Shown here: piece after piece, positions 1-64,000 of the stretch
How the letters are laid out: each line of letters starts with the position of its first letter
How positions within the stretch are numbered: the stretch's first letter is position 1
DNA from: Candidatus Baltobacteraceae bacterium
GTDB lineage: Bacteria > Vulcanimicrobiota > Vulcanimicrobiia > Vulcanimicrobiales > Vulcanimicrobiaceae
Reading direction: 5' to 3'
DNA: 64,000 bases
Assembly: GCA_036488875.1 (NCBI GenBank)
Contig: DASXGW010000008.1
Location: 124,001-188,000 of the forward strand
Made by a program: the position numbers and the translations under genes
Notes under the pieces: model-generated
The model's database searches: none
The model's input: only the letters and a program-made list of their open reading frames with translations
What the model was told of the DNA's origin: nothing

Positions 1-711
1 CGATTGATTGAGGTTGTAGCCGGATCCGAGCGGATCGAGCTTCGGATTGAGAAAGACGAGCAAGCGAGCTTTCTGAAACGGCTTGAGCACCGCGTTGGTG
101 CCGACGGCGGCCGCCGCGACGAGCACGACGCCGAACGCGTAAATCGCGAAGTCGCCGAGTCGCGGCAATCCGAAGAACAACACGGTACTCAATATCGCCA
201 ACAGCACGAGCGCCGTGCCGAGATCGGGCTGCTTGAGAATCAGCAGCGCCGGAATCGCGACGGTGAGCAGCGGCTTCCACAGATCTTGCAAGTTCTCGTA
301 CGTGCCTTTGCTCATCACGGCAGCCAACGCTATCGCCAAAATGAGTTTGGCCGGCTCGGACGGCTGGAACGTGCCGAACGGACCGAGCGAGATCCAGCGC
401 TGCGCGCCCAGCGCGCTGTGACCGCCGCGCAAAATGAACAGCAGTAAGAGCAGGTTGACGGCGTAAAGATACGGCGCCCACCGCTGCCAGTTGCGATAGT
501 CGACCAGCGAGAAGACGAACATCAGCGGAATGCCGAGCGCCACGTACATGATTTGACGGCGCGCCTCGCCGGCAAAAGCCGGATTGTGAAAACCGGCGGA
601 ACTGATGCACGCGATACCAATCAGCGTGATTGCGCTGCCGGCGATTGCGAGCGGCCAATTGAACGTGCGAGCGTAGCGCTTAGCGCTGCTGCGAACGGTG
701 AGTGTCGCCAA
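1..711 (-). CDS. rodA: RodA/FtsW-family peptidoglycan polymerase (SEDS), partial
   Basis: This is the N-terminal 237 residues of a SEDS-family membrane glycosyltransferase; the C-terminus lies beyond the left edge. Hydrophobic segments are regular, and three family signatures are readable on the minus strand: GAQRWISLGPFGTFQPSEPA near residues 102-121, KQPDLGTALV near 160-169, and FLNPKLDPLGSGYN near 220-233. RodA polymerises lipid II into glycan strands with a class B PBP during elongation. RodA rather than FtsW is preferred from the FQPSEPAKL and LDPLGSGYN forms, but this is not certain on a fragment. The likely start is TTG at 711-709, preceded by a GAGG ribosome site; no ATG is well placed. 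It follows minE by a few bases and is probably the last listed member of the min operon. Confidence 0.88.
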   Translation of the reverse strand, partial: MATLTVRSSAKRYARTFNWPLAIAGSAITLIGIACISSAGFHNPAFAGEARRQIMYVALGIPLMFVFSLVDYRNWQRWAPYLYAVNLLLLLFILRGGHSALGAQRWISLGPFGTFQPSEPAKLILAIALAAVMSKGTYENLQDLWKPLLTVAIPALLILKQPDLGTALVLLAILSTVLFFGLPRLGDFAIYAFGVVLVAAAAVGTNAVLKPFQKARLLVFLNPKLDPLGSGYNLNQS

Positions 712-718
712 TACCTCG

Positions 719-1153
719 CTAGTGCGCCGGAGCCGGCTTTGGCCCTGCCCCTACGGGCTGATTCTTGCGACGCCGACGGCGGCGCCGAACGATGATGTTG
801 TTTTCGCCGGCCGCTTGAGCACCGGGCGACGTGACGTTCGGGGCGGATGCGACCGCAACGGCAGGCGCCGGTTCGGCGGCCTTGGGCGTTGCATTGGTCG
901 GCCGGTTCACCGAGAGAATCGGGATGTTGGCCAGCATTGCGAGCGCACGATCCTGCTGCTCGAAGTTGACCTCGATGCGATCGCGATCCACTTCGACGTA
1001 CCGCGAGATGACGTCGACCAGATCGCGCTTCATCGATTCGATCATTTCGGGTGCGAGCTCGAGATGGTCGGTCATCAGCACCAGGCGCAAGCGCTCCTTG
1101 GCCGCGACGCTCGATCCGGGCTGTCCGAAGAGCCGCTTGAGGAAGTCTATCAT
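719..1153 (-). CDS. minE: MinE, cell-division topological specificity factor
   Basis: 144 residues. Residues 1-10 (MIDFLKRLFG) form the expected amphipathic membrane-targeting helix. AKERLRLVL near 18-26 matches the conserved MinD-contact region, and residues about 32-80 match the MinE dimerisation domain (RDLVDVISRYVEVD). MinE stimulates MinD ATPase and restricts the MinCD division inhibitor. The start overlaps the end of the upstream minD by ATGA, implying translational coupling. Unusual is the tail from about residue 85: an Ala/Pro-rich linker ending in seven consecutive arginines (123-129) and a Pro-rich end. Typical MinE is about 85-100 residues, so this is a substantial extension. It could add membrane or nucleoid binding, which is inference. 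Confidence 0.93.
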   Translation of the reverse strand: MIDFLKRLFGQPGSSVAAKERLRLVLMTDHLELAPEMIESMKRDLVDVISRYVEVDRDRIEVNFEQQDRALAMLANIPILSVNRPTNATPKAAEPAPAVAVASAPNVTSPGAQAAGENNIIVRRRRRRRKNQPVGAGPKPAPAH

Positions 1154-1995
1154 GCTTTCTTTCCTCCGAAGATCGAACCGATTTTATCCAAGAACGTTTC
1201 TTTCGTTACCGGCATCGGCGCGGGCACGTCTTCACCCGCGACGCGCGCCGCAATCGCGTGGTAGGCTGCCGCGGTGGGTCCGTCCTTGCGAAGCGCCAAG
1301 GGCTCGCCTCGGTTCGTCGTGACGATGATCTCGGGTTCGTCGGCGATCACACCGAGCAACGGCAGGCGCAGGATGGCGTTCACGTCCTCGACCGACAGCA
1401 TCTTGCCCTTCTTTACGAGCAGCGGACGCAAGCGGTTGATTACCAGCTGCGGCCGGAACCGGTTGCCAAGCAATCCGACGACGCGATCGACGTCGCGCAC
1501 CGCGGAAACCTCGGGCGTGCACACGACGATGGCTTCCTCCGCGCCCGCCACCGCGTTTTTGAAGCCGAGCTCGATGCCGGCCGGACAATCGATCAGCACG
1601 TACTCGAAGCGCTCGCGCAGCGCCGCAATCAGCGCGCGCATCTTCTCCGTATCGACTTCGTCTTTTTCGCGCGATTGCGCCGCGGCCAGCAAAAAGAGTT
1701 TCTCGCTGTGCTTGTCGGCGACGAGCGCTTCCTCGAGCGTCACGCGCTCCTCGAGCACGTCGAGCAAGTGGTGCTTGACGCGGCTTTCCAGACCGAGAAC
1801 GATGTCGAGATTGCGCAACCCGACGTCCGCGTCGACCAGCGCGACGGACGCGCCGCGCTGCGCGAGCGCGGTACCGAGATTGGCGGTCGTCGTCGTCTTG
1901 CCGACGCCGCCTTTTCCGGAGGTGACGACGATCGCTCGCCCTAGCGGTTTCGCGCGCTCCGGCACACTTTCCAGTGTGGGCTGTAGTTGATGCAT
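1150..1995 (-). CDS. minD: MinD paralogue A (division-site ATPase, N-terminally extended)
   Basis: 281 residues with the ParA/MinD deviant Walker A motif SGKGGVGKTT at 26-35, preceded by about 20 extra residues compared with ordinary MinD. DADVGLRNLD and the DCPAG/GIELGF motifs are present. The last 14 residues (FLDKIGSIFGGKKA) look like the amphipathic membrane-targeting sequence. MinD-ATP dimers bind the membrane, recruit MinC and are released by MinE. This gene directly follows a second, shorter minD and directly precedes minE, so both are probably co-transcribed. The two proteins clearly differ in sequence, so this is an old duplication rather than a recent copy or assembly artefact. Which copy is the MinE/MinC partner cannot be read from sequence. 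Confidence 0.93.
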   Translation of the reverse strand: MHQLQPTLESVPERAKPLGRAIVVTSGKGGVGKTTTTANLGTALAQRGASVALVDADVGLRNLDIVLGLESRVKHHLLDVLEERVTLEEALVADKHSEKLFLLAAAQSREKDEVDTEKMRALIAALRERFEYVLIDCPAGIELGFKNAVAGAEEAIVVCTPEVSAVRDVDRVVGLLGNRFRPQLVINRLRPLLVKKGKMLSVEDVNAILRLPLLGVIADEPEIIVTTNRGEPLALRKDGPTAAAYHAIAARVAGEDVPAPMPVTKETFLDKIGSIFGGKKA

Positions 1996-2007
1996 CGCTG
2001 TAACCTC

Positions 2008-2799
2008 TTATCCGGCTTTGAGTGCGTCGAGAAGACGTCCGAAAAAGCCCGGCTGATCGAAGTTGGTAAACGGTACGATCTCGCCTTCGAGCCGCCGAAC
2101 GATTTTATCGTAGATCGGCCGCAGCCGGCTGTTCTCGTCGAGAACGATCGGTTCGCCGCGATTGGTGGTGTCGATGATCTCTTCGTCGTCGGGAACGATG
2201 CCGACCAGTTCGATCGCCAAGATTTCGCAAACGTCTTCGACCGAGAGCATGTCGCCGCTGCGCACCATCTCTTGGCGCAGCCGGTTGACGATCAACCGGA
2301 TCGGCTTGCCGCGATCGTTGAGCTTTCCGACGACTCGGTCGGCGTCGCGAATCGCGCTCACCTCAGGCGTCGTCACGACGATTGCTTCGGCCGCTCCCGC
2401 AATAGCGTTGCGGAAGCCCGCTTCGATGCCGGCCGGGCAATCGATGAGCACGTAATCGGCGCCTTCCGCCGCGAGATCGACGATCGCCGCAAACTGTTCT
2501 TCGGTAATCGCGTCTTTCTCGCGCGTCTGCGCCGCCGGCAGAATCGAGAGCGATTCGAACCGCTTGTCTTTGATCAGCGCTTGGCGCAGCTGGCAGCGGC
2601 CTTCGGCGACTTCGACCAGGTCGAAGACGATGCGCTTCTCGAGGCCGAGCACCAAATCGAGGTTACGCAGGCCGATGTCCGCGTCGATCAAGACGACGCG
2701 CTTGCCGCGTTTGGCGAGCGCCGCACCGAGATTGGCGGTCGTCGTCGTCTTTCCGACCCCGCCTTTTCCGGACGTGATGACGATTTTGCGCGAATTCAT
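2008..2799 (-). CDS. minD: MinD paralogue B (division-site ATPase)
   Basis: 263 residues, closest in layout to canonical MinD: the deviant Walker A SGKGGVGKTT begins at residue 10, DADIGLRNLDLVLGLE follows, then DCPAGIEAGF and VTTPEVSAIRDADRVVG. The C-terminus (GFFGRLLDALKAG) can form a short amphipathic helix for membrane attachment. The start overlaps the end of minC by ATGA, so it is translationally coupled to the inhibitor gene. Twelve bases separate it from the second minD downstream. The order minC, minD-B, minD-A, minE, rodA is unusual because MinD is normally single-copy within a min operon. Function as MinD is secure at family level; the division of labour between copies is unknown. 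Confidence 0.94.
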   Translation of the reverse strand: MNSRKIVITSGKGGVGKTTTTANLGAALAKRGKRVVLIDADIGLRNLDLVLGLEKRIVFDLVEVAEGRCQLRQALIKDKRFESLSILPAAQTREKDAITEEQFAAIVDLAAEGADYVLIDCPAGIEAGFRNAIAGAAEAIVVTTPEVSAIRDADRVVGKLNDRGKPIRLIVNRLRQEMVRSGDMLSVEDVCEILAIELVGIVPDDEEIIDTTNRGEPIVLDENSRLRPIYDKIVRRLEGEIVPFTNFDQPGFFGRLLDALKAG

Positions 2800-3722
2800 A
2801 CCGATGAGATGCCTCGCTCTTGAAGTCGATCGATTTGATCGAAGGGCACGATGAGGATGCGCCCGTCGCGCACGAGCGCCGCTTCGGGCACGGTGCGGAC
2901 GCGCGGAGCACTTTCCGCGTCGGCGGCGATGAACGTTGCGATGCGCAGCTGCGTCGCTCGGAGATCGAGCGCGAACACGCGCGCGGCTTCGTCGCCTTGC
3001 GCGCCGGCATGCGCGACGCCGGCCAAGCGGCCGAAGACGAGCACGTCACCCGACGCGACGATCTCGGCACCCGGATTGACGTCGCCGACGACGACGACGT
3101 TGCCGGGATGATGCAGCGTTTGTCCGCCGCGCAAAGTTCCGGTGTGGTAGAGCGTCGGCGGCGGCGCTTCGACGAGGTGCAGTTGCGCCGGCCGGGAGGG
3201 CTCGGGCACCGGCTCCGGCTCGGTCAGGTCAAGCTGCGGGACGCTCGCCTCGCCGCGACGCCGGCGCTCGGCGATGTCGGCGCGCGCCCCGGCAAAGTCG
3301 GCCACGAGGGATTTTGCCGAATCCGACAGCCGGATCTCGCCCGGTGGGCGCAACGCCCGGCGTCGATCGAGTTCCGGGGTCGCACGAGGCTCGGCAGCTT
3401 CGTACGGCAAGCCGAAGGTTCGTGCCAGCGACTCGATCTCGCCGGAGCCCGTCAGCGCTCTCAGCTCGATCCCAGCTTCATTCAAAAGTGATTGGAGCTT
3501 GACGATCACGTCGGAACTCGCTGGTTCGTTACCGAAGTTAACCAGTGCAGAAGTGCCGCGGTAAAAGCCCGGACGCTCGGCAAGGCGAGTTTCCAGCTCT
3601 TCGAAAGCCTCTCCGAGCTCGCGCCCGGCAAAGACCAGTTCGAGACCCAGCCCTTTACCACGTAAGAGCGCCACGCGCCACGTTCCGAGGCGCTCGTAAG
3701 GAACACCTTTTAAAATCCACAC
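2796..3722 (-). CDS. minC: MinC, septum-site inhibitor
   Basis: 308 residues. The N-terminal about 110 residues fit the MinC_N fold that inhibits FtsZ assembly. A long charged, Pro-rich linker covers about 120-190. The C-terminal domain has the right-handed beta-helix signature of MinC_C: GTLRGGQTLHHPGNVVVVGDV, then NPGAEIVASGDVLVFGRLAG and a conserved LRATQLRIA. That domain dimerises and binds MinD. The start is GTG at 3722, giving MWILKGV; I see no strong ribosome site in front of it, so an earlier or leaderless start is possible. The short gap to the divergent M48 gene holds a perfect palindrome and a perfect DnaA box, both of which could affect this promoter. Confidence 0.93.
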   Translation of the reverse strand: MWILKGVPYERLGTWRVALLRGKGLGLELVFAGRELGEAFEELETRLAERPGFYRGTSALVNFGNEPASSDVIVKLQSLLNEAGIELRALTGSGEIESLARTFGLPYEAAEPRATPELDRRRALRPPGEIRLSDSAKSLVADFAGARADIAERRRRGEASVPQLDLTEPEPVPEPSRPAQLHLVEAPPPTLYHTGTLRGGQTLHHPGNVVVVGDVNPGAEIVASGDVLVFGRLAGVAHAGAQGDEAARVFALDLRATQLRIATFIAADAESAPRVRTVPEAALVRDGRILIVPFDQIDRLQERGISSV

Positions 3723-3728
3723 GGCACT

Positions 3729-3742
3729 CGCAAGTTCTTGCG
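3729..3742. promoter_or_regulatory. Perfect palindrome in the minC / M48-protease gap
   Basis: Two 6-base arms, CGCAAG and CTTGCG, separated by TT. It lies in the 49-base divergent gap and is placed 6 bases upstream of the minC start. It is operator-like in size and symmetry. No regulator is recognised, so the role is inference; a chance palindrome cannot be excluded. Confidence 0.4.
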
Positions 3743-3743
3743 C

Positions 3744-3752
3744 TTATCCACA
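3744..3752 (+). promoter_or_regulatory. Isolated perfect DnaA box (TTATCCACA)
   Basis: An exact match to the strong DnaA box consensus, one base after the palindrome and 20 bases before the M48-protease start. The only other exact copy I noticed in the window is upstream of dnaA. It could let DnaA influence minC or protease transcription. One chance match in a window this size is possible. Confidence 0.45.
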
Positions 3753-3771
3753 TCCAATACACAGGAGCACT

Positions 3772-5832
3772 ATGTTCCGCCGCATCGTTCCCGCGTTTAC
3801 GATTTTCGCGCTGCTGAGCGCCGCCGTTCCGGCGCCCGCGCCTGCGATGTCAACCGCTACCGAAATTCAGATGGGTCAATCCGAGGATCAGCAGATCGTC
3901 GGAAGCAGCGTGATCGAAACCGATCCGCTGCTCAACGCCTACGTCTCCGGCGTCGCGGAAAACTTGTGGAATCAAGTCGCACGTAAGGACCTTCCGTACT
4001 CGGTCAAGATCATCAAGGACACCGACGTCAACTCCTTCGCAACGATGGGCGGCTTCGTCTACGTGAACGAAGGCTTGGTCGACTTCGTCCAGTCCGACGA
4101 CGAGCTGGCAAGCGTGGTCGGTCACGAAACCGGTCACATCGAGCGGCGCCACGTCATTACCGCCAACTCCAAAGCGCAGATTCTCAACATCCTGTTCGGC
4201 ATCGCGTCGATCTTCTCGCCGCTGATCTACAACCTCGGCGGTCTCGCCGAAGCCGGCATCATGTCCAAGGTTTCGCGTGAGAACGAAATCGAAGCCGACC
4301 GGTACGGTCTGCAGTTGATGTCGCGCGCGGGTTACGATCCCGACGCTATGGTCACGATGATGGCGCATATGGCCGTGCTCGGAGACGAGCACAGCGACCT
4401 CATCACCAAGTATCTGCAGGATCACCCGGATCCGGACAAGCGCGTCGCGCATCTCGTCGGATATCCCGAACTCAATCCGAAAGACGTAACGTCCGCGCAG
4501 GGACTCGTCGACGCATCGAGCGATCTCGAGCGCGCCCGCTACGAGTTCGCCTCGCTGCGGCTGTCGGAAGTCCTCAAGAACGATCCGCACAACGCCGAAG
4601 CGATGCTCGAACAGGGCCAAGCCGATCTCGCGCTGGGCATGACCGGAAAAGGCGAACAGACCTTGGCTCAAGCGGCGCAACTCGGTTCGCCGCAGACGCG
4701 CGCCGAGGCGAACTCGCGCATCGCGCAGCTCCGCCAAATGGAAGTCGAGCGCGTCAATCTGACGCATCCCAATCTCGCCAAGCTTCAGGCGGCGATCGCA
4801 TCGGCGCAATCCTCGCACATCCTCACGTCCGGTCAAGTCGTCGAGCGCACCGCGGAGGGCAAGGATCAGATCAAGGCGATCAACACGCGCGTCAGTAGCA
4901 TCGAGTACGAGATTCCGTCGTACTTCGGGCGCATCAATATCAAGCGCGGATCGCGCATCGAAGCGGTGGTCAAGAATCTCACGCTGATGGCGCGCTCGAT
5001 CAATAGCACGCTCCAGGATTCGGGCGCGACGCTCGGCGGCGTCGGCTCGATGGAAAAGAACAAAGAGAGCGGCTTGCTCAAAGACACGGCCGACATCTAC
5101 ACCGACATGCTCGCACCGATGGCGATGGGTCCCGTTCCGGAAGACTCGCTGGCGGTGCTGCCGTCGTATCCGCAAATGCTCGATCAGCTGTCGAATGCCG
5201 ACGGGGACATGCTGCGCTCGGTCGACGCCGCGCGCGCCTCGCTGACGGCGCTCGATCAGTCGCTCGGCGATCTCGACGACTTGCTCAAGCGGCTCGACAA
5301 CGCGGAGCCCGGCTACAACGGCGACTTCAGCCAAATCTCGTACGAGTCGTTCTCTCCGCTGATGCAAAAAACCGTGACGGAGTTCAACTCGGCGGCGACT
5401 GCGGCGTCGCAAGGTTCGCAGCTCTACAACCTCGCCCGCTCCCGTCAACTGTCGGCCCGCATCACGATGCTTGGACTGGGGAACTCGCCACAGCGGTACT
5501 CGACCTTGGAGTACGCGCTGAAGCACCGGTTCGGCTCGACCGGAGTCGACTATCGCACCATGCTGCACGAGGGTTTGACGACGGGTGACGTCGTCGCGGC
5601 GACGATCGTCGCGGCCGACATCAAGAGCACGCCCGAAGCGATTATCGCCGAAGCCAAGAGCAACCACCAGAACGTCGTCGACGTCGCGAACACGCACGGG
5701 ATGCACGCCTGGCCGCTCGAGATCTTCTTAGGCTTGGTCTACCTCGACTACACCGACGATCCGACCAAGGAGCTGCACCGTATCGACAACGGGAAGGGCG
5801 GCGAGCAGACGCTGACACAAATCGGCCTGTAG
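3772..5832 (+). CDS. M48-family zinc metalloprotease, secreted, with long C-terminal region
   Basis: 686 residues. A signal peptide covers about residues 1-26 (cleavage near APA-MST). The peptidase domain follows, with the zinc motif HETGH at 118-122 and the downstream NEIEADRYG at about 171-179 that supplies the third zinc ligand. This is the layout of BepA/Oma1-type periplasmic proteases that degrade or help assemble outer-membrane proteins such as LptD and BamA clients. A TPR-like alpha-helical region follows (about 250-330), then roughly 330 further residues, rich in coiled-coil-like helices, that I do not recognise. E. coli BepA is about 490 residues, so this is long. The start has AGGAG five bases upstream. 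Periplasmic quality control fits the envelope genes elsewhere in the window; substrate is unknown. Confidence 0.88.
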   Translation: MFRRIVPAFTIFALLSAAVPAPAPAMSTATEIQMGQSEDQQIVGSSVIETDPLLNAYVSGVAENLWNQVARKDLPYSVKIIKDTDVNSFATMGGFVYVNEGLVDFVQSDDELASVVGHETGHIERRHVITANSKAQILNILFGIASIFSPLIYNLGGLAEAGIMSKVSRENEIEADRYGLQLMSRAGYDPDAMVTMMAHMAVLGDEHSDLITKYLQDHPDPDKRVAHLVGYPELNPKDVTSAQGLVDASSDLERARYEFASLRLSEVLKNDPHNAEAMLEQGQADLALGMTGKGEQTLAQAAQLGSPQTRAEANSRIAQLRQMEVERVNLTHPNLAKLQAAIASAQSSHILTSGQVVERTAEGKDQIKAINTRVSSIEYEIPSYFGRINIKRGSRIEAVVKNLTLMARSINSTLQDSGATLGGVGSMEKNKESGLLKDTADIYTDMLAPMAMGPVPEDSLAVLPSYPQMLDQLSNADGDMLRSVDAARASLTALDQSLGDLDDLLKRLDNAEPGYNGDFSQISYESFSPLMQKTVTEFNSAATAASQGSQLYNLARSRQLSARITMLGLGNSPQRYSTLEYALKHRFGSTGVDYRTMLHEGLTTGDVVAATIVAADIKSTPEAIIAEAKSNHQNVVDVANTHGMHAWPLEIFLGLVYLDYTDDPTKELHRIDNGKGGEQTLTQIGL

Positions 5833-5849
5833 GCGGGTATGTAGCTATC

Positions 5850-6839
5850 ATGGCTACCACAATGGGCGCCCGCGATCTGTTTCGCATGGTGCGCCACGGA
5901 CTCGACGTCCGCTCGATCCACGCGCACGTGCGCCGTCCCTTCCGCTTCCTGCTGTGCGGCGATCCCGCGCTCGTGAACGAGCTTCGCGCGCTGCTGCTCT
6001 CGGGCCCCAGCGACGAACCGGTGCCGGCCGATGCGGCGGCGTGCTTGGAGACGATCTATCCGCACACGTTCGTGGCCGACGCCGGCGGGGACGTGCGCGC
6101 CGCGCTCTTCCTCGGGCGTCGCGGCGACACGCCCAACCTCGAACCGCTGCGCACCCTCAAGATTCCGATCCTCGCCGTGACGGTCGATGCCGAGGCGGTA
6201 CCATCGGCACCGGCGTCGTTGCCGTCCCCCGGAACCATCGGCGAGTATACCGTTGCGGCGCTCACGCGCGACGCGCTGCGTGCCCGGCTCTTTGCGCACC
6301 TCGTCGATTCGGCGCGCGGCGTCGAGATCGCGGTCGGGCGCCGTTTACCGCCGCTGCGCGAAACGGTCGCCGCGAAGCTCACGCGCGACGCCGCCAGCAA
6401 CGCGCTGAAAGTTGCGGTAGCGAGCGCGCTGGTCGATCACGTTCCCGTACTGGGCGTCGTGCTCGGCGCCTTCGCGTCGGCCGGCGACATGGTTGCGATT
6501 ACCGGCATTCAAACGATGCTCATGCTGCACATCGAGGCCGCTTACGGGCGCGATCCGGACGTCAAACGCGTTTGGCAGCTATTGCCGGTTATCGGCGGTG
6601 GTTTCGGCTGGCGCACCTTGGCGCGCGAGCTCGTCGGATTCATTCCCGTCGCCGGCATCGCCATCAAAGGTGCGATCGCTTACGCCGGAACCATCGTCGT
6701 CGGCGAAGGCGTCACGTTCTTTTTCGAGCACGGCCAGCACATGAGCAAGGGTCAAGCCGCGCAGATCTACGAGCGCACGAAAGAAGACACGCTGCGTTTC
6801 GCGCGCGACTTCGTCACGAAGCTCAGGAACAAAGACTAG
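5850..6839 (+). CDS. DUF697-like membrane protein with degenerate GTPase-like N-terminus
   Basis: 329 residues, 17 bases after the protease and probably co-transcribed. The C-terminal half (about 185-310) has two glycine/alanine-rich hydrophobic stretches (LVDHVPVLGVVLGAFASAGDM; FIPVAGIAIKGAIAYAGTIV) of the DUF697/YcjF type, normally attached to a dynamin- or Era-like GTPase. The N-terminal region opens like a P-loop strand (FRFLLCGDPALVNELRALLL) but lacks GxxxxGK[ST], and I find no NKxD. So it may be a pseudo-GTPase that lost nucleotide binding. This is inference from local resemblance; the membrane prediction is firm. The 3' end overlaps the convergent sigma-factor gene by 17 bases. Confidence 0.6.
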   Translation: MATTMGARDLFRMVRHGLDVRSIHAHVRRPFRFLLCGDPALVNELRALLLSGPSDEPVPADAAACLETIYPHTFVADAGGDVRAALFLGRRGDTPNLEPLRTLKIPILAVTVDAEAVPSAPASLPSPGTIGEYTVAALTRDALRARLFAHLVDSARGVEIAVGRRLPPLRETVAAKLTRDAASNALKVAVASALVDHVPVLGVVLGAFASAGDMVAITGIQTMLMLHIEAAYGRDPDVKRVWQLLPVIGGGFGWRTLARELVGFIPVAGIAIKGAIAYAGTIVVGEGVTFFFEHGQHMSKGQAAQIYERTKEDTLRFARDFVTKLRNKD

Positions 6840-8070
6840 CGCGTTCTAGCAACAGCTTACGATCGCGGTCGTTCTGTGCCAGGGCGGCCGCGCGTTCGAA
6901 CTCGGCGCGCGCCTCCGCGAAGCGCCCGAGCTTGAAGAAGAAATCGCCGAAGACGCTCGGCAATAGGTGATAGGCGCGAAGTGCGGGTTCGTCGCGCAAG
7001 GACTCGGCGATCTCTAATCCCGCTTGCGGACCGAACGCCATGCCAACCGCAACGGCGCGGTTGAGCTCCACCACCGGAGTCGGGAGCAGTTGCGCGAGCG
7101 CGTCGTAGAGCGCGGCAATGCCGCGCCAATCGGTCTGCTCCGCCGTCGCCGCGCGAGCGTGACAACCCGCAATCGCCGCCTGCAGCCCGTACGGTCCGAG
7201 CGACTCCAAGCTGCGCGCCCGGTCCAACGCCGCCAAGCCGCGCGAGATCAGCAATCGATTCCACCTGCCGCGATCTTGATCGAGCAGCAGCACGTGCTCG
7301 CCGTTGCTCCCTAAGCGCGCCGGCATGCGCGACGCCTGAAGCTCCATGAGCGCAACCAAACCGTGTATCTCGGCTTCGTGAGGCATGAGTTTTGCAAGCA
7401 TGCGTCCCAGCCGCAGCGCGTCTTCGACCAACTCCGGACGCAGCACGTCCTGGCCCGACGTCGCCGAATACCCCTCGTTGAAGATGAGATAGACGGCCTC
7501 GAGAACCGACGCCAAGCGTTCGCGCCGCTCGCCGGCGCCCGGCAACTCAAACGTCACGCCCGCTTCGGAAAGCGTGCGCTTCGCGCGCACGATGCGCTGA
7601 GCGATCGTCGACTCCGTCGATAGGAACGCGCGGGCGATCTCCAGCGTGGTCAAACCGCCGAGCAGCTTGAGCGTCAACGTCACGCGCGCTTCTTTTGAGA
7701 TAACCGGATGGCATGCCACGAACATCAAGCGTAGCAAATCGTCGTCGATCTCTTCGTACGTCGCGGCAAAATCCGGTTCTACTCCACCGCCGGCATCCAA
7801 CTGCAGCGCTTCGTTTTTTTCACGCAGGGTTTTTTCGCGGCGAAATGCGTCGATCGCCCGGCGTTTTGCGGCGGTCACGAGCCAGGCGCCCGGATTGCGC
7901 GGGATGCCTTCGTCGGGCCACTGCGTAAGCGCCGCAACGAAAGCGTCCTGCGCCAGATCCTCGGCTCGTCCGACGTCGCCGCCGAGCATGCGCGCCAACG
8001 CGGCGATCACTTTTGGCGATTCGATGCGCCAGATCGCCGCGACGGCGGGCTCGAGCTCGACGTGGCTCAC
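6823..8070 (-). CDS. ECF42-type RNA polymerase sigma factor with C-terminal TPR-like domain
   Basis: 415 residues, about twice the length of a simple ECF sigma factor. Sigma2 is at about 10-80 (AEDLAQDAFVAALTQWP; NPGAWLVTAAKRRAIDAFRR), sigma4 at about 110-170 (LTLKLLGGLTTLEIARAFLSTESTIAQRIVRAKRTL). A long helical extension of the DUF6596/TPR kind follows, with the highly characteristic LEAVYLIFNEGYSAT near 190-204. This architecture defines the ECF42 group, which has no classical anti-sigma factor and is encoded beside DGPF/YCII-type proteins. The gene is 11 bases downstream of exactly such a protein, so family, context and length agree. The C-terminal extension is reported to be needed for activity in characterised members. 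The inducing signal is unknown. Confidence 0.92.
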   Translation of the reverse strand: MSHVELEPAVAAIWRIESPKVIAALARMLGGDVGRAEDLAQDAFVAALTQWPDEGIPRNPGAWLVTAAKRRAIDAFRREKTLREKNEALQLDAGGGVEPDFAATYEEIDDDLLRLMFVACHPVISKEARVTLTLKLLGGLTTLEIARAFLSTESTIAQRIVRAKRTLSEAGVTFELPGAGERRERLASVLEAVYLIFNEGYSATSGQDVLRPELVEDALRLGRMLAKLMPHEAEIHGLVALMELQASRMPARLGSNGEHVLLLDQDRGRWNRLLISRGLAALDRARSLESLGPYGLQAAIAGCHARAATAEQTDWRGIAALYDALAQLLPTPVVELNRAVAVGMAFGPQAGLEIAESLRDEPALRAYHLLPSVFGDFFFKLGRFAEARAEFERAAALAQNDRDRKLLLERASLCS

Positions 8071-8081
8071 TGCGGCGCCTG

Positions 8082-8483
8082 CTAGACCCCCAAACGCGCC
8101 TGGCGTTCGCGAATTTCCGGGGTCGCGTTCTCACCGAAATCTTCCATCTCGTAACACTGACGGATTTCGATCGTCGCCGCGTGATGGAACGGTGCGTGCG
8201 TAAAACGCTCGACGACCTCTTGGTGCGATTTGCCTTGCACGATCCAGAAGCCGGCAACCAGCTCCTTCGTCTCGGCGAACGGGCCGTCGGTGACCGTGGC
8301 ACGTCCCTCATCGAAGCGAATGCGCGTACCTTTCGACGACGGCCGCAGCCCGTCGGCTCCGAGCAGAACGCCGTCTTTGGCAAGCTGTTCGTTGAACTTG
8401 CCCATCGCTTCGAGCTGTTCGCTCGTCGGCAGTGCGCCCGTCTCGCTATCCTTGTTGGCCTTGACTAAAACGACGAATCTCAT
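8082..8483 (-). CDS. DGPF / YCII-related domain protein, ECF42 partner
   Basis: 133 residues from ATG at 8483. I chose this start over an upstream in-frame one because GGGAGAG lies six bases before it and the protein then begins MRFVVLVKANKDSE, as in the family. The signature TDGPF (TVTDGPFAETKELVAGFWIV) is at about 65-84. YCII-like domains form small alpha/beta barrels with a His/Asp pair. The role of DGPF proteins is unknown, but they are the usual targets of ECF42 sigma factors. It is the first gene of a two-gene operon with the sigma factor. Confidence 0.9.
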   Translation of the reverse strand: MRFVVLVKANKDSETGALPTSEQLEAMGKFNEQLAKDGVLLGADGLRPSSKGTRIRFDEGRATVTDGPFAETKELVAGFWIVQGKSHQEVVERFTHAPFHHAATIEIRQCYEMEDFGENATPEIRERQARLGV

Positions 8484-8521
8484 GATTTCTCTCCCGTTGG
8501 AAGTGGGTGTTTTGCCTATAC

Positions 8522-8548
8522 GTCGAACGGGCCGGCCGGTTTTTGACA
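8522..8548 (-). promoter_or_regulatory. Candidate ECF42-dependent promoter for the DGPF-sigma operon
   Basis: On the minus strand TGTCAA (8548-8543) is followed after 17 bases by CGAC (8525-8522), about 40 bases before the DGPF start codon. Reported ECF42 targets use TGTCGA-like -35 and CGTC/CGAC-like -10 elements. The match has one mismatch at -35 and correct spacing. It would make the sigma factor autoregulated. The consensus is recalled, not computed. Confidence 0.45.
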
Positions 8549-8575
8549 TGGTAAAGGTGTTGGAGGCCGAAAAAT

Positions 8576-9313
8576 TTAGAGCCTTTCGAGCAAGGCCTCG
8601 TCGTCCAAGCCGCGCAGCTCCGGCGGAACCCGATCGCGAACGCGGGCTGCCAGCTTGCCGGCCAGCGCGCCGCGTTTCTCCGGCGTGAGCGCGTCGCGGC
8701 GCTCGATGAAGCGTTTCACCAGCGCGCGTTCCTCGCCTGAAAGGTACAAGGTGGGCGCGTACACCGGTTCCGCTTGCGGGGGCTCGACCGGCAAACCGAG
8801 CGCGATCGCGGACTCGCGCACGACGATCGTTCCGGCGGCGTAATCGCCCAGGCGTTTGTTCTCGGGCGACAAGACCATGCTCAGCGCCGACAACGCGTAG
8901 TAGCCGAAGATCAACTCACCGACGCGAATGAGATTGCGAATGACGGCGGCGCCGAAGTCGACCGGAAATCCGCCGTCGCGCACGACGCGAATGCTCAGCG
9001 CCCATTTCCCCGGCGTCTTGCCGTTCCAAAGCGTCTCGAAGACGATGAAGTAGCCGAAGAAGATCGTGAAAATGACGACGACGATCGCCGCGATGACGAT
9101 CGCCTCCCCGATTTTCTGGGCTTGCGTGCCGACGGCGCCGTGCACCGAAGGCAGGTGCAGCGAGGCGCTGACGACGGCGTAAAAGATCCCGATCAGTACC
9201 AGAATCTGAATGACCTGGTCGATGGCGAGCGCCAAAAAGCGGCTGCCCAGTCCGGCCAGCTCGTAGGTGAATGCAATGCTCTCCGGAGTCCGGACGTCGA
9301 TCTCGCGGTCCAT
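8576..9313 (-). CDS. RDD-family membrane protein
   Basis: 245 residues. The RDD domain is at about 15-165: GLGSRFLALAIDQVIQI begins the first membrane helix with the Arg and Asp that name the family, then WNGKTPGKWALSIRVV and NKRLGDYAAGTIVV. There are three or four hydrophobic segments. A charged cytoplasmic-like tail of about 80 residues follows. RDD proteins are small integral membrane proteins; some have been linked to ion transport. It is divergent from a SpoIIM-family gene and close to DUF58, MoxR, DUF4350 and DUF4129 genes, a set that recurs together in many bacteria, so it probably works with them. Confidence 0.87.
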   Translation of the reverse strand: MDREIDVRTPESIAFTYELAGLGSRFLALAIDQVIQILVLIGIFYAVVSASLHLPSVHGAVGTQAQKIGEAIVIAAIVVVIFTIFFGYFIVFETLWNGKTPGKWALSIRVVRDGGFPVDFGAAVIRNLIRVGELIFGYYALSALSMVLSPENKRLGDYAAGTIVVRESAIALGLPVEPPQAEPVYAPTLYLSGEERALVKRFIERRDALTPEKRGALAGKLAARVRDRVPPELRGLDDEALLERL

Positions 9314-9439
9314 GGTTTGGATATCAGGTTGAATAGACGTGGCTCCGGAACATGCTTGCCGGCGCGAGAAAAGTTGGTTTAGGGCGCCCTAGGGGAATCT
9401 TTGCCGGTCAAGATGCATATGCGCCCTATGGTATGGGGG

Positions 9440-9456
9440 CCCCAACGCAGTTGGGG
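9440..9456. other. Hairpin in the RDD / SpoIIM divergent gap
   Basis: CCCCAAC and GTTGGGG pair perfectly around a GCA loop, 31 bases before the SpoIIM-family start. There is no T-tract, so it is not a typical terminator. It may be an mRNA leader hairpin or a DNA operator. I see nothing else definite in this 174-base gap. Confidence 0.35.
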
Positions 9457-9487
9457 GGCGCGCAGCCGGAGGCGGAGCGCCTTTTAA

Positions 9488-10456
9488 ATGCGGCAGCAGA
9501 CGTTCGTCGCGCGCCGGAAGGGCACTTGGGAGCGGTTGGAGACGCTGGTGGCGGCGGCCGCGCGGCGCGGCGTGCGGCGTCTCGGCGCGCCCGAGATTGC
9601 CGAGTTGGGCCGCACCTATCGCGCGACGACCAGCGACCTCGCGTTCGCGCGCGGCAGCGAATACGAATCGCAGCTCGTCGAATACCTCAACCGGCTGGTC
9701 GCGCTGTCGCACGGGTACGTGTACGGATCGTCGGCCGAAAGCGGCGGCGCACGACTGCGCCACTTCTTCACGCGCGACTTTCCGCTCGAGTTTCGGCGCT
9801 CGATCGCCTTCATCGCCATCTGCACTGCGATTACCGTCGCGTGCAGCATCGTCGCATACGTGGTGATTCGCACCCATCCCGCCGACGCGTACGCACTGCT
9901 GCCCAAGGAAATCATTCCGGGCGAGATCCGCAAGAGCTTGCACGATTCCAACTTCGGCTTCGATCGCAGCTTCGCGCCGGCGATGTCGGCCGCAATCATC
10001 ACCAACAACGTGAAGGTCGCCGTGATCGCGTTCGCCGGTTCGATCACATTGGGCGCGGCGACGGTTTACATCATCGCTTCCAACGGCTTGATGCTCGGCG
10101 GAGTCGCGGCGCTCTTTACGAACGCGGGCTTCGGCTACGATTTTTGGGCGACGATCGCTCCGCACGGCGTCATCGAGCTGACCGCGATCCAAATCGCCGG
10201 CGGTGCGGGGCTCATGATCGTCGCCGGATTGCTCTTTCCAGGTCGCCTGAGGCGGCGCGACGCCATCGCGGTCAACGCCCGCCGAGCGGGGACATTGATT
10301 CTCGGCGTCGCATCGATGCTTATCGTGGCCGGAACGATCGAAGGGTTTATCTCGCCGCAGCGCTGGGCCGCCGAAGTGCGCGTAGCGATCGGCGCGTTAA
10401 CCGCCGTTGCGCTGGTCCTCTATTTCGCCTTTGCGGGTCGCGACGTTGCGGCGTAG
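9488..10456 (+). CDS. SpoIIM-family (stage II sporulation protein M-like) membrane protein
   Basis: 322 residues. The N-terminal about 95 residues are soluble and helical, with the typical opening of the family (FVARRKGTWERLETLV and LGRTYRATTSDLAFAR). Membrane segments lie at about 98-125, 175-205, 220-260 and 275-300, with the conserved IITNNVKVAVIAFAGSITLG and a WATIAPHGVIELTAIQIAGG stretch whose PHG-x-E signature marks this family. Sporulation itself is not implied: the family is common in non-sporulating bacteria next to RDD, MoxR and DUF58 genes, as here. Biochemical role unknown; a part in envelope remodelling is inference. Confidence 0.87.
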   Translation: MRQQTFVARRKGTWERLETLVAAAARRGVRRLGAPEIAELGRTYRATTSDLAFARGSEYESQLVEYLNRLVALSHGYVYGSSAESGGARLRHFFTRDFPLEFRRSIAFIAICTAITVACSIVAYVVIRTHPADAYALLPKEIIPGEIRKSLHDSNFGFDRSFAPAMSAAIITNNVKVAVIAFAGSITLGAATVYIIASNGLMLGGVAALFTNAGFGYDFWATIAPHGVIELTAIQIAGGAGLMIVAGLLFPGRLRRRDAIAVNARRAGTLILGVASMLIVAGTIEGFISPQRWAAEVRVAIGALTAVALVLYFAFAGRDVAA

Positions 10457-11096
10457 TCTTCTCGCTGCCGCAGTTTGTGCGCTGCTTCTCGCAACGGCGA
10501 TCGGTGCCGCGCCCGCAGACACGAACGCCGCGCCGGTCGACAGCGGGTGCGGCGTGAGCGGCGGCACGTTAACGATGCTCGCAACCGATAACGAAAGCGA
10601 CTTTGCCGCGTTCGCCCTGCTCGACGCGCACGGCGACGAGATGGCGCATCAGTTCATTCCGATGTTCAGCCAAGACGCCTCCGCGGAGCTAATGCTGACG
10701 CCCGTCGGATTCGGACCCAATGCGAACGTCGCGTCCGTCAAATGCCTGGCCGACTCGAGCCTTCGGCGCTGCGCCGATCCGAAGTGGACGCCGGTCGATG
10801 ACGGCGTGCGCGTATCGATCGCCGGCGTGCTCGTGGGTGTGGATTGGGCGGTGGTTTCGATCAAGGGCCGCTACGTGAACGTCACCAGCCCAATCGCGGG
10901 CAGCATCGACGGCGCGAGCATCGGTTTTCAGCTCGATAACGGTGCCGCGCACTGGTCGTCGCTCTACGACAGCCAAACCGAAGCGTCGCAGGCGTTTTAC
11001 GATATCAAGGGCGGCGATCACGCGATTACGATCGGCTGGCGCGATCCCGAACGCGAAACGCTCGTGCCCGAAGATCGCCTCTGCTTCAATACGTAG
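10446..11096 (+). CDS. Secreted protein of unknown function
   Basis: About 216 residues from TTG at 10446, chosen because it puts a clean signal peptide (MRRSLLAAAVCALLLATAIGAAPA) at the N-terminus; TTG at 10431 or 10407 is also open. It overlaps the end of the SpoIIM gene by 11 bases, so the two are probably translated together. The mature part has four scattered cysteines (CGVSGG, KCLADSS, RRCADPK, DRLCFN) that could form disulfides, and beta-rich sequence. I recognise no domain. Export to the periplasm is the only supported statement. Confidence 0.65.
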   Translation: MRRSLLAAAVCALLLATAIGAAPADTNAAPVDSGCGVSGGTLTMLATDNESDFAAFALLDAHGDEMAHQFIPMFSQDASAELMLTPVGFGPNANVASVKCLADSSLRRCADPKWTPVDDGVRVSIAGVLVGVDWAVVSIKGRYVNVTSPIAGSIDGASIGFQLDNGAAHWSSLYDSQTEASQAFYDIKGGDHAITIGWRDPERETLVPEDRLCFNT

Positions 11097-11111
11097 AGGA
11101 AGCGCCCTCGG

Positions 11112-12425
11112 CTATAACAATCCGCGTTGTTTGACGCGCAGGTACTCGTCGATGAGCGCGGTCGACAGTTTGGCCGCCGGTACGTCGAGCACGACCGCAC
11201 CGATGCGCGTCAGCATCGCGGCCGCGGTTTTGCGCTCGTCTAAAAGATCCAGCGCGACGCTCGCGCGATAGGCGGACGCTTCGTCGATCGGTGCCGTCGC
11301 CAGCGCGTGCGCGACCGCCGCGTCGTTCATGAAAACGCACAGCACGAGATGACGGTGCGCGAGCGATCCGAGCTCGGCAAACACCGTTGCCTGCGAAACC
11401 GGATCGATCACGTCGGTGAGAAAGACGATCAGCGATCGTTTGTGCAAATGCGCGCGCAGGTACGCAAAGGCGCGGGCATAGTTGGCTTCTTCAAATCGCG
11501 GCTCCAAGTCGTAGAGCAGCTGGGTGAGCTTCGCAATGGACGACCGCGTCGACCGCGGAGCGCTAGCCGCGAGGATCTTTCCGGCGAACGCCACGACGCC
11601 GACGCGATCGCTTGCGAGACCGGCGATCGTGGCCAGCGACAGCGCGGCCGTGACGGCGTAGTCGAGCTTTCGCTGTTCGCCGACGCGCGGCGTCATCAGC
11701 CGGCCGCAGTCGAGCACGAGCATGACGTTCTGGCTACGCTCGACCTCGTATTGCGCGACCATGACCTTGCCGCGGCGCGCGGTCGCCTTCCAATCGATCG
11801 AGCGGAATGCGTCGCCGTCGGCGAACTCGCGCAGCGATTCGAACTCGGTGCCGCTGCCGCGCAAACGCATCTTGCGCAAACCCGCCTCGATCAAGCGGTT
11901 ACGGACGTGCAGCGACCCGTAACGCTCCACTGCCGAAAGGTCCGGAAAGACGCGGAACGACTCGGACGCGTCGACTTTCATGCGGCGGCGAAGTAAACCC
12001 AGTGCGTTCTCGTAGGTGACGTAGAGCGTGCGGACCTCGTCCTCGCCGCGCGCAACGGGAACCACGCTCCACGCAATCGTGGCCTCACTGTTCGCGGGAA
12101 CGTCTCCGGCTGCATCGCCGGCCGTCGAGCGCAGCGTCCGCGTCGGATCCTCGGCGATCGTTACCGCGATCGCGCGCGGCGAGCGGTTCTCGATGGTATA
12201 CGCAAACTCGGCGGGACGGCGCAGCGCCAAGTGCCCGACCGGCACGCGAGCGATGCGCAGCTGCTTTCGCCGCGGTCCGATGACCGCATCGGTAACGAGC
12301 GCGGCAACGAGCAGCGCGCCGAGCGCTTCGGAGATCGGCAACAGGACGGACAATCCGGGCGAGCACGCCAGCAGCACGGCGATGCCGCCGAGCAAGTACA
12401 GAAATCGCCGCGTCACCCACGTCAT
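11112..12425 (-). CDS. DUF58 protein (vWA-like, MoxR partner)
   Basis: 437 residues. Two hydrophobic helices lie at about 8-45. A beta-rich middle follows, then the DUF58 core at about 190-260 with RGSGTEFESLREFADGDAFRSIDWKATARRGKVMVAQYEVERSQNVMLVLDCGR. The last stretch is a degenerate metal-ion-dependent adhesion site (D-C-G-R instead of DxSxS). The remainder is vWA-like. DUF58 proteins are encoded with MoxR ATPases, and the pair is thought to act as a chaperone-like module on membrane or periplasmic complexes. It is the last gene of a five-gene minus-strand operon, 15 bases after moxR. Confidence 0.9.
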   Translation of the reverse strand: MTWVTRRFLYLLGGIAVLLACSPGLSVLLPISEALGALLVAALVTDAVIGPRRKQLRIARVPVGHLALRRPAEFAYTIENRSPRAIAVTIAEDPTRTLRSTAGDAAGDVPANSEATIAWSVVPVARGEDEVRTLYVTYENALGLLRRRMKVDASESFRVFPDLSAVERYGSLHVRNRLIEAGLRKMRLRGSGTEFESLREFADGDAFRSIDWKATARRGKVMVAQYEVERSQNVMLVLDCGRLMTPRVGEQRKLDYAVTAALSLATIAGLASDRVGVVAFAGKILAASAPRSTRSSIAKLTQLLYDLEPRFEEANYARAFAYLRAHLHKRSLIVFLTDVIDPVSQATVFAELGSLAHRHLVLCVFMNDAAVAHALATAPIDEASAYRASVALDLLDERKTAAAMLTRIGAVVLDVPAAKLSTALIDEYLRVKQRGLL

Positions 12426-12440
12426 ACGCGAGCTATTCTT

Positions 12441-13403
12441 TTAGTCCCGTGGTACCGGTACGCTCGCAAGAATGTCGCGCAGGACGTCTTGCGCGGTAAT
12501 GCCTTCGATTTCGGCGTCGGGCGCGACGATGAGGCGATGCGGCAGCGCGAACGGCGCTACGTCCTTCACGTCGTCTGGCGCGGCAAAATCGCGGCCGCCG
12601 ATCGCCGCCGCAGCTTGCGATGCAACGAGCAGTGCGACGCCGGCGCGCGGCGACGCACCGAGCGATAGCCGCGGGTTGGCGCGCGTCGCGGCGACGATGC
12701 GATAGGCATATTCGCGCACGCCGGCGGCCAGATGCACTTCGCGAATCGCGTGCTGGGCGTCGAGGATCTCTTGCGCCGTCGTCACCGCTGCGACGCCGGA
12801 CGACTCGAGGTCGCGCGCGTCGAAACCGCCGGCGACGCGTTCGAGCAGCTGCAGCTCGAGCTGCTCGCTGGGATACGTCGACTCGATTTTGACCATGAAG
12901 CGGTCGAGCTGCGCTTCGGGCAGCGGATACGTGCCTTCGTACTCGATCGGATTCTGCGTCGCGCACAGCAGAAACGGCTGCGGCAACGGCAGCGGCGCGC
13001 CGTCGATGGTGACGCGGCCTTCTTCCATCGCCTCGAGCAGCGCGGCTTGCGTCTTCGGCGGCGTGCGATTGATCTCGTCGGCCAGCACGACGTTGGTCAC
13101 GATCGGACCTGGACGCGTCGAAAACTGCGTGGTCTGCGGATTGAAGACGGTCGTACCGACGACGTCGGCGGGCATCATGTCGGGCGTGAACTGAATGCGC
13201 CGAAACGGCAAGCCCAGTAGTTTGGCGAGCGCGCGCACCGCCAACGTTTTGCCCGTTCCGGGGACGCCTTCGATTAGCACGTGTCCGCGCGCGAGCAGCG
13301 CGACGGTCAATCCGAACGACATGGAGCGCGCGTCGACCACGACGCCGTCCATTCCCTGGGCAATGCGTTCGGCAAGCTCGGCGGCATTAACGGCCATAAA
13401 CAT
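12441..13403 (-). CDS. MoxR-family AAA+ ATPase
   Basis: 320 residues. Walker A GVPGTGKT is at about 46-53. PDMMPADVVGT, the MoxR-typical insert (RPGPIVTNVVLADEINRTPPKTQAALLEAMEE, which includes Walker B), and sensor 1 ATQNPIEYEGTYPLPEAQLDRF follow. A C-terminal lid with LGASPRAGVALLVASQA completes it. MoxR proteins couple ATP hydrolysis to maturation of partner complexes, typically with a vWA protein, here the adjacent DUF58 gene. The start is ATG at 13403 or 13397, overlapping the end of the DUF4350 gene. Partner specificity is not known. Confidence 0.94.
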   Translation of the reverse strand: MFMAVNAAELAERIAQGMDGVVVDARSMSFGLTVALLARGHVLIEGVPGTGKTLAVRALAKLLGLPFRRIQFTPDMMPADVVGTTVFNPQTTQFSTRPGPIVTNVVLADEINRTPPKTQAALLEAMEEGRVTIDGAPLPLPQPFLLCATQNPIEYEGTYPLPEAQLDRFMVKIESTYPSEQLELQLLERVAGGFDARDLESSGVAAVTTAQEILDAQHAIREVHLAAGVREYAYRIVAATRANPRLSLGASPRAGVALLVASQAAAAIGGRDFAAPDDVKDVAPFALPHRLIVAPDAEIEGITAQDVLRDILASVPVPRD

Positions 13404-14310
13404 CCTTCCTCACTGGTATGCGCGCGCGCCGCATCAGCGCGGCCATTGCGTCGATGTATCCCGACGAGTCGCGCTCGTCGGGCGGTTCCAGCGGAACCGC
13501 CGGAACGAAGGGAACGTTGGCGCCGACGAGCGCCAGCAGCACGATGGCGATCGTCAGGTAAACCGCGATGTGAACCGGCGCGGGCAACGCGTTCCAAAAC
13601 GTCGTGCCTTCGTCGTAGCCGTGAACGTATTCGTCGAACGCGATCGCACCGTGGCCGGCGAGCACGTCGTAGGCGAACGCGGCGTTGTCGTCGTTGGTGA
13701 GATACGCGTTGCCGAACAGCGCCGGCGCGCTGATGGCAATCACTTCGCCCTTTCCGTACGCATAGGCGATCGCGACCACGCCCGACTTGTCGGCCAACAG
13801 CGCAACGCCCTCGCGTTCCGAAAACTTGAAGATCGCGTCGATCGGCGCACTCACGCGCGTGATGCCCGCGGTCAAGCGATTCGCAAGCAGCGCAATCGCA
13901 CCGCTTTCCTTGGCCGCGACGGTCGTGCCGGCACCCGGCGTGATGTCGTCTTTGCCCGCGAATTCGTCGTCGAGCACGACGAGCCGTCCGCCGCGCTTGA
14001 CGAACGCTTCCAATCGTTTAGCATCGTTGGCGTCGAGCGGCTTGGACGACGGATCGTGTTCGTAACCCGAAATGACGAGCGTTCCGACGTCCGGATCGAG
14101 CGTGCCGAGCGCGCGCTCGAAGCGGCGAACCGGAAGTCCGGCTTTCTGCGCAACGTCGTACCACGCCCCGTAACCGTTGCGCCCGGTATCGTACGTCGAC
14201 GCCACCGACGGCGGCGGACGCTGCTCGGCGGCGTCGCGCGCAAATGCGATCGCGACCACCAGCACGGCGCCGGCGATGAGCATCCACACGTCGATCCGCC
14301 GCGCCGTCAT
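13387..14310 (-). CDS. DUF4350-domain membrane protein
   Basis: 307 residues from ATG at 14310, where ATGA overlaps the stop of the DUF4129 gene. A signal anchor covers about 8-24. The DUF4350 region (about 35-200) has the typical YDTGRNGYGAWYDVAQKAGLPVRRFER, then LVISGYEHDP and KRGGRLVVLDDEFAG, a GATase/Rossmann-like fold as in gliding-motility ABC auxiliary proteins. A second membrane helix lies near 255-280. The C-terminal cytoplasmic segment ends in MRRARIPVRKD. It is a standard member of the MoxR/DUF58 cluster; biochemical function is unknown. Confidence 0.82.
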   Translation of the reverse strand: MTARRIDVWMLIAGAVLVVAIAFARDAAEQRPPPSVASTYDTGRNGYGAWYDVAQKAGLPVRRFERALGTLDPDVGTLVISGYEHDPSSKPLDANDAKRLEAFVKRGGRLVVLDDEFAGKDDITPGAGTTVAAKESGAIALLANRLTAGITRVSAPIDAIFKFSEREGVALLADKSGVVAIAYAYGKGEVIAISAPALFGNAYLTNDDNAAFAYDVLAGHGAIAFDEYVHGYDEGTTFWNALPAPVHIAVYLTIAIVLLALVGANVPFVPAVPLEPPDERDSSGYIDAMAALMRRARIPVRKDVYGR

Positions 14311-15074
14311 GCGGCCGGCTCCTGGGCCAGCGTGAGGTACGCGTCGCGGGCGCGCTCCCACTGCGCCGCGTCGAGCGGACGTTCGGCGTACGTGCCGGCA
14401 ACGAACAAGCGCGCGATCGCGTCGAACGCGGAAGCGACATCGCGCGCCGGTAGTCGCCGGCGAATTTCACCGACGGTCGCGCTCGCGTCGTCGCGCAGGG
14501 TGCCGCGCACGTCGAGCAGCGCGAGCGTCGCGCGGAAAAGCAGCTGCGACGCCGCGGCAAACTCACCGCGCTCGGCGCGGTCGACCGCCATCGCGTAGAG
14601 CGTTGCGGCGTCGGCGGCCGGGTCGAGCGCGCGTACCGATCCGGGTCGCTGACCGCGACGGCCGTAGACGAGGAGAATGCGAACCGCCGCTGCGGCGACC
14701 GCGAGCACGAGCAGCGCGATAACGAGGTCGCCCACCGCACCGGCAACCTTCGGATTCACGCGAGCGTGCCCGAAGAGCGCGTTCACTAGGGCGTTCCAGC
14801 GATCGCCCAACCAACTCCACAGACGCTCCCACCACGTCTGCGCGGGCGGCGCCGCTGCGGCGTCGTGCAAATGATATCTTCCGGGAGCGCTCAGCTCCTC
14901 AACGGCCAGTGCGTGCAGCGGCGCGAGCGACGTCTGCGACGGTGCGACGCCTTCGTGCAGCCGGCGGTTCGCCGGTACGGCCGCGTGCGCCGCGTGCGTC
15001 CAGCGCGACGTCAATGCGTCGCGTTGCGTCGAAGTCGTCAGCACGACCGCGAGAACGGCGGCCGCGGCGATCAT
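14307..15074 (-). CDS. DUF4129-domain protein
   Basis: 255 residues. An N-terminal signal or anchor (about 1-18), a periplasmic part with WWERLWSWLGDRWNALV near 80-96, a membrane helix near 113-133, and a C-terminal cytoplasmic DUF4129 domain (about 160-250) containing AVDRAERGEFAAASQLLFRATLALLDVRG and FVAGTYAERPLDAAQWERARDAY. DUF4129 is sometimes fused to transglutaminase domains; here it stands alone. Its start overlaps the preceding gene by ATGA. Together with the neighbours this is the canonical MoxR, DUF58, DUF4350, DUF4129 set. Confidence 0.85.
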   Translation of the reverse strand: MIAAAAVLAVVLTTSTQRDALTSRWTHAAHAAVPANRRLHEGVAPSQTSLAPLHALAVEELSAPGRYHLHDAAAAPPAQTWWERLWSWLGDRWNALVNALFGHARVNPKVAGAVGDLVIALLVLAVAAAAVRILLVYGRRGQRPGSVRALDPAADAATLYAMAVDRAERGEFAAASQLLFRATLALLDVRGTLRDDASATVGEIRRRLPARDVASAFDAIARLFVAGTYAERPLDAAQWERARDAYLTLAQEPAA

Positions 15075-16012
15075 GCCGGTTGCGCAACGCTCGCGAGCCG
15101 GTCGAGGCCGGCTTCGATCTCGAACCCTTCCCGGCGAATGCGGACGTCGAAATAGTAGACCGCGAGCAGCACGGCTGAAAACGGCGCGATCGCCGCGCGG
15201 AACAACGACGTCAGCAAAACCTCGAGCACGACCCAGTGCAGCAGCATCGCGACCATCACGAGGACACTAATGAGCATCGACGCGCCCACCATGATCGCGC
15301 CCGCAGCGACCGCAAAGAGCAGCGCGCGCCAGATTTCATGCCGGTTGAACACGCGCGAAAAGCCGATGCCGATCGCCGTGAAGACGGGCTGCTCTTCGAT
15401 GACGATTGCGTACATCGCAAACGAGAACGAAACGACCAGCGGCGCGATGGAGAGCAGCGCCGCGAGAATGACGACGAAAAGCACGATGCCGATCACGACG
15501 CCCAGTGCGACCGAGGCCCGCGTAAAGGCAATGGCCACGAACATGCCCAGCACCGTCACGAAAATAAACGAAAAATACCACACCAAAAAGAGGCCGAGCT
15601 CGATAAAGAGCAGTCCGATCACGGCGGGCCAGCGCTGCAGCGATGCTTTATAGCACGCCGAAAAATCGACCGGCCGTCCGCGATAGAGCCGTGCGATACC
15701 GACCGCGATGGCGTTGAGCGCGAACGGCCACAACAAGTACACGATTGCGATGAGCAGGACGAACAGCGCCAGCGTTCCGGGATCGCGCAGGAAAGCCGGC
15801 ATCACCGGGGGCGGCGGAGTGGCACCGGGATGCGTCAAGATCTTCATCATCGCATCGAACTCCGGCACCGAACTCGCGTCGAGGAAGTACTGCAGCACCG
15901 CAAGCGGCACGATGAGGACGCCGACGATGAGCGCAAACGGAACGAAGTTCCGAATGTAGAGCGTTATGGCCCGGTCGAAAATCTCGCCGAAACCGAGCGG
16001 ACGGAGTTCCAT
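15071..16012 (-). CDS. Polytopic membrane protein, GDPD-membrane-domain-like
   Basis: 313 residues from ATG at 16012 (MELRPLGFGEIFDRAITLYIRNF). That opening and five or six long hydrophobic segments resemble the membrane domain found at the N-terminus of some glycerophosphodiester phosphodiesterases and in standalone proteins of MoxR clusters. The open frame continues far upstream, but that part overlaps the divergent MOSC gene and has shadow-like composition, so I reject the longer version. It is the first gene of the operon running into DUF4129, DUF4350, moxR and DUF58. Function unknown. Confidence 0.75.
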   Translation of the reverse strand: MELRPLGFGEIFDRAITLYIRNFVPFALIVGVLIVPLAVLQYFLDASSVPEFDAMMKILTHPGATPPPPVMPAFLRDPGTLALFVLLIAIVYLLWPFALNAIAVGIARLYRGRPVDFSACYKASLQRWPAVIGLLFIELGLFLVWYFSFIFVTVLGMFVAIAFTRASVALGVVIGIVLFVVILAALLSIAPLVVSFSFAMYAIVIEEQPVFTAIGIGFSRVFNRHEIWRALLFAVAAGAIMVGASMLISVLVMVAMLLHWVVLEVLLTSLFRAAIAPFSAVLLAVYYFDVRIRREGFEIEAGLDRLASVAQPA

Positions 16013-16066
16013 CGCCGCGGCGATTTCTGGCAGGGCGGCGGGAAAACCCCTGGGAAGCCGAGGGGT

Positions 16067-16696
16067 ATGGTCCTGGGAACCGTCCATTCCATCTGGCGCT
16101 ATCCCGTGAAGAGCCTGCACTTCGAGGCACTCGATGCCGCCGACGTCGAGCCTGCGGGCGTTCGGGACGACCGGACCGCGGCGTATTTCGTCGGCAGTCC
16201 CGATCGCCCACGCTTCGGCAAAGAGTTTCGCGGCAAGGAGAACCCGACGCTCCATCTGCTCTCCGACGGCCCCGACGTCCAGGCCGCGGCGCAGCACGCC
16301 CGAGTCGACATCGAGCGCCGTGAGGGCGACCGCTTCTTCGACGCCGCGCCGATCTCGATTCTGTTCGATCGCTGGCTCGTCGAGTTGAGCGAACACGTCG
16401 GCTACGCGGTCGAGCCGCTGCGCTTTCGCCCGAACTTCTTTGCCGTTGCGTCGCCCGAGTTTTCCGGCGACGAAAAAGCATTGCCCGGGCGCGTCCTCAA
16501 CGCCGGAACCGTTACCTTGCGCGTGCGCAAGCCGATCGAGCGGTGCGCCGTGCCGACCTTCGATCTGCACGGCGGTCCCAGCGATCCGCGCATCTTGCGC
16601 TTCATCGTGCAGCAGCGCGAGAATATCATGGGCATCTATTGCGACGTCGTCGAGCCGGGTGTCATACGAATCGGAGACGCGATCGCGTCCTCCTAG
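16067..16696 (+). CDS. MOSC-domain protein
   Basis: 209 residues. The N-terminal beta-barrel part opens with GTVHSIWRYPVKSLHFEAL, typical of mARC/YcbX-like MOSC_N domains. The MOSC domain follows with the conserved cysteine in PIERCAVPTFD (about residue 165) that can bind a sulfur or molybdenum cofactor, and a final GIYCDVVEPGVIRIGD. MOSC proteins handle the molybdenum cofactor or reduce N-oxygenated compounds. No other cofactor genes are near, so substrate is open. The start is ATG at 16067 with AGGGG very close; the frame is open far upstream, but that region overlaps a convincing divergent gene. Confidence 0.82.
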   Translation: MVLGTVHSIWRYPVKSLHFEALDAADVEPAGVRDDRTAAYFVGSPDRPRFGKEFRGKENPTLHLLSDGPDVQAAAQHARVDIERREGDRFFDAAPISILFDRWLVELSEHVGYAVEPLRFRPNFFAVASPEFSGDEKALPGRVLNAGTVTLRVRKPIERCAVPTFDLHGGPSDPRILRFIVQQRENIMGIYCDVVEPGVIRIGDAIASS

Positions 16697-16699
16697 CGC

Positions 16700-17383
16700 G
16701 TGCCGGTGGGTACCGCTCGAGCGGTGGAGGCCCAGCGCGGTTTCAGTCTCGCAGAAATCATCGTCGCTTCGGCTATTGCGTTCACGATCGGCGCACTGCT
16801 CGTGTGGATGGCGCACGCCACGGTGCTTGCGGCGGCGCACATGGATACGCGTCTGAGCGCACGCAGCACGTTCGACCGGCTTGCCGAACGCTTGACGGCG
16901 GACGCCTCGAGCGCGTGGTCGGTCTTCGTTCCCGCGCGCGACGTCCTCGGTAACGCCAACGCCGACGGTCACGAGCTCGATTTCGTCAGCGAGGATGCGT
17001 CGCACCGTTCGTACTGGTGGGCGTACGACTTTGACGCGCGCGCTTCGCAGGTCACGGTCTACGCGTACGCGCCCGGCACGACGGCCTCGGCAGGCGACGT
17101 CTATTCGGGCATCGGCGCGCTCGCGGCGGAGACGCACGCGCTCACCGACCTCGCAAATGCGTCGAGCGATATCTACGATCCGCTGTTTGCAAACGACGCG
17201 CTTACGCCCGTCGACGTGCCGTTCGAGTGGGGCGGCAGCGCGGCCGGCGGCAATCATTTGGTGCGCTTGCGCGTTACCGCTGAAGGGGTCGATCGAACGA
17301 TGCTGCTGGCGACCGCAACGGCGCCGACACATTTCACGGTCGTCGTCGACTACACGCCGCCACCCGTCACGCCGGCACCTTAA
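16700..17383 (+). CDS. Type IV pilin-like protein (prepilin signal)
   Basis: 227 residues starting at GTG 16700 (another GTG at 16724 is possible). The prepilin peptidase site is clear: RG, then FSLAE with the Glu at mature position 5, then a hydrophobic helix (IIVASAIAFTIGALLVWM). The rest is a soluble, pseudopilin-like domain, PulG/PilW-type by arrangement, of about 190 residues that I do not recognise further. It follows the MOSC gene by three bases. No other pilus or type II secretion genes are in the window, so it must use a machine encoded elsewhere. Confidence 0.75.
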   Translation: MPVGTARAVEAQRGFSLAEIIVASAIAFTIGALLVWMAHATVLAAAHMDTRLSARSTFDRLAERLTADASSAWSVFVPARDVLGNANADGHELDFVSEDASHRSYWWAYDFDARASQVTVYAYAPGTTASAGDVYSGIGALAAETHALTDLANASSDIYDPLFANDALTPVDVPFEWGGSAAGGNHLVRLRVTAEGVDRTMLLATATAPTHFTVVVDYTPPPVTPAP

Positions 17384-17988
17384 ATTGCAGTTCGCCCTTC
17401 TAGCGCTTTGGCGAGCGTGATCTCGTCGGCGTAATCCAGGTCACCGCCGATCGGCAATCCGTACGCGAGGCGCGTGACGATCACACCTAGCGGCTGCAGC
17501 AACCGCGACAAATACAGCGCGGTCGCCTCACCTTCGGCATTTGGATTCGTCGCGAGAATAATTTCGCGTGGCGCTTCGCGCCCGATGCGCTCGATCAGTT
17601 CTTTGACGCGCAGCTGCGCCGGGCCGATGCCGTCCATCGGCGAGATGAGGCCGCCGAGCACGTGGTAGCGCCCTTTGAACGCGCCGGTACGCTCGATCGC
17701 ATAGACGTCTTTGGCTTCGGCAACCACACAAATCATCGCGCCGTCGCGATCCGGGTCGCTGCAGAGATCGCACGGATCGGCTTGCGTCAGCGAATAGCAG
17801 ATCGAACAGAAGCGGACGTGATCTTTGACGTTGAGAATGGCCTCGGCGAGCGCTTGCGCTTCGTGGCGCGGGCGATTGAGTAAATAAAAAACGAGCCGGG
17901 CCGCCGTTTTTGGCCCGACCGTCGGCAGCTTGCTGAACTCGTTGATCAAAGCCGCGACCGGGCCGGCTACCGATCCAGATCGAGGCAT
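17380..17988 (-). CDS. recR: RecR recombination mediator
   Basis: 202 residues, the usual length. Helix-hairpin-helix at about 10-40 (LPTVGPKTAARLVFYLLNRP), zinc finger with FCSICYSLTQADPCDLCSD (four Cys, about 58-75), then a Toprim domain (ICVVAEAKDVYAIERTGAFKGRYHVLGG) and TPNAEGE-like NPNAEGEATALYL. RecR with RecO/RecF loads RecA at gaps; recF itself is in this window at 50.6 kb. It is the last gene of the dnaX-ybaB-recR operon, the standard arrangement. The 3' end overlaps the convergent pilin-like gene by four bases. Confidence 0.97.
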   Translation of the reverse strand: MPRSGSVAGPVAALINEFSKLPTVGPKTAARLVFYLLNRPRHEAQALAEAILNVKDHVRFCSICYSLTQADPCDLCSDPDRDGAMICVVAEAKDVYAIERTGAFKGRYHVLGGLISPMDGIGPAQLRVKELIERIGREAPREIILATNPNAEGEATALYLSRLLQPLGVIVTRLAYGLPIGGDLDYADEITLAKALEGRTAI

Positions 17989-18001
17989 CAGTACGTGTGA
18001 A

Positions 18002-18310
18002 TCACATCAAGCCGGGAATACGCATGCCGCCGGTCACCGACGCCATGCGCTTTTGCGACTCTTCGGTGGCTTTGGTCAGCGCGTCGTTGACCGCCACGAC
18101 CACCAGGTCTTCGAGCGTTTCGACGTCGTCGGGATCGACGGCATCTTTACCGATCTTCACGCTCTTAACGCGCTGGTCGCACGTGATCTCGACCGAGACC
18201 GCACCGCCGGCCGCAACGCCGGTCACGACGGTATTGGCGAGCTCGTCTTGCGCTTTGGTCATCTCGGCTTGCATCTTTTTGACTTGGGCCATCAGCTGAG
18301 CTTGGTTCAT
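18002..18310 (-). CDS. ybaB: YbaB/EbfC nucleoid-associated protein
   Basis: 102 residues. N-terminal helix MNQAQLMAQVKKMQAEMTKAQDEL, then the beta-rich core VTGVAAGGAVSVEITCDQRVKSVKI, and a C-terminal helix DLVVVAVNDALTKATEES. Members form dimers that bind DNA non-specifically. It lies between dnaX and recR with ATGA coupling to dnaX, the conserved context. Confidence 0.95.
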   Translation of the reverse strand: MNQAQLMAQVKKMQAEMTKAQDELANTVVTGVAAGGAVSVEITCDQRVKSVKIGKDAVDPDDVETLEDLVVVAVNDALTKATEESQKRMASVTGGMRIPGLM

Positions 18311-19950
18311 GGTTGCTGTATCCGTTCGTTGGCGTAGTTGAAGAGCGCATCCGCATCGTCGATCGGCGGTTCGGCCGCGGTCACCGATGCGACGCCGCCG
18401 GGCGCGGAGCCTTTCGTGCGCGGCGCCGAGCCGGCGACGCGCAAGGTCACGCGCAGAGGTGCGCCCAGCACGTCGGCGATCGCCGACTCCACCCGGTCAA
18501 TGCGCCCGCGCACGATGTCGGCGTCGACGGCGTTGCGCGCGACGAGCACGAGCGAGTCGCCCTCGACCTCCTCGACTTGCGCTCCGGAAAGCGGTCCGCG
18601 CAGGGGCGGCGATTCGCTTTCGACCTTCGTGCGAATGCTCTGCCACGCCGCACGCACTTTTTGCAGCGACACCGGACCCGACGCTTCGGCTTTCGGCGGT
18701 TCCGCTTTGGGTTTGGCGGGTTCTTTCTTCGCGGGCTTTGCCGGTTGTGGCGCCTGCCCTTCGACTTCGCTCGCTGCGCTCGCTACGCTCAGGATGACAT
18801 TGGGGGTACCGTTGCCTAGGCGCTCCTCCAGCGAGGCGAGCCGGGACGAGAGTGCGTCGAGCGTTGGATCCTCCGACGCGAGGATCAAGCGCAGCAGCGC
18901 GGTCTCGAGTTCGAGACGAGCGTTGCCGCCGGAGCGCGCCAGCAACATGGCGTCGGTCAGCACGCGCAGCGCGCGAACGACCGCCGCTTGCGTCGTATCG
19001 CGCGCACGTTCGGTCGCGTGCGCGGCGTCCTCGGGCGCGAGGTCGCGCGCGAGCAGTTGCGGATCGACCCGTGCGACGAGCAGGTTGCGAAAGGCAGAGA
19101 TCAGGGCGCGCAGCAGCACCTGCATGTCGGCGCCGGCGTCGCTTGCCGTTTCGATCGTCGACAGTGCGGCCGACGCGTCGCGCGCCACCACCGCGTCGAG
19201 CAGCTTGCGCGCGAAGTTCCGTCCGGTGGCACCGAACGCGAGATCGAGCGTCGCGGGTGAGACCGTCTCGCTGCCGGCGAACGCGGCAGCCTGTTCGAGC
19301 ATCGTCAGCGCGTCGCGTAAGCCGCCGTCGGCACGATAGGCGATTGCGGCTAACGCCGCGTCGTCGATGGTAATGTTCTCGGCGCGGGCGATCTCGCGCA
19401 TCCTCTCGATCATCACGGGAATCGAAATGCGCGCAAACGCATAACGCTGGCAGCGCGAGAGAATCGTCACCGGAAGCTTCTCCGGCTCGGTCGTCGCGAG
19501 GATAAAGACGGCGTGCGGCGGCGGTTCTTCAAGCGTTTTCAAAAACGCGTTGGCGCCTTCTTTGGTGAGCATGTGCGCCTCGTCGATGATGTACACTTTC
19601 ATCCGCATCGCGGCGGGCGCAAACTTCACCGCGTCGCGGAGCGCGCGAATTTCGTCGATGCCGCGATTGCTGGCGGCGTCGATTTCCAAGACGTCGAGTG
19701 CGGTGCCGGCCAGCATAGCCTGGCAGTTTTCGCAGGTGTTGTCGGGCACCGGGGTGGGCCCTTTGACACAGTTAATGCAGCGGGCCAGGATCTTGGCAGC
19801 CGACGTTTTTCCCGAGCCGCGCGGGCCCGAGAAGAGATACGCGTGAGCGAGCTTTCCGCTTTCGATCGCCGCGGTCAGGGTTCGGACGACGGCATCTTGG
19901 CCCACAAGGTCAGCGAATACCAAGGGGCGCCAGGTACGGTAGAGGGACAC
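18307..19950 (-). CDS. dnaX: DNA polymerase III gamma/tau subunit
   Basis: 547 residues. Walker A GPRGSGKT is at about 43-50, zinc-binding Cys cluster around CINC and CENC (about 58-78), Walker B/DEAH-like IIDEAHMLTKEGANAFLKTLEEPP, sensor 1 ILATTEPEKLPVTILSRCQ. The C-terminal third holds the clamp-loader oligomerisation region, a Pro/Lys/Ala-rich linker and a tau-like end. I found no A6G slippery heptamer, so a gamma form by frameshifting is not evident. The linker contains a segment (NVILSVASAASEVEGQA) translated from a 50-bp repeat that occurs again at 58.9 kb. It heads the dnaX-ybaB-recR operon. Confidence 0.97.
   Translation of the reverse strand: MSLYRTWRPLVFADLVGQDAVVRTLTAAIESGKLAHAYLFSGPRGSGKTSAAKILARCINCVKGPTPVPDNTCENCQAMLAGTALDVLEIDAASNRGIDEIRALRDAVKFAPAAMRMKVYIIDEAHMLTKEGANAFLKTLEEPPPHAVFILATTEPEKLPVTILSRCQRYAFARISIPVMIERMREIARAENITIDDAALAAIAYRADGGLRDALTMLEQAAAFAGSETVSPATLDLAFGATGRNFARKLLDAVVARDASAALSTIETASDAGADMQVLLRALISAFRNLLVARVDPQLLARDLAPEDAAHATERARDTTQAAVVRALRVLTDAMLLARSGGNARLELETALLRLILASEDPTLDALSSRLASLEERLGNGTPNVILSVASAASEVEGQAPQPAKPAKKEPAKPKAEPPKAEASGPVSLQKVRAAWQSIRTKVESESPPLRGPLSGAQVEEVEGDSLVLVARNAVDADIVRGRIDRVESAIADVLGAPLRVTLRVAGSAPRTKGSAPGGVASVTAAEPPIDDADALFNYANERIQQP
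18750..18799 (-). repeat. 50-bp dispersed repeat, copy A, inside dnaX
   Basis: These 50 bases are identical, base for base, to 58901-58950. In dnaX they are read in frame without a stop on the minus strand and encode part of the linker between the clamp-loader core and the tau-like end. The CTCAGGATGACA end resembles a short repeat that I recall from many bacterial genomes; I cannot check that here. Confidence 0.85.
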
Positions 19951-19980
19951 ACTCCCAACTTAGCTGGAGGGGGAAGAACT

Positions 19981-20009
19981 CCCGGCGTTTGACCCAGCCT
20001 AGCGCCGGG
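19981..20009. other. Strong hairpin in the dnaX / recQ divergent gap
   Basis: CCCGGCG and CGCCGGG pair perfectly around a 15-base loop, 30 bases upstream of the dnaX start. It may be part of the dnaX mRNA leader, a small RNA, or an operator. I looked for the SRP RNA often found near dnaX and did not find its conserved GGAAG/CAG core. The rest of the gap (19951-20121) shows nothing definite. Confidence 0.35.
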
Positions 20010-20121
20010 TAAGCCTGAAACGGGAATATCCTGCTAAGGGTTATAGGTGATATGCGAAGGCTGCCATGAAGGCGGCGGCGTTCGTACTTCCCAAGATATG
20101 GGATCGGAAGAAAGAGGTCTC

Positions 20122-21762
20122 GTGGATCTGCGCGCTGCGCTTCGAGAGAAGTTCGGGTTTAGAGAGTTTTACCCGGGCCAGGAAGAGGTCGTTTCCCGCG
20201 TCCTTAGGGGCGAGGATACGTTGGCAATTCTGGCGACCGGTGCGGGAAAGAGTCTGACCTATCAACTGCCGGCCTTACTGCTCGAGGGAACGACCGTCGT
20301 CGTCAGTCCGCTGATCGCGTTGATGAAAGACCAGCTCGACATGCTGCGCGAGCGCGGCATCACCGACGTCGTCGCACTCAACTCGACGCTTTCCGAAGAT
20401 CAAGAACTGCGCGCGCGCGAACGCATTCGCGGCGGCAGCGTAAAAATCGCCTACACGACGCCGGAAAAACTCGAAGACGAAACGTTCTTGCAGCTGCTGC
20501 AGTCGATTACCGTTCCGCTTTTCGTCGTCGACGAAGCGCACTGTATCAGCCAATGGGGCCACGATTTTCGCCCGGCGTATCTCGCGCTCGGCGGCGTTAT
20601 TGCAAAGCTCAAAAACCCGACGGTACTGGCGCTTACCGCGACGGCCACGCCTTCGGTGCGCGAGGACGTGCTGCACCAGCTCGGTATCGAGCACGTCAAG
20701 CCGATCGTCCGCGGATTCGACCGGCCAAACCTGGTGTATGAAGCGCGCAAGGCCGACAAGGAAGCCGACAAGCTCAAGATTCTCAACGCGCTGTTCACGG
20801 GCCACGACGCGCTCGAAGGCACCGGCATCATCTACACCGCGACCATCAAGAACGCGCTCGAGGTGCAGCACTATCTGACGCACCAGCTCGAGGTTCCGGC
20901 AGCGGTCTATCATTCGAAGCTGCATAAAGAAGATCGCACGTCCGTCCACAACCTGTTCATGGACGAGGCGATTCGCGCCGTGGTTGCGACCAACGCGTTC
21001 GGCCTGGGCATCGATAAGCCCAACATCAGGTTCGTCGTCCATTACGATTTGCCGGGATCGCTCGAGGCGTACACGCAGGAAGCCGGACGCGCGGGACGCG
21101 ACGGCTTGGAGTCGCGCTGCATCCTCATCTATCGCATGAGCGACACGCGCGTGCAGAACTACTTCTTGACCGGCAAGTATCCCGACGTCGAAGAAGTGCA
21201 GCGGGTTTTCGGCACGATCGAGGTCTTCGGCGAACAGGCCGGCGGCGTCTCGATGACGGACCTGCGCAAGATTCTTCAGCTGCCGTTAACCAAGCTCAAA
21301 GTCATCCTCGCGCTGCTCAAGAAATCGGGCTACATCGAGCCGGCGGGAAAATCGGCCTACGGTTTGACCGAAGCGGTTCGCAAGCATCGCGAGCTGGTGC
21401 TCAGCTTGGCCAACTACGAGACCAAGAAATCGTACGATCAGAGCAAGCTCGCCATGATGCTGCAGTACGCGGAGTCGAGCTCGTGCCGGCGGCGCTTTAT
21501 TCTTAACTACTTCGGAGAAGACTTCGCCGCGCTCAACTGCGGCGCGTGCGATAACTGCCTGCGCGCGCTTCGGCGCGGAACCGACCAGGGAGCGGCCACC
21601 GGCGGGTTCAAGATTTCCGACGTGGTCGCGCATTCGAAGTTTGGGATGGGTACGATCGAGCGGACGGAGAAGGATCTCGTCACCGTGCTCTTCCCCAACG
21701 TCGGTTATAAGACGCTATTAGCTTCTGCGGTCCGCCACGCCGAAGCGGCAAAGATTGCCTAG
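20122..21762 (+). CDS. recQ: RecQ-family DNA helicase with C-terminal PcrA/UvrD-type Tudor-like domain
   Basis: 546 residues from GTG at 20122, chosen because AAGAAAGAGG lies four bases before it; ATG 20098 is the alternative. Walker A TGAGKS is at 39-44, DEAH in [17 protein letters not shown], motif [14 protein letters not shown] winged-helix-like segment ([31 protein letters not shown]) follows. The RecQ zinc site is at Cys 455, 473, 476 and 479. After it there is no HRDC domain. Instead the last 53 residues ([18 protein letters not shown], then [14 protein letters not shown]) match the pattern of the C-terminal Tudor-like domain of PcrA/UvrD, which binds RNA polymerase. Helicase assignment is firm; the Tudor call is by motif. 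Confidence 0.93.
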
Positions 21763-23431
21763 AGCGCTCGCCGCCCTCGCGATCGTCCTAGCCGCCTTTT
21801 TCGCAACCGCGCGCGCGCAACAGTCGCCGCCGCCGGTTCCGGGACCAACCTACTCGCCGTTTCCGACGCCGCCGCCTTCGGGCACGCCGCTGCCCAATGC
21901 GGTGCCGGCGACGCCCGGGGCCGTTCCCGAGACGTTGCCCAGCCCATCGGCGACGCCCACGTCGACGCCCACCGCACCGCCGATCGTCGTGTCGCCCGCG
22001 GCGCTGCAAGTGCCCGTCGGCACTTCGCAGCGCATCTCCGTCGGCTCCGCGCTCGCGCCGATAGCGGCAAGCGTCCATAATCCAGCGCTCGCCGACGTAG
22101 CGGTCGACCAGTCGAGTCAAACGGTGACCGTTACCGGTAAAACGCCCGGCGCGACGGTGGTCACCGTTTCCGACGCACGCGGGTTGACGCGCGACGTCGG
22201 CATCACCGTCGCGTATTACGCCGGTTCGATCGCGCCGCGCATCGCAGTGCAGCTCACGGGCGATCCAGCGTCGGAAGCGTTCGTGCGCGACGAGGTCGCG
22301 ACGAGCGTGCGTCACGTCGCGCAGCCGCGTCCGGGCGCGCAGGTCGTCGTCGGGCCCGACGACGTTCCGTTTCACGGCACGCTGGCGCAAGACGACGTCG
22401 CGTCGTTCGACGTTCCGCTGCTGCTGCAAGGCACGAACTATATCGAAGTCGACGGCACGACGCACGTCGATGTGCAGAACGTCGCGGTTCCGCGTATTTC
22501 ACCCGACTCGTTGATGGTCAGCGATTACCCCGAGCGGTTGACCGAAAACGGCACCCTTTTCGCCAGCGATCTCCATCACGAGAAGCCGTCGCGCTTTCTG
22601 TATTTCCACTACAACCCGCCGGGGCAGCCCGAGCGCCGCATCGTGCTGCGCGCGGAGAACACGTCGAGCGAACCGGCGATCGTGCAGTTCATCAGCGGCA
22701 GCGGCGGACCGGGGCCCAACGAGATGCAGGTCGGTCACGATGCGACTAAAGCGTTCTTGACGGCCGCCGTTGAGAATCAAGGCCGTCTGGTCGCGATCTC
22801 CGGCAACACCAGCGTCAACTTAGCCGAGCAAGATCTGCCGCCGGGAGACATCGTCTGCAACCTGCTGCAGCTGCGCGTGCTTTCGGGAAGCGACGTGAAG
22901 CTGACGCTGTTCGCGCAAGACGCGGGCGACAGCCCCTACGTCGCCTTGACGAACACCGATCTGCTCGAAGACACGCACAAACACGCACGCGGCGTCTATC
23001 CGATTCCGGAGTTCCATTACGCGACGCAATGGAACGTTAACGGCGAATACCTCGAGCTTCCGATCGGACAAATTCCGCTGCCCAACGACCTGCAGGGTGA
23101 GGCGCTCGCCGGCGATTACGGCGTGCTGCAATCGTTCGTCGTTACGGTGCAGAACCCGACGACGTCGCCGCAGGCGATAGCTATTTACGAAAATCCGCGC
23201 GGCGGCCGCGCGACCGGCACGTATTTGATCGACGGCGTCCTCGTGCAGTCGCATCAAGTGCCGCCGTTTTCGCGCTATAAAGTTCGCCAATACGTCGTAC
23301 CGGCGCGTGGTTTCGTACGAATCACGATCGTCACGACGCCGGAAGCCGGTTCGAGTTACCCGCTGCGGCTGGTTTTGGCTCCCGACGACGGCAGCGTCGC
23401 ACCGGGCGGTCCCGGCTCACCCATCTACTGA
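21755..23431 (+). CDS. Secreted protein with Pro-rich linker and Ig-like domain
   Basis: 558 residues from TTG 21755, overlapping the recQ stop by eight bases. Signal peptide at 1-22 (ends ATARAQ). A Pro/Thr/Ser-rich linker spans about 23-75. Residues about 75-155 look like a bacterial Ig-like or pilus-assembly N-terminal domain ([30 protein letters not shown] ... VTVSDARG). About 400 further residues are beta-rich, with no recognised domain and no C-terminal anchor. It is probably exported or surface-exposed. The 3' end overlaps the convergent glycosyltransferase gene. Coupling to recQ is probably positional, not functional. Confidence 0.7.
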
Positions 23432-24442
23432 AGCTCGATACACTTCCTGCATCTTGCGCGCGCAGGCGCTCCACGCGAACCGGCCGCGTGCGGCGTCGCG
23501 TGCGTTCGCGGCGGTCGCGTCGCGCTCGCCGCGTAGTGCCGATGCGAGCGTTGTCACCCACGCGTCGACGTCGTCGAGCGGCAGCACGGGAGCGTCGGTA
23601 CCAACGACCTCCGGCAGTGCGCTTTGATCCGAAACGACGCAGGGCGTGCCGGTACACAGCGCCTGGGCCGCGGCGTATCCAAATCCTTCGTAACGGGACG
23701 GAACCGCGACGACCGCGCAGCTTGCGTACAGTTCCAGGAGCTTCGAGCGATCGACGTATCCGGCAAACGTGACCCGATCGCGAACGCCCAGCTCCAACGC
23801 GAGATCTTCGCATTCGCGCTCGTACGGCGTCGACGGTCCGACCGCGACGAGCCGCGCTCCTTCCAGTTTGGGAAGCGCGCGAACGATGAGCTCGAGATTC
23901 TTGCGCCGCTCGATCGTGCCGACGGCCAGAATGGTGCGCCCGTCGCCGGCGCGCCGCTCGAGCGCGCAGAAATCGCCGGCGACGCCGGGATAGACGACGG
24001 CGATCCGCTCCGGATCGTATCCGTCGAGCAGTTCCAGCAACTCTCCGCGCGAGAAGTTCGAATCGACCGCGATGCGTGCCGCGCTGCGATAGCGGTGCAG
24101 CGCAAACGTCCCAAAATAGTAGCGCGCGTACGGTCGCGTGTGCGCTTGCACGCGCAACCAAGCGACGTCGTGCACCGTCACGACGATTGGCCGTTCGAAC
24201 CGTAACGGCATCGTTCCCGACGCGCAGTGCAGCACGTCGGCGTTCTCGGCACGCGCGCGCTGCGGAAGGTGTATTTGATCCCACAGCACGCGCCGGTCGA
24301 AGCGCCACGGATCGAGTTGCGGCTCGACCAGCTCGGCGACGTCGGTACCTTGCGCGCGCAGCGCGGCGATCAAGCCGCGCACGTACTCACCGATGCCGGT
24401 GGCAGTGCCGACCGTCAGCTGGGCGTCTACGGCGACTTTCAT
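23417..24442 (-). CDS. GT4-type glycosyltransferase (family 1 fold)
   Basis: 341 residues, GT-B fold. An N-terminal acceptor half begins MKVAVDAQLTVGTATGIGEYVRGL. The C-terminal donor half has FLAVGTIERRKNLELIVRAL-like sequence (ILAVGTIERRKN near 195), then PSRYEGFGYAAAQALCTGTPCVVSDQSALPEVVG. In most GT4 enzymes the EGFG motif is EGFGLPVLE; here the second Glu of the E-x7-E pair is Gln. It is the last gene of the long envelope run, so a role in surface polysaccharide synthesis is likely. Donor and acceptor are unknown. Confidence 0.85.
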   Translation of the reverse strand: MKVAVDAQLTVGTATGIGEYVRGLIAALRAQGTDVAELVEPQLDPWRFDRRVLWDQIHLPQRARAENADVLHCASGTMPLRFERPIVVTVHDVAWLRVQAHTRPYARYYFGTFALHRYRSAARIAVDSNFSRGELLELLDGYDPERIAVVYPGVAGDFCALERRAGDGRTILAVGTIERRKNLELIVRALPKLEGARLVAVGPSTPYERECEDLALELGVRDRVTFAGYVDRSKLLELYASCAVVAVPSRYEGFGYAAAQALCTGTPCVVSDQSALPEVVGTDAPVLPLDDVDAWVTTLASALRGERDATAANARDAARGRFAWSACARKMQEVYRASVDG

Positions 24443-25276
24443 TTACTGCTTCAGAAAACGTTCGAGAGAACGGACCATCAGCGAGTTCGGATCGAGCGCG
24501 AGTGCACGGCGAAGGCTTTTCTCGGCCGTGGCAAGATCGCCCCGCTGATACGCGATCACGCCGACGCCGGCAACTGCGTCCGCGCTGCCGGGATTTGCAT
24601 CCACGGCACGCGCGAAGAAGCGTTGCGCGCCGTCGAGGTCGCCCAAGAGCATCGCCTGATTGGCGGCGACGATCAGGTATTTGTCTGAAAGCGGAGCGAG
24701 GTCGACCGCCGCGCGGAAATCGCGCATGCCGCGATAGAGCCACGCACCCTGTGCTTTGCTGTCGGGAATCTCGCGCCACGCTTGGCGGTTCGCGAGCTGC
24801 CCCAACCGAAAGTACGTTTCACCGACGTCGTCGGGGTGCGTCGTTAATAACGCCAGTCGCCGTTCGAGCAGCGTTTCGAGCGCATATCCGGCCGCCGGGC
24901 TGCGCTCGGCAAGCGCTTGTGCCGCCGCGTCGACGGCGTTTACGTCGGGTGCGGCAAGAAAGTACTCGAGGGCCAACTGCTCGTCGCCCTGCGCGCGCGC
25001 GATGCGCGCGAGCAGCTCGTCGCGCGCCGGCGACGCCGGAAGGGCAATCGCCTCGCGCAACGCGCCGGCGGTGTCGCCGCTGGAGAGCTCGTAGGCCGCC
25101 AAGGTCGTGACCACGTACGGCGCCGGCGCGACTGCGTCGAGCGCGCGATACACCGTGAGTCCAAACGCCAGCGGAATGCGCGTGGGAAGCGTTCCCGGCG
25201 CGGCGGCGCCGGAGTTGAGCGCGTACGATGCAAGCTGAATCGCCGCAAACGCCGCGCCAATCGCGACGAGAACCAA
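24443..25276 (-). CDS. Membrane-anchored TPR protein
   Basis: 277 residues from TTG 25276. An N-terminal hydrophobic segment (VLVAIGAAFAAIQLASYAL) looks like a signal anchor, then helical repeats; two clear TPR units are near the C-terminus (LGDLDGAQRFFARAVDANPGSADAVAGVGVIAYQRGDLATAEKSLRRALALDPNS). The frame stays open upstream, and a CTG at 25333 would add 19 residues with a basic start (RSFTFAR), overlapping the previous stop as CTGA. That start would give a better anchor, so the true N-terminus is uncertain. It ends one base before the glycosyltransferase start and may support polymer assembly. Confidence 0.7.
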   Translation of the reverse strand: MVLVAIGAAFAAIQLASYALNSGAAAPGTLPTRIPLAFGLTVYRALDAVAPAPYVVTTLAAYELSSGDTAGALREAIALPASPARDELLARIARAQGDEQLALEYFLAAPDVNAVDAAAQALAERSPAAGYALETLLERRLALLTTHPDDVGETYFRLGQLANRQAWREIPDSKAQGAWLYRGMRDFRAAVDLAPLSDKYLIVAANQAMLLGDLDGAQRFFARAVDANPGSADAVAGVGVIAYQRGDLATAEKSLRRALALDPNSLMVRSLERFLKQ

Positions 25277-25329
25277 GGCCGTGGCGACGCGTGCGAACGT
25301 AAAAGAACGCGCCCCAAGCGGGCGTTCGT

Positions 25330-26472
25330 TCAGAACTTCACCGTAAAGTTGAGATTCTCTCGAGTCTGCGTCAGCGAGTTGGCCGGCAGAATGTTGTCTT
25401 GATAGCGATACTGGTACGCCGACAGCGACAGCGTGCTCGACGAGTGCGGCAGCGCAAACGTCAGCCCCCCGCCATACGCGTTGTCGATCGCATCCAAGTT
25501 GGTGAGACCCGGTAAGCCGTAACTGCCGAGCAAGCGCGCCGTGTCGTAGTTGAGCTTCAGGGTGAGGCCGTTGATCAGCGGCACGGCGACACCCGCGTTG
25601 ATCGAGAGACGGCTCATGTTGCCGAAGTTCGGAATCACCAGCGACGTGTCGTCGCCCGGCAGCGATAGCGACGAAAGCGGCGCCGATGGTGCGAAGTTCG
25701 TATCGTTGCGCGTCAGCTGCTCGTAGCTGCTGGACAGGCCGAGGTCGAGATTGCGCCGTCCGGCGCGCACGGCAATATCGGCTCCCGCGCCGTACGCGTT
25801 ATCGTGCAGTGCGATTTGCGGTGCCTGCGCGGAGTCGCCTTGCACTTGCCCTTCGACCCGCACCGGCCCCACGTGCAGCAGTGCCGGAACCGATCCGCTC
25901 GTGGCGGCCGCGCCTGCAACGCCGCTGGTACTCGCTTTTGCCAACGACGCCGACGCAGACTGCACGATCGGCGCGAACGACACTTCACCCGATTGCAGCG
26001 TGACGTCGGGCGCCTGCTTTACGGGCTGGTACGCGGCGACCGGAAACGACGGCGTGACGACGTCTTGCGTGCCGGCGGCCGAGGCTCGCGGCGCGGCCGG
26101 CGCCGAGTACAACACGTCGGTATTGAGTACGCGCGCGCCCACGCTCTGCGCGAGATCGGTGTACCGGTCGGGCGCCGCCGTTGCTTCGCTCGCAGCGAAG
26201 GTCGGCGCTTGCGCGATGTCCACGGTAAAGCTGTCGCCGGATTGTTGCTCGGGAATCCGCAGAGCCAGGGTGCGAAGCGGAGACTCGGAGGCTCGGTCGC
26301 CGTAAGCCGCGGCCACCGCCGCGGCCGGGTCGGTCGTTTCACCGAAGATCCGCATGAAGACGGCCGAGCGAAAATCGTAAGTGGCGACGGCGAAAGAGGC
26401 CGCCGGGGCAACAGAAGACGACAGCGCTACCCCGAGCGCTGTAATCAACACGACGCCGAGACCCCGACGCAT
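25330..26472 (-). CDS. Putative outer-membrane beta-barrel protein
   Basis: 380 residues from ATG 26472, with AGGAG eight bases upstream. Signal peptide to about residue 25 (GVALSSSVAPAASFA). The middle is Ala/Ser-rich and low in motifs. The C-terminal half alternates polar and hydrophobic residues in strands separated by Gly/Asn/Asp turns, and the chain ends in NLNFTVKF; a terminal Phe preceded by alternating residues is the usual signal for BAM insertion. No known porin family is recognised. Its position after the LPS export genes supports an envelope role. Confidence 0.6.
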   Translation of the reverse strand: MRRGLGVVLITALGVALSSSVAPAASFAVATYDFRSAVFMRIFGETTDPAAAVAAAYGDRASESPLRTLALRIPEQQSGDSFTVDIAQAPTFAASEATAAPDRYTDLAQSVGARVLNTDVLYSAPAAPRASAAGTQDVVTPSFPVAAYQPVKQAPDVTLQSGEVSFAPIVQSASASLAKASTSGVAGAAATSGSVPALLHVGPVRVEGQVQGDSAQAPQIALHDNAYGAGADIAVRAGRRNLDLGLSSSYEQLTRNDTNFAPSAPLSSLSLPGDDTSLVIPNFGNMSRLSINAGVAVPLINGLTLKLNYDTARLLGSYGLPGLTNLDAIDNAYGGGLTFALPHSSSTLSLSAYQYRYQDNILPANSLTQTRENLNFTVKF

Positions 26473-26503
26473 GTGCTCCGCTCCTGTTCTCAACTACCAG
26501 CGT

Positions 26504-26519
26504 ACCCGTCGGGACGGGT
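26504..26519. promoter_or_regulatory. Palindrome upstream of the beta-barrel gene
   Basis: ACCCGTC and GACGGGT pair around GG, 32 bases before the start codon, beside an AT-rich stretch (TTATTAATATCGGATTATTTTT) that is unusual in this GC-rich window and could hold the promoter. It may be an operator or a 5' leader hairpin. Confidence 0.4.
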
Positions 26520-26552
26520 GCTTATTAATATCGGATTATTTTTGCTTTGGTT

Positions 26553-26966
26553 TCACTTCGAACGGCCGTCGCCCGCGCCCGCGAGGTACGTCCGGGCTAT
26601 TAGTATAGCCGCATAATCGTCGATAGGCCTGGGAGGAAGCTGCATGCCCAGGGGGATCAGGCGCCGCCAGCCGCGGGGCGGATGCTCGGTAAAATAGAGC
26701 TCCCGCGCCCGCCGGCTCGTCTCGTACTCGTCCACGAACACGGCCGGCAGGCCCAATCCGCCCAGCGCTCGTGCTACGTCGCGAGAGCGAGTGCCTTTGC
26801 CGATAGCCAAGCAGGCGACCGGTTGTCCGGTCGTCACCTCGCGGACTTTTTCGAGCAGCGTACCAATCGGCTCGATTCCGGCGCAAAGGACGCTGCCCGT
26901 GCCGTCGACCAGCGCATAGCCGGCTTTGACGCTTCCCGGATCGATGCCGAGAACCGTTTGCGTCAT
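26553..26966 (-). CDS. YqgF/RuvX-like RNase H-fold nuclease
   Basis: 137 residues. The RNase H-like core begins LGIDPGSVKAGYALVD (catalytic Asp at residue 9), then LAIGKGTRSRD, a conserved FVDEYETSRRARELY, and PPRPIDDYAAILIARTYL with the last acidic residues. Bacterial YqgF processes pre-16S rRNA; related proteins resolve Holliday junctions. Short length and context beside DUF3084, as in cyanobacteria, favour the YqgF-like nuclease. TAATG overlaps the DUF3084 stop. Confidence 0.8.
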   Translation of the reverse strand: MTQTVLGIDPGSVKAGYALVDGTGSVLCAGIEPIGTLLEKVREVTTGQPVACLAIGKGTRSRDVARALGGLGLPAVFVDEYETSRRARELYFTEHPPRGWRRLIPLGMQLPPRPIDDYAAILIARTYLAGAGDGRSK

Positions 26967-27895
26967 TACGTCGGCTGCTGCGTAAGGACGATAATGACCG
27001 GAATGCCGCCCAGGTGCGGATAGAAGTCGGACGCTGAAAACGCCGTCATGACGTATTGTCCGGGCTTGGCGATCATCGCTTGCATTTGCGCGGAGCTCTG
27101 CGGGCCCGTTACGGGCTGAACGTTATCGGCGAGGAACGGCGGCAGGCCGACGCGTTTGGCGTTGGTCGAGATCACGTTGAGCAGCTGGCCTATGGCGCTA
27201 TTGAGGTTCGCGCCGCTTGGGATGTTCCGCAGCTGCGCCAAGACCTGTCCCTTTTGGTAACCGCGCTGATCCGGAATCACCCTGACTTTAAAGTGAATCT
27301 CGTCGTTGACGAAGAGGTTCTGGTCGGAATCGACGGCCAGCATGGCGTTTGCCCTGAGGCCCTGCGAAAGCGTCGCAATCTCGTCGATCTTCTTTTGGAT
27401 GTCGGGCGGCGTGACGAACGGCTTTAAGCCCAGCGACTGGAAGTTGGCGTTGACGTACTTCACGGCGTCGTCGTAAAACGCTTTGACGATCGCTAAACGC
27501 TGCCCATGGGTCGCGTTCTGACCGATGAATCCGTAGAACGGAACCATCAGCTGATCGACGGGCCACACCAGGCGTCCTTGGTTGACCTTCGTCTCGAGTT
27601 GATTCTCGCGATCTTGCAGGTCGGAGATCTGCTTGTTGAGCGTGCCCAAGCGGAAGAACGCGGTCTGTACTTCCTGCGATGCGAAAATCGCCACCAGCGA
27701 AATCAACAGCGCGATGATCATGCCGGTTGCGATGGCGACGATCGTGGACGTATACCGCGGGCGAATGCCGTATAACGTCATGCGCTTGCGACCGACCTGA
27801 TGGCCGACGCGGTCGCCGACGTACGCCACGCCGCCGGCCAACGCCATGACCAGCAAGATGTTTCCGATGCCGCGTAAGATCTCGATGAAGTTCAT
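26966..27895 (-). CDS. DUF3084 membrane protein
   Basis: 309 residues from ATG 27895 ([55 protein letters not shown]). Two membrane helices lie at about 8-28 and 50-72, with the conserved basic GDRVGHQVGRKR between them. A coiled coil follows at about 78-105, then a mixed domain to the end. This is the DUF3084 pattern common in cyanobacteria. Function unknown. Its start overlaps the LptF/G-type permease stop by ATGA, so it is in the LPS export operon and may regulate or scaffold it (inference). Confidence 0.85.
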   Translation of the reverse strand: MNFIEILRGIGNILLVMALAGGVAYVGDRVGHQVGRKRMTLYGIRPRYTSTIVAIATGMIIALLISLVAIFASQEVQTAFFRLGTLNKQISDLQDRENQLETKVNQGRLVWPVDQLMVPFYGFIGQNATHGQRLAIVKAFYDDAVKYVNANFQSLGLKPFVTPPDIQKKIDEIATLSQGLRANAMLAVDSDQNLFVNDEIHFKVRVIPDQRGYQKGQVLAQLRNIPSGANLNSAIGQLLNVISTNAKRVGLPPFLADNVQPVTGPQSSAQMQAMIAKPGQYVMTAFSASDFYPHLGGIPVIIVLTQQPT

Positions 27896-29010
27896 ACGAG
27901 CGCCGCGCGGCGCAGCCGCGTCAACCCGATGGCCGTGAAGATGAGATTGGGAACCCACGCCCATAATGCCGCCAGCGGAATGAACGCTTCGGCCAGAAAC
28001 GAGCACACCGTCATCACGATGTAGTAGACGAAGACGATGACCAGCGACAGGCCCAAACCCAAGCCGGTGCTGCCGCCGCCGCGAATTGGGCGCAGTGCGA
28101 ACGGTATCGCGATGAGAATGAAGACGAAACACGCAAACGGCCGCGCGAGCTTCTCCTGATACGTCGTGACGTATTTACGGTATTCACCTTCGGTCAGCTG
28201 GCCCGTACGGACTACTTCGGCAATTTGCGCGCGGCTCATATTCTCCGGATCGTCGTTGCTGATGCGCTTGACGATGTCGGTTGGATTTTCGCCGATTTCG
28301 ACCTGCTGTTGCGGTATGCGCGGCTCGGCCAGCGTGGTGCCGTCGGGGTTGAAGCGGTAGACGCTGGAGTCCTGGAGCACCCACTTATTGGCGGTAAACT
28401 CGGCCCGATCGGCAAAAACGATCTGCCGCGGCTCATTTTTGCTGTCGTATTGAACCAGTGTGACGTGCACGAGCGCTTGGGAGTTCGGATCGTAGGCCGT
28501 CGCCAGCGTCACTTGCCGGCCGCCGCCGGGAAGCGGCGCCGTTACGGTGAGGTCGCGGCTGAAGGCACTCGTGTGATTGATGACGGTGTTTTCGATTTCC
28601 GTCAGTTCGCCGTTGGCGTACGGGACGACGCGCTCTTGCAGAAAAAAGGTGACGAAGGACATCACGATGCCGACGGCCAGCAGCGGTGCCACGATGCGCG
28701 CGAACGTGACGCCGGCGGCTTTGAGTGCGGTGATTTCGCTGTCGCCGGACAGACGCTGGATCGTCAGCAGCGTTCCCAAAAGCAGCGCCATGGGGATACA
28801 CAGCACGATTTGCGCGGGAAGTGACCAGAGAAAGATCAGCACGGCGGCCCACAGCGGCGCGTGGTCGCTGCTCACCAGCTTGCCGATGTTGAGAATCAGC
28901 GTGGCCGCAAAGATCAACGTGAAGGCGGCCAGACCAAAAGCGAACGGTCCCGCGAGTTCGCGCAGCATGTAGCGATCGAGAATCGTGAAGCCGAACTCGC
29001 CTGCCCTCAC
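27892..29010 (-). CDS. LptF/LptG-family LPS export permease
   Basis: 372 residues. Six membrane helices arranged 3+3 around a periplasmic beta-jellyroll (about 135-260). Typical sequences: [24 protein letters not shown] at the start, [19 protein letters not shown] near 95, and the C-terminal [22 protein letters not shown]. LptF and LptG form the membrane part of the ABC transporter that extracts LPS. Only one such gene is present here; it may form a homodimer or the partner may be elsewhere. Start GTG overlaps the lptB stop as GTGA. Confidence 0.92.
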
Positions 29011-29762
29011 AGCCTAAAGCCTTCGCCCAAATAGAACGTGCGGGCGATGGGCGAATCCAGAACTTCCTGTGCGCTACCGGAGACCTCGATCCGGCCGTTG
29101 TTGAGAATGTACGCGCGATCGACGATCGCAAGCGTCTCGCGTACTTGGTGATCGGTGATGAGGATGCCGAGACCCCGGTCGCGCAGCTGCCGAATCATCG
29201 CCTGAATGTCGGCGACGGCGATCGGATCGATGCCCGTAAACGGCTCGTCGAGCAGCAGAAATGCCGGCTCGATTGCGAGCGCCCGCGCGATTTCGACGCG
29301 GCGCCGCTCGCCGCCCGAGAGACTGTCGCCGCGCGCGTCGACGAACGCGCGTAATCCGAACTCCTCCAGCAGCGCTGGAAGCCGCCGCTCGCGCTCCTCG
29401 TGCGCAATGCCGTTCTGCTCCCAAATCAAGCGGATGTTGTCGCCCACCGAGAGTTTGCGAAAGATCGAGTTTTCCTGCGCCAGGTAGCCGATGCCGTTGC
29501 GGGCGCGCGCGTACATCGGCGCCGACGTCAGATCGATCTCGCGTTCGCCGTTGTCGAGCAGCACCGTTCCGCCGTCGGGCTTGACCAACCCGACCACCAT
29601 GTAAAACGTCGTCGTCTTGCCGGCGCCGTTGGGACCGAGCAGACCGACGACCTCGCCGGTGCCGACCTGCGCCGTAACGCCGTTGACGACGGTACGCTCG
29701 CCGTATCGTTTGACGAGGCCGCGCAGCTTGATGGAAGAGAGTTGATCGCCGTTTTCGTTCAT
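29007..29762 (-). CDS. lptB: LptB, LPS export ABC ATPase
   Basis: 251 residues. Walker [10 protein letters not shown] near 45-53, the LptB-typical [26 protein letters not shown], signature [15 protein letters not shown], Walker [17 protein letters not shown]. It powers LPS extraction from the inner membrane with LptF/G and LptC. It sits between the OstA-like gene (two bases) and the permease (overlap), so all three are one transcription unit. Confidence 0.96.
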
Positions 29763-29764
29763 GT

Positions 29765-30304
29765 TTATCGCATCGTGATGTGGATGAGCGAGATATCCGA
29801 ATCAAAGCTCGAGCCCGTTCCCTTGAAGCCGTTTGGCTCGACGATCGTCACGTTACCCTTTCCATGCAGCATTTGCGTCGTGTGATCGTACTCGAGCGTG
29901 TCGCACTGGAGCACGGTACCCGAACTCGAGTGCGCCACCACGCCGTTGAGCAGGGTTAGCGTGTTCGCCGTTTCGTCCGCGATGGCTTGCGGAGCTCGCG
30001 CGGTCATCGTGCTGCCGTCTTTGCCGTGAAACGTCACCGTCGCGTTCTGGAAGACGACGCGCATCCGGCCCTGCGGGCCCCGGCTCTCGAACGAGCTGGC
30101 GATCAATTCATACTCGATCCGGTTGTGAATTTGCAGAACGGACCGCACCGGCTGCTTCGCCGTGCCGTGACCCGTGATATGGAGCGCCGGTTGGGTCGGC
30201 GTGGCGACCGGGGAGCCCGTGGGACCGGCTGCGGTCTTTGGGGCTTGCGGGTTGCACGCGACGAGCACCAAAGCGGCCGCGAACGCCGCCGATCTGCGCG
30301 TCAC
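29765..30304 (-). CDS. LptC/LptA-type OstA-fold protein, predicted lipoprotein
   Basis: 179 residues from GTG 30304; the open frame extends far upstream but that part overlaps the ligase gene. The N-terminus [17 protein letters not shown] ends in a lipobox (LVAC), so the mature protein would start with a lipidated Cys. The rest is a beta-jellyroll of the OstA type: [40 protein letters not shown] and [35 protein letters not shown]. It is likely the periplasmic bridge for LPS. Whether it acts as LptC, LptA or both cannot be decided. GTGA overlaps the previous gene. Confidence 0.82.
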
Positions 30305-31515
30305 GCTTGGTCCCAATCGCGCGAGGCGGCGGCCAATGCAAAACCCATCGTGGGCATCCACAACCCGAAAATCACGACGCTCATCGTATCGATCAGGCCT
30401 TGCACGGCCACACCGGCGAGTCCCGCCGCGGCCGCAAGCGCGAGCAGCGCCGCCGCCGGCGGCACGTCGCGCAATCGGCGTCGTAAAGCCGCCGCGAGCG
30501 ACCACGCGTTCCACAAGAACGCGCCCAAACCCACAATACCGAGTTCGGCAAAAAACGTGAGATACAGACTGTGTGCGTGAAACGCCGTCGCGTCGGCGTC
30601 GGGAACGTGTACGACCGCGTACAGACGCGAGAAGTCGAACGGACCGACGCCCGTTAGCGGAAAGCGATCGATGATCTGCTCGGCGGCCTTCCAAATCGCG
30701 ACGCGCGTGTAGTCTTCGCTCGGATTGTGCTGGACGTTGAAGGCCAGCAGTACCGCAACGAGACCGGCCGCCACCACCGCCGCGGCGGCAGCCACGCCCG
30801 CGCGGCGGCGCGGCATCTGCACCGCGACCAAGAACGCGGCTGCGGCCGCGAAGCCCATCCACCCGGCGCGCGAATGCGTTTCGTAGAGCGCTACCAGGCC
30901 GACGGCGACCGCGATCCATCCTAGCGCGCGCAGCGCCGGGCCGCGCGCGATACGCGCGATCGCATACGCGATCGGAATGAAGACGACCAGGTACGCGGCT
31001 AGCTCGCCGGGCAGAATGAACGTTCCGGTGGCGCGGCCGTGCGAAATCGCGTAGAGCGCCGCAGGCCGGTGCGTTGCGACCATCGCGATCGCCGCCGCCG
31101 CCGCCAGCGTGCCGGAGACGAGATACGACCAAAAGATCGCCGGCGCAACGTTCTTATCGGCGAAGAAGCGCACGATCGCGCAATGCCACACGATGCCCAA
31201 TCCGAAAATGCCTACGAAGAGCACGCCGGCGGCCGGATCGAACCCGAGCAGCGCGCTGAGCATCGACGCGCCGAACCACGCCAGCATCGGCCACAGCAGC
31301 GGCTGTTCGACCGGTGCGCGATGAACGATCATCGTGACCGACGCGTAGATGGCGAGCAGCACCACGAAACCCAGAACGGCGTAGACGACCGGCGCCGGAA
31401 CCAGCGAAACGCCCGGATACGCGACGCTCGTGAGCGAGATGAACGCCGGAAACAGCGGAACCGCCGCATAGACTCCGGCCATCGCAGCCGGCATCAGCGC
31501 GCGTAAACTAGGCAC
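30301..31515 (-). CDS. O-antigen ligase/polymerase-family (Wzy/WaaL) membrane protein
   Basis: 404 residues from GTG 31515 (ATG 31494 is an alternative). About ten to twelve hydrophobic helices. The Wzy_C/WaaL signature is in the large periplasmic loop and after: ALYETHSRAGWMGF, NPSEDYTRVAIWKAAEQIIDRFPLTGVGPFDFSRLY, then FHAHSLYLTFFAELGIVG with the conserved His. Such enzymes attach or polymerise O-antigen on lipid A-core. It overlaps the LpxB-related gene by eight bases. Ligase versus polymerase is not resolved. Confidence 0.87.
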   Translation of the reverse strand: MPSLRALMPAAMAGVYAAVPLFPAFISLTSVAYPGVSLVPAPVVYAVLGFVVLLAIYASVTMIVHRAPVEQPLLWPMLAWFGASMLSALLGFDPAAGVLFVGIFGLGIVWHCAIVRFFADKNVAPAIFWSYLVSGTLAAAAAIAMVATHRPAALYAISHGRATGTFILPGELAAYLVVFIPIAYAIARIARGPALRALGWIAVAVGLVALYETHSRAGWMGFAAAAAFLVAVQMPRRRAGVAAAAAVVAAGLVAVLLAFNVQHNPSEDYTRVAIWKAAEQIIDRFPLTGVGPFDFSRLYAVVHVPDADATAFHAHSLYLTFFAELGIVGLGAFLWNAWSLAAALRRRLRDVPPAAALLALAAAAGLAGVAVQGLIDTMSVVIFGLWMPTMGFALAAASRDWDQA

Positions 31516-32671
31516 GCGAGGCCACCGCCGCCACGCGTAGCGCCACCGCGTGCGCACCGCCGGGCGCGCCCATGCGTTCGCGTCCGATCGCGCCCATGCG
31601 CGCCCTGTGCGCGTCGTCGCGCAGCAGCGCCGAGACGCCGGCAACCGCGTCGCCGAGACGATCGGGCACCATCGCAAGCGCCTCGCCGAGTAATCCTTGC
31701 TGCCGCCGCCGATACCAGCGGCTCTTACGATCGCCGGCGCGCTCGAACGCGACGACGCCGACGCCCGCCGCAGCGGCCGCTTCGTTTGCCGTGCCGGCCT
31801 GTCCGAGCACGAGCGCGACTCGGCGCAGAATCGGACCCAGCGCGCCGCGCCAGGCGCGCACGACGACGCGCTCGCCGTCGGCGAACTCGAACGGTATCGT
31901 CTCGTCGCCGGTGGTCCGCACGTTCCATCCGTCGCCGCGCGCGTCGCGCGCGAACCGGTCCGCGTCGAGACCGCGCGACACCGAAAATGCCGCGCCGAGC
32001 TGCGCTCGCTCGCGCGAAAGTTCGCGCGTCACGCTCAAGAGAAAACGTCCGTCGCCATACGCGCTCTCGCGGCTGCCGGGAAACAGCGCGAGCGCCGGCG
32101 CGAAACCCGCCAGCGCGCCGGCCGCGCGCGGATCGTCCTGCGTCGCAAAGAGATCGACGATCACGTTGGCCGCGCCGTCGACGAAAACGCGGCGCTCGCG
32201 CAGACGCTTTGCCGTCGCCTCGTCGCGAACGAAAACGGCGCGCGCCCGCCGCAACACTCGTTCCTCGGCCGGCCCGTACGGCGCGACGTTGACGCTTTTG
32301 GCCGTTCCGACGAAGACGACCGGCGAACGCGTGGTGAGTGCCATCACCAGCGCGTAGACGTCGCCGATCGCGACGACGACGTCGTATACTCCGCGCGCGG
32401 CGCGCAAGAACCCGCGCTGCGCGAGCGTCAGCCCGATCAAACCGGAGCGTACGTCGCGGACAATGTTAGCGACGTTTCCCATTGCAATCAACCCGCCGCT
32501 CGGCATCGCGCGCTGCGGACCGACGTCGTTCATCACTTCTGAGTTTGCGTCGCCGACCAGTGCGAGATGATCGATCCGCGCGTCGGGCGCGATCGCTCGG
32601 AGATCCAGCGCAATGCGATCGGCAATCGACGCCTCGCCGTGACCGTTGCTGACGAAAAGCGCGTTCATCAC
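31508..32671 (-). CDS. Lipid-A-disaccharide synthase-related protein
   Basis: 387 residues, GT-B fold, LpxB-like but distinct (the TIGR03492 type seen in cyanobacteria and some other Terrabacteria). Start MNALFVSNGHGEASIADRIALDL; IVVDLFATQDDP-like middle; LALFPGSRESAYGDG (the LpxB phosphate loop GSR); LVLGQAGTANEAAAAAGVGVVAFE near the end. True LpxB is encoded at 33396. Its reaction is unknown; a glycosyl transfer to a lipid acceptor is plausible. It overlaps the metallophosphoesterase gene by four bases. Confidence 0.85.
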   Translation of the reverse strand: MMNALFVSNGHGEASIADRIALDLRAIAPDARIDHLALVGDANSEVMNDVGPQRAMPSGGLIAMGNVANIVRDVRSGLIGLTLAQRGFLRAARGVYDVVVAIGDVYALVMALTTRSPVVFVGTAKSVNVAPYGPAEERVLRRARAVFVRDEATAKRLRERRVFVDGAANVIVDLFATQDDPRAAGALAGFAPALALFPGSRESAYGDGRFLLSVTRELSRERAQLGAAFSVSRGLDADRFARDARGDGWNVRTTGDETIPFEFADGERVVVRAWRGALGPILRRVALVLGQAGTANEAAAAAGVGVVAFERAGDRKSRWYRRRQQGLLGEALAMVPDRLGDAVAGVSALLRDDAHRARMGAIGRERMGAPGGAHAVALRVAAVASRA

Positions 32672-33399
32672 GCCGCCGACTCGCGCAGCGGCACCAGAGC
32701 GAAATCGTCGATGACGAAACGCCCGCGCGCCGCGTCGTGCCGCATCTCGGTGCGCGACACGAACCGCCCGTACGGTCCGGCATGAACGATGGGAACGTCG
32801 CCGGCGTATTCGGGCTGCGCGAGCGTGTCGTGACTGTGCCCGCCGAGAATCAAATCGATGCGCGGCACGCGTTGCGCCAAGACGCGATCGAGCCGCAGAC
32901 CGACGTGCGATAGAACGATCAGCATCTCACCCGCAGGGACGGTGGCCGCGTACGGGGCGACGGCGTCCCACGGGTCGAGAAACCGCCAGCCGAACACGCG
33001 CTCCCACGGACTGCCCAGCGGATACTGCATGATCAGTAGGCCGAGCACGTGTGCGGTGACACCGTCGCGCTCGAAGCGCAGCGACGGCACGAACGGCAGC
33101 GCGCGTCCTTTGGTGTCGAGAAGGTTCGTGCAGACGAGCGGATGGTGCATCTGCGCGGCTCGCGCACGCAGCAGCGGAAAGAGATAGTGAAACTCGCGAT
33201 TGCCGATCGCTTGCGCGTCGTATCCCGCCGCGTCGATCTCGCCGATGATCGGTTCGCGCCGATGGTAAACCGTCTGGCTTCCGCGCAACGAATCGCCGCA
33301 GTCGAAGAGCAGACCGGGCTCCGCCGCGCGCAGCTCGCGCAAGCGGCTCGCGATGCCGCGCCGGTCGTGGAGATCGGACGTGTGGTAGATGCGCGTCAC
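32668..33399 (-). CDS. Metallophosphoesterase (UshA/5'-nucleotidase-like), in the lpx cluster
   Basis: 243 residues with the calcineurin-like motifs: HTSDLHDRRG (D9, H11 region), FDCGDSLRG, AIGNREF, VLSHVG and GGHSHD. In UshA-type enzymes the third motif is GNHE; here the His is Arg, which usually contributes to transition-state stabilisation. No signal peptide. It lies between lpxB and the LpxB-related gene with four-base overlaps on both sides. No lpxH, lpxI or other UDP-diacylglucosamine pyrophosphatase is otherwise in this cluster, so it is a candidate for that missing step. This is inference from context. Confidence 0.78.
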   Translation of the reverse strand: MTRIYHTSDLHDRRGIASRLRELRAAEPGLLFDCGDSLRGSQTVYHRREPIIGEIDAAGYDAQAIGNREFHYLFPLLRARAAQMHHPLVCTNLLDTKGRALPFVPSLRFERDGVTAHVLGLLIMQYPLGSPWERVFGWRFLDPWDAVAPYAATVPAGEMLIVLSHVGLRLDRVLAQRVPRIDLILGGHSHDTLAQPEYAGDVPIVHAGPYGRFVSRTEMRHDAARGRFVIDDFALVPLRESAA

Positions 33400-34511
33400 G
33401 CCGCTTGCCCGCGAGCGAGATCGACGGCGAACTGGGCGCAGCGTTCGAGCGCGTCGGGCGGTCCGAGTGCCGAGCGCAGCTCTGCGAACGCCGCATACTG
33501 CAACGTGGGATTCTCCAGCGCGCGTTCCATCTCGGCGGCCAAGCGTTCCGGCGTGGCCTCTTCTTGCAGCAGCTCCGGCACGATCTCACGGTCGAGCACG
33601 AGGTTGGGGAGCGTGATGAAACGGTGCTTGATCATCGTGCGGCCGTGTCTCACGAGCATCGGCGAGATGATATACAGCGCGACGGCGGGGACGCCCGAAA
33701 GCGCGCACTCGAGCACGGCGGTTCCCGACGCGACCCACGCCGCGTCGGCGCCGGCCAGCGCGTCGGCAACGCCGCCGGCGACGCGCGTTTGCGTTAGACC
33801 GAACGTTTCGATCGTTCGCTCGATCCGGCGGCGCGCTCGTTCGTCGGCCGCACCGAAGACGCCGCGCAGATTCGGCCGCCGCTGCGCGAGCAACCGGTAC
33901 GCCTGCGCGAGCGCCGGCAAATGGCGTCGCAGCTCACCGCTGCGGCTGCCCGGCAAGAGCGCAACGGTGCCGCCGTCGGGCGGGGGGGTCGCACGCGGCG
34001 CGCGCATCGCGTACTGCGACGCCAGCGGATGACCGAAATAGGCGATCGGCAGTTCGAGCGAGCGATAGAACTCGTACTGATGCCGGAACGCCGTCATGGG
34101 CACGGCGACCGCGCTGACGACGCGCGCCTTCCTTTCGTTGTCGAGCCACGTTCCCGGCGGAAAGACGTCGAGCACGGGACCCGTATAGTGAAGGCGGCGC
34201 AGCGTCTGCGCGAGGCGCAGATTGAAGACGCCGAAGTCGATCAGCACGACGAGATCGGGTTTGACCCGAGCTATGTGAAACGCCGTCAGCCACATCGTGG
34301 CCAGCAGTTTGGGAATGCGCGGCAGTGCCGCAAGCGGTCCCATGCTCGCCCACCCGGTGTGATCGCGCCACATCGTAAATCCGGCGTCCCGCATACGCTG
34401 CGTGCCGATCCCTTCGAAGGATGCCTGCGCGTCGACGCTCGCGATGGCCTTCGCCAGCAGCAACGCACTCGTTTCGCCCGACGGCTCGCCCGTTGAGAAA
34501 AAATAACGCAT
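33396..34511 (-). CDS. lpxB: LpxB, lipid-A-disaccharide synthase
   Basis: 371 residues, GT19. Start MRYFFSTGEPSGETSALLLAKAI (the family GExSGD region), DLVVLIDFGVFNLRLA, VLDVFPPGTWL, VALLPGSRSGELRRHLPALAQAY, and WVASGTAVLECALSGVPAVALY. It joins UDP-diacylglucosamine and lipid X into the lipid A disaccharide at the inner face of the inner membrane. It is the next gene after lpxA (15 bases). Confidence 0.95.
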   Translation of the reverse strand: MRYFFSTGEPSGETSALLLAKAIASVDAQASFEGIGTQRMRDAGFTMWRDHTGWASMGPLAALPRIPKLLATMWLTAFHIARVKPDLVVLIDFGVFNLRLAQTLRRLHYTGPVLDVFPPGTWLDNERKARVVSAVAVPMTAFRHQYEFYRSLELPIAYFGHPLASQYAMRAPRATPPPDGGTVALLPGSRSGELRRHLPALAQAYRLLAQRRPNLRGVFGAADERARRRIERTIETFGLTQTRVAGGVADALAGADAAWVASGTAVLECALSGVPAVALYIISPMLVRHGRTMIKHRFITLPNLVLDREIVPELLQEEATPERLAAEMERALENPTLQYAAFAELRSALGPPDALERCAQFAVDLARGQAA

Positions 34512-34526
34512 GCTACCGCCGCGCTG

Positions 34527-35294
34527 CTATTTCAGAACGCCGCGTTCCGAGGGTGTCTCCAGAAACGCGATGATCTCGCGGCCCGGCGTCGTAGCCACCT
34601 CGGCGCGCATCGCCTCGATCGCCTGCGAGACGTTCATCTTCGGATTGTAGAGGTGTTTGTAGAAGCGCTTGATCTCGTTTCGTTCTTCGACGGTGAAGCC
34701 GGCGCGCCGCAAGCCGACGCTGTTGAGCCCGTACGGCTGCGCCGGATTGCCTTCGATCAAAAAGAACGGAGGCACGTCTTTCGTAAGCTTGCTGGCACCG
34801 CCGATCATGGCGTAGCGTCCGATTCGCGTGAACTGGTGCACGCCGGCCTGGCCGCCGATCGTTGCAAAGTCGCCGACCTCGACGTGTCCCGCGAGTTGCG
34901 CGAGGTTGCTCATGGTCACGCCGTTGCCGATGATGCAGTTGTGCGCGATGTGCACGTACGCGAGCAGCAGGCAGTCGTCGCCGACCGCCGTGACCTCGTC
35001 GTGTCCGGTCGCCCGCTGAATGCTCACGTATTCGCGCAGCACGGTGCGGCTTCCGATTCGGGTGAAGGCGCGTTCGCCCGTGTATTTGCGATCTTGCGAC
35101 GCGGCTCCGATCGTAGCGAACGGATAGATCTGGCAATCTTCGCCGATCTCGGACCATCCGTTGACGACCACGTGTGCCTGCAGCACGGTACGCTCGCCGA
35201 TCGACACGTTTTCGCCGACGATGCAGTAGGGGCCGACCTCGGTTTTACGGCCGATCTGCGCGCCGGGATGAACGAGCGCGGTCGGGTGAATCAT
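34527..35294 (-). CDS. lpxA: LpxA, UDP-GlcNAc O-acyltransferase
   Basis: 255 residues, the normal length. Left-handed beta-helix hexapeptide repeats from IHPTALVHPGAQIG, with AHNCIIGNGVTMSNLAQLAGHVEVGDFATIGGQAGVHQF containing the catalytic-His region (YVHIAHNC). A C-terminal helical part ends RGVLK. It makes the first lipid A intermediate. ATGA overlaps the fabZ stop. Confidence 0.96.
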   Translation of the reverse strand: MIHPTALVHPGAQIGRKTEVGPYCIVGENVSIGERTVLQAHVVVNGWSEIGEDCQIYPFATIGAASQDRKYTGERAFTRIGSRTVLREYVSIQRATGHDEVTAVGDDCLLLAYVHIAHNCIIGNGVTMSNLAQLAGHVEVGDFATIGGQAGVHQFTRIGRYAMIGGASKLTKDVPPFFLIEGNPAQPYGLNSVGLRRAGFTVEERNEIKRFYKHLYNPKMNVSQAIEAMRAEVATTPGREIIAFLETPSERGVLK

Positions 35295-35761
35295 ACGTGC
35301 AGAACGGTTGCGTCGCCGCTCATTCGCGGGTCCGAAGAAATCGAGAACATCAGCTCGGCCGAGCAGACGAACTGGCCGTCGACCGACGCCTCGCCGCCGA
35401 TCCAGCCGATGTTGCGCTTGTGGCGCAGCATCTTCACTTCGATCTCCAAACGATCTCCGGGAATGACCGGGCGCCGAAACTTCGCCTTGTCGATGCCCGC
35501 CAAATACGGAACCTTGCTGACGTACTCGCCCGGCTCCAGCACCACCGCGCCGCCGAGCTGCGCCATCGCCTCGAGCATATACACGCCCGGCAGCACCGGA
35601 TTGCCGGGGAAGTGTCCGGCGAATACGGGCTCGTTATACGTGATGTTCTTATAGCCGCGCGCGCGTACCATCGGTTCGTACTCGAGGACGCGGTCGATGA
35701 GCAAAATCGGATAGCGGTGCGGCAGTATCTCCATGATCTGCCGGATGTCGAGCTCAGCCAT
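35291..35761 (-). CDS. fabZ: FabZ, 3-hydroxyacyl-ACP dehydratase
   Basis: 156 residues from ATG 35761; the longer frame overlaps lpxC. Hot-dog fold with HRYPILLIDRVLEYEP and the catalytic GHFPGNPVLPGVYMLEAMAQLGG (His and, further along, Glu). It competes with LpxA for 3-hydroxyacyl-ACP, which explains their linkage. It starts two bases after the lpxC stop. Confidence 0.96.
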   Translation of the reverse strand: MAELDIRQIMEILPHRYPILLIDRVLEYEPMVRARGYKNITYNEPVFAGHFPGNPVLPGVYMLEAMAQLGGAVVLEPGEYVSKVPYLAGIDKAKFRRPVIPGDRLEIEVKMLRHKRNIGWIGGEASVDGQFVCSAELMFSISSDPRMSGDATVLHV

Positions 35762-35763
35762 GT

Positions 35764-36597
35764 TTAGGCAACCTCTTTGACGCGCGAGCGCAGTTCGCGT
35801 GCGACCATAGCGTGCAGCTCGTGACCGCTCTTGATCGCGACGATCTCGCACTGCGGCCACGCACCCAGTAGGCAGAAATCGCCGATCAGGTCGAGCACTT
35901 TGTGGCGCACGACTTCGTTGGGCCAGCGCAAAGCCTGCATCGGACCGTCGGGAGCGAAGACCAGCGCGTTATCGAGACTCCCGCCCAATGCCAGACCGCG
36001 CGCGCGAAGCGCTTCCACCTCGTGGAGGTAGCCGAAGGTGCGCGCTCCGGCGATCTCGTCACGGTAGAGCGCCGGTTCGATCTCGCCGTAGAAGTACTGC
36101 GTGCCGATCGGCGCCGGAAAATCGGCGACGAAGCGCACGCGAAACGTGGAGGCCGGCAAAACGGCCACCATGCGATCGCCGCTTTGAATCACGAACGGTT
36201 GGCTGGGTGCGAAGACGCGGCGCGGCGCGGCTTGCGGAACGATTCCGGCCGATTCGATCGCGTCGAAAAAACCGCGCGCGCTTCCGTCGCCGATCGGGAT
36301 CTCCTTACCTTCGACGCGAATCTCGGCGTTGCTCACGCCGGCGGCCAACAACGCCGACAGCAGATGCTCGGTCGTGGAAACCGACGCGCCGTCGCGACCG
36401 ATGACGGTCGCGCGAGAAGTATCGATCACGTGCTCGGCCGTGGCCGGAACTTCGACCGTCTTGCCGCCTGAAACGAGCGTGAACGCAATGCCCGAATCGG
36501 GCTTCGCGGGCATGACGTCGACGACGGCGTTCGAACCCGTGTGAAGACCGACGCCTTCCAAGTGCACCGCTTTGCGCAGCGTCCTCTGTTCGTTCAT
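35764..36597 (-). CDS. lpxC: LpxC, UDP-3-O-acyl-GlcNAc deacetylase
   Basis: 277 residues. KAVHLEGVGLHTG at 8-20, STTEHLLSALLAAGVSNAEI with the first zinc His, and VVRHKVLDLIGDFCLLG with the other zinc ligands (H and D). Committed step of lipid A synthesis. It overlaps lpxD by one base (TAATG). Confidence 0.96.
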   Translation of the reverse strand: MNEQRTLRKAVHLEGVGLHTGSNAVVDVMPAKPDSGIAFTLVSGGKTVEVPATAEHVIDTSRATVIGRDGASVSTTEHLLSALLAAGVSNAEIRVEGKEIPIGDGSARGFFDAIESAGIVPQAAPRRVFAPSQPFVIQSGDRMVAVLPASTFRVRFVADFPAPIGTQYFYGEIEPALYRDEIAGARTFGYLHEVEALRARGLALGGSLDNALVFAPDGPMQALRWPNEVVRHKVLDLIGDFCLLGAWPQCEIVAIKSGHELHAMVARELRSRVKEVA

Positions 36598-37622
36598 TAC
36601 GGCTCTTCTTTGCCGAGGCGTTTCTCGAGCGCTTCGACTCGTGCGACCAGCTTGGGCAGCTTACGAATCAGGACCTCTCGTCGAAGATCTTCGCGGTGGT
36701 CGCGCGCCGGATTCCCCGATATGGTCGCGCCGTCGGCAACGTCGCCCCAAACGCCGGATTGGCCCGCGATGGTGACGCGATCGCCGACGCGCATGTGCCC
36801 GCGCGTGCCCACCTGGCCGGCGATTTTGACGTAGTCGCCGATCACCGTCGAACCGGCCATTCCGGTAAGCGCCGCAACCGCGCAGTGTTTTCCGATCCGG
36901 CAGTTGTGTCCGATCTGCACGAGATTGTCGACCTTCGTGCCCGTACCGATGTGCGTGCTGCCGGTTTGCGCGCGATCGATGCACGTGTTCGCGCCGATTT
37001 CCACCTCGTCGTCCAGAACGACGTTGCCGACTTGCGGGATGCGCTCGAGCGCACCCTCGATAAACGCCCAGCCGAAGCCCTCGCTGCCGATCACGCTGCC
37101 TGCGTGCAGAACGACGCGATTTCCGATCCGACACCGTTCCATCAAATGCGCGTGCGGATGCAGCCACGACTCCTCACCGATGGAGGCTCCGTCGCCGACG
37201 TACGCGCCCGCACCGACGATGCTTCGCGCGCCGACCGTCGCGCCGTGACCCACGTACGCATGGGCGCCGATGTAAACGCCTTCGGCAAGCGATGCGTCCG
37301 ATTCGACGGCCGCACTGGGATGGACGAACGGACCTTGCGGCCGTTTCGGACGCAGGTCGCGCAACAGCCGCGCGAGCGCGTACCGTGCGTTCTCGACGAC
37401 GATGAGCGGCTTTGGAGGCGCGTCGATCGGAATCGTCGCATCGACGAGCACCGCGGCCGCCTTGCCGGCGAGCGCGGACGTCAAATACCGCGCGTCCGTA
37501 GCAAAGGTCAGCGCGCCGGCACCGGCCTCCTCGACCGCAACGATGGAATGGATGGCAACGTCGCCGTCACCGACGACGCGTCCGCCGACGCGGGAGGCGA
37601 GCTGTTGCACCGTACCCAGCAT
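36597..37622 (-). CDS. lpxD: LpxD, UDP-3-O-acylglucosamine N-acyltransferase
   Basis: 341 residues: an N-terminal uridine-binding domain (about 1-100), a hexapeptide-repeat beta-helix (about 105-310; GHNCRIGKHCAVAALTGMAGSTVIGDYV includes the catalytic His), and a short C-terminal coiled coil. It adds the second acyl chain after LpxC. It is the first lpx gene, 25 bases after the last OmpH-like gene. Confidence 0.96.
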   Translation of the reverse strand: MLGTVQQLASRVGGRVVGDGDVAIHSIVAVEEAGAGALTFATDARYLTSALAGKAAAVLVDATIPIDAPPKPLIVVENARYALARLLRDLRPKRPQGPFVHPSAAVESDASLAEGVYIGAHAYVGHGATVGARSIVGAGAYVGDGASIGEESWLHPHAHLMERCRIGNRVVLHAGSVIGSEGFGWAFIEGALERIPQVGNVVLDDEVEIGANTCIDRAQTGSTHIGTGTKVDNLVQIGHNCRIGKHCAVAALTGMAGSTVIGDYVKIAGQVGTRGHMRVGDRVTIAGQSGVWGDVADGATISGNPARDHREDLRREVLIRKLPKLVARVEALEKRLGKEEP

Positions 37623-37647
37623 CGCGGACCGCTTTCGCTGTGCCCGG

Positions 37648-38058
37648 CTACGATCCGCTCGGCGCGGGCGAAGCCTTCTCGACGATGTTGAGGCTCTTTT
37701 CCACGTCGGGCGTGATGTCGACGCCGCCGTAACCGACGCCCTCGCGGGTTACCACGAGTTTCAACTGCTTATCCGAAGCGATCTTGCCGGCGGCGTCGCG
37801 AATCTGCTGCGTCAACTGCTCGGTGATCTTCGAATACTTGCGCTGCATCGCCAGCACGGCTTGCTGCTTCTGTGCGGTGCTGCCCCTGCCCTTAGCGATG
37901 CGGTCCTCGTCGGCGTACAGTTGACTCTGATAGCCTTGATATTCCGGCCAATTGTTCACGATGCGGTTCACATCGACGAGTCCGATCGGACTCGACGCTC
38001 CGCAGCCGGTTGCAATAACGGCCACTAGGGCCGCCAAAATGATATGTTGTTTTTTCAC
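37648..38058 (-). CDS. OmpH/Skp-like lipoprotein (short)
   Basis: 136 residues. Lipobox IATGC at about 15-19 after a hydrophobic signal. A small OmpH domain: IGLVDVNRIVNNWPEY, a coiled coil (about 45-90) and KLVVTREGVGYGGVDITPDVEKSLN. Skp chaperones outer-membrane proteins in the periplasm; membrane anchoring would be unusual for Skp. It is the third of three paralogues, directly before lpxD, overlapping its neighbour by four bases. Confidence 0.82.
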   Translation of the reverse strand: MKKQHIILAALVAVIATGCGASSPIGLVDVNRIVNNWPEYQGYQSQLYADEDRIAKGRGSTAQKQQAVLAMQRKYSKITEQLTQQIRDAAGKIASDKQLKLVVTREGVGYGGVDITPDVEKSLNIVEKASPAPSGS

Positions 38059-39335
38059 TCGTGTAGGCTTTCGACGTCTTTGGTTACTTCGTTCGTCATA
38101 TCGTAGCCGCCCGGAGCGGCGTCGGGTCCGTTGAAGACGATGCTGAATCCCTGATCCTTGGCGATGCGGCTCGCTTCGTTTTGGATCTGATTGACGATCT
38201 CATTATAGAGGTCGTCGCGACGCTTTTGCAGAGCGTCGAGTTCTTTGGCGGCCGCGCCCGTGGCACCAACGTCGGCACCGTGCAGGGCGGCGAACTGACG
38301 ATCGAGATCGTTCTTGGTCGCGGTGTATTCGGCGATCGTCTGGGACGCGTCGGCACGAAACTCGTCGGTCAGCTGGTTGTGAATCTGCGCGATTTTCGCT
38401 TTGACGTCGGGCGGCAGGTTCGACGGAAGCGCCGGCGGTGCCAGCTGACGGATTTGCGCCCCGACCTCGTTGCGGCGTTCTTCGATCTTGCTCTGCGTCT
38501 GCGACTGAATCGTCGAGAGCGCGGCCTGCACCTGCGAGTTGGTCTGATCGTTGAGCTGCTTGCGATACGCGTCGAGCGCGGCTTGATCCGTCTTGCGCAT
38601 CGCGTTGGTTTGCGCGGTTTCCTTCGAATCGATGGCGGCGAGCTGATCCTGCAGCTGCTTGCGCGTCGCCGGTTCGAGCGCGAGGTTGTTCAGCCGCGTT
38701 TTGATCGCCAGGCGCTGCTGGGCGTCTTCTTGCGACAGCCGCATCGACAGATCCGTTTCCTGCTGCGCGAGCTGCTCGGCCTTCGCGCGAAGCTTCTGCT
38801 CCCCTTGCAGCTGCAGCTGGCGCACGATCGAGGCCGCCGCCGCGCGATTCTGCTCCACGACGCTCTTCTGGTACGCCTGAAAATCCTGGCCGGCAGCCTG
38901 CGCGGCTTGCTGCGCCTGCTGCGCCGACGTCGCCGACATCAGCTTCGACGCGAACTCACCCGCGCCCGGGACGTTGGCCGCCGTCAACGCTGCCGCGATC
39001 GCCTGCTGTTCGCGCTTGAGATACGTCTGCTGCTTCTGCTCGATGATCTTGCCGGCGCGGTCGTTGGCGGCTTGCATTTCGGCGTTGAGCTCTTTGGTCT
39101 GCGCCGCGATCTGCGAAGCCGACAACGGAACGTGCGGAGTCGAGGCCTTCAGCTGAATAGCCGAGATCGCGTCGTCGAGCTGCGAGAGCTGCGAATAGAG
39201 CGGGTGATGCTTGACCACGTCCGACACCCGCACGTACCCGATGCCGCGAATCGACGACGAGTGCACGTTGGGACCACATCCGCTCAAAAGAACGAACGCG
39301 AGCGCCATCAACGCCGCCGTGTTATTTGAGCTCAT
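38055..39335 (-). CDS. OmpH/Skp-like lipoprotein with extra-long coiled coil
   Basis: 426 residues from ATG 39335; upstream frame is rejected because it overlaps the neighbour. A lipobox (LLSGC) is near residue 20. An OmpH start GIGYVRVSDVVKHHPLYSQL is followed by about 300 residues of coiled coil rich in Gln, Ala and Lys, then DQGFSIVFNGPDAAPGGYDMTNEVTKDVESL. Ordinary Skp is about 160 residues; here the arms would be far longer. It may span much of the periplasm (inference). Confidence 0.8.
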   Translation of the reverse strand: MSSNNTAALMALAFVLLSGCGPNVHSSSIRGIGYVRVSDVVKHHPLYSQLSQLDDAISAIQLKASTPHVPLSASQIAAQTKELNAEMQAANDRAGKIIEQKQQTYLKREQQAIAAALTAANVPGAGEFASKLMSATSAQQAQQAAQAAGQDFQAYQKSVVEQNRAAAASIVRQLQLQGEQKLRAKAEQLAQQETDLSMRLSQEDAQQRLAIKTRLNNLALEPATRKQLQDQLAAIDSKETAQTNAMRKTDQAALDAYRKQLNDQTNSQVQAALSTIQSQTQSKIEERRNEVGAQIRQLAPPALPSNLPPDVKAKIAQIHNQLTDEFRADASQTIAEYTATKNDLDRQFAALHGADVGATGAAAKELDALQKRRDDLYNEIVNQIQNEASRIAKDQGFSIVFNGPDAAPGGYDMTNEVTKDVESLHE

Positions 39336-40122
39336 TTTGGACATCGGCAGTGATGTCCGTGCCCCCATAGAGAACGTCGGCGCGGTCGATGACGAGCAAG
39401 ACGTTGTGCTTGCGCGCCGCGTCCGCGGTAGCGGTCTTCGTGGCATCGACCAGCGGCTTGAGCAGCTGCTCTTGCTTATCGGAAAGCGTCTTGTTGTAGT
39501 CTTGGTAGACCTGTTTCTTGTCGGCGTCGGTCTTCGCAGCGGCGAGTTTCGGCCCGAAGAGGGCGCGCTGCGTCGACGCGTACTGCGCCATCTGATCGTT
39601 GGCCGACTTGACTTTGGGCATGCCGTCGAGCGCGGTTTGATCGACGAAACCGATCTCCGAAGGCGCCGGCGTCGCAGCCGGCGGCGAGATCGCCTGATTG
39701 CTCGAGAAGAGCGTTTCGACGTCCTTGGTGATATCCTGACCGCCGTAGATCACGATGCGTTTGTCGACCACGATCGAAAGGTTGCGCGTGGTGCAGACCG
39801 CCGCGATGGCGAGTTGCGCGCGCTGAAAGACCGGTCCGACGATCTCCCGCTGCTTGTCGCTATATTGCTGTTGAAACTGCATCTGGATGCGTTGCTTGTC
39901 GGCGTCGCTCCTGGCATTTTTCATGGTCGAGGCGAACTGCGCGTCGAGCTGCTGTTTGTAAGCCGCCAGCGTTTGATTCGCCGAAACGAAGACGGGCATG
40001 TTGGCGAGCTCGGCCTGGTCGATATATCCGACGTCGGAGAGATCGGCCGCGATGGCCGCGGGCGCGACGAACGCCGCGATGAGTAACGCGGCGGCGATAG
40101 TAGTAGCTAACCGGATCTTCAT
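39322..40122 (-). CDS. OmpH/Skp-like periplasmic protein with two tandem OmpH domains
   Basis: 266 residues from ATG 40122 (AAGG seven bases upstream). Signal peptide to about 24 (ends AIAAD). Domain 1 begins VGYIDQAELANMP and ends YGGQDITKDVETL; domain 2 begins IGFVDQTALDGMP and ends YGGTDITADVQNEL. The clear internal duplication makes one chain equal to two Skp subunits. It follows bamA by 37 bases, as skp does in many diderms. Confidence 0.85.
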   Translation of the reverse strand: MKIRLATTIAAALLIAAFVAPAAIAADLSDVGYIDQAELANMPVFVSANQTLAAYKQQLDAQFASTMKNARSDADKQRIQMQFQQQYSDKQREIVGPVFQRAQLAIAAVCTTRNLSIVVDKRIVIYGGQDITKDVETLFSSNQAISPPAATPAPSEIGFVDQTALDGMPKVKSANDQMAQYASTQRALFGPKLAAAKTDADKKQVYQDYNKTLSDKQEQLLKPLVDATKTATADAARKHNVLLVIDRADVLYGGTDITADVQNELK

Positions 40123-40159
40123 AGTTTCCCTTTGACTGTAGACGAGAAAAACCCCAACT

Positions 40160-42430
40160 CTAAAAGCTTTGACCGATGCCGAAACTCGTGTGAGTGCCGC
40201 TGGCGCCTCGAGCGAAGTCGATGCGAATGGTGTGCAAGCCGAGTTGAGGCACGTCGAAGCGAATGCCGACGCCCGCGTCCCCATACAACGCCCAGTTTCC
40301 CGGATAGCCGACGATTCGGTTCGTGTACGGGTTGAGCAGTGGGTAGGCGCCGCGGATCTTGTAATCGAGCTCGTCGACGAACAACGCGAGCGTTAATCGC
40401 CGGTCCAGCGCCAGCGGCTGGCGCAGCTCGATCTGACCCAAGAACGCATTGGTAGCGTAGAACACCTGATTGTAGCCGCGCATCTGCTGGTCGGAGAACG
40501 TGAACAACTGACTCGGCGGAATGACGCCGGTCGAACTGTACGCGGCTCCGTGCACGCCGATCGTCGCACTATGCAGTATGGGGAAGAAGCGCGCGGCGTC
40601 GAGCGTCTCCTGTGTGAAGTCGAAGTTCGAGCCGAGCGACGGAACCGACAACTGCGCCGAGAACTGGGCTTTGAGGCCGGTGCGCGGGTTGAACGGATCG
40701 TCGAGCGTCGTCGACTGAAGCCCGACGGTTGCCGTGTTGAGCTTGTAGGGCGCGCCGGTGTTGACGTTCGCGATCGAGGTCGCGTTGATGCCGAACGAAC
40801 CGCCGCCGCAGTTCGTTCCGCTCGACAGCGGGCTGCACGACGGCTGCGGCAACACGTTGAGACCGCTTTGATTGCCTTGGAAGTAGTACGGCGTCGGAAC
40901 CGACGTGTCATAACGGATCGTCTGCGCGCCGCCCGCCAGGGTGAGAATCGTGTAATCGCTCAAACGGCGGCCGACCGTGACCGATCCGCCGGTAGCGCTC
41001 GACTCGCTGGTCGCAACGATGTTGTTGACCTGCGACGACGTCGACGTCGGATAGAGCGTGACCGGAACACAGTTTTGGTTGGATTTACACCCGATCGACG
41101 TGATGCCGCTCGACGAGACGTTGTACACCGGATAGTAGTAGGTCGAGCTGTTCGTGAACAGCGAGCCCGAGAGGCTGTACTTCATCGCCTGCGGCGTCGT
41201 GCCCAGGTACGGAACCGACGCGGAGAGCTGCGCGACGCTGGTGCGCGCGCCTTTCTCGAACTGAATCGAGGCCGAGTTTCCGGTGCCGTGCAGGTTATTG
41301 TCGGAGAATCCGAGCGTGCCGTACAAACCCTGTCCGGTCAGACCTCCGGAGTATCCAAAACCGACCGACGCTTGCGCGGTGCGCTGCTCCGTAACGTGCC
41401 ACACGACCGTCACCAGCTGCGGCTTCTTGGGATCCGGGCCTTCCTTGATGTCGGGCTCGATCTTCGAGAAGAAACCCAGCGCGTTGAGGCGCTCGTAGTC
41501 GCGCTTGATCGCGTCGGTATTGAGCACTTGGCCGGGCCGTACGCGCAGCTCGCGGCGAATGACGGCATCCTTCGTGCGCGTGTTGCCGGTGATTTCGACC
41601 ACCGCGACGCGCGCGACGTAGATGTTGTACTTGACGGCGGCCGTGCCGGCTTTGAGGTCGATCGACGACGGATCGATGCCGCCTTCAAAGTTGCCGACCT
41701 CGAGATGGTACTTGTCTTCGTAGAGCTTCTGCAGCGCCTTGAAGTCCGCGTCGCGCACTTCGTCGGAATACACGCTGCCGGTTTTGAGCGTCAGCGACGG
41801 CAAGATCAGCGGAGGCGGCAGAATCGGGTCGCCGCCGATGATGATGTCCTTGACGACGAGGCCTTCCTGAACGAACAGGGTCAACGAACCGGTCTTCGGA
41901 TCGAGGTTGAGATCTTTGACGTGGGTCGGGACCTGGCCGCCGTAGCCGATTCGCTCGTAATAATTGTTGATCTTGAGAACGTCTTGCCGGAACGTATTCG
42001 TGTTGAAGACCTGCCCGACGGAGAGGTCCATCAGTGCCAAGAGCGTGTCGCTGGGGACCTTCTGGTTTCCCTGGAAGTCGATCTTGGTGATGACCGGGTT
42101 CTCGATGACGCGATAGGTGATGGCCACGCCGTTAGGACGCGGACGCACCAGCGGCGGCGCGATATCGGCGAAGTATCCCAGGGCGTTGATGCGCGCGAGG
42201 TCTTCCTGAACGACCTTCGGGTCGTAGAAGTCGCCCGGCTTCGCCTGAACGACGGCCATGATCGTCTGCGTCGGTACGTGCAGGTTGCCCGTCACGTCGA
42301 CGGAGACGATCCGCGGCGGCGTCGCCGAGGAAGCAGGGGCAACGATGAAGCCGACCGACAGGATGACCGAGAGCAGAGCTCCCGCCCACCTTGTTAGTGC
42401 GCGCAAGCACCGCCGAAGGTCAAAGGTCAT
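40160..42430 (-). CDS. bamA: BamA, outer-membrane protein assembly factor
   Basis: 756 residues. Signal peptide to about 36. Four POTRA-like domains at about 38-110, 111-190, 192-282 and 284-360 (each with the GN or GD strand, e.g. VTGNLHVPTQTI, FQGNQKVPSDTL, ITGNTRTKDAVIRRELRVRPGQ). The beta-barrel is at about 365-756, with SVGFGYSGGLTGQGLYGTLGFSDNNLHGTG, QMRGYNQVF (the VRGF/Y loop motif) and a C-terminal GIGQSF ending in Phe. It folds outer-membrane proteins. It follows tamB. Confidence 0.95.
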   Translation of the reverse strand: MTFDLRRCLRALTRWAGALLSVILSVGFIVAPASSATPPRIVSVDVTGNLHVPTQTIMAVVQAKPGDFYDPKVVQEDLARINALGYFADIAPPLVRPRPNGVAITYRVIENPVITKIDFQGNQKVPSDTLLALMDLSVGQVFNTNTFRQDVLKINNYYERIGYGGQVPTHVKDLNLDPKTGSLTLFVQEGLVVKDIIIGGDPILPPPLILPSLTLKTGSVYSDEVRDADFKALQKLYEDKYHLEVGNFEGGIDPSSIDLKAGTAAVKYNIYVARVAVVEITGNTRTKDAVIRRELRVRPGQVLNTDAIKRDYERLNALGFFSKIEPDIKEGPDPKKPQLVTVVWHVTEQRTAQASVGFGYSGGLTGQGLYGTLGFSDNNLHGTGNSASIQFEKGARTSVAQLSASVPYLGTTPQAMKYSLSGSLFTNSSTYYYPVYNVSSSGITSIGCKSNQNCVPVTLYPTSTSSQVNNIVATSESSATGGSVTVGRRLSDYTILTLAGGAQTIRYDTSVPTPYYFQGNQSGLNVLPQPSCSPLSSGTNCGGGSFGINATSIANVNTGAPYKLNTATVGLQSTTLDDPFNPRTGLKAQFSAQLSVPSLGSNFDFTQETLDAARFFPILHSATIGVHGAAYSSTGVIPPSQLFTFSDQQMRGYNQVFYATNAFLGQIELRQPLALDRRLTLALFVDELDYKIRGAYPLLNPYTNRIVGYPGNWALYGDAGVGIRFDVPQLGLHTIRIDFARGASGTHTSFGIGQSF

Positions 42431-42472
42431 GCGAAAACGTTCGTTCCTTGTGTAGAGAGGGGGCTGACGACA

Positions 42473-42580
42473 TCAGCGCAGGCCGGCGCGCGGAGCACGC
42501 CCCTGACGACCCGGCACGCCCTGTTCGCCCTGCTGTACCCCGGTCCTTGCCTCGGTCCAAAACCCTGAACGTTTCCTCAT
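42473..42580 (-). CDS. Possible 35-residue basic protein coupled to tamB
   Basis: On the minus strand ATG at 42580 overlaps the tamB stop as ATGA and opens a frame of 35 codons ending at TGA 42473. The product begins MRKRSGFWTEARTG and is very basic (eight Arg, one Lys) with many Gly and Gln. No signal or membrane segment. The overlap is the type used for coupling elsewhere in this operon. It fills most of the 146-base tamB-bamA gap. It may be a leader peptide or chance frame; I rate it weak. Confidence 0.3.
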   Translation of the reverse strand: MRKRSGFWTEARTGVQQGEQGVPGRQGRAPRAGLR

Positions 42581-45500
42581 AAATACCTCTGGAGCTTGAA
42601 GCTGAAGCCGCTGGTGCCGTAGATCGGCTGACCCAGGAGCACCGTCTGGTTATAACCGAGCGCCTGCGCCGGCGTCGTGTCCAAGAGTTTGTATGGGCCC
42701 GTCTGATAAAAGAAGCTGAGCGTCGCGGACGTGTACTCCGACGGGTCGACCTGGATCCCGAACGACTGGATCTGCGGCAGCCCGAAGGTGGTCGCGTAGA
42801 CGGCGCTCACGGCCTTGCCCAACACGCGCGTCGCCGTGACGCCGACGTTTCCGTAATAGCCCAACGAGAGATTAACGCTCGAGAGCCCCAGACCCTGACC
42901 GAGGGCGTTCTCAACCGGTCCGAGCAGGCCGGCCGTAAACTGCGCGTTGAGGATATTGAACGCTTCCTGGCCGACCGTGATCGTGCCGTTGCGCTGCAGG
43001 TCGTAGATTCCGGGCAGCGGCTGGAGCGCGCCGTACGGGGTGATTCCGCCGGGTGACTGCACCTGCACGACACCAGCGCTATTGAAGGCGATCCCGCCTA
43101 GGAACCCGCCGAAAGGCGCGAGCATGGCGATCACTTGCTCGCGCGTGTAACCGGCGGGCACCGTCGTGAAGCCGATCTTGAGATTTTCGATCTGACCGTC
43201 GACGTTGATCGTGATCTGCGCGCTGCCGTATGGGTTGCGCGCGCGATCGGGATCGGGATTGACCACATTGGTCGTTCCGACCGCGTGGATCGTCGGCAGC
43301 AAGCCGGAGGACGGATCGAACTGCACGCTGCCTTCCTGAACGCGGAAGGCGCGGTCGAAGTACGTAAGCGTCCCACCCGAAGACGTAAACCCTCCGTCGA
43401 GCGTGGGCTTTGCCAGCGTACCGCCCAAACGCACGGCGCCCGTTGCGCCGATGTCGAGCCCCGCGCCGTAACCGTTGCCGCGGACGCGTACGTTCTTGCC
43501 CGCGACGGCCTTGAAATCGAAGCTCATCGGAATCTGCGGAAGGCCGCCGGCCGCGCCGCCCTGCGCGGCGTTGATGAACGCCACGAACGGAAGCGTCGCA
43601 TTGCTGAGCACGGCGCTCCCCGAAAGCAACGCCGAGGAGTTCGGCGTCTTGGTCAGCGCGATATCGGCGTCGATGGTTCCCGTACCGAACGACGGTAAGT
43701 CGAGCTGCGCGCCCTTCGCGACGGCCTTCACGACAAACGATAGGCCGCGTCCCTTCGGAAACTCGACGTTGCCGGAACCGCTGAGCGTGCCGCCGCCCAA
43801 ACGCGCGGAAACGCGTTGAATCGACGCGGTCGTTCGATTAAATGAAAGGCTGGCGACGGTCTGCGTGATTGCCACGCGCTCGATGTTGCTTACGTACGAA
43901 CCGTTGGTCAGCGACGCGTGGCCGATGACGACCGGCTCGCGCACGGTTCCCGAAATGCCGAGATGGCCGTTGATCGTGCCGCTCATTTTCGTGTCGTTCC
44001 CGAGCACGCTGTCGAAGATCGACGGATCGAGATCGAGCACGTCGACGTCGACGCTCACGGGCTGATTGAGCGGACCGACGCGCAGCGGCGAGAGCTCGAG
44101 CGGAACCGATCCGGCGATCGACGCTTCACCCTTGGCAAACGTCGCACCGGCATTGGAGAGCACCAGCGTGTTCCCGCGCAGGCGTACTTCGCCGAAGAGC
44201 GATGCGATCGCCATGTTATACGCCAGCACGTTGGTTGCGTCGATTCCCGCGCGGAACTCCGGCGACTTGACGTCGCCGCCGATCTGCAACGTCGATTCAA
44301 ACGAACCCGAAACCGGAAGGCTTACGCGCGTGAGCTGATAGACCAGCCGCGGCAGATCGCCGGTCGCCGCGTGAACCGCCACGTCGAGTTTGTCGGCCGG
44401 GCGTAAGCCGAACGATCCGTTTGCAGATAGGGAGAGTCCGGGTGTGACGAGCTCGGCGTGATCGAGCGCGATGCGCCGGCCGATCGAATGGAGCGCCACG
44501 TCGGCGGTGTCGAGGGTTAGTGGACCGAGCGTACCGCCGTCGACGCGCGCTGCGGCGCGCAGACCGATCGCCGGCATACGCCCGACGATCGTGGCGTTAC
44601 CCGATGCGCGGCCGGTGATCGGCACCCGCTGCAACCCCAACGCCGGAACCCATAACGACAGATCGAGATCGGAAACGGTGCCGGTGAGATTGAAACGCGA
44701 GTCGAGCAAGCTCGACTGCAGCGTTTTGCCCGAACCGATGCCGATCGATCCGTGCGCGCGCAGCATACCTTCACTTCCGCCGACCGCTACCGATCCGTTG
44801 ATGACGTCGCGCGCGCTCGACCACGTCGCGCGCGTATCGCCGATGGGAAAGTTCCGGTACCGGAAGCCGTACACGTCGATATCGCCGCTGGTCGTAAAGC
44901 GTCCGGCCTGTTGCGTCGCCGCGATCTTCACGCGGCCGGTGCCGGCCAGCGTATCGCCCGTATCGAAGAAGTTATTGAAATCGGAGAGCGTCGCGTCGGG
45001 CGCTACGACGTGCATCTCGTTGGTGTGCGGACGCACGATCGCGCTGAACGCGGCGCGCGTCGATCCGACTCTGACTTTGCCGCCGGTAATGCTCACGCCG
45101 GTTGGATCTGCATCCAGGGTAGCGCTGCCGTTGACGAACGGCAGCCCGTTGACGTCGCCGGCCGGGACCCCGATATTCCCGCTGACGTCGGGAGCGACTC
45201 CGCGGCCGCCGAGATGCAGCCGAGCGTTGAACGAGCCGTCGGTCATGTAGTTGGGAAACGCCAGCGAGTGCAGCGACGCCGCGATCGGGCCGGCCGGGAC
45301 GTCGGCGTCGATCGAGTACGTCGGCGCGTTGGACGTCAGCGATCCGATGCTTCCATTGACGTATGCATAGGATGGCCCCAGCGACGCCGTCATGCGGCTC
45401 AAATACGCGGTGTCGCCGGAGAGCCGAACGTCGCCCGCGCCGGAGATGTCGTACTGCTGCATGCGGCCGTGCGCGATCGCGACACCGCCGTTGAACGTGG

Positions 45501-47808
45501 GTATCGGTACGCCGCCGGCCAGATCGCCGCTTGCATCGAGCGTGCCTTTGGAGAACGGCAAACCGATGCCGCGGAGCTGCGCGGAGTTCAATCCGCGAAC
45601 GACCAGCGAGAGCGCGTGCGACGTCTGCGGCGGGTTCCCGACCGAGAACCTTCCCGCCGCGACGACGTCACCGCCGGCGGCGCGTGCGTGCGCCGAATAG
45701 ACCTGCAAGTCGTTGCCTTCGACGGCGAGCGTGATCGAAGCGCGATCGATCGGAATGCCGTGCAAGGTCGCGCGCCGCATCTTCAAGTCGACGCCCTGAA
45801 CGACGATGCGATTCCCTTCCACCGCGATTGCGGCCGTGCCGGCCAGCGAACCGTGTCCGGGAATCGAGCTGCCCAAGAACGGCTGCAGCCCTTCGAACGT
45901 GCCGCGATAGTTGCCGCGAGCGACGAACGCTTGCGTCGAGAACTGTCCGGCTCCGTCGAAGACGCCCCACGGACCGGACGCGTGCAGCAGATTGATCGAC
46001 GCACCGGCGAGCGTTCCCGAGAACGCGCCGTTCATTCGATCGAACTTGACGCCCGCGATATCGGTGCGCTCGGCGCCGAACAACCCGGCGAGCACGATCT
46101 GTTTTCCGGCGCCGCCGCCGGCCATGGTTATGCTGACCGCGTCGCCGTTGATTTTCGGCATCTGCGGCAGCTCGAGACCCGGGAACGCCTTATACGTCGG
46201 CGCGCGCATACGCAGGCCGCTCGCGAGCGCCCAAAAGCCGCTCGCGTCGTGCGGACGATCCAAGTAGTACCCGCCGTCGAAATCGCCGCGCTCCGTGTGG
46301 AACCAAAACGGCTCGACGTTTCCGGTTCCGTTGGGCTCGAGATCGATCATTGCAGCGACGCGGTTGACGCCGCGCGCCGATGCGAGGGCGCCGCGCACGT
46401 GGAAGAGCAGATCGTTGCCCACCGCATCGGCGTCGACGATTACCGGCTCGCGGCCGAGCATCTCGTCGAGATACGGCAAGCGGTCCGCCGAACCGACGAT
46501 GTGCATCGCCAACTCGGAATGCAGCTTCTTGCCGAGCAGCATCGTTCCGCGAATCCCGACTTCGGTTCCGCCGTAATAGGCGTGCAACGGTGCGTAGGCA
46601 AGCGTGTTGTCGTGATAGACGATGCCGGCCTCGAGCGCATCAAAAGGAAGCTGCCGGTAGATCGTGCGCTGCGCGCGGGCCCGCGCTAAGATGAGCGGAT
46701 TATCGATCGGACCTTCGACCAGCACGCCGAGCGCCGTCGAGCCCGAGATCGGCTGGTCGCGCGTGAACGTAAACGCGTGGCGCAAGTCGTGCAGGTCGCC
46801 CGTTCCCCACACGCCCAAACGCAGCTGCGCACCGCCGGTGAGCTGGCCGGTGAGATCGTAGATCCCGCCCGTGACCTCGAGCGGAATGCCCGACAGCGTA
46901 CCGTCGACGCGCTTGAGGAAAAACGCGTTATCGACCAGCTGCAGATGTCCGTGAATGTTTTCGAGCGGCTGCGCGAGCGACGACAGCGCCATCCGGCCGC
47001 CATCGATGTCGAGCGTCAAGTTGACGTGGTAGCTCGGCGCGACGTTGGGCCGAACGTCGAGCGAGTACAGGCGCGCGTCGAAGTTGCGCGCGCGTCCGCG
47101 CAGAATCCGCACCGCCGGCGTATCGGCAAAGTAGTTTGCGAGCGCGCGCAGCGGAAAGCGCGGTGCGAGCATGCGGTGCATCGCGTAGCTGCGGATCGAG
47201 TCGATTCGTCCGGCGATCGTGAACGGTTCGTCGCGGCGCTCGCGGAAGATTCCGCGCGCTCGATAGCTCGTGACGGCCGCGCTGTCGACCGACGCGTCGA
47301 CGTTGAAGTCGCGCACGAGCACGTCCTTAGCGCTCGGATCAAAGGCTTCGGGTTCGCGCAGCTCGAGTGAGGCCGAGTGCATGCGCACGAAAAATCGCAG
47401 CGGCACCGTTACCGGTGCCTGCGGAACCGGCGGCCCCGGCGGGCCGCCGCCGGGAATGTTGAAGTTGTACGTTCCGTCGCGAAACTTCACGATGGTCAGC
47501 TTCGCGCGCGTGATTTCGATGCCGGTCAAGCCGAAACGATGCACGCTGCCCGGCAGCAGATCGCGCAGCGAGTAGTGAACGTCGATGCGGCGCGCGCCGA
47601 GCAACGGGTATCCCCGGTGCGACACGCGGACGTCGAAGAGCGAGAGTTCGTCGCCGGCGACGTGCTGGTCGGCCAGTGCAATCGTGTAACCACTCGCCAG
47701 CCCGCCGATGGTTTGGATGGAATAGCGCAAGATCTCGTGACGGTTGACGATCACGAACCCGATGCCGGCCGCAACGACCGCCAACACGGTCATCCATCGC
47801 TTGCGCAT
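42577..47808 (-). CDS. tamB: TamB-like translocation and assembly module protein (DUF490)
   Basis: 1743 residues from ATG 47808. I prefer this start over ATG 47856 because the intervening stretch is a hairpin and the N-terminus MRKRWMTVLAVVAAGIGFVIVNRH gives a proper signal anchor. Almost all the rest is repetitive beta-strand sequence of the AsmA/TamB type, forming a long hydrophobic-groove beta-taco. The C-terminal DUF490 region has SGGTLTYFDRAFRVQEGSVQFDPSSGLLPTIHAVG and GYTREQVIAMLAPFGG. TamB-like proteins move phospholipid between membranes. It is directly followed by bamA, the usual OM cluster pairing. Confidence 0.92.
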   Translation of the reverse strand: MRKRWMTVLAVVAAGIGFVIVNRHEILRYSIQTIGGLASGYTIALADQHVAGDELSLFDVRVSHRGYPLLGARRIDVHYSLRDLLPGSVHRFGLTGIEITRAKLTIVKFRDGTYNFNIPGGGPPGPPVPQAPVTVPLRFFVRMHSASLELREPEAFDPSAKDVLVRDFNVDASVDSAAVTSYRARGIFRERRDEPFTIAGRIDSIRSYAMHRMLAPRFPLRALANYFADTPAVRILRGRARNFDARLYSLDVRPNVAPSYHVNLTLDIDGGRMALSSLAQPLENIHGHLQLVDNAFFLKRVDGTLSGIPLEVTGGIYDLTGQLTGGAQLRLGVWGTGDLHDLRHAFTFTRDQPISGSTALGVLVEGPIDNPLILARARAQRTIYRQLPFDALEAGIVYHDNTLAYAPLHAYYGGTEVGIRGTMLLGKKLHSELAMHIVGSADRLPYLDEMLGREPVIVDADAVGNDLLFHVRGALASARGVNRVAAMIDLEPNGTGNVEPFWFHTERGDFDGGYYLDRPHDASGFWALASGLRMRAPTYKAFPGLELPQMPKINGDAVSITMAGGGAGKQIVLAGLFGAERTDIAGVKFDRMNGAFSGTLAGASINLLHASGPWGVFDGAGQFSTQAFVARGNYRGTFEGLQPFLGSSIPGHGSLAGTAAIAVEGNRIVVQGVDLKMRRATLHGIPIDRASITLAVEGNDLQVYSAHARAAGGDVVAAGRFSVGNPPQTSHALSLVVRGLNSAQLRGIGLPFSKGTLDASGDLAGGVPIPTFNGGVAIAHGRMQQYDISGAGDVRLSGDTAYLSRMTASLGPSYAYVNGSIGSLTSNAPTYSIDADVPAGPIAASLHSLAFPNYMTDGSFNARLHLGGRGVAPDVSGNIGVPAGDVNGLPFVNGSATLDADPTGVSITGGKVRVGSTRAAFSAIVRPHTNEMHVVAPDATLSDFNNFFDTGDTLAGTGRVKIAATQQAGRFTTSGDIDVYGFRYRNFPIGDTRATWSSARDVINGSVAVGGSEGMLRAHGSIGIGSGKTLQSSLLDSRFNLTGTVSDLDLSLWVPALGLQRVPITGRASGNATIVGRMPAIGLRAAARVDGGTLGPLTLDTADVALHSIGRRIALDHAELVTPGLSLSANGSFGLRPADKLDVAVHAATGDLPRLVYQLTRVSLPVSGSFESTLQIGGDVKSPEFRAGIDATNVLAYNMAIASLFGEVRLRGNTLVLSNAGATFAKGEASIAGSVPLELSPLRVGPLNQPVSVDVDVLDLDPSIFDSVLGNDTKMSGTINGHLGISGTVREPVVIGHASLTNGSYVSNIERVAITQTVASLSFNRTTASIQRVSARLGGGTLSGSGNVEFPKGRGLSFVVKAVAKGAQLDLPSFGTGTIDADIALTKTPNSSALLSGSAVLSNATLPFVAFINAAQGGAAGGLPQIPMSFDFKAVAGKNVRVRGNGYGAGLDIGATGAVRLGGTLAKPTLDGGFTSSGGTLTYFDRAFRVQEGSVQFDPSSGLLPTIHAVGTTNVVNPDPDRARNPYGSAQITINVDGQIENLKIGFTTVPAGYTREQVIAMLAPFGGFLGGIAFNSAGVVQVQSPGGITPYGALQPLPGIYDLQRNGTITVGQEAFNILNAQFTAGLLGPVENALGQGLGLSSVNLSLGYYGNVGVTATRVLGKAVSAVYATTFGLPQIQSFGIQVDPSEYTSATLSFFYQTGPYKLLDTTPAQALGYNQTVLLGQPIYGTSGFSFKLQRYL

Positions 47809-47827
47809 GCCTATCGGCCTATTACCC

Positions 47828-47854
47828 GCGGCCCCCGAGGGGCCTTCGGGCCGC
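47828..47854 (-). terminator. GC-rich hairpin between gyrB and tamB
   Basis: Seven-base arms GCGGCCC and GGGCCGC pair, 10 bases after the gyrB stop and just before the tamB start. The run after it is not T-rich, so it may be a weak terminator, attenuator or mRNA-stabilising hairpin. It is the only structural break between the replication genes and the envelope genes. Confidence 0.35.
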
Positions 47855-47864
47855 ATTAACGGGG

Positions 47865-49760
47865 CTAAAGATCGAGGTTCTTTACCGACTTCGCGTATTC
47901 GAAGATATACTGCTTGCGCGGTTCGACTTTGTCGCCCATCAGATCGGTAAAGATCTGTTCGGCTTCGACCGCGTCTTCGACGGTGATCTGTTTGAGACGG
48001 CGGTGTCCGACTTCCATCGTCGTCTCGGCCAATTGGTCGGCATCCATCTCACCCAGACCCTTGTATTGCTGGATGGTATAGTCTTTGCCGTCGTCACCGA
48101 GGATCGACTTGAGTTCGGCTTCGTTGAAGGCCCACCACTGCTTCTTGCCCTTCTTCACGCCGTACAGCGGAGGCTGCGCGATGTACACGTAGCCTTCTTG
48201 GACGAGTGCCTTCATCTGTCGATAGAAGAACGTCAGCAGCAAGGTGCGGATGTGCGAACCGTCGACGTCGGCGTCGGTCATGATGATGATTTTGTGGTAA
48301 CGAAGCTTGTCGAGATTGAACTCGTCGCCGAAACCCGTTCCAAACGCGGTGATCATCGTTCGAATCTCTTCGTTGGCCAGCACCTTGTCGAGCCGCGCCT
48401 TTTCGACGTTGAGAATCTTGCCGCGCAGCGGCAGAATCGCTTGCGTATTCGGATCGCGTCCGCCCTTGGCCGTACCCCCGGCCGAGTCGCCTTCGACTAA
48501 GAAGATCTCGCTCTCGGCGGGATTGGTGTTCTTGCAGTCCACCAGTTTGCCGGGCAGGCCCGAGCCTTCCAATGCGTTCTTGCGCCGCGAGAGATCGCGC
48601 GCTTTCTTCGCTGCTTCGCGCGCGCGCTGCGCCTGCATGCACTTGTCGATGATCGCCCGCGCGAACTTCGGATTCTCTTCGAAGAAAAACTCGAGCCGCT
48701 CGTTGACCAAACCGTAGACGATGCTGCGCACGCGCGCGTTGCCGAGCTTGGTCTTCGTCTGGCCTTCGAACTGCGGGTCTTGCAGCTTCACCGAAACGAC
48801 GGCGGTCAGCCCTTCCATGATGTCGTCGGTCGACGGCTGGGTGTCGCTCTCTTTGAGCATCCCGCGCTTGCGGGCGTAGGAGTTCACCGCGTTGGCGACC
48901 GCCGTGCGGTAGCCGAGCAGGTGCATGCCGCCTTCGATGGTGTTGATGTTGTTCGCGTACGCGAAGATCGTTTCGGCGTACGTGTCGGTGTATTGCATCG
49001 CGACCTCGACGTCGACGCCGTCGCGCTCGGCGTGCGTCGAGATGATCGGGTGCAGCGGATCCTTCTTCTCGTTGAGCCACTCGACGAACGAGACGATGCC
49101 GCCTTCGAACTTATAATTGCGCTCGCGCGGCGTTTCGCCGCGCAAGTCGCGCAGCGTGATCGACAATCCGCGATTGAGGAAGGCCAGCTCGCGAAGCCGC
49201 TTCTGCAAGATGTCCCAGTGGAACGCCAGCACTTCGAACATCTGCGTATCGGGCTTGAACCACTGCACCGTGCCCGTTCCCTCGGTTTTCCCGATCTTCT
49301 TGAGCTTCTGCACGGTGATGCCGCGCTCGAACCTCATTTCGTACTCGTTGCCGTCGCGCTTGACGCGCGTAATCATCCATTCCGAAAGCGCGTTGACGAC
49401 GGAGATGCCGACGCCGTGCAGACCGCCCGACACCTTGTATCCGCCCTTACCGAACTTACCGCCGGCGTGCAGGATCGTCATGACGACTTCCACCGCCGGC
49501 AGCTTCTCGCCGGCGTGGATGTCGACCGGAATGCCGCGGCCGTTGTCTTCGACCGAACAGGAGTTGTCCGCGTGGAGCGTCACGACGACGTTGTTCGCGT
49601 ATCCCGCGAGCGCCTCGTCGACGGCGTTGTCGACGGCTTCGTACACGAGTTGATGCAAACCGCGCTCGGCGGTATTGCCGATGTACATGCCTGGGCGTTT
49701 GCGTACCGCCTCGAGACCCTTGAGAACTTCGATCTGTTCGCCTGTGTAGTTATTGGACAT
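47865..49760 (-). CDS. gyrB: DNA gyrase subunit B
   Basis: 631 residues, normal length. GHKL ATPase with VDNAVDEALAGY, DNGRGIPVDIH and GGLHGVGISVVNALS; transducer; Toprim with EGDSAGGTAKGGRD, ADVDGSHIRTLLLTFFYRQM; C-terminal IQQYKGLGEMDADQL. It supercoils DNA with GyrA, which is not adjacent. It follows the DciA-like gene by five bases. Confidence 0.96.
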   Translation of the reverse strand: MSNNYTGEQIEVLKGLEAVRKRPGMYIGNTAERGLHQLVYEAVDNAVDEALAGYANNVVVTLHADNSCSVEDNGRGIPVDIHAGEKLPAVEVVMTILHAGGKFGKGGYKVSGGLHGVGISVVNALSEWMITRVKRDGNEYEMRFERGITVQKLKKIGKTEGTGTVQWFKPDTQMFEVLAFHWDILQKRLRELAFLNRGLSITLRDLRGETPRERNYKFEGGIVSFVEWLNEKKDPLHPIISTHAERDGVDVEVAMQYTDTYAETIFAYANNINTIEGGMHLLGYRTAVANAVNSYARKRGMLKESDTQPSTDDIMEGLTAVVSVKLQDPQFEGQTKTKLGNARVRSIVYGLVNERLEFFFEENPKFARAIIDKCMQAQRAREAAKKARDLSRRKNALEGSGLPGKLVDCKNTNPAESEIFLVEGDSAGGTAKGGRDPNTQAILPLRGKILNVEKARLDKVLANEEIRTMITAFGTGFGDEFNLDKLRYHKIIIMTDADVDGSHIRTLLLTFFYRQMKALVQEGYVYIAQPPLYGVKKGKKQWWAFNEAELKSILGDDGKDYTIQQYKGLGEMDADQLAETTMEVGHRRLKQITVEDAVEAEQIFTDLMGDKVEPRKQYIFEYAKSVKNLDL

Positions 49761-49765
49761 TCGTT

Positions 49766-50602
49766 TTAACTGTGTTCCGTTCCATAAATCAAATCGTGCA
49801 GCTCGTCGCCGAGCACGCTGCGTACCGTCGCCGGAACGATATCTTCCGGCGGCAGCTTGCTGCGCAAGAGGACGTACGAACTGGCAACCGACCGCTCGCG
49901 TCCGTCACGGGAAAGGCGCTTGGCCGCCCGCGCTCTAGACAACGTTTCCCACCACGCCGAGAGTAAGCGCGCGCGAATCGCTTCGTAATCCTCTAGTGAT
50001 AACCCCGAGACGAGCGCCGCCGTTCCGGTATAACCCAACCACGGTGCTTCGAAGAGCAGCCGCGCCGCTTCGCCGGCCCGCTCGCGTGTCCGCGCGTCGG
50101 CGCAGACGGTGCACAGCGCTGGCTCGTCCGGCGCGACGAGTGCGCCGCAGCCTTTGCACTCTTTCCACCCCGCTGCCAGCTTTGCCCGCCGCGCGGCCGT
50201 GACGTCCTCGCGCAGCCGCGTCATCGCCTCTTCCAGCGTGGCCGATTCCGGCCGCGCAGCAACGCGCCGCGGCGAGCCGGCCGGCCGTTTCGAAGGGGTC
50301 GCGACCTTTACCGCTTCGGCGATTCGCCCCACGCGAAAGCGCAGCCGCTCCACGCCGGCGCTCGGTACCCGCGCGCGGATTGCCGTGAGGATCGTCTCGG
50401 AAAGGAGGCTTAGCTGATGGCTCCACGCGCTCGACCGCACCGTCACCAGAAGTGCGTCGCCGGCGAGCTTGGTGGGACGCGAGTTCTTGGCGACGTCCGC
50501 GCCGACGATCTCGGCCCAGCCCGCGCCCAGCAGGTCTACCGGGTCGCGCGGCGCGCCCGCCGTGGGCTGCCAGTTCTTCAGCGCCTCGGACAGCTTCAGC
50601 AT
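49766..50602 (-). CDS. DciA/DUF721-family protein with C-terminal zinc ribbon
   Basis: 278 residues from ATG 50602, overlapping the recF stop by seven bases. N-terminal DUF721/DciA domain (about 1-95: LLGAGWAEIVGADVAKNSRPTKLAGDALLVTVRSSAWSHQLSLL), which in many bacteria loads the DnaB helicase. After a linker, C149, C152, C164 and C167 form a C-x2-C-x11-C-x2-C zinc ribbon. About 110 more residues follow with a helical region. Typical DUF721 proteins are about 100-170 residues, so the tail is extra. Position between recF and gyrB is the classic DciA place. Confidence 0.82.
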   Translation of the reverse strand: MLKLSEALKNWQPTAGAPRDPVDLLGAGWAEIVGADVAKNSRPTKLAGDALLVTVRSSAWSHQLSLLSETILTAIRARVPSAGVERLRFRVGRIAEAVKVATPSKRPAGSPRRVAARPESATLEEAMTRLREDVTAARRAKLAAGWKECKGCGALVAPDEPALCTVCADARTRERAGEAARLLFEAPWLGYTGTAALVSGLSLEDYEAIRARLLSAWWETLSRARAAKRLSRDGRERSVASSYVLLRSKLPPEDIVPATVRSVLGDELHDLIYGTEHS

Positions 50603-51711
50603 GCCGGAATCTCCGCCGCGACGCGCGCCGCTTCGATACGATAGCGATGCACCGTGCCGTGCAACGTGTCGGGCAGATGGGTCGCGGTCACGAAGGCTTG
50701 CTCGTAATCGCCGACGCTGTTCAAGAAGGCCGCTGCGCGGTCGCGATCGAGCTCCGAGAGGACGTCGTCGAGCAACAGCAGCGGCGCTTCGCCGGCGCGT
50801 TCGTGCATGACGCCGTATTCGGCAACCTTGAGCGCGAGCACCGCCGTGCGCTGTTGGCCTTGCGAGCCGTACGTGTCGAGCGTCACACCGTCGAGCGTTA
50901 GCAGAACGTCGTCGCGATGTGGGCCGGCGACGGCCGCCTTGCGTGCGCGTTCGGCGTCGGCGACGTGACGCAGGCGCGCTTCGAAGGCGCCGGCAACGGC
51001 GTCGGCCGTTGGGGATTCGAACGCGACGTCGGGATCGTACTCGACGCCGAGTGCCTCGGCACCGCCGGTAAAGCGCGCGTGTGCGCGCGCGGCTTGCGCC
51101 GCCAACGCGCGAACGAACCGCTCGCGCGCTAGGATCAGCTGCGTCCCCGCTTCCACCAGCGTGCGGTCGTAGATCGACAGCAGCTCTTGGTCGAACGTAA
51201 CCGTTCCGCGCAGCATCGCGTTCTTCTGCGAAACGGCTTTGCGATAGCGCGCGAGCTCGCGATAGTAACGCGGCTCGTCTTGCGCGAGCGCCGTGTTGAG
51301 GAACGCGCGCCGCACGCCGGGCGCGCCGCTTGCCAGTTGCAGATCGGCAGGGACGAACGTGACGACCCGCAGCTTTCCGAGGAAGTTGGCGTAGCGTACG
51401 TTGCTGCCGTTGAGCGTGTACGTTTTGCTCGTTCCGCGTCCGCCTTTGGCGATCGCGCACGCCAGCGACACGCTTCCCGCTCGCATCGATGCTTTGCCGC
51501 TCACGACCGCGAGCTCGACGCCCGTGCGTACCACGTCGGCATCGCGGCTGGTGCGAAACGATTTCCCGGTGCCCAGCATCGCAATCGCTTCGAGCAAGTT
51601 GCTTTTCCCTTGCGCGTTGGCGCCGACAAATACGTTGAGTCCGGGCGCAAGCTCGAGATCGAGCTCCGCATAATTACGAAAGTTTGAAAGTGCTACGCGC
51701 TCGAGAAGCAA
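50596..51711 (-). CDS. recF: RecF, DNA repair and recombination protein
   Basis: 371 residues. SMC-like ATPase: FVGANAQGKSNLLEAI with Walker A near 32-40, VVTFVPADLQLASGAPGVRRAFLN, signature-like TYGSQGQQRTAVLALK, Walker B APLLLLDDVLSELD. It recruits RecOR at gaps. It directly abuts dnaN. Confidence 0.96.
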   Translation of the reverse strand: MLLERVALSNFRNYAELDLELAPGLNVFVGANAQGKSNLLEAIAMLGTGKSFRTSRDADVVRTGVELAVVSGKASMRAGSVSLACAIAKGGRGTSKTYTLNGSNVRYANFLGKLRVVTFVPADLQLASGAPGVRRAFLNTALAQDEPRYYRELARYRKAVSQKNAMLRGTVTFDQELLSIYDRTLVEAGTQLILARERFVRALAAQAARAHARFTGGAEALGVEYDPDVAFESPTADAVAGAFEARLRHVADAERARKAAVAGPHRDDVLLTLDGVTLDTYGSQGQQRTAVLALKVAEYGVMHERAGEAPLLLLDDVLSELDRDRAAAFLNSVGDYEQAFVTATHLPDTLHGTVHRYRIEAARVAAEIPAC

Positions 51712-52827
51712 CTACTGACGCAGCGGCATCAGCACGTAGAGCTGTTGGCCGGAATCGAGCGGCTCGAGCGGGCGGATTGCCGCGGGCGAAAGCGGTCCGA
51801 GAAACTCGATGGCGGTCTTGTCGCTCTTGACGTGGTTGAGAATCTCGACCAAGTAGCGCGCGTTGAACGCGATGGTCAAATCTTCGCCCGTCTGCTCGAC
51901 TTCGATCTCTTCGTAGGCGTTGCCCGAGATGTCGGAGCTCGCGGTGACGATCAGGGTCTGATTGGCGACGGAGAGCTTCACCATGCTGGCGCGGTCGCCG
52001 GCGACGAGCTCGGCGCGTTTGAGGCTGCCGATGAGCGCCGCGGTGTTGACCGTGACCGAGCGGTCGAACTTCGCGGGAATGACTTGCTGATAGTTGGGAT
52101 ACTGTCCGTCGACCAGACGCACCGTAATCGACACCGTGCCGGCGGTCAGCTGAAGCTGATTGCTCTGCGCGCCCAGGGCACTGACCGCGATCTGCTCGCC
52201 TCCGCCGAGATTCCGCGCGACTTCGGCCAACGCCCGCGATGGAATGATGTACCGTTCGCTGCCGGTGATGCCGTCGTCGAGCGTGGTCGTGAACTTCGCG
52301 AGACGGTAGCCGTCGGTGGCGACCATCGTCAGCGAGTCGCCTTCGATCTCGAGCAGCGTTCCCATGAGGACGGCGCCGCGCGCCTCTTCACTGGAGGCCG
52401 CGAAGATCGTGCCGTCGATGCCGTCGCGAAAGCGCTTTGCCGCGATCGTGAAGTGCGAGCCGCGCGTGGCCGCCGGCAGCGGCGGATACTCGTCGGCGGG
52501 CAGCGCGTGAAAGTCGTAGTTGCTGCGATCGCACTTGATGCTGGCACGCGTCGGCGTTCCGGTGAGCTCGAGCATCCCCGCCGGCAAGTTCCCCAGATAG
52601 CTCGAGAAGAGCTTGGCCGGTACCGTTACCGAACCCACCTCGGTGATCTCTGCCGGGAAGGCGTGTTCGAGGGTCAGCTCGAGGTCCGTCGCCCGCACCG
52701 CGATCTTTCCGTCGTCGGCCTGCAGCAGCACGTTGGACAGAATGGGCACCGTGGTGTGTTGGTTGACCACCTTGCTGGCGGCCCCCACTGCTGCGGAGAT
52801 GTCCTTCGTGTTACAGCTAAACTTCAT
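51712..52827 (-). CDS. dnaN: DNA polymerase III beta sliding clamp
   Basis: 371 residues, three-domain clamp. MKFSCNTKDISAAVGAASKVVNQHTTVPILSNVLLQA, RFRDGIDGTIFAASSEEARGAVLMGTLLEIEGDSLTMVATDGYRLA, and a C-terminal PLDSGQQLYVLMPLRQ, the typical clamp end (MP[LM]R). GGTGG lies four bases upstream of the ATG on its strand. Confidence 0.97.
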   Translation of the reverse strand: MKFSCNTKDISAAVGAASKVVNQHTTVPILSNVLLQADDGKIAVRATDLELTLEHAFPAEITEVGSVTVPAKLFSSYLGNLPAGMLELTGTPTRASIKCDRSNYDFHALPADEYPPLPAATRGSHFTIAAKRFRDGIDGTIFAASSEEARGAVLMGTLLEIEGDSLTMVATDGYRLAKFTTTLDDGITGSERYIIPSRALAEVARNLGGGEQIAVSALGAQSNQLQLTAGTVSITVRLVDGQYPNYQQVIPAKFDRSVTVNTAALIGSLKRAELVAGDRASMVKLSVANQTLIVTASSDISGNAYEEIEVEQTGEDLTIAFNARYLVEILNHVKSDKTAIEFLGPLSPAAIRPLEPLDSGQQLYVLMPLRQ

Positions 52828-52852
52828 TTTCCACCGTCGTCGGGCGTGCGAT

Positions 52853-53032
52853 TTTTCCTAGTAAGAATATACGTAAGGAGTCGTAATAGTAGTAGAGCGG
52901 TGTATTCTGCGAAGAAGTGCCCATTTGCTTGCTGCGGCGCGACTTTTCGCGTGGGATAACGTGTGGACGGTTATCCCGGGACCTCCACAGTTCCACGCCG
53001 GGTATCCGAGGGCCGGGGTTATCCCCACGGGC
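52853..53032. other. Candidate oriC part 1: AT-rich stretch plus DnaA-box-like sites in the dnaN-dnaA gap
   Basis: About 205 bases separate dnaN and dnaA. 52853-52907 is clearly AT-richer than the rest. It is followed by DnaA-box-like sites: GGGATAAC (52953-52960) and GTTATCCC (52970-52977) form a perfect inverted pair around nine bases, and TTATCCCCA (53019-53027) is one mismatch from TTATCCACA. The DnaA-trio-like run is listed separately. Which gap is the functional origin is not known. Confidence 0.55.
52884..52895 (+). promoter_or_regulatory. DnaA-trio-like repeat (four TAA/TAG triplets)
   Basis: 5'-TAATAGTAGTAG-3', four in-step triplets in the AT-rich part of the dnaN-dnaA gap. In known unwinding elements the trios read 3'-GAT-5' moving away from the DnaA boxes, so boxes should lie on the 3' side. 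The boxes here at 52951-53027 are indeed on that side, although 55 bases away. A poorer box-like GGTGTATTC follows the trios after a short GC patch (52899-52907). Confidence 0.5.
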
Positions 53033-54397
53033 CTAGGGGTTTTGACACATCGCAATCAGCTGCCGGATTTTGTTGCGATAAGCCTCGTCGCGCTGCATTT
53101 GGTCCTTGATCTTGTCGCGCGCGTACATGACCGTGGTGTGGTCTTTCTTGCCGAACTCGCGGGCGATCTGCGGCAGCGAATACTGCGTGAGCTCGGTAGC
53201 GATGTACATGGCGATCTGACGCGGGGCTGCCAAGCGCTGATCGCGCCGCCCGTTGTCCATCTCTTTGACGGTGAGTCCGTGCGCGCCGGCGACGGTGTCT
53301 TTGATCTTGGGGATCGTGATGCGCTGCAGCGGAACCTGCGCGACGGCGCTCTTGAGCACTTCGGCGGCCAGATCGATCGTGATCGGCGATTTGGTCAACG
53401 AAGCGTATGCCACGACGCGAATGAGCGCGCCTTCGAGCTCGCGGATGTTCGACGGAATAACCTTGGCGATGAACGACGTCACTTCGTCGGGCACCGGAAT
53501 CTTCTCGCTCTCGGCTTTCTTGCGCAGAATGGCTTCGCGCGTTTCGAGATCGGGCGCCTGGATGTCGGTGAGCAATCCCCACTCGAATCGCGAGCGTAAG
53601 CGCGACTCCAGCGTTTGAATCTCTTTGGGCGGACGGTCCGACGAGATAATGAGCTGGCGTCCGGATTCGTGCAGCGCGTTAAACGTGTGGAAGAACTCTT
53701 CTTGCGTCGTCTCTTTGCCGGCCAAGAACTGAATGTCGTCGATGAGCAGAACGTCGACTTGCCGGTACCGGTTGCGAAACTCAGGCGTGCGGTTGTTCTG
53801 CAGTGCGATAATGAACTCGTTGGTGAACTTTTCGCAGGTGCAGTAGACGACGTTTGCGCCGCTGTTGTCTTGCAGTACGCGATGACCGATCGCGTGCATC
53901 AAGTGCGTCTTGCCCAAGCCGACGCCGCCGTACAGAAATAGCGGATTGTACGCTCTGGCGGGCGCGCTTGCGACGGCTTGTGCGGCAGCGTGCGCGAACC
54001 GATTGGAGTTGCCGATGACGAACTCTTCAAACGTGTAACGAACGTTGAGGTTCGCCGTGCGCAGCTCTTCAGGGACGCGGGCCGCGACGGCGGGCGTTGC
54101 GGGCGATGCGGCTCCGGCGTCACCGCCGGGCTCGGCCACCGACAAGCGCAGCTCTAGCGAAGCCCCGAAAACCTCGCGTAAAACGTCGAGAATCTGGCTC
54201 TGGAGCTTGCTCCCAACCCACTCGCGGGCGAACTTGCTGTGAACGGCCAGGTGCAGTTCGTCCCCGTGATAGGAGACGAACCGCATGGGCTTGATCCACA
54301 TCTCGAAGACCGGCTTGGAGAAGTTGCGTTCGAGCGTATCAAGCGCCGAACGCCACAGCTCATTAGATGTGTCGGGTGAGCCAACCGCAAGCGCCAT
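53033..54397 (-). CDS. dnaA: DnaA, chromosomal replication initiator
   Basis: 454 residues. Domain I at about 1-85 (LWRSALDTLERNFSKPVFEMWIKPMRF), short linker, domain III AAA+ with LFLYGGVGLGKTHLMHAIGHRV Walker A and VDVLLIDDIQFLAGKE Walker B, domain IV DNA binding with REFGKKDHTTVMYARDKIKDQ, the DnaA signature. It binds DnaA boxes and unwinds the origin. It is the first gene of the long minus-strand run. Confidence 0.97.
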   Translation of the reverse strand: MALAVGSPDTSNELWRSALDTLERNFSKPVFEMWIKPMRFVSYHGDELHLAVHSKFAREWVGSKLQSQILDVLREVFGASLELRLSVAEPGGDAGAASPATPAVAARVPEELRTANLNVRYTFEEFVIGNSNRFAHAAAQAVASAPARAYNPLFLYGGVGLGKTHLMHAIGHRVLQDNSGANVVYCTCEKFTNEFIIALQNNRTPEFRNRYRQVDVLLIDDIQFLAGKETTQEEFFHTFNALHESGRQLIISSDRPPKEIQTLESRLRSRFEWGLLTDIQAPDLETREAILRKKAESEKIPVPDEVTSFIAKVIPSNIRELEGALIRVVAYASLTKSPITIDLAAEVLKSAVAQVPLQRITIPKIKDTVAGAHGLTVKEMDNGRRDQRLAAPRQIAMYIATELTQYSLPQIAREFGKKDHTTVMYARDKIKDQMQRDEAYRNKIRQLIAMCQNP

Positions 54398-54480
54398 CCT
54401 AATGCGTCCTCGTTTTTGGTCGGATTTGGAGGCGCCACCCGGCCCCCGAAGGGCGCTCTCGTTGGCTTAATCAGGGCCCG

Positions 54481-54690
54481 GTCCTGCGGTTTCTATGCAC
54501 GACTTTATACACTTATCCACAGGTGCCGTGGAACGGTTTTACCGGGATTTTTCGAATCTATGAACCGCAAAAATCCGGGGGATTGACAAGCCCTAAAGCA
54601 GCGGCCCCATAGGCGTTTCTGAGAGGTTTCTGAGGGCCGTTCGCGACGCTTCTCCACAGGGTTGTCCACACATGTGGAAAGTCTGGCGCT
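54481..54690. other. Candidate oriC part 2: DnaA boxes upstream of dnaA
   Basis: The 380-base gap between dnaA and the small membrane-protein gene holds a perfect box TTATCCACA (54513-54521) and single-mismatch boxes TTATACACT (54505-54513), TTCTCCACA (54650-54658) and TTGTCCACA (54662-54670). A mildly AT-rich stretch (about 54536-54600) lies between them. The remaining 54691-54776 shows a short AGGCC-TTT-GGCCT hairpin and no gene. Confidence 0.6.
54504..54509 (-). promoter_or_regulatory. Candidate dnaA promoter -10 (TATAAA)
   Basis: TATAAA on the minus strand, with the perfect DnaA box just upstream (54513-54521) where it would overlap the -35 to -10 spacer. Predicted leader is about 100 bases. 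A clear -35 is not seen, so DnaA autoregulation is plausible but unproven. Confidence 0.35.
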
Positions 54691-54776
54691 CGCTCCTAAT
54701 GGTTGCCTAGGCCTTTGGCCTCAAAACCCGCAGCACGTGCCGCTGGGTTGCCTCGTGGCCGAAAGAATTACTGATA

Positions 54777-55043
54777 ATGTCCATCGCATGGATCGCGCTC
54801 TTTTTACTGACGATGCCGGCCCTCGTTTTCTCTAGTCGCCTCTTCCCGGCGATGGCCACCGTACTGACTCCTATGCGAATCGCGATAGGCTCCGTCGTGT
54901 ATCTGTGGATCGTCATGGGCGTCTGGGTCAGCCTCAGGTTGCCCGGAATCTGGCATAACGCGCAGGCCCTGGTGCTATTTACGATCGCCGGTATCGTGAT
55001 TGGGGTGTTTGCCGGCTATAGGGTCCTGAGGATCATGCAATGA
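54777..55043 (+). CDS. Small membrane protein of unknown function
   Basis: 88 residues, three hydrophobic helices ([53 protein letters not shown]) with a basic C-terminal end. Plausible as a real gene because length, hydrophobicity and position (first gene leaving the origin rightwards, 61 bases before rpmA) are consistent. No family recognised. The ribosome site is weak. Confidence 0.55.
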
Positions 55044-55065
55044 GGAGCGTCAGCGACTCGCGGCC

Positions 55066-55095
55066 TTGCCATCCGGGCGGCGGCCCTGGTATACT
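55066..55095 (+). promoter_or_regulatory. Promoter for rpmA (extended -10, almost leaderless)
   Basis: TTGCCA (55066-55071), an 18-base spacer and TATACT (55090-55095) with the extended TGG just before it. Transcription should start near 55102, only three bases before the rpmA ATG at 55105. No AGGAG-like site precedes that ATG, which fits a leaderless or nearly leaderless mRNA. Confidence 0.6.
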
Positions 55096-55104
55096 CCACC
55101 GGTT

Positions 55105-55383
55105 ATGTTCCAGTTCGACCTCCAGCTGTTCGCCTCGAAGAAGGGCGCCGGATCCACTCGCAACGGCCGCGACTCCAACGCTCAGCGTTTGGGCGTCAAG
55201 CGGTTCGGCGGCGAGCAGGTGATCGCGGGCAACATCATCGTCCGCCAGCGCGGCACCCGCTTCCACCCCGGCCACAACGTCGGCATCGGCAAGGACCACA
55301 CCCTGTTCGCCCTGATCGACGGGACGGTGACCTTCGCTACGCGGCGCAATCGCAAGCATGTCGACGTCATGCCGGCCGCGTAA
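55105..55383 (+). CDS. rpmA: Ribosomal protein L27 with cleavable-type N-terminal extension
   Basis: 92 residues from ATG 55105. The mature L27 sequence starts [28 protein letters not shown] and continues with [27 protein letters not shown]. It is preceded by nine residues (MFQFDLQLF) matching the N-terminal extension that the Prp protease removes in Firmicutes (LQ-F-F, then ASKKG). Neither a prp nor an rplU gene is next to it. L27 reaches the peptidyl-transferase centre with its N-terminus, so removal is essential where the extension exists. Confidence 0.96.
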
Positions 55384-55407
55384 AATCCGAGAGCGCTAAG
55401 GACTGCT

Positions 55408-55426
55408 GGGGCCTACGGGCCCCTTT
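55408..55426 (+). terminator. Hairpin after rpmA (UACG tetraloop, short T run)
   Basis: GGGGCC and GGCCCC close a TACG loop, a very stable loop in RNA, followed by TTT. It lies 24 bases after the rpmA stop and 27 bases before obgE. It could terminate or attenuate rpmA transcription. Confidence 0.5.
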
Positions 55427-55453
55427 CCATTTCCAGCGAACCTACAGCCGCCC

Positions 55454-56719
55454 GTGCAGTTCATCGACGAAGCCAAGATCTCGGTAGCCGCCGGTAACGG
55501 AGGCGACGGCATCGTCGCGTGGCGTCGCGAGAAGTACGTTCCCAAGGGCGGTCCGGCGGGCGGCGACGGCGGCCACGGCGGCAGCGTCTACCTGGAAGCG
55601 ACCCCCGAGCTCTCGACCTTAGTCGAGTTCCGGTTCCGCCACAGCTTTGCCGCCGACGCCGGTAAGCCGGGCAGCACTTCGAATAAGTCGGGCCGCAGCG
55701 GCGAGGACCTCGTCGTGCCGGTCCCCGTGGGGACGCTCGTCCACCGCACCTTCGAAGGCCGGTCCGAGACGTTCGTCTCGGATCTCGCGCACCCGGGCGA
55801 TCGCGTCATCGTCGCCAAAGGCGGGCGCGGCGGGCTGGGCAATCAGCACTTTGCCACCAGCACCCGTCAGGCGCCGCGCTTTGCCGAGAAGGGCGAGCCC
55901 GGCGAGCGGTGCGCCGTGCGCCTAGAGCTCAAGCTGCTCGCCGATTGCGGCATCGTGGGCGTTCCCAACGCAGGCAAGTCGACGTTGTTGTCGGTCGTGT
56001 CCGCGGCGCGTCCGAAAATCGCGGATTATCCGTTTACGACCATCGAACCGCAGCTCGGCGTCGTGCGCGTTTCGGACGAAGTCTCGTTTGTGATGGTCGA
56101 CGTGCCCGGCCTCATCGAAGGCGCGCACGAAGGCGCCGGATTAGGCGACTTGTTTTTGAAGCACGTCGAACGCACGCGTGCGCTCGTGCATTTGCTCGAC
56201 GGCGCGAAAGCGTTCGACGAAATCGTGCACGATAAGGAAACGATCGAGCGCGAGCTCGGTGCGTGGAATCCGCAGCTGCTCGAAAAACCGACCTTGCTCG
56301 TGCTCAACAAACTCGATCTTCCCGACGCGCAAGAGCGGCTCGAAGAGTTGCGCAACCATTTCCCGGAGATTCGCGGCATCAGCGCGGCGACCAACGAAGG
56401 CGTGCGCGACTTGATCTATGCCGTTTGGCAACTCATCGAACACGCGCCGATGCCCGAGATCGTCGCGCCGCAGACGGCGCACATCGAGCTCGTGCCGCAG
56501 GGCGCCTTCAAAATCGAGCGTGCCAGAGACGGGGCATTCGAGGTCTCCGGCGAGCGCATCGAACGCCTTGCGTCGATGACGGACTTCGACTCGGATGAAG
56601 GCCTGGCGCGCTTTGAGCGCACGCTGGGCAAGATGGGCGTTGAGAAAAAATTGCGTGAACTTGGCGCCGTCGAAGGGGATACCGTGCGCATTGGGCAGTA
56701 TGAGTTTACGTATTCATAA
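55454..56719 (+). CDS. obgE: Obg GTPase (ObgE/CgtA)
   Basis: 421 residues: glycine-rich Obg fold (about 1-158; GGDGGHGGSVYLEA), G domain with GVPNAGKSTLL near 168, DVPGLIEGAHEGAGLG, NKLDL, and a C-terminal OCT domain to 421. It begins with GTG 55454 (VQFIDEAKI). Obg acts in 50S assembly and stress control. One-base overlap with nadD (TAATG). Confidence 0.96.
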   Translation: MQFIDEAKISVAAGNGGDGIVAWRREKYVPKGGPAGGDGGHGGSVYLEATPELSTLVEFRFRHSFAADAGKPGSTSNKSGRSGEDLVVPVPVGTLVHRTFEGRSETFVSDLAHPGDRVIVAKGGRGGLGNQHFATSTRQAPRFAEKGEPGERCAVRLELKLLADCGIVGVPNAGKSTLLSVVSAARPKIADYPFTTIEPQLGVVRVSDEVSFVMVDVPGLIEGAHEGAGLGDLFLKHVERTRALVHLLDGAKAFDEIVHDKETIERELGAWNPQLLEKPTLLVLNKLDLPDAQERLEELRNHFPEIRGISAATNEGVRDLIYAVWQLIEHAPMPEIVAPQTAHIELVPQGAFKIERARDGAFEVSGERIERLASMTDFDSDEGLARFERTLGKMGVEKKLRELGAVEGDTVRIGQYEFTYS

Positions 56720-57330
56720 TGCGCCTTGGAATTTTCGGCGGGACTTTCGATCCCATCCATAACGGTCATCTCTTCGTAGCCGAAGCAGCGCGCCTGCTCG
56801 AGGGCCTCGATAAAGTGCTGTTCGTGCCCGCGAGCAATCAGCATTATCGCGACAAGCCCGAGACCTCCGCGGAGCATCGCTGCGCGATGATCTTGGGTGC
56901 CATCGCGAGCAATCGCGCGTTCGAGCTCGACGACACCGACTTAAGGCCCGACTCCACGGGTTATACTGCCGATCTGTTGCCTAAACTGCAAGCTAAGCAT
57001 CCGGGCGCAAATTTTACGTTCATTATCGGCGCCGACTCGCTCGTGAACTCGACGTGGGTGCGGTTCGATGAAGTGCTCGAGGCGCTCGAAAAGTTTGCGA
57101 TTGCGCCGCGTCCGGGCGTGCGCGCCGACGCGCTGCAGCGCGTGATCGCCGCGGTGCCCAATCATTTGCGCGACCGTGCCACGACGCTGAATATGCCGGA
57201 AATTCCGAGCTCGTCGACGACCGTCCGGACGCTGCTCAGTCAAGGACGCAGCGTGCGGTATCTGGTCCCCGAACCGGTATGGCAGTACATCGTCTCGCAG
57301 AAGCTTTATGGGGTTCCGGCCCCCGTTTAG
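56719..57330 (+). CDS. nadD: NadD, nicotinate-nucleotide adenylyltransferase
   Basis: 203 residues. GIFGGTFDPIHNGHLFVAE with the HxGH nucleotidyl-transfer motif near 13-20, PSSSTTVRTLLSQGRSVRYLVP near the end (the ISSTxIR motif). It makes NaAD in NAD synthesis. obgE-nadD linkage is common; no rsfS gene follows. Confidence 0.94.
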   Translation: MRLGIFGGTFDPIHNGHLFVAEAARLLEGLDKVLFVPASNQHYRDKPETSAEHRCAMILGAIASNRAFELDDTDLRPDSTGYTADLLPKLQAKHPGANFTFIIGADSLVNSTWVRFDEVLEALEKFAIAPRPGVRADALQRVIAAVPNHLRDRATTLNMPEIPSSSTTVRTLLSQGRSVRYLVPEPVWQYIVSQKLYGVPAPV

Positions 57331-57724
57331 GGCCGTTGCGGGCGCGCTGCTCGTACTAGCAGGCTGCGCCGCACAAACCTCTCCGAACGATTCCGCCGTG
57401 TGCGATGCGTACAACGCGGGGCGTTCGCACGTCGAGGTCGTCGCCGACGGTCACGTCACGCGCGTGCTTGGGATTCAAAACGGTCGCGTGAGCCCGCACG
57501 AGGGGTTTCTCATGCGGCTCAACTCCGGATGCAGCGCGATCGTGCGCGTCGAGGTCAATACCGATCTCGCCGGCACGTTTCCCATTGCAAACGGCGATCC
57601 GGTAACGGTCAAAGGCGAGTACGAATACTATTCGCGCGGCGGCGTCATTCATTGGACGCATCACGATCCGCGTTTCCGTCACGAAGCCGGCTTCATCATC
57701 ATCGGGGGAAAGACGTATCAATGA
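57308..57724 (+). CDS. Small lipoprotein (DUF3465-like)
   Basis: 138 residues from ATG 57308, overlapping nadD. Signal with lipobox LAGC at about 18-21. The mature part (SHVEVVADGHVTRVLGIQNGRVSPHEGFLMRL ... GEYEYYSRGGVIHWTHHDPRFRHEAGFIIIGGKTYQ) resembles DUF3465, an OB-fold-like family. The WTHHDP segment is typical. Exported, membrane-anchored; function unknown. Confidence 0.7.
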   Translation: MGFRPPFRAVAGALLVLAGCAAQTSPNDSAVCDAYNAGRSHVEVVADGHVTRVLGIQNGRVSPHEGFLMRLNSGCSAIVRVEVNTDLAGTFPIANGDPVTVKGEYEYYSRGGVIHWTHHDPRFRHEAGFIIIGGKTYQ

Positions 57725-58887
57725 GCAAGCTCATCGCCGCCGCTCTCATCGCTTTGAGCTTTGCGGGACCGGCGCAAACGGCAAGCGCGGGCGGCATAAA
57801 GAACGCGGTGCTGGCAGATGCGAACGTCTCGCGAGCGATCGCTGCGGCCGTCGAGCGCGAGCGAATCGTCTACGGTGGCAAGACGCCCGTACCGGGCGTG
57901 CTGATCGGTGTATGGGACGGCGCCGGCGGGTCGTACGTGCACGATTTCGGCTACGCCGATCTCGCCAACAAACGCGCGCTCACGGCGGCCGATCACTTCC
58001 GCATCGGCAGTAATACGAAAACCTTCGTGGTGAGCGTCATTCTGCAGCTCGTCGACGAAGGCAAACTCAGCCTCGACGACTCGCTCGACAAGTTCGACAT
58101 CGGCGTCAAGGTGCCAAACGCCCGGAACATCACCGTGCGCGAGCTCTGCGAGATGCGCAGCGGACTCTTCGAGGCCTTCGACACACCGCAGATGAACCGC
58201 ATGAACGTCAAACCCGAAACGACGTTCGATCCGAAGACGCTGATCGGTTGGGCCGTCGCTCAAAAGCCGTACTTTGCGCCGAACGCGGGTTACAACTACA
58301 GCAACACCAACTATCTCATCCTCGGGCAAATCATCGAGGCGCTCACGCACGATAGCGTGGGCGATCAAATTCGCAAGCGGCTGCTGATCCCGTTCGGTCT
58401 TTCGCAAACGAGCTATCCGCAAACGCAAGCGATGCCGGATCCCTGGGCGCACGGCTACGGTCTGGACAAGAACCGCAACTGGGAAGACGTTAGCGGAACC
58501 ATACCCGTTTCACTCATGGGCGCAGCCGGCGAGATGATCTCCGACATGACGGACATGCGGAAATGGATCACGCTGTACGTTGCCGGCAAAGCGAGCAAAC
58601 CGGCTACCCATCGCGCGTTGATGAATTGCGTTCCGACGGGACACGGAAATCTTGCGTTCGGACTCGGTCTGGGCTGCAGCGCCGGCTGGTATGGCTATAC
58701 CGGCGGGCTACCGGGTTACAATACCGCGGACTATTATTTCCCGGCGACCGGGGCGTTCATCGTGGCATGGGTCGACTTGCAAGCCGACAAGCCGTCTCCC
58801 GGCGTCGCCAACGCGATCTTTCGGGACATCGCGCGTATCATGACACCCGGCAACGTTCCGTTTTCCGGAGGCGACAAAGGGTTGTGA
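57721..58887 (+). CDS. Serine hydrolase, class C beta-lactamase fold (secreted)
   Basis: 388 residues from ATG 57721, four-base overlap with the lipoprotein gene. Signal peptide to about 24. FRIGSNTKTF carries the catalytic S-x-x-K, YNYSNTNY the YxN motif, and GYTGGLPGY the third element (usually HTGG; here YTGG). This fold includes D-aminopeptidases, esterases and penicillin-binding hydrolases as well as AmpC, so resistance should not be assumed. Confidence 0.85.
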   Translation: MSKLIAAALIALSFAGPAQTASAGGIKNAVLADANVSRAIAAAVERERIVYGGKTPVPGVLIGVWDGAGGSYVHDFGYADLANKRALTAADHFRIGSNTKTFVVSVILQLVDEGKLSLDDSLDKFDIGVKVPNARNITVRELCEMRSGLFEAFDTPQMNRMNVKPETTFDPKTLIGWAVAQKPYFAPNAGYNYSNTNYLILGQIIEALTHDSVGDQIRKRLLIPFGLSQTSYPQTQAMPDPWAHGYGLDKNRNWEDVSGTIPVSLMGAAGEMISDMTDMRKWITLYVAGKASKPATHRALMNCVPTGHGNLAFGLGLGCSAGWYGYTGGLPGYNTADYYFPATGAFIVAWVDLQADKPSPGVANAIFRDIARIMTPGNVPFSGGDKGL

Positions 58888-58900
58888 GCGTGTTTTTGAT

Positions 58901-58950
58901 GCGCCTGCCCTTCGACTTCGCTCGCTGCGCTCGCTACGCTCAGGATGACA
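58901..58950. repeat. 50-bp dispersed repeat, copy B
   Basis: Identical to 18750-18799. It lies in the 153-base gap between two convergent genes and forms the left part of a local tandem array. Confidence 0.85.
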
Positions 58951-59040
58951 ATGGCTTGGCTCGCTACGCTCAGGATGACAATGGGTTGGCTCGCTACGCT
59001 CAGGATGACAATGGGTTGGCGCGCTGCGCTCAGGATGACA
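58931..59040. repeat. 30-bp tandem repeat, about 3.7 copies
   Basis: Units at 58931-58960, 58961-58990, 58991-59020 and a partial one at 59021-59040. Units 2 and 3 are identical and unit 1 differs at one base (GGCTTGG versus GGGTTGG). Each holds CGCTACGCTCAGGATGACA. The array ends within two bases of the convergent permease stop. Confidence 0.9.
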
Positions 59041-60153
59041 TTAGGCGAGTTGCTTGCGGTAGCGGATTACGCTGAGCGTTAGCAGGATCAACGTGAACAG
59101 AAACAGCCATAGAAAATTCTGCCAGAGCACGTCGAACGGGCTGCCTTTGATCAGCGCGCCGCGGGCGATGATCGCCCAGTTGGCGACCGGATTGGGGATC
59201 GTAAACGGCTGCAGCCACTTCGGCATTGCTTCGATCGGCGTGAAGGCACCCGACAGCGCCGCCAGCGGGGGATTGAGGAAGAACACCGCGAGCTGCGCCT
59301 GCAGCGCGTTCTTGGCCAAGGTCGCGACGAACATGCCCAGCGCGATGCCCGAGAGCACGCACAGCGCCGCGCCGAGGATCACCAGGCCCAATCCGCCGTG
59401 AAACGGCACGCCGAAGATGAACCGAACCGCTACGAGCGAGACCGTCGTCATCGTGCCCAGCAGCAAAAACAGCGGGATGATCTTCGCGAGGATGATTTCC
59501 GACGTGGTCGCGGGCGACATCAGCAGCTGATCGATTGTGCCCGCGGAGCGTTCTTTGATCATCTGGGTCGAGCAGATCATCGAGCCGTTGAGGATCATCA
59601 GCATGCCGAGCACGCCGCAGACCATGAACCACGAACCGACCAGCCCCGGATTGTTGAGAAATGCCGGCATCAGCTGGACCGGGCCGCCGGCGTTGAGAAC
59701 GCGAGATAGCGTTCGCAGGTTGTCGACCGAGATGATTTCCGATGCGTAGCCTTGTGCGATCTCGGCGGTGTTGGCGTTGGTGCCGTTGAGCAGAAACTGC
59801 ACTTGCGCGACTTGGTGCCGGTAGAGCCGGCGCGCGTAATCGAACGGAATGACCACGCCGGCGTCGAGCGTGCCGACGGTAATCGCGTGGCCGAGCGCTT
59901 GCGGCGACGAATAGAATCCCTGCAGCGTGAACGCTTCGCTCTGCGTCAGGGCAGAGATCAGCGAGCGGCTTTCCGGCGTCTGCGACTCGTCGAGAATACC
60001 GATCGGCAGGTTCGTGACGTTCGCGCTGAGCACGAAGCCGAAGACGCACAGCTGGATGAATGGGGCAAGAATGGCGACGAACGCAATCCGCCTGTCGTGG
60101 CGCATTTGCCGGAACTCTTTGAAGAGCAAGGCGCGAAAGCGGTAGCCGAACAT
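59041..60153 (-). CDS. ABC-2 type export permease (YbhR/YbhS-like)
   Basis: 370 residues from ATG 60153. One N-terminal helix (IAFVAILAPFIQLCVFGFVL), a large extracytoplasmic domain (about 45-180), then five helices near the C-terminus with GTIDQLLMSPATTSEIILAKIIPLFLL and the typical MSGxxxP-like LSGAFTPIEAMPKWLQPFTIPNPVANWAIIARG. It pairs with the next permease and the double ATPase. Substrate unknown; homologous systems export drugs or ions. Confidence 0.88.
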   Translation of the reverse strand: MFGYRFRALLFKEFRQMRHDRRIAFVAILAPFIQLCVFGFVLSANVTNLPIGILDESQTPESRSLISALTQSEAFTLQGFYSSPQALGHAITVGTLDAGVVIPFDYARRLYRHQVAQVQFLLNGTNANTAEIAQGYASEIISVDNLRTLSRVLNAGGPVQLMPAFLNNPGLVGSWFMVCGVLGMLMILNGSMICSTQMIKERSAGTIDQLLMSPATTSEIILAKIIPLFLLLGTMTTVSLVAVRFIFGVPFHGGLGLVILGAALCVLSGIALGMFVATLAKNALQAQLAVFFLNPPLAALSGAFTPIEAMPKWLQPFTIPNPVANWAIIARGALIKGSPFDVLWQNFLWLFLFTLILLTLSVIRYRKQLA

Positions 60154-60155
60154 CG

Positions 60156-61259
60156 CTAATACTTCAACTGCATCGAGCGCGTGCTTCGCCAGGCGTTGCC
60201 GTAGAAGATCGCTCCGATGAAGGCGATGACGATGGCCTTCCACCAGGTCGCGGGCCAGCCGGCACCCTGCAGAAACGCGTCGCGCACGATTTCGATGTAG
60301 TAGCGTCCCCACACCAGGTTGCAGATCCAGCGCAGCGACGCGGGAATGTTCTCGATCGGGAAGAGCAAGCCGGACATGATGAAGACCAGCAAGAAGCCGC
60401 CGAGCGCCACGACCGAGATCGCGCCGAGCTGGTTGGGAATCGCGACACCCACCATCACGCCGAAGGCCGCGACGCAGAACGCGTAGAGAATCGACCCGAC
60501 GATCAGCGAGGTCGGATCGACGGCCAAGCTCACGCCGAAATACGTGAACAGCAGGATGCTCAGCAAGACGGCTTCGGCGGCAAACACGACCATGATCGCA
60601 AAGATCTTACCGAGCAGATACTCGTGCGCGGAGATATTCGAAACGTAAATCTGTAAGATCGTCTTCTCTTCACCCTCGCGCGCGACCGACAGCGCGGCGA
60701 GCAAGGTCGGAAAGAGCGTGAGCACCAGCACGAAGATGCCCGGTCCGTAGAACTTCTTCGAGTCCAGGCCGGGGTTGAACCAAAGACGGATGACGGCTTG
60801 AATGCCTCCGGGCGGACGCGGAGCGACACGCGCGTTGTACGCGGCGACCACGGATTGCGCGTAGCCGGCGACCAGTTTGGCGGTGTTGGCGTCGGTGCCG
60901 TCGACGAGCAGCTGCACCTGCACCGGCTGCCGGCGCGCGAGATCGTGCTCGAAGTGCTCGGGAATGATCAAGACGCCGCGCACGCGGTTGCCGGTCAGCG
61001 CGCGCACGGGATCCTGCTGCACGGGATACGCGATAACGTGAAACGTCAGCGATGCGCGAAAGGCGTCGGCCAATGCGATCGACGCCGGCGAGTTGTCGAG
61101 ATCCTGAACGACCAGCGGCATGTCGTCGACCGTCAGCGAGATCGCCGTGCCCATCAGCAGCAGCAGAAACGCCGGAAGCAGCAGCGCCAGCGCCAGCGCG
61201 AGCCGGTCGCGAACGAGCTGGGTCAGCTCCTTGCGCACCTGTGCGAGAATGCGGCGCAT
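60156..61259 (-). CDS. ABC-2 type export permease, second subunit
   Basis: 367 residues of the same fold as its neighbour: N-terminal helix LALALALLLPAFLLLLMGTAISL, extracytoplasmic domain, then EEKTILQIYVSNISAHEYLLGKIFAIM and LLFPIENIPASLRWICNLVWGRYYIEIVRDAFLQG. It is two bases from the first permease and overlaps the ATPase gene by one base. The two probably form a heterodimer. Confidence 0.88.
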   Translation of the reverse strand: MRRILAQVRKELTQLVRDRLALALALLLPAFLLLLMGTAISLTVDDMPLVVQDLDNSPASIALADAFRASLTFHVIAYPVQQDPVRALTGNRVRGVLIIPEHFEHDLARRQPVQVQLLVDGTDANTAKLVAGYAQSVVAAYNARVAPRPPGGIQAVIRLWFNPGLDSKKFYGPGIFVLVLTLFPTLLAALSVAREGEEKTILQIYVSNISAHEYLLGKIFAIMVVFAAEAVLLSILLFTYFGVSLAVDPTSLIVGSILYAFCVAAFGVMVGVAIPNQLGAISVVALGGFLLVFIMSGLLFPIENIPASLRWICNLVWGRYYIEIVRDAFLQGAGWPATWWKAIVIAFIGAIFYGNAWRSTRSMQLKY

Positions 61260-63169
61260 CAGGCGGCCGCCTCGGCGCGTTCGACCGCACCGATGAAGAC
61301 GTCTTCGAGCGAGAACTGGGCGCGGCGCGCGGCGATGACGCGCACGCCCGCGCCTTCGAGTTGCGCGGTCAAGGCGCTCACCGCCGTGCCGGCGTCCCCG
61401 TCGACCACGACGTGCAGCCGGTCGCCAAAGAGCGAGACGCGCTCGCGTGCGCCTTGCAGCACGGCGACGGCCTTTTGCAGATCGTCGACCCGGATCTCGA
61501 TCAGCGAACCGTGCTGGCGCGCCTTCACTTCGGTCGGGGTGCCTTGGGCGATCAGCTTGCCGGCGGCCATGAAGCCGAGCCGGTTACACTGTTCGGCTTC
61601 TTCTAAATAGTGCGTCGTGACGAGCACGGCGGTGCCGGCCTCGGCCAGCTGATCGATCATGCTCCAGAAACTGCGGCGCGCGATCGGGTCGACGCCCGAG
61701 GTCGGCTCGTCCAAAAACAGGACCGTCGGTTCGTGCATGATCGCCGAGCCGAACGCGACGCGCTGCTTCCAGCCGCCGGGCAGGCTGCCCGTGATCTCCT
61801 CTTCTTTGCCGCGCAGTCCGGCAAAGTCGAGCACCCACGCGATCTTCTCGTCGCGTTCGTCTTTGGGCACGCCGTACACGCCGGCGAAGAACTCGAGGTT
61901 CTCGGCGATCGTCAAATCGTCGTAGAGCGAAAACTTCTGCGACATGTAGCCGACGCGCCGGCGCACGTCGCCGGAACGAACGTTGCCGCTGACGCCGGCG
62001 AGAATCGTCGATCCCGACGTCGGTCCCAGCAAGCCGCACAGCATGCGGATCGTCGTCGTCTTGCCCGCGCCGTTGGCGCCGAGCAGCCCGTAGACTTCGC
62101 CAAAGCGCACCTCGAGGCTCAACCGGTCGACCGCGGTAAAGGTCCCAAAGCGTTTGACCAGCGACTGCGCACCGATGGCGACGTCGTTGGGACGATCGAC
62201 CGGCGCGCGCTTGAGCGGAAACGGACCGCAGTCGAGTGGGGGATCCGACGCGCGGATCGACGCCACGAAGACGTTTTCCAAGGTGGGTTCGTCGGTGCGG
62301 ACTTCGCCGACCGCGATTCCGTCGCGCGACAGCACCGACGTTACGTCGCTCTGCACGCTCTGCACGTGCGCGTCGTCGGCTAAGACGTCGAGATGATCGC
62401 CGAAACGCTGCACGTCGACGACGCCGGAGCGCGGCTCGATCGCACGCACGGCGGCACCGACCTGGCGCAGATCGTTTAAATACACCTCGAGGCGCTGCGC
62501 GTGCAGGCTCTTGCGCAGACGATCGGGCGTGTCGAGCTCTTTGATTTCGCCCAAATGCATGAACGCGACGCGGTTGCAGCGTTCCGCTTCGTCCAAGTAC
62601 GGCGTCGCGACGAGAATCGTCAACCCTTCGTTGGCCAAGTGCGCGAGCGAATCCCAAAACTCGCGCCGCGAGACCGGATCGACGCCCGTCGTCGGTTCGT
62701 CGAGCAGCAGCACGTTGGGCTGCGGAACGAGCGCACACGCTAACGCGAGCTTCTTTTGCATGCCGCCGCTGAGATTGCCCGCGAGCCGGTCTTCGAACTG
62801 CGCCATGCCGAACAGTCCGAGATAATGCCGGCCGCGCGCGACCACGGTATCGGGCGGCGCCAAGCGCAGGTCGCCGATGTAGCGGATGTTTTCCATCACG
62901 GTGAGATCGTGATAGAGCGTGAAGCCTTGCGTCAGATAGCCGGTTTTCAAGCGCGCGTCGCGCGCGGATCGTCCAAAGACGTCGACTTCGCCCGACGTGG
63001 GATTCATGACGCCGGCGAGAATTTCGAAGGTCGTCGTTTTCCCGGCGCCGTCGGGCCCAATGAAGCCGAAAATCTCGCCTTTTTCGACGTCGAACGTAAT
63101 GCCGCGCACGGCTTCGAGGGTGCCGTAACGCTTACGCAGGTCGCGAAGTGCGACCGCTACTTCGGCCAC
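61259..63169 (-). CDS. Double-NBD ABC transporter ATPase (YbhF-like)
   Basis: 636 residues with two ATPase domains in one chain and no membrane part. NBD1: Walker A GPDGAGKTT near 38-46, signature LSGGMQKKLALACAL, Walker B NVLLLDEPTTGVDP. NBD2 (from about 330): Walker A GANGAGKTT, signature LPGGWKQRVAFGSAI (degenerate, as in YbhF), Walker B VLFLDEPTSGVDP. It drives the two permeases. Confidence 0.92.
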   Translation of the reverse strand: MAEVAVALRDLRKRYGTLEAVRGITFDVEKGEIFGFIGPDGAGKTTTFEILAGVMNPTSGEVDVFGRSARDARLKTGYLTQGFTLYHDLTVMENIRYIGDLRLAPPDTVVARGRHYLGLFGMAQFEDRLAGNLSGGMQKKLALACALVPQPNVLLLDEPTTGVDPVSRREFWDSLAHLANEGLTILVATPYLDEAERCNRVAFMHLGEIKELDTPDRLRKSLHAQRLEVYLNDLRQVGAAVRAIEPRSGVVDVQRFGDHLDVLADDAHVQSVQSDVTSVLSRDGIAVGEVRTDEPTLENVFVASIRASDPPLDCGPFPLKRAPVDRPNDVAIGAQSLVKRFGTFTAVDRLSLEVRFGEVYGLLGANGAGKTTTIRMLCGLLGPTSGSTILAGVSGNVRSGDVRRRVGYMSQKFSLYDDLTIAENLEFFAGVYGVPKDERDEKIAWVLDFAGLRGKEEEITGSLPGGWKQRVAFGSAIMHEPTVLFLDEPTSGVDPIARRSFWSMIDQLAEAGTAVLVTTHYLEEAEQCNRLGFMAAGKLIAQGTPTEVKARQHGSLIEIRVDDLQKAVAVLQGARERVSLFGDRLHVVVDGDAGTAVSALTAQLEGAGVRVIAARRAQFSLEDVFIGAVERAEAAA

Positions 63170-64000
63170 GATCCGCCGACGAGAATCTCAGCGTCGGCAG
63201 GCATTCCCGGATGCGCGGAGCCGTAGCCGCCGCGAAGGCCTAACTTGACGCCGAAAACCTGCTGCACGCGGTCGCTTTGAAAGTACGTGTTCTCCGGCGT
63301 GAACATCGCTTCGGGATCGATGCGCATCACGTATGCGTCATACGGATGTTGGTGCTTGGGATCGTCATCGAAATAGATCCGTGCGGATTGACCGAGCTTG
63401 ACGCGTGCGATCTGCCCTTCGGGGACGAATCCGCGCAGATACACTTTCTGCAGGTTGAGCAACGTCACGACCGGGGTGCCGGCGGCCAGCACTTCGCCCG
63501 GCTCCGCCGAACGCGTGAGCACCGTTCCGGCAAACGGCGCGCGAATCGTCAAGTCGCGCAGGTTCGCGCGTGCTTGATCGAGCTGCGCCATTGCGGCGGA
63601 GACCGCCGACGTCTGCTGGTTGATCTGTCCCGAAACGGCCGCCGCTTGCTGTTCGCGCATCGGCGCGTTGCTCAACGTCGCGCTTGCCGACCGGAGCTGA
63701 CCCTGCGCCGCCTGCGTTCGCTGACGCGCGGCGTCGAGCGTCGCTTGAGCCTGCTGTGCGTCGGAGACGGCGCGATTGCGCTGCAGCTCCGACACGTCGC
63801 CGGTCTTGAACAGGTTCTTCGCCATCTTTTCGTTATAGGCGGCGAGGTTGTACGCGGCTTGCGCTTGCGAGAGCTGCGAGTCGGACGCCGCGACTTGGGA
63901 TTGCGCAGCGCTGACGTCGCCGGATGCGCCGACGCTGGCTTGCTCGGTTCCGAGTTGGGCTTGGCGCAGCTGTGCCTGCAACACCGGGACTTGCCGCTGC
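63157..64000 (-). CDS. HlyD-type membrane-fusion protein (YbhG-like), partial
   Basis: The C-terminal about 280 residues; the N-terminus is cut by the right edge. A long coiled-coil hairpin rich in Gln/Ala (up to about 155 from the visible end), then the lipoyl/beta-barrel part: LRDLTIRAPFAGTVLTRSAEPGEVLAAGTPVVTLLNLQKVYLRGFVPEGQIARVKLGQSARIYFD. It links the inner-membrane ABC parts to an outer-membrane channel. It overlaps the ATPase start by 13 bases. Confidence 0.9.
   Translation of the reverse strand, partial: QRQVPVLQAQLRQAQLGTEQASVGASGDVSAAQSQVAASDSQLSQAQAAYNLAAYNEKMAKNLFKTGDVSELQRNRAVSDAQQAQATLDAARQRTQAAQGQLRSASATLSNAPMREQQAAAVSGQINQQTSAVSAAMAQLDQARANLRDLTIRAPFAGTVLTRSAEPGEVLAAGTPVVTLLNLQKVYLRGFVPEGQIARVKLGQSARIYFDDDPKHQHPYDAYVMRIDPEAMFTPENTYFQSDRVQQVFGVKLGLRGGYGSAHPGMPADAEILVGGSWPK

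Follow-up and report, generated by a model that had tools for sequence, protein, structure and literature searches.

The window, a stretch of 64,000 nucleotides (G000:C8:124001-188000) within a 3.7-Mb genome of the phylum Candidatus Eremiobacterota (Vulcanimicrobiota), carries on its minus strand a block in which tamB and bamA are followed by three consecutive genes of the OmpH/Skp family and then by lpxD and lpxC (Table 1). Its near relatives, by name, are Ca. Eremiobacterota, Vulcanimicrobiota and WPS-2 assemblies. The three OmpH/Skp genes, here called tandem, long and short, are tightly packed: 37 nt separate bamA from the tandem gene, the tandem and long genes overlap by 14 nt, the long and short genes by 4 nt (the GTG start of the short gene overlapping the stop of the long one), and 25 nt lie between the short gene and lpxD. 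The initial annotation, which had placed three distinct family members at 37648-40122, gave their coordinates and lengths correctly. BamA is the sole Omp85 match in the window's own genome (G000), and with tamB, bamA and several skp copies adjacent, lpx genes as neighbours and a single BamA, the locus has the make-up of the ancestral TamB-BamA-Skp cluster. Near the lpx genes, a long ORF at 29765-31132 (minus strand) matches LptC (PF06835) in its C-terminal part.

Table 1. Features of the OmpH/Skp block in the window and of the related loci discussed in the text (E-values follow the profile named).
Feature	Position	Strand	Details
TamB, upstream of bamA	42577..47856	-	1759 aa; PF04357 1.1e-23
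BamA (POTRA + Omp85 barrel)	40160..42430	-	756 aa; PF07244, PF01103, TIGR03303 4.9e-67
Tandem OmpH/Skp	39322..40122	-	266 aa; Sec signal (AIA/AD); two OmpH domains (about 30-141, 156-266)
Long OmpH/Skp lipoprotein	38055..39335	-	426 aa; arms 47-215 and 222-395
Short OmpH/Skp lipoprotein	37648..38058	-	136 aa; GTG start; PF03938 4.4e-10
LpxD, directly downstream of short	36597..37622	-	PF04613 1.3e-13
LpxC	35764..36597	-	PF03331 7.2e-87, match at G000:C8:159791-160588
Second TamB locus	G000:C7, L188:1344-7090	-	others: L189, L190, L191
Tandem-long fusion	L234:3145-4728	+	directly after bamA; LpxC present
Tandem-long fusion	L235:6706-8274	-	directly after bamA; LpxC present

Profile comparison places all three products in the OmpH family (Pfam PF03938). 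The tandem protein matches in two stretches (1.3e-18, over the cut-off) and the short protein also scores over the cut-off; the long protein matches at 2.9e-6, its 28 bits falling below the cut-off of 32.4 when taken alone and passing when summed with its in-frame neighbours. Compared directly by hhalign, the long and short families match with 97% probability (E 8.8e-11). The signature GG.D[IM]T.[DE]V, by which the initial annotation had linked the ends of these proteins, has four occurrences over all six frames of the window, each inside one of the three OmpH genes, and is present in none of 100 simulated first-order Markov windows; since E. coli Skp reads DITADV at the equivalent end of the alignment, however, this is by sequence comparison a signature of OmpH proteins in general. 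Two other assignments were discarded, a weak cross-match of the tandem protein to DUF1525/TIGR03757 where OmpH scores far better, and a match of the short protein to gephyrin in the PDB at the level of chance (E 0.1). A plasmid search returned no match to the tandem protein, and a phage search none to the short protein. The best 80 of 216 loci confirmed in a genome scan for relatives are almost all titled Vulcanimicrobiota or simply bacteria. Two contigs titled Rhodospirillales (L145 and L166) hold the bamA-Skp cluster of this phylum in highly similar form, and their labels look wrong; a single assembly (JAQBPM) contributes two differing bamA-type contigs (L157 and L162) and may be mixed or hold two BamA genes.

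Read from the sequence, the tandem protein has a Sec signal and no lipobox, and the long and short proteins carry LLSGC and IATGC, which we take to be lipoboxes; with a Sec signal or a lipobox on each, as judged by eye and with a crude script applied to relatives, all three appear to be exported to the periplasm. The anchor cysteines are invariant, Cys20 in 44/44 aligned long rows and Cys19, together with Trp37, in 34/34 short rows, and the earlier description of two lipoproteins beside an unanchored two-domain protein is borne out. Across the window's class, the same crude rule combined with reading yields a secreted, soluble tandem protein and lipoproteins for the other two: the script scored 32 of the 36 long ORFs and 31 of the 34 short ones as lipoproteins, the remainder having a lipobox-like site on reading, and classed 27 of 35 tandem ORFs as SPI, six as 'TM?' and two as 'lipo', with the six 'TM?' ORFs ending in signal-peptidase-like sites when read. 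(One ORF of 562 aa, L036, first counted as long, is an over-extended short ORF and was relabelled in this recount.) In deeper classes the usual anchor of the tandem protein is a lipid or an N-terminal membrane helix, again by crude rule and reading, and in several deep genomes the long protein has an N-terminal membrane helix and no lipobox. Because the anchor of the tandem protein differs between classes, a particular gradient of anchors is not a conserved design; the graded scheme from inner membrane to BamA put forward in the initial annotation is nonetheless plausible.

None of the 58 genomes of the phylum that were searched matches LolA (PF03548), LolC/E (TIGR02212) is over the cut-off in one, and the Lol system is reported absent in Terrabacteria in the available portion of one study (PMC10665443), so that a start at the inner membrane is plausible and inner-membrane anchoring of the long and short proteins seems likely. 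Weak matches to LolA_like (PF17131) in 42 of the 58 genomes (E<=1e-3; 14 over the cut-off) keep outer-membrane sorting possible. They lend something to an alternative in which the long and short proteins are outer-membrane lipoproteins and accessory subunits of BAM, comparable to BamB-E but built on Skp folds, as does the encoding of both directly after bamA and the presence of Gly, not Asp, at position +2 of each, Asp at +2 being the residue that retains lipoproteins in E. coli. The LolA and LolC/E searches and the reported absence of Lol speak against this alternative, and the lipobox-free membrane helix on the long protein of several deep genomes fits the inner membrane; we regard it as quite improbable.

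Structural models were AF2 monomers of the tandem and long proteins, the short protein being placed by profile. The tandem model (pLDDT 87) consists of two strand-hairpin-strand units, and Foldseek ranks 1-6 for it all go to Skp/OmpH chains, at E-values that are modest (0.075-0.27) and with probabilities between 0.84 and 0.99; VIA superposes its second domain on SkpA (8gl8_C; Z 7.8, rmsd 2.4, 112 residues) and on Skp (1u2m_B; Z 7.7). In the long model (pLDDT 83, pTM 0.52) an N-terminal strand (31-36) and a C-terminal strand (397-402) enclose helices at 47-63, 73-119, 135-215, 222-296, 309-352 and 359-395, with a tip near 216-221 and prolines (67, 70, 123, 222, 300-309) at the helix breaks and the tip. 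Its best 50 Foldseek matches are generic coiled coils, with no Skp among the matches listed, and the match to Skp surfaced only through VIA re-alignment, in which 110 of the 116 residues of E. coli Skp 1u2m_B are covered by the model range 31..422 (rmsd 4.2; Z 9.6, within the range that VIA flags as doubtful for helical models). Such a Z is unconvincing by itself, and it is the near-full coverage of Skp by both ends, taken with the profile match to the short family, that argues for a Skp fold. Because the alignment runs from 31 to 422, the two ends jointly make up the body of a Skp, into which the middle is inserted as a hairpin; as modelled, the long protein is one Skp body with an enormous helical insertion. 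The 'very long coiled coil' of the initial annotation therefore holds for the arms, of about 170 residues each, and falls short as a description of the whole, and the absence of an OmpH fold, which that annotation had named as grounds for its own rejection, is not what the model indicates: terminal strands around a helical hairpin, the OmpH body, are seen both here and in the second tandem domain. At 1.5 A per helical residue an arm would measure ~25 nm if straight, an upper estimate given that the proline hinges and the pTM of 0.52 leave its course across the hinges loose.

These architectures extend well beyond the window. Of 98 genomes from the phylum, 96 have a match to PF03938, and the order tandem-long-short is kept in 35/35 regions of the window's class (families f1-f3, window included). 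Among 25 regions from deeper families, four are cut before the long gene, and the other 21 all have a long-type ORF between the tandem and short genes, with a C-module profile match in 16 of them. One of those 16 (G002, L067:3546-5026, minus strand) has its long gene split into two ORFs of 154 and 339 aa, either a fault of assembly or a genuine break. The core of the long protein measures 389-406 residues in 48/48 loci. In a tree of 99 modules (95 columns kept; N-terminal module missing in 23/99 rows; bootstrap not settled), the first tandem domains form a clade (98/84), and so do the first and second tandem domains taken jointly (99/94) and the long genes as a whole (100/98); the short proteins and the second tandem domains are not single clades (two changes each). 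The grouping of the first-domain, tandem and long lineages suggests that the duplication into tandem, long and short forms is probably older than the divergence of the families sampled, for which the tree, with few columns and an unsettled bootstrap, is support and not proof.

Another account is ordinary redundancy, in which three Skp copies with overlapping holdase roles have drifted in length and anchor with no division of labour. Such drift would suit the differing anchors of the classes, and diderm Firmicutes commonly have more than one Skp copy behind BamA, as given in the accessible parts of two studies (PMC5007114, PMC5491611). Every type, however, keeps its own architecture, order and lineage across the phylum, and the near-constant core of the long protein likewise runs counter to free drift, leaving redundancy a slim chance.

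The tandem and long genes are joined in one deep genus, where the gene after bamA encodes a tandem-long fusion of 522-527 aa (G006 and G010; tandem part, residues 1-184; long part, 187-521), the proteins of the two species being 51% identical; in G014, of the same family, tandem and long are separate but overlapping genes. At the fused locus there is no short gene, and TamB is not detectable in these two genomes. With no PF03938 match in either, family f9 had seemed to lack OmpH altogether, and the divergent fused protein found in the bamA neighbourhood put an end both to that reading and to the idea that TamB and OmpH had been lost together. Because they are fused in this lineage, the tandem and long proteins probably act as one physical unit.

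A different association is seen in four of the 58 genomes (G000, G030, G042 and G055), the only ones with a second, separate TamB locus. In all four, the gene directly after this TamB (1512-1557 aa) encodes an OmpH of the long type (350-389 aa), none of the four pairs has an Omp85 next to it, and this OmpH groups with the long lineage (100/98), not with the tandem or short proteins. The arrangement ties the long type to TamB, if not strictly, given the fused lineage without detectable TamB. It also furnishes the strongest rival to the reading we prefer, namely that the long protein is primarily a partner of TamB, a tethered strut or lid along the beta-taco that would aid transfer of lipid or other substrate, leaving only the tandem and short proteins to serve BamA. 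The four genomes with a second TamB are exactly those with a TamB-long pair lacking an adjacent Omp85, the lineage of that OmpH is as this rival would have it, and TamB of Veillonella is implicated in lipid traffic in the available text of PMC10665443. Yet the genomes without detectable TamB still hold the fused tandem-long protein beside bamA; TamB and the Skp cluster are not neighbours in several deep genomes (at 6 of 30 TamB loci, neither bamA nor OmpH is adjacent within the retrieved flank); and the lengths of TamB and the long protein correlate weakly (rho 0.32, p 0.026, n=48 loci, in statistics that ignore kinship; a TamB ORF was found at 57 loci, and L115, at 1058 aa probably truncated, was kept). 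On balance we consider a primary role with TamB unlikely. The notion that the two lengths are matched as a ruler was rejected on the same correlation.

The reading we prefer, and to which we give about an even chance, is that a divided, partly tethered set of Skp chaperones serves the cell's single BamA/TamB machine. Tandem, long and short proteins would each form Skp-like trimers, the long and short lipoproteins staying at the inner membrane, on its periplasmic side, at the place where clients emerge from the Sec channel; the arms of the long protein, with their proline hinges, would offer a deep cage or a rail in the direction of the outer membrane, and clients would be passed to BamA by the tandem protein. 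SurA_N matches occur in 18 of the 58 genomes, three over the cut-off and none in G000, and much of the chaperone load may therefore fall to Skp-type proteins. A bolder and clearly less probable version, in our view a long shot, makes the long protein a periplasm-spanning, inner-membrane-tethered Skp whose trimeric arms would serve as a conduit between the Sec exit and the outer membrane, with TamB bodily involved and the tandem Skp as its BamA-side end; the second TamB with its long OmpH would then be a minimal, Omp85-free version of a chaperone bridge across the envelope that has so far gone unrecognised.

The only Skp of E. coli is soluble, with a single domain and about 160 aa. The proteins of the window share with it (1u2m, 1sg2) the family, the strand-hairpin-strand body and the C-terminal DIT-x-DV motif, and differ in number and build, one being a tandem protein and the other two lipoproteins, of which the long one has arms several times the length of those in E. 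coli. The contrast with the single Skp of Proteobacteria, drawn in the initial annotation, is thus accurate, but clusters with several Skp genes after BamA had already been described: as far as the accessible text of these reports goes, in Negativicutes and Halanaerobiales as many as three Skp copies, with lpx genes, come after TamB-BamA, and BamA is single (PMC5007114), and Veillonella parvula has four Skp genes, three of them after bamA (PMC5491611). The general arrangement is therefore known. Compared by description alone, the Skp proteins of those clusters may differ from ours, as neither tandem domains nor arms of great length nor lipid anchors are mentioned in the same portions of the two reports. 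SkpA of Bacteroidota (8gl8), the closest structural match to the second tandem domain, is part of the extended translocon of type 9 secretion, whereas the gene here lies in the bamA block. The elongated MlaD of Veillonella, as portrayed in the available portion of PMC10665443, is similar in logic only, a long helix letting an inner-membrane protein reach the outer membrane; its fold and family are unrelated, and it serves lipid transport.

What appears to be new is the division into tandem, long and short forms and the very long, tethered Skp; in mostly open-access literature searches, no description turned up of a tandem, lipid-anchored or so long-armed Skp, of the tandem-long fusion or of the pairing of TamB with a long OmpH. 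The route of unfolded barrel proteins and of lipids through the periplasm, in deep diderm phyla that lack the proteobacterial helpers, is a wider question, for which the three-part Skp set, the possibly periplasm-crossing tethered Skp, the tandem-long fusion and the Omp85-free TamB-long pair supply concrete partners. The set suggests that Skp has split into specialised, anchored forms outside Proteobacteria. Some of these forms escape standard annotation, Pfam overlooking both the fusions of G006 and G010 and the long gene of one deeper locus (L077) among those scanned.

The deep-branching genomes also vary downstream. Six of their loci (L078, L081, L083, L084, L086 and L087) have two consecutive short lipoprotein genes between the long gene and lpxD. 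In deep families (L071, L073, L075, L076, L077, L086, L087, L090 and others) lpxD is followed by a conserved gene of ~600 aa with a C-terminal motif like LPEASSCYP, often with lpxC next to it; in the window's class this gene is absent from that position.

Follow-up and report, generated by a model that had tools for sequence, protein, structure and literature searches.

A predicted basal-unwinding-type replication origin with six conserved DnaA-trios in the dnaA-dnaN gap of Candidatus Eremiobacterota

The window, by which we mean the whole 64,000-nucleotide stretch of DNA that was analysed, carries on its minus strand, in this order, dnaA, an intergenic gap, dnaN, recF, the gene for DciA, and gyrB. 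The dnaA product is a full-length initiator, and the best matches of dnaN, at up to 95% identity, are from Candidatus Eremiobacterota (WPS-2) assemblies, on which basis we assign the window to this phylum. The features in and beside the dnaA-dnaN gap are the following.

51712-52827, minus strand: dnaN, from its Pfam DNA_pol3_beta domains
52828-53032, between the two minus-strand genes: dnaA-dnaN gap, 205 bp
52847-52896, no strand: predicted unwinding element (trios plus AT-rich tail), the least stable 50 bp of the gap by nearest-neighbour stability
52895-52878, minus strand: six DnaA-trios, CTA CTA CTA TTA CGA CTC, from in-register conservation across relatives
52896-52898, minus strand: GC-rich spacer GCN separating trio 1 from box 7, its spacing fixed across the class
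52899-52907, minus strand: weak tandem DnaA box GAATACACC, at the position of box 7, with nnnTnCACC conserved in the class
52908-52916, minus strand: degenerate upstream DnaA box TTCTTCGCA, at the position of Bacillus subtilis box 6, with orthologues in nearly all relatives
52951-52959, minus strand: upstream forward DnaA-box-like site TTATCCCAC, half of an inverted pair, with 3 mismatches in the window copy
52971-52979, plus strand: TTATCCCGG, which completes that inverted pair and is apparently confined to this genome
53019-53027, plus strand: conserved DnaA box TTATCCCCA in reverse orientation, at the end of the gap next to dnaA
53033-54397, minus strand: dnaA, the initiator, from Pfam and alignment to 8btg

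The initial annotation had described four in-step triplets in an AT-rich patch of this gap. The triplets are present (TAATAGTAGTAG, 52884-52895), and a run of four in-step [CT]TA triplets is found nowhere else on either strand of the 346-kb contig. Likewise, the longer block CACCGCNYTACTACTRYTACG, allowing up to 3 mismatches, has a single occurrence in the 3.7-Mb genome. The run is real and far from a chance occurrence, although the array comprises six trios rather than four, judging from the in-register conservation of trios 1-6. On the bound (plus) strand the array reads 3'-GAT GAT GAT AAT GCT GAG-5'. Trios 1-4 (3'-GAT GAT GAT AAT-5') supply the run of at least three in-register 3'-NAN-5' trios expected of a basal unwinding system (BUS), and trio 5 (3'-GCT-5') is cytosine-centred. 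The duplex is also unstable at and after the trios, as a BUS should be: the 50-bp minimum at 52847-52896 is one of the three lowest in the 346-kb contig.

Alignment of the gaps of relatives places the array in a conserved block, about 70 bp before dnaN, that reads TTnTYCnCA - nnnTnCACC - GCn - six triplets - AT-rich tail on the dnaA-to-dnaN strand. In the window, the block is TTCTTCGCA GAATACACC GCT CTA CTA CTA TTA CGA CTC. Loss of the triplets in relatives had been named as an outcome that would refute an origin element here; instead, the tandem box-spacer-six-trio arrangement is kept in 88 members of the class and is recognisable in other families of the phylum, with trios 1-6 conserved in register and the pattern decaying at trio 7. 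Two outgroup families have plainer forms, one of them the textbook arrangement: TTTTCCACA GAATCCACA GCTC TTA CTA CTA CTA CTA in G005 and TTGTCCACA GTATCAACA GGGC CTA TTA CTA CGA CTA CTA in G134. At locus L008 two genes intervene between dnaA and the trio block, and the block is still 70 bp before dnaN; the intervening predicted genes (L008 3168-5991) are a Ser/Pro/Thr-rich lipoprotein-like ORF and a glycine-rich ORF. A strict count of (YTA)x3 is a misleading measure of this conservation, as it overlooks CTG and CGA trios, and we therefore anchored the gaps on their boxes. For the 94 non-redundant gaps the anchors were the box, CAC, the spacing, the first [CT]TA and downstream AT content. These criteria are neutral between T/G and A/C at the trio centres, apart from a slight preference for A and T that comes from the AT content.

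The initial annotation had also read the long distance between the trios and the first good DnaA box as a variant architecture. That reading is ruled out by a conserved, degenerate tandem pair of boxes (52916-52899, minus strand) that adjoins the trios; the distance looked long because these proximal boxes are degenerate in the window. The upstream box, TTCTTCGCA, has 3 mismatches to TTATCCACA, and its orthologues are often nearer consensus (TTATCCGCG, TTCTCCACA, and TTTTCCACA in the outgroup G005). It is 12 bp from trio 1, so a DnaA box stands on the right side and strand within the 16 bp used to define a BUS, and inside the 10-13 bp peak of box-trio distances among predicted BUS elements (PMC8287927). 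The second box, GAATACACC, has 4 mismatches to TTATCCACA, abuts the upstream box and is 3 bp from trio 1. It provides the tandem, co-oriented second box with up to 4 mismatches, as GAATCCACA does in G005; the box-7 counterpart in the outgroup families is GAATCCACA or GTATCAACA. The spacing CAC + 4 nt + [CT]TA is invariable across the class, and an orthologue of the tandem pair is recognisable in about 90 relatives.

Further DnaA-box-like sites lie, as had been proposed, on the side predicted by the polarity of the trios. In 60 of 104 gaps, against about 12 expected from shuffles, a forward box with up to 2 mismatches stands 40-190 bp before the trios; a reverse box with up to 1 mismatch is present at the dnaA end in 50 of 104 (1.3 expected). 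The perfect GGGATAAC/GTTATCCC inverted pair singled out earlier is indeed present, at 52953-52960 and 52970-52977, but it is not conserved as a pair. We rejected it as a functional unit because, reading through the relatives, only the GTTATCCC half recurs in place; the same reading did not find TTATCCCGG at the corresponding place in their gaps. Upstream of dnaA there is a perfect TTATCCACA (54513-54521) and two boxes 3 bp apart, TTCTCCACA and TTGTCCACA (54650-54658 and 54662-54670), a cluster that possibly represents the second cluster of a bipartite origin or serves dnaA autoregulation. The sole other perfect TTATCCACA in the window, at 3744-3752, is far from the origin. GC skew, proposed earlier as a check, is too weak to be decisive. 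By 20-kb bins, the eight to the left of contig 160 kb are negative and the next four positive, and later bins turn negative again. A clear switch at the locus is not confirmed, and the cumulative minimum of the contig, at window position 38112, is 15 kb from the gap.

To place the array among known systems, we compared it with the BUS of B. subtilis (incC, boxes 6/7 plus six trios). The two share the location between dnaA and dnaN, the polarity, the tandem co-oriented boxes, a short GC-rich spacer, six trios (5'-CTACTATTACTTCTACTA-3' in B. subtilis, PMC10201434), an AT-rich tail and the same DnaA contact residues. Unlike B. subtilis, the window has more degenerate boxes (3 and 4 mismatches) and a cytosine-centred trio 5, and in the sister order most trios are cytosine-centred. 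The order of elements also agrees with BUS predicted in other species, in which a box is followed by a spacer of about 10-13 bp and then by trios beginning 3'-GAT-5' (PMC8287927). That 2021 survey predicted a BUS in 85% of the origins of 2070 species, with A required at every trio centre and a tandem co-oriented second box in 57% of the predictions; its authors suspected that some trios lack a central A, without demonstrating it. When we emulated the published rule (A at each centre, and a better box with up to 2 mismatches to TTATCCACA, a species-specific box being allowed), 60 of 110 gaps were called in register. The window's own gap was not called because its box has 3 mismatches, and we therefore describe its array as a variant rather than as a called BUS member. 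The mismatch limit is a search threshold and not a mechanism, and the orthologous boxes of many relatives pass it.

The departure from the textbook motif that we regard as real, on the sequences compared, is cytosine at the trio centres, in trio 5 of the window and in most trios of the sister order. T or G on the top strand occupies all six centres in 82 of the 94 non-redundant gaps. With near-duplicates included, 97 of 110 gaps have six of six T/G centres in register, and shifted registers never exceed four of six. Tracing changes by parsimony on a DnaN tree of the 94 gaps, we count 60 changes at the centres of trios 2-6, of which 47.4 are T-G and 1.4 are T-C. Changes at trio position 1 are mostly C-T and those at position 3 mostly A-G, that is, ordinary transitions. 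In 47 disjoint tree pairs, 37 of the 46 differences at centres are T-G, as are 3 of the 106 at the flanks (Fisher p 2.6e-23), and control columns show 8.9% T-G. A T-G exchange on the top strand is an A-C exchange on the strand that DnaA should hold. In 22 of 94 gaps, no three consecutive A-centred trios are found within the six. The extreme is the sister order (G015-G028, L061-L065), where most trios beyond the first one or two are cytosine-centred, for example CTA TGA CGA AGA CGA CGA.

How DnaA could tolerate this exchange is suggested by work in B. subtilis. There, the trios read 3'-GAT-5', and Asn187 holds the amine of their conserved central adenine, as established by cryo-EM and mutants; a central C nearly equals A in vitro and beats G or T, which perform poorly, in vivo (PMC10721633). 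Those engineered A-to-C mutants are like our arrays in that cytosine can replace the central adenine; they are laboratory substitutions, whereas the changes here are natural, repeated and spread over several lineages. The pattern of substitution is the one predicted by the amine-contact model, and would correspond to the "deviant trio" suspected in the survey (PMC8287927). In the window's DnaA, aligned to 8btg, the matches to B. subtilis E183, N187, I190, N196, R202 and E228 are kept and I193 is Leu. The trio-contact set expected with a BUS (Asn187, Ile190, Ile193, Arg202, Glu228) is accordingly there, with one conservative change, Ile193 to Leu. E183, N187, R202 and E228 are invariant in every readable DnaA, including four from the cytosine-trio order. 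A search of the open literature on cytosine in trios and on the origins of Eremiobacterota, with preprints and most subscription journals outside its scope, yielded no account of natural trios centred on cytosine.

Based on these comparisons, we predict that the dnaA-dnaN gap of Candidatus Eremiobacterota holds a basal-unwinding-type origin with the trio run as its core, which upholds the proposal that an origin unwinding element with DnaA-trios of the predicted polarity lies beside dnaN. We consider it highly probable that the gap is the unwinding site of the chromosome origin and works like the B. subtilis system, its trio centres being read through an amine. The sequences themselves establish that the array is present, unique, in register and conserved, how its bases are substituted, and that the DnaA contact residues are kept; by analogy, we infer DnaA binding, melting, strand choice and amine reading in these species. 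DnaA would dock on the tandem degenerate boxes (52916-52899), aided by the distal boxes of the gap, and a DnaA-ATP oligomer would grow across the six trios on the plus strand of 52895-52878, taking hold of two bases in each and opening the AT-rich tail in the direction of dnaN. At each centre, the Asn187-equivalent residue would read the base through its exocyclic amine, so that A and C would be interchangeable and G and T avoided. The helicase would then probably be loaded with DciA, since the genome has no DnaD-type domain: a search for DnaD/DnaB_2 (PF07261) found none in the genome and did find the B. subtilis control. The DciA gene (PF05258) is at window 49766-50602, minus strand, between recF and gyrB.

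Seen from the top strand, these columns are keto (T/G) positions, and a protein could read them there, for instance one like DnaD, the helicase-loading protein that in B. subtilis recognises TnnT opposite the trios (PMC10201434). We think this improbable: PF07261 is absent from the genome, the B. subtilis control being positive, and a DciA gene is there instead, and arrays of the cytosine-trio order (CTA NGA CGA NGA) lose the TnnT spacing while their centres are still T or G. The position of the block, AT-rich and about 70 bp before dnaN, would also suit a dnaN promoter or an RNA element that merely contains triplets. Here the chances seem slim, for the gap has no sigma-70-like promoter or terminator and the window no Rfam match; promoters are not marked by a period of strictly three bases that runs for exactly six units, nor by an exchange of T and G confined to centres, and the order of tandem boxes and trios fits a known system.

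Mutation bias or shared ancestry, rather than selection, might also underlie the exchange at the centres, as the sequences are related and the genomes, being GC-rich, favour T to G or C. Such bias should raise T-C as well, yet T-C is nearly absent at centres; the flanks of the trios change by ordinary transitions, T-G keeps its low share in control columns, and the disjoint tree pairs agree, so that we give this account scarcely any weight. The reading of the centres by DnaA through their amine is the explanation that we carry forward.

Outside the phylum, we drew 30 loci each from the phyla of one Gemmatimonadota and one Chloroflexi record. The centres of trios 2-5 in Gemmatimonadota are T 70, G 18, A 2 and C 2 (23 anchored gaps, with automatic anchors, some doubtful), and in Chloroflexota the rule is unclean beyond trio 3 (ten anchored gaps, with the same proviso); many Chloroflexota loci are without dnaA beside dnaN. 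In three Chloroflexota loci (L208, L211, L212), A- and C-centred units alternate, as CTA CGA CTN CGT. These arrays are weaker evidence because their anchors are automatic. We nevertheless lean towards a general trio code of 3'-N(A/C)N-5' rather than 3'-NAN-5', in which the amine of the centre base is what is read. On this view, whole lineages with cytosine-rich arrays and an unchanged DnaA would include the second order of the class, some Gemmatimonadota and some Chloroflexota, and part of the 15% of origins in which trios went undetected may be of this type.

What we describe appears to be an origin element of an ordinary kind, from a phylum with almost no studied members, and its comparative anatomy puts the reading of trios by DnaA to a strong natural test. 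Our understanding of how DnaA chooses its melting site by sequence has so far rested on a single cryo-EM structure and on mutants engineered in B. subtilis. Here the same A-to-C swap has arisen many times in evolution, with G and T almost always avoided, and this supports the amine-contact rule beyond Bacillus. Cytosine-centred trios could account for part of the origins in which trios went unfound, and we suggest that programs for locating origins accept either A or C as the centre base, together with a lineage-specific box.
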